8,302 nt of DNA from a bacterium (GTDB lineage: Bacteria > ARS69): the NCBI GenBank assembly GCA_025774865.1, contig JALGZO010000434.1, positions 1 to 8,302 of the forward strand, read 5' to 3'. This document shows, piece by piece, positions 1 through 8,302 of the stretch. How positions within the stretch are numbered: the first letter of the stretch is position 1; each line of letters starts with the position of its first letter. The notes beneath the pieces were generated by a model. It was not told where the DNA came from and made no database searches. It was given only the letters and a program-made list of their open reading frames with translations. The position numbers and the translations under genes are program-made.

Positions 1-1
1 G

Positions 2-1606
2 GAGCCCGCGGGCGTCGATCGGGGTGGCTCCGAACCCCCGCCAAGCCTCTCGGTCACACCGTCCGAGACGGACGCCGCCCGGCGGCGCCGGGACCTGGTG
101 ATGCCGCTCCTCTGGGCGACGCGGGACGCGCCCGAGGATCCCCTCGCCGCGCAGATGGCCGCGTACGCGCCACCGACCCGGACTCTCCAGCTGATGAGCA
201 CGGTGAGCCCGGCGTCGGAAGAGGGAGACCAGGAACCCACCCCGTCCACCGCGTCCGCCGTGATTCCACTCACGCTGGAGGGCAGCGTCGATACGGCGCT
301 CGAGCACAACCTGCGCGTTCAGGTCGCACGCCTCACGAAGGAAGCGGCCGAGGCCGACGTCGCGGGGGCCAAGGCCAAGTTCCACCCGCGGCTCGGGCTC
401 GGGTTCCTGCAAGAGGAGGGCCAAGCGGTCGTGACGCAAGACTCCGGCCTGGAGTCGACGGTCACTCCGAGGGTGCAGTCCGCATCGGCCATCCTGAGTC
501 AAGAGATCCCGACGGGCGGAACCGCCGTGGTCTCCGGCGACCTCGTCTATGACGAGGGGATCATCGTCGACTCTCACGACGCCGGCGTTACGGTGAGCAT
601 CGTCCAGCCGCTGCTTCGCGGAGGGCGAATCTACGTCGCGCGGCAACCGATTCGTGACGCGGAGTACGATCTGGAGGTCGAGGAGGCGCGGCTCCGGACC
701 GAGACGCTGCTGATGATCGCAGACACCAAGACGGCGTACTACAACACCCTTCTGGCCGAGAAGATCATCCGCGTCACGCTGGAGGCGATCGAGCGGGACA
801 AAGCTCTGATCGAGGCCTCGCAGGCGCTGTTCGACGCCGGGCTCGTGACGAAGCGCGACGTCTACAGCGCGGAGATCCTGCTGGCGAACGACCGGGCGAA
901 GCTGGCCGGGGCCGAAGGCGATCTCGAGTTGGTGCGAAACGACCTGCTCGACCTGCTCGGCCTGCCGATCAGCCAGCCGGTCGAGCTCGTCGACCGGGAC
1001 ATCAGCTTCGAGCCCATTTCGCTCAAGCCGGACGAGTGGATCACGGCCGCCGTGCAAAACCGCCCCGAGGTCTACGAGATTCGTGCGAGAATGGAGAAGA
1101 CCCAGCTGAGCCTCGGGGTCGCTCGGAACGAGCGGTGGCCCGCTCTGGACGTCGTGGGGAGCTACGGACGCTCCCAGTCCGGACTGAGTCGGAGCGCCGC
1201 GCTCGAGCTCGATCGATACGCGTGGAGCGCGGGGGTCGTCTTCTCCCTTCCCATCGGGAGCGCAGAGGCCCGGGCCGCGGCTCGGCGCGCCGAGCTCGAG
1301 CAGGAACGCCTGGAACGCGAGCTCCAGGACACGAAGAGAAGAATCGAGCTCGACGTTCGAGCGAGCACGATCAAGCTCCGGACGAGCGTTCAGAAGATGG
1401 CGGCGCTTCAAGTAGGTGTCGAGCAAGCGCAAGGCAAGCTGGAGATCGCGAGGGAACGGTTCGCGCTGGGGCTCGCCACGAACCTCGACATCACGGACGC
1501 CCAGGAGAACCTTCTCGGAGCCGAGACGGATCTTCTGACGGCGATCGTCGACTATAATATCGGCCTGGCCGAGCTGGAGGCGAGCATTGCAGGCCCTATT
1601 TCATAG
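2..1606 (+). CDS. TolC-family outer-membrane efflux protein (5' end outside window)
   Basis: Outer-membrane channel of the OEP/TolC family, the exit duct of a tripartite efflux pump. Counting from the GTG at 98 as residue 1 (502 residues), the first OEP repeat begins near residue 56 (IPLTLEGSVDTALEHNLRV, the usual opening) and the second runs from about 310 to 498. A beta-strand stretch lies near 350-387 (GSYGRSQS, then AWSAGVVFSLPI), and the characteristic last helix is FALGLATNLDITDAQENLL near 456. Long Ala/Glu/Arg-rich helices fit the periplasmic barrel. No signal peptide follows the GTG. The same frame has no stop back to base 2 and encodes a Pro/Ser/Thr-rich stretch, so I infer that the true start and signal sequence lie upstream; 98 is only the first plausible in-window start. 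The stop overlaps the adaptor gene by 20 nt. The family call is firm; the substrate is unknown. Confidence 0.9.
   Translation, partial: EPAGVDRGGSEPPPSLSVTPSETDAARRRRDLVMPLLWATRDAPEDPLAAQMAAYAPPTRTLQLMSTVSPASEEGDQEPTPSTASAVIPLTLEGSVDTALEHNLRVQVARLTKEAAEADVAGAKAKFHPRLGLGFLQEEGQAVVTQDSGLESTVTPRVQSASAILSQEIPTGGTAVVSGDLVYDEGIIVDSHDAGVTVSIVQPLLRGGRIYVARQPIRDAEYDLEVEEARLRTETLLMIADTKTAYYNTLLAEKIIRVTLEAIERDKALIEASQALFDAGLVTKRDVYSAEILLANDRAKLAGAEGDLELVRNDLLDLLGLPISQPVELVDRDISFEPISLKPDEWITAAVQNRPEVYEIRARMEKTQLSLGVARNERWPALDVVGSYGRSQSGLSRSAALELDRYAWSAGVVFSLPIGSAEARAAARRAELEQERLERELQDTKRRIELDVRASTIKLRTSVQKMAALQVGVEQAQGKLEIARERFALGLATNLDITDAQENLLGAETDLLTAIVDYNIGLAELEASIAGPIS
1576..1580 (+). promoter_or_regulatory. 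Shine-Dalgarno GGAGG for the adaptor gene
   Basis: GGAGG lies inside the end of the TolC-family gene, six bases before the TTG at 1587. This spacing supports the TTG as the start of the adaptor rather than the GTG at 1614, which has only a weak purine run before it. Confidence 0.6.
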
Positions 1607-3140
1607 AGCGGAAGTGGCCTGGTCGGGCTTCGCAACGACCTGGCTGAACTGGCAGCGACAGCTGGATGGAGTTCTCCCCGAGCCGATTCGGAAGTTCGGG
1701 CGCATCGCGGTCATCCGGCAGGTCGGTTGGCTCGGTGTCATCGCCATCATCCTCGTCGTGGGTACCGCCGCGTACTTCGTCTCGCGCCCGAACGGGCGAG
1801 CGTTCGCGGCGGCCGTGTACACCGTCGAGACGGGTGACGTCACCATCCGGATCAGCCAGCGCGGAGAACTGCGAGCGTTGGACTCCGTCACGCTCAGCGC
1901 TCAGAAGGATCTCCCCATCATCTACCTCGTTCCCGAGGGAACCCAGGTGGAGGAAGGGGATCTCGTCGTCGAGTTCGACGCCGGGAAGTACGAGAACGCT
2001 CTCGAGGAAGCCAAGGTCGATCTTCAGGTCACCCAGGCGAATCTTCAGAAGGCGGAGAAGGAGTTCGAGTCTCAGGGGCTGAAGCTCGAGGCCGGGATCG
2101 CCCGTTACGAAGGAGACCTGCATCTCGCGCAGCTCGAACTGGACACGGTGAAGAACAGGCCGCTTCCCCACGAGCTGGATCGCGCCACGAACCTGCTCGA
2201 GAACGCGAAGCTCGCCTTCCAGAACGCGAAGAACAAGCGCGAGTTCATGCCGAGCCTGGTCGAGAAGGGTTTCGTCACCAAAGTGTCGCTCGAGGAGGCG
2301 GAGCTGTCGTACCTCGAGGCCAAGGCGAATCTCTCCGCCGCTCAGTTCGAGTACGACCTGGTCGTCGCCGGGGCGACCCCCCAGGAGTTGCGGATAGCGG
2401 AGATCGGCGTGGAGCAGGCGCAGGTCGCGGTCGACAAGGCCCGCGCCGGCATGCAGTCGGAGCTGGAGTCGTTCGGAGCGACCGTAGCCCGGGAACGTGC
2501 CAACGTGAGGCGGGCGGAAAAGCTGATCGGGGCCGCGGAGCTCAAGCTCGCCCGGGGTACCCTGTTCGCGCCGCGGGCGGGAATCGTCGTCTACGCTCCG
2601 GCGGCCGCCGGATCCAACGAGAAGGTCCAGCTCGGCATGATCCCTTACGAAGGGCAGCCGGTCGCGTACCTCCCGGATCTCTCGAAGATGGTCGTCGACA
2701 TCGAGATCAACGAGATCGACATCGGGAAGGTAACCGAGGGCAGCTCCGTCGAGGTGAGACTGGAGGCCTACCCCGGTGAAGTCTTCCACGGAACCGTGAT
2801 GGAGATCAGTTCCCTCGCGAAGGTGAAGTCGACGCCCTCGGGAATGTCCTCGGGAATCAAAGCGTTCGGCGTCGTCGTGAAGATCGACGCGCAAGACACG
2901 AGGCTCAAGCCGGGTCTGACCGTGCTCTGTGACATCGTGGTGGACCAGCGCCAGGATGCGCTCTCGGTTCCGCTGCGCGCGGTGACCACGCGGCGCGGCG
3001 AGCACGTCGTCTTCGTGAACGATGCCGGGAAGATCAAAGAGCGAAAGGTGGTTCTGGGCCACAGCAACGAGCACATCGTGATCGTCGAGGAGGGGTTGCG
3101 AGCGGGAGACAGGGTCCTCCTCGGTCCGCCGTCCTCGTAG
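1587..3140 (+). CDS. HlyD/MacA-family periplasmic adaptor (membrane fusion protein)
   Basis: Periplasmic adaptor that links the inner-membrane ABC permease to the TolC-type channel. The 517-residue protein has about 44 cytoplasmic residues and then one membrane anchor (about 45-66, GWLGVIAIILVVGTAAYFV). The first half of the lipoyl/barrel-sandwich domain follows (about 77-131, with VPEGTQVEEGDLVVEFD). Next come a long coiled-coil hairpin (about 132-320, rich in Glu, Ala, Lys and Leu), the second lipoyl half (about 324-372, LFAPRAGIVVY), a beta-barrel (about 378-445, with DIEINEIDIGKVTEG) and a membrane-proximal domain (about 455-517) ending GLRAGDRVLLGPPSS. The order and length fit MacA-like adaptors; the cytoplasmic leader is longer than in E. 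coli MacA. The TTG start is chosen because of the well-placed GGAGG at 1576. The gene overlaps its upstream neighbour by 20 nt and abuts the ATPase gene, implying stoichiometric production with the pump. Confidence 0.92.
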   Translation: MQALFHRAEVAWSGFATTWLNWQRQLDGVLPEPIRKFGRIAVIRQVGWLGVIAIILVVGTAAYFVSRPNGRAFAAAVYTVETGDVTIRISQRGELRALDSVTLSAQKDLPIIYLVPEGTQVEEGDLVVEFDAGKYENALEEAKVDLQVTQANLQKAEKEFESQGLKLEAGIARYEGDLHLAQLELDTVKNRPLPHELDRATNLLENAKLAFQNAKNKREFMPSLVEKGFVTKVSLEEAELSYLEAKANLSAAQFEYDLVVAGATPQELRIAEIGVEQAQVAVDKARAGMQSELESFGATVARERANVRRAEKLIGAAELKLARGTLFAPRAGIVVYAPAAAGSNEKVQLGMIPYEGQPVAYLPDLSKMVVDIEINEIDIGKVTEGSSVEVRLEAYPGEVFHGTVMEISSLAKVKSTPSGMSSGIKAFGVVVKIDAQDTRLKPGLTVLCDIVVDQRQDALSVPLRAVTTRRGEHVVFVNDAGKIKERKVVLGHSNEHIVIVEEGLRAGDRVLLGPPSS

Positions 3141-3893
3141 ATGTTGATCCGCATCAGCCAGCTCCGGAAGACCTACGTCATGGGTACGGTGGAGGTGCAC
3201 GCCCTCCGCGGCGTCGACCTGAGCGTGGAGAGCGGCGAGTTCATCGCGATCATGGGCGCGTCGGGGTCGGGAAAGTCGACGCTGCTGCATTTGCTCGGGT
3301 GCCTCGACCAGCCGAGCGGAGGCACCTACGAGCTCGGCGGCACCGCCGTCCAGACGCTGGAGGACCGCGAGCTTTCGCGGGTCCGCAACGAGCGGATCGG
3401 GATCGTCTTCCAGGCCTTCAACCTCATCTTGCAGCACAACGTCCTCGAGAACGTCGAGCTTCCGTTGATCTACAAAGGCGTCGAGAAGGAAGAGAGAAGG
3501 GAGCGGAGTCTGGCGCTCCTGCAGCGGGTCGGTCTCGCCGACAAAGTGCTGCACCGTCCCGAGGAGCTCTCGGGCGGCGAGATGCAGCGCGTTGCCATCG
3601 CCCGCGCGCTGGCCGCGGATCCGCTCCTCCTTCTGGCGGACGAACCGACCGGAAACCTCGACTCGAAGACGTCGGCCGGCATCATGGACCTGTTCTGCGA
3701 GCTCCACGCGGCCGGGACCACCATCCTCATGGTGACGCACGACGACGAGACTGCGCAGCACGCGCAGCGCATGATCGTGCTCCGTGACGGACTGATCTTC
3801 CGGGATGCGACCCGTCGGGGTACGAACGGGCAGGGTAGTTTCTGGTCCCCCAAGAGCGCTCCGAGGAGTCCTTGGACCGGGAGTCCCTCATGA
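3141..3893 (+). CDS. MacB/LolD-type ABC transporter ATPase
   Basis: Nucleotide-binding subunit that powers the neighbouring FtsX/MacB-type permease from the cytoplasmic face. All ABC motifs are present in 250 residues: Walker A GASGSGKST at 39-47, Q-loop Gln91 (VFQAFN), signature LSGGEMQR at 143-150, Walker B LLLLADEP at 162-169 with Glu168, D-loop GNLD at 171-174 and switch His200 (MVTHDD). The family opening (ISQLRKTY, then ALRGVDL) fixes the ATG at 3141, which directly follows the adaptor stop (TAGATG). No Shine-Dalgarno is visible before it, so translation probably relies on termination-reinitiation. The signature, with Glu where MacB usually has Gln, is closer to LolD. The last 28 or so residues, after RDGLIFRD, form a Ser/Pro/Arg-rich tail outside the conserved fold. 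E. coli MacB has ATPase and permease fused; here they are separate. Confidence 0.95.
   Translation: MLIRISQLRKTYVMGTVEVHALRGVDLSVESGEFIAIMGASGSGKSTLLHLLGCLDQPSGGTYELGGTAVQTLEDRELSRVRNERIGIVFQAFNLILQHNVLENVELPLIYKGVEKEERRERSLALLQRVGLADKVLHRPEELSGGEMQRVAIARALAADPLLLLADEPTGNLDSKTSAGIMDLFCELHAAGTTILMVTHDDETAQHAQRMIVLRDGLIFRDATRRGTNGQGSFWSPKSAPRSPWTGSPS
3879..3883 (+). promoter_or_regulatory. Shine-Dalgarno GGGAG for the permease gene
   Basis: GGGAG sits six bases before the ATG at 3890, inside the end of the ATPase gene. With the ATGA stop-start overlap it favours 3890 over the in-frame TTG at 3872, whose purine run (3863-3868) is only three bases away. Confidence 0.55.
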
Positions 3894-5125
3894 AGTGGTC
3901 GGAGGGCGTCAGCATGGGTGTCAAGGGTCTGCTGCTGCGGAAACTCCGTTCACTTCTCAGCACGCTCGGAATCGTGTTCGGCGTCGCGGCGGTGATCTCG
4001 ATGGTGTCCATCGGCGAGGGAGCGCGGATCGAGGCGATCGAACAGATCGAGCTCCTGGGGACGAACACGATCCGGGTCAAGCATCTCGAGCTCACGGGGG
4101 AGATGGGCCAGGAGGCCGCCCAGAGCTTCTCCCGAGGTCTCACCCGGGACGACGTGCAGCTGATCCGGGAACGTCTTTCCGACGCTGAAGGTATCGCTCC
4201 GCTGCGATTCGTGGACGCCGAGGCCCGCTTCGAGGGACGTGAGGCAATCGCCCAGATCGTCGGGACGAGTCCGGAACACGAGAAGGTCACGAACTTCCGG
4301 GCGGCCGAGGGACGATTCCTCACGGATCTCGATGTCTACGACTCCAAGAACGTGTGCATCGTCGGCTCCGAAGTCGCCGGGGAGCTTTTCGGATGGCAGA
4401 GCGCCCTCGGAGCGCGCCTTCGGATCGGAACGGGCTCCTTCACCGTGGTCGGGGTCATGGAATCGAAGTCGGTTCGCGAGGGGAGAGCGGCGGCGGTCAA
4501 AGTCCGGAACATCAATCGCGATATCTACATTCCGATCACCACCTCGCTTCGGCGATTCCCGGTGTCGCGGGATCCGCTCGCGATCGACGAGTTCGTCGTG
4601 CAGGTCGCGCGGGCCGATGGGCTCCAACGAGCGGCCGACGAGATTCAGGAGGTCCTGCACCAGCAGCACCGTGAGGCCGAGGACTACGAGATCCTGATTC
4701 CCGAGGAGCTGCTCGCCCAGGCCCAGAGAACGCAGCGTCTGTTCAACGTGATCATGGCATCGGTGGCGGGGATCTCGCTTCTCGTCGGTGGCATCGGAAT
4801 CATGAACATCATGCTCGCCAACGTATCCGAGCGAACCCGGGAGATCGGCATTCGTCGGGCCATCGGAGCCACGAAGGTCGACGTCATGATGCAGTTCTTG
4901 ATCGAGACGGTGCTGATCTGCCTGGCCGGCGGCGTGATCGGGATCGTGGTGGGGGCGGGGATGGGGAAAGTCATCACGCTGTACGCGGGATGGCGAACCG
5001 TCTTCTCGTTCCTCAGCATCGTCATCGCGTTCGGTACGGCGACGACGATCGGCATCATCTTCGGTCTGTTTCCCGCGCGGCGAGCGGCCGAGCTCGATCC
5101 GGTTCGAGCAATCCGGTTCGAGTAG
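3890..5125 (+). CDS. MacB/FtsX-type ABC transporter permease
   Basis: Inner-membrane permease of the MacB-like mechanotransmission class, partner of the ATPase just upstream. From the ATG at 3890 it has 411 residues: membrane helix 1 (about 21-43, LLSTLGIVFGVAAVISMVS), a periplasmic domain of about 240 residues (45-283), then helices 2 (about 284-309), 3 (about 336-359) and 4 (about 373-395). This four-helix plan with one large periplasmic domain between helices 1 and 2 defines the family. Typical motifs are LRSLLSTLGIVFGV near the start, SERTREIGIRRAIGAT at 313-328 (contacts the ATPase) and the C-terminal FPARRAAELDPVRAIRFE. The start forms an ATGA overlap with the ATPase stop; an in-frame TTG at 3872 would add six residues. 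With the upstream genes it completes a MacA-MacB-TolC-like pump. Substrates in this class range from macrolides to lipids and peptides, and nothing here decides which. Confidence 0.93.
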   Translation: MKWSEGVSMGVKGLLLRKLRSLLSTLGIVFGVAAVISMVSIGEGARIEAIEQIELLGTNTIRVKHLELTGEMGQEAAQSFSRGLTRDDVQLIRERLSDAEGIAPLRFVDAEARFEGREAIAQIVGTSPEHEKVTNFRAAEGRFLTDLDVYDSKNVCIVGSEVAGELFGWQSALGARLRIGTGSFTVVGVMESKSVREGRAAAVKVRNINRDIYIPITTSLRRFPVSRDPLAIDEFVVQVARADGLQRAADEIQEVLHQQHREAEDYEILIPEELLAQAQRTQRLFNVIMASVAGISLLVGGIGIMNIMLANVSERTREIGIRRAIGATKVDVMMQFLIETVLICLAGGVIGIVVGAGMGKVITLYAGWRTVFSFLSIVIAFGTATTIGIIFGLFPARRAAELDPVRAIRFE

Positions 5126-5131
5126 GGGAGG
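5124..5131 (+). promoter_or_regulatory. Shine-Dalgarno AGGGGAGG for the ABC exporter
   Basis: A strong purine-rich site starting within the TAG stop of the permease, four bases before the ATG at 5136. It is the strongest ribosome-binding site in the window and suggests that the exporter can be translated independently of the upstream genes. Confidence 0.65.
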
Positions 5132-5135
5132 AAGA

Positions 5136-6932
5136 ATGGCCAAGTCGAGGGGAGCCGAAACCGGTCTGAGCGTCGGAGAGATCGGCCGGCGCCTGGGGGG
5201 CTTTGCGAAGCCGCACTGGCGCATGATCGTTCTCGCGCTCGCGATGATGCTTGGCAAGACGGCGATGACGCTGGCGAAGCCGTGGCCGGTCAAGCTCGCC
5301 CTCGACCACATCGTTCTGACCGAGGGGACGCTCGAGGGCCCAGTGCTCAAGCTCCTCATCGGAGTGATGGTGGGCGTGGTCGTGATCGTGGCCCTCCGGG
5401 GCCTCTTTGCATACTGGGAGGTCCTCGCGATCAACCGCGCGGGCCGAACGATCATCTTCTCGATACGCAAGGCGCTCTTCGACCAGATCCAGCGGCTGTC
5501 CCTGCAGTTCCACAGCCGGCGGCGAACCGGCGACCTCATGACGCGCGTGACGAGCGACGTCAAGGCGCTCCGGGTTCTCTTCACGACGTCGCTACTGGCG
5601 ATCGTGTCGAGCGTCGTGCTCCTGGTCGGGATCGCCGGTGTCTTGCTGTGGATGGACTGGCGGCTCGCGTTGATCCCGATCATCGGCGCCCCGCTGATGG
5701 TCCCCCTCATCCGCCACTACTCGCGCGACATCACGGAACTGTCTCGGGAGGAACGCCACAGCGAGGGCGCGCTAGCGTCGGTTTTGAGCGAGAGTCTGGG
5801 GTCCGTACGCCTGACGCGGGTCTTCAACCGTCAGGAGCACGCGCGGACCGCCTTTCTGCGCGACGCCGCCGCGAGCCTCGAGAGTGGCCTCGCCGCCACG
5901 ATGGCGGAACAACGAGTGGCGTGGTGGATCGACGGAATCTGGGCCTTCGTGACCGCATCGGTTCTCGGACTCGGCGTGTTCCGCGTGGTGACGGGGAGCG
6001 CGACGGCGGGCGAGCTCGTGGTCTTCGTGCACTACGTCAAGAACTACTACAAGCCGCTGCGTGCGATCCTGAAGCACGTGTACCGCATTTCGAAGTCCAT
6101 CCCTCGAGCCGAGCGCATCTTGGAAGTGCTGGAAACGCGCCGGGGTGTGCAGGAGCGTCCCGACGCGGTCGCGGCGCCCGTGATCGGGCGGGCGATCGAG
6201 TTCCGAAACGTCTCGTTCACGTACGAAGGGGATCGCACGGTCCTCGACGGGGTCGAGCTCGAGATTCCCGCCGGGTCCGTGACCGCCATCGTCGGGCCCA
6301 CGGGGGCGGGAAAGTCCACGGTCGTTTCGTTGATTCCGCGTCTCTACGATCCGACGGCGGGCGAAGTGAGGATCGATGGGCGCGATATCCGTGACTTCAC
6401 GATCGCGTCGCTCCGCGCGCAGATCGGGGTGGTTCTCCAAGAGTCGATCCTCCTGCGCACGAGCATCGCCGAGAACATCGCTTACGGGCGTTCCTCCGCC
6501 ACGGTCGACGAGATCCACGACGCCGCGAAGGCGGCGCACGCTCACGAGTTCATCGTGCAGCTGCCGGACGGCTACGACACGGTGGTCGGCGAGCGGGGGG
6601 ACACGCTCTCGGGAGGTCAACGCCAGCGGATCGCGATCGCGCGCGCCATGGTGGGCGGGTCGCCGATTCTCCTTCTCGACGAGCCATTGGCCGGACTCGA
6701 CCCGGAGTCGGCGGGCATCGTCGTGCAGGCGCTGGACGAGCTCATGAAAGACAAGACGGTCGTCATCATCACCCACCAGCTCGCGACCATCAGAAACGCG
6801 GACCAAATCATCGTCATGGACGGCGGGCGCGCGGTCCAGATGGGGCGCTACGACGATCTCCTGCGGGCCCAAGGGAAGTTCCGAGAGCTATGTGACCGGC
6901 AGGAGGGCGGCCTCCTGGCCGCCCGGACCTGA
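5136..6932 (+). CDS. MsbA-like ABC exporter half-transporter (fused membrane and ATPase domains)
   Basis: Type IV (exporter-fold) ABC half-transporter, expected to work as a dimer moving a lipid-like, glycolipid or peptide substrate out of the cytoplasm. The length, 598 residues, is normal for the family. Membrane helices lie at about 30-50, 71-94, 152-172, 176-192, 264-286 and 291-306. The intracellular loop contains the usual FHSRRRTGDLMTRVTSDV (near 125-142). The ATPase domain covers about 360-598: A-loop Tyr373, Walker A GPTGAGKST at 387-395, Q-loop Gln435, X-loop region TSIAENIAYG at 442-451, signature LSGGQRQR at 491-498, Walker B ILLLDEP at 511-517 with Glu516, and switch His547. All catalytic residues are present, so it should be active. 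After Walker B it reads PLAGLDPES instead of the ATSALD common in exporters. It starts 10 nt after the permease stop, in the same operon. It is a second, separate transporter and does not replace the MacB-like one. Confidence 0.93.
   Translation: MAKSRGAETGLSVGEIGRRLGGFAKPHWRMIVLALAMMLGKTAMTLAKPWPVKLALDHIVLTEGTLEGPVLKLLIGVMVGVVVIVALRGLFAYWEVLAINRAGRTIIFSIRKALFDQIQRLSLQFHSRRRTGDLMTRVTSDVKALRVLFTTSLLAIVSSVVLLVGIAGVLLWMDWRLALIPIIGAPLMVPLIRHYSRDITELSREERHSEGALASVLSESLGSVRLTRVFNRQEHARTAFLRDAAASLESGLAATMAEQRVAWWIDGIWAFVTASVLGLGVFRVVTGSATAGELVVFVHYVKNYYKPLRAILKHVYRISKSIPRAERILEVLETRRGVQERPDAVAAPVIGRAIEFRNVSFTYEGDRTVLDGVELEIPAGSVTAIVGPTGAGKSTVVSLIPRLYDPTAGEVRIDGRDIRDFTIASLRAQIGVVLQESILLRTSIAENIAYGRSSATVDEIHDAAKAAHAHEFIVQLPDGYDTVVGERGDTLSGGQRQRIAIARAMVGGSPILLLDEPLAGLDPESAGIVVQALDELMKDKTVVIITHQLATIRNADQIIVMDGGRAVQMGRYDDLLRAQGKFRELCDRQEGGLLAART
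6900..6924 (+). promoter_or_regulatory. Two overlapping, mutually exclusive hairpins at the exporter/kinase junction
   Basis: CAGGAGG (6900-6906) and CCTCCTG (6911-6917) form a perfect 7-bp stem with a 4-nt loop. GGGCGG (6905-6910) and CCGCCC (6919-6924) form a perfect 6-bp stem with an 8-nt loop. They share bases, so only one can form at a time. The first hides a perfect AGGAGG Shine-Dalgarno-like sequence. There is no T-run, so it is not a standard terminator. The region also codes for the last residues of the exporter, so the pairing may be chance in GC-rich DNA; a regulatory role is inference. Confidence 0.3.
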
Positions 6933-6940
6933 GCGCCGTC

Positions 6941-8302
6941 GTGGAGCACGTCCCCGCGGATCCCTCCCTGCACGGACTGAGAGAGCTCTTCCCCAGCGAA
7001 GGCGCCCCGGGATTCGTCGCCCGCGCCGCAGAAGAACTGTTCCAGGAGCCCGTGGACGAGCGAGACGGGAAGCCGGTCTACGCGCGCTACTGGCCGGGCC
7101 GGCGCTGCGTGGTGCTCTGGTCCTTTCCCGGAGCGGACGCGCCTCGGCTCGTGTCCGGCACGCTCTTCTCGGACGGGCGCGGCGCGAGAACGGTAGAGCG
7201 CTCGGCGTTCCGGCGCCTCCTGCAGTCGGCGCAGGACCGTCACGGCCCCGATCGCTCTTTCCACCGCTTCCTTCCCGACCATCGGGTTCTCCTCATGGCG
7301 TTTCCATTGGACGGTCGGCTCCGCGGTCTTCCTGCCGCGGACTCGAAGGAATGGATCCGGAGCGTGCTCTGCCCCGCGGTGGGTCTGGAGCCGGCGTCGA
7401 TCACGCGCATCGAGCACCAGGCGCTGAACTTCAAGCCCTGGAGACGGTGTGTCTTCCGGTACCGCGTGCACCGACCCGAGGGAGCGAGCGGGTTCTTCGC
7501 CAAGGTCTTTCGCGATGACCGCGGCGCGGTCCTCTTCGATCGCGCCCTCGCCGTCCACCGGCATCTGGCCGCGGCGGACCGGGGGTGGGACACGCCCCGG
7601 CCGGTGTCGTATCTCCCCGAGGAGAAGATCGTCGTGTTCGAAGAGCTGTGCGATGCGGAGGAGGTCAGCGACCTTCTGCACGACGCGGGCCGTGAGTCGC
7701 GAGCCAGAGACCGGCTGATCGATGGGTTCGAGCGGGCGGGGAGCGTGGCCGGGGAGCTCCGCGAGGCCAAGCTCGAAGACCTTCCGCGCGTTCCGCCCCA
7801 CGCGGTGCTGGCCAGTTTGCGAAAGAGAGCGGAGAACATCGAAAGGGTCGAGCCCGAGTTCGCCTTCACGGTGGAGCGGGAGCTCGATCGTCTCGGTGCC
7901 GAGGTCGAGCGTCGGGAGCCCGAGCCGTTGGTTCCGGCGCACGCGGCCTACCGCCACGATCAGCTTCTTCTTCGCGGGAACCGGCTCGCCGTTCTCGACC
8001 TCGACGGTCTGTGTCTCTCGGGTACGAGCGCGGACGCCGGACACTTTCTGGGATTCCTGGACATGGCTCGCATTCGGCGTCCCCGCAAGCGTGACCTTCT
8101 CGCCGTCTGCGAGGATGCCTTCGTGCGGGGACTTCGAAGCGGGAACGATCGGTCTCTCGAGTGGCTGAGCTGGTACCGGGCGGCGGCGCAAATCAAGAAA
8201 GCCGTCCGGAGCTTCCTCTCCCTGGACTCCAAGTGGCGCTCGGCCGCGGCGGCGCTGGACGAGGGGCTCGTCGAAGCAACGCTCGGCTGCGCTGGGAGCC
8301 CG
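6941..8302 (+). CDS. Aminoglycoside phosphotransferase/choline-kinase-fold protein, possible pseudokinase (3' end outside window)
   Basis: A reading frame of 454 codons, open to the last base, starting at a GTG eight bases after the exporter stop. An in-frame stop at 6893 and the lack of other ATG/GTG/TTG codons fix this start unless CTG 6929 is used; the ribosome-binding site is weak. Residues 159-257 look like an APH-family N-lobe: NFKPWRRCVFRYRV, Lys188 in FFAKVF (the expected ATP-binding lysine) and hinge VVFEELCDAEEVSDLL. The C-lobe motif region is HAAYRHDQLLL at 334-344, then VLDLDGLCLSG at 351-361. Compared with the family pattern HGDxxxxN, the catalytic Asp is Ala336 and the Asn is Gln341, while the metal-binding DLD (353-355) is kept. 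Residues 50-122 resemble 164-236 without gaps, suggesting a duplicated, degenerate N-lobe. It may phosphorylate a small molecule or be a non-catalytic binder. The fold call is fairly secure; the substrate is unknown. Confidence 0.78.
   Translation, partial: MEHVPADPSLHGLRELFPSEGAPGFVARAAEELFQEPVDERDGKPVYARYWPGRRCVVLWSFPGADAPRLVSGTLFSDGRGARTVERSAFRRLLQSAQDRHGPDRSFHRFLPDHRVLLMAFPLDGRLRGLPAADSKEWIRSVLCPAVGLEPASITRIEHQALNFKPWRRCVFRYRVHRPEGASGFFAKVFRDDRGAVLFDRALAVHRHLAAADRGWDTPRPVSYLPEEKIVVFEELCDAEEVSDLLHDAGRESRARDRLIDGFERAGSVAGELREAKLEDLPRVPPHAVLASLRKRAENIERVEPEFAFTVERELDRLGAEVERREPEPLVPAHAAYRHDQLLLRGNRLAVLDLDGLCLSGTSADAGHFLGFLDMARIRRPRKRDLLAVCEDAFVRGLRSGNDRSLEWLSWYRAAAQIKKAVRSFLSLDSKWRSAAAALDEGLVEATLGCAGSP

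Follow-up and report, generated by a model that had tools for sequence, protein, structure and literature searches.

A divergent kinase-fold protein with a duplicated N-lobe and no catalytic aspartate, encoded directly behind an ABC exporter

Why should a protein with the fold of a kinase carry a second copy of its own N-lobe, and what might such a protein do when its gene directly follows that of an ABC exporter? The question is raised by P0001, a protein of 454 residues whose gene lies at the end of the window analysed here (8,302 nucleotides, the whole of contig C438). Extra N-lobes in kinase folds seem, to our knowledge, to be rarely documented. The reading frame runs off the end of the contig, so the final residues of P0001 may be absent. 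Its GC content by codon position (0.75/0.49/0.82) is like that of the neighbouring genes, and for this reason the gene looks coding. The source is a metagenome-assembled genome (MAG) with a fragmented assembly and 8.3% contamination.

The genes of the window run in the order TolC, MacA-like protein, MacB ATPase, MacB permease, ABC exporter, P0001 (Table 1). The four TolC/MacA/MacB-like genes, on one strand and adjoining or overlapping one another, form an apparent operon. It may be remarked in passing that two different exporters, a complete TolC/MacA/MacB-like efflux set and the ABC exporter with its putative pseudokinase, apparently share one operon in this window.

Table 1. Features of the window and of P0001 (positions in the window; residue numbers are those of P0001).
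Feature	Position	Strand	Remarks
TolC-like	98-1606	+	upstream set in window
HlyD/MacA-like	1587-3140	+	upstream set in window
MacB-type ATPase	3141-3893	+	upstream set in window
MacB-type permease	3872-5125	+	upstream set in window
MsbA-like ABC exporter	5136..6932	+	directly upstream of P0001
P0001, K1-type APH-fold protein with duplicated N-lobe	6941..8302	+	
Copy 1, extra N-lobe	7010..7306	+	AlphaFold; HHalign to copy 2
Thr74, copy-1 counterpart of beta-3 Lys	7160..7162	+	
Asp124, end of copy 1	7310..7312	+	FPxDxxL motif
Copy 2, N-lobe joined to C-lobe	7346..7648	+	AlphaFold; HHalign; VIA-align
Lys188, copy-2 beta-3 Lys, kept	7502..7504	+	
C-lobe of APH/choline-kinase fold	7658..8302	+	VIA-align of model 130-452
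HAA (334-336) replacing HGD/HRD, catalytic Asp lost	7940..7948	+	codons CAC GCG GCC
DLD (353-355), Mg-binding DxD motif, kept	7997..8005	+	

Among APH-fold proteins there is an unnamed family with duplicated N-lobes, to which P0001 belongs as a divergent member of the K1 type. Searches of whole genomes and of GTDB contigs gave about 80 usable sequences of this family, and the residue counts below cover 60 aligned K1 and 20 aligned K2 sequences. A tree of 43 sequences splits into the two types (split support 100/99), K1 being marked by HGD and the tail AVxPFR, K2 by HRDFYDKQ and the tail LACLYxLRPRW. In this tree P0001 groups with K1, its branch being long (2.18); it also matches a K1 protein of Zixibacteria in BLASTP (1.4e-27) and carries the traits of the family: N-lobe copies at an offset of 114 residues, Asp124 and a K1-type tail. 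Pfam APH (PF01636) is matched by 48 of 52 aligned family members but not by P0001, which has no Pfam match up to E 1. P0001 is a singleton sequence: GTDB contigs yielded no close relatives of P0001 alone, and about 480 further genomes, searched in three further phyla (a limited sample, with no positive control), yielded no close orthologue and none with HAA above threshold.

The genes encoding K1 and K2 recur in a particular setting. The order found in the family is GT28-like, GT4, GT4, MsbA-like ABC exporter, K1, K2, Alginate_exp porin, joined in several cases by a UDP-sugar dehydrogenase, and of 58 loci retrieved, 47 have the exporter immediately before K1 on the same strand. The hosts of this operon include Zixibacteria, Planctomycetota, Gemmatimonadota, Opitutaceae, Acidimicrobiales, Enterobacter, Mixta and Lampropedia, and it also occurs on plasmids of Escherichia and Paracoccus; we found no paper describing a GT28-GT4-GT4-ABC-K1-K2-ALG operon in the open-access literature. 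The genome that supplied the window carries the canonical operon on another contig (C514) and a K1-K2 pair on a third (C318). In the window itself the ABC-K1 pair is present, with the TolC/MacA/MacB-like genes upstream, and the contig ends at P0001, before any K2 gene could appear. The only other matches to the window exporter in the phylum with E <1e-100 are K1-associated exporters, those of C514 and of genome G004 (~1e-101 to 1e-104). Since its nearest matches are exporters that accompany K1, the ABC-K1 pair of the window looks related to that of the operon and moved to a new setting.

Is P0001 then a kinase? The preliminary description, made from the sequence of the window, saw in it a complete kinase fold with an additional, dead N-lobe in front. 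As regards the fold, this was borne out. In the AlphaFold model of P0001, built with 52 sequences (pLDDT 92.6, pTM 0.91), residues 128-454 are predicted to form a complete APH/choline-kinase fold: VIA-align matched model residues 130-452 to LxmK (9dk3) with Z 21.4 and rmsd 3.7 over 295 aligned residues, and LxmK, Rv3168 and choline kinase, with the same bilobal APH fold, gave Z 19-21. As regards the catalytic residues, the description does not hold. The Asp of the HxD motif is present in 79 of the 80 aligned K1 and K2 members, and the lone exception is P0001, with Ala336. Of the residues that make up an active kinase (HxD Asp, Mg-binding Asp, beta-3 Lys), P0001 therefore lacks the first, while Lys188, Asp353, Asp355 and Asp365 are kept. 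Because the catalytic Asp has given way to Ala336, the main domain is probably a pseudokinase rather than an active kinase.

It might be argued that P0001 is nonetheless an active kinase, the alanine being an error of sequencing or assembly, a strain variant, or a change compensated by a neighbouring acid. The four retained residues would fit with activity, and a fragmented, contaminated MAG is the sort of source in which an error might be suspected. However, the whole loop deviates (HAAYRHDQ, as opposed to HGDFxxxQ or HRDFYDKQ), more than a single error would account for, and we regard this as unlikely. Somewhat less likely again is that P0001 is a non-functional, decaying duplicate of the K1 of the operon, as the long branch, the failure to find a close relative and the loss of the catalytic Asp might suggest. 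Against decay, the frame is uninterrupted over 454 codons with a host-like GC content at third positions, the invariant Asp124 and the nucleotide-binding residues are retained, and the gene begins 9 nucleotides past that of the exporter, in an apparent operon. A functional protein that does without catalysis is our preferred reading of P0001.

Known proteins offer partial parallels. LxmK, the kinase of class V lanthipeptide synthetases (9dk1-9dk3), is the best VIA-align match to the main domain, and is also the only NCBIfam match of P0001 (36.8 bits, E 2.2e-9), far below the cut-off of 315 bits. The alignment is limited to the main domain of P0001 and leaves the second N-lobe unmatched; moreover, the substrate of LxmK is a peptide, neither a gene like LxmY nor a precursor peptide was noticed among the genes of the operon, and the catalytic Asp221 of LxmK is present (PMC12291118), in contrast to Ala336 of P0001. 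RosX and TvaE, kinase-fold cyclases that have lost the kinase residues and serve another purpose (PMC12291118), resemble P0001 in having an APH-like fold without catalytic residues. RosX, however, has lost the ATP and Mg residues as well, which P0001 keeps, and here too no precursor peptide was noticed.

Maltokinase (Mak) and the glucosamine kinase SjGlcNK (4u94, 6hwj; PMC4306142, PMC6520443) combine, like P0001, an APH/eukaryotic-like fold with a domain in front of the N-lobe. Both are sugar kinases linked to glycan metabolism. They differ from P0001 in keeping the catalytic Asp, and from the K1/K2 family in that no ABC-K1-K2 operon has been described for them. In maltokinase the additional domain is a cystatin-like cap (PMC4306142), and one might suppose that the extra domain of P0001 is such a cap (Mak_N_cap), its likeness to an N-lobe being topological only. 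A Foldseek search with the whole P0001 model did place mycobacterial maltokinase 4u94 first, over 477 columns. Yet a profile of 12 Mak caps compared with copy 1 by HHalign gave a probability of 0.9, when a positive control with the C-lobe gave 98.4 and copy 1 compared with copy 2 gave 96, and a Pfam scan of 52 family members listed no Mak_N_cap match, P0001 included. Although a very remote relation is possible, descent of copy 1 from a Mak cap is without profile support and seems improbable.

The evidence points instead to a copy of the protein's own ATP-binding lobe, which P0001 does possess. The preliminary description had aligned residues 50-122 with residues 164-236 at a constant offset of 114 and without a gap, placing the repeat at nucleotides 7088-7648. 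Those nucleotides do encode residues 50-236, the 16 identities listed among 73 positions are recovered exactly, and Lys188 of copy 2 pairs with Thr74 of copy 1 as claimed. The alignment has 29 positive columns and a BLOSUM62 sum of 42. The count of identities is in itself weak evidence, as at least 16 identities in some window of 73 residues appeared in 146 of 300 shuffles. The best ungapped self-match anywhere in P0001 is at the same offset (residues 52-118, score 49, the runner-up scoring 31), a score attained in 6 of 1000 shuffles of the protein. Duplication thus has modest support from P0001 considered by itself, and strong support from the comparison of its relatives. When P0001 was excluded, 114 was the best of 251 offsets both among 59 K1 relatives (z 8.06) and among 20 K2 relatives (z 3.51). 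The comparison of the two copies by HHalign that the preliminary description had proposed proved significant: K1 copy 1 matched K1 copy 2 with a probability of 96.2 and E 2.5e-9 (94.9 and E 4.3e-8 without P0001), the score without P0001 was 44.6, and none of 60 column-shuffled controls exceeded 15.2, and K1 copy 1 gave no signal against the C-lobe (probability 0.2). K2 copy 1 gave no signal against K2 copy 2 (0.2); K2 is tied to the duplication through the match of its copy 1 to K1 copy 1 (94) and through the offset. The frequency of 16 identities in shuffles is the one point in favour of a chance match within a protein rich in Arg, Ala and Gly, and that reading, a very improbable one, is refuted by the ranking of the offset without P0001 and by HHalign, to which the predicted structure adds its weight.

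In the model, the two copies have matching secondary structure, in the common order alpha-beta-beta-beta-alpha-beta-beta: H24-34, E44-51, E55-62, E69-76, H79-101, E108-111 and E116-120 in copy 1, and H136-146, E156-165, E169-178, E181-190, H194-212, E221-225 and E230-234 in copy 2. The elements of copy 1 are unchanged when residues 1-150 are modelled alone (pLDDT 85.5). Searches with this model returned almost only kinase N-lobes, at modest scores (best VIA Z 7.1), among them choline kinase residues 83-208 and APH(9) residues 4-103. Since kinases are over-represented in the PDB, these matches amount to agreement rather than proof; Foldseek with residues 1-150 alone gave no individually significant match (best E 0.4), and no PDB entry matches copy 1 in sequence. 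The reading of copy 1 as an additional, non-catalytic N-lobe that precedes a full APH fold is supported by family profiles and structure prediction; the word "dead" fits copy 1 of P0001, with its Thr74, and not that of the family. At the copy-1 beta-3 position, K1 proteins have Lys in 35 of 60 cases and Arg in 18 (together 53/60), and Asp124 is invariant in all 80 K1 and K2 sequences, so copy 1 appears constrained in the family, among whose members P0001 stands apart. At the corresponding position of copy 2, Arg occurs in 47 and Lys in 8 of 60 K1 proteins, and Lys in 19 of 20 K2 proteins. With copy 2 mostly Arg and copy 1 often Lys, it looks as if the copies of K1 had swapped roles.

The explanation that we favour, with a probability of about 60%, is that P0001 is a divergent K1-type protein with a duplicated N-lobe that serves as a non-catalytic partner or regulator of the exporter encoded just upstream. 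According to this model, an ancestral tandem duplication placed copy 1 before the working N-lobe and C-lobe. Copy 1 would be a docking or regulatory cap, and the substrate-binding or regulatory role suggested for it in the preliminary description is plausible. In the canonical systems, three glycosyltransferase genes come first, and the genes for K1 and K2 follow that of an MsbA-like exporter and precede that of an outer-membrane porin of the alginate-export type. The pair, presumably catalytic, would phosphorylate a precursor, the glycan itself or the lipid that carries it, at about the stage of export. This suggestion draws on gene company and on a purely functional analogy with WbdD (PMC3482155), a kinase/methyltransferase that acts on the O9a polysaccharide, a glycan exported by an ABC transporter. 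The main domain of P0001 still has residues for ATP and metal (Lys188 and Asp353), whereas the catalytic Asp is gone, so P0001 most likely serves the exporter as a partner that does not catalyse, though it may bind ATP. One may speculate further that the family marks a widespread, undescribed system for making and exporting a polysaccharide, in which a pair of APH-fold kinases with duplicated N-lobes acts on the glycan or on a lipid carrier and is coupled to an MsbA-like exporter, and that the pseudokinase subunit of the window gates its ABC exporter, but so extended a proposal is tentative and rather doubtful.

That an extra N-lobe is fixed across phyla together with an invariant Asp points to a selected function. 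K1 and K2 mark an operon of three glycosyltransferases, an exporter, two kinases and a porin that reaches from candidate phyla to Escherichia plasmids, and since it has cultured hosts, the substrates of the pair can be tested. The kinase pair occurs on ten Escherichia plasmids, where the annotation says no more than "phosphotransferase" or "aminoglycoside phosphotransferase family protein", a naming that could mislead the annotation of resistance. On one of them, a conjugative IncF plasmid of E. coli (L123; NZ_CP012501.1 152225-180523), the GT28-GT4-GT4-ABC-K1-K2-alginate-export cluster includes a UDP-sugar dehydrogenase and lies about 3 kb from a gene for heat-stable enterotoxin.

Other loci showed variations. 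Apparent ABC-K1 fusions at L088, L111 and L115 proved to be Arg-rich upstream readings with no ABC signature motif and were rejected; the upstream part of L112 looks like theirs in sequence. The large open reading frames at L052, L058 and L008, from the genome of the window and its relatives, encode proteins whose ends resemble, by eye, type IX secretion sorting signals (YLVRLEAG...KITLLR). At L051 (G028:C84, 1234-2781, minus strand), outside the K1/K2 family, an N-terminal domain that by eye resembles a PHP-type phosphoesterase precedes an APH-like kinase domain with the motif HGDYHPKN. K1 and K2 lie in a single frame, which looks genuine, at L069, L091 and L097, and a third kinase with a duplicated N-lobe stands beside K1 and K2 at L056, L063, L064, L068 and L070, in Zixibacteria and others.
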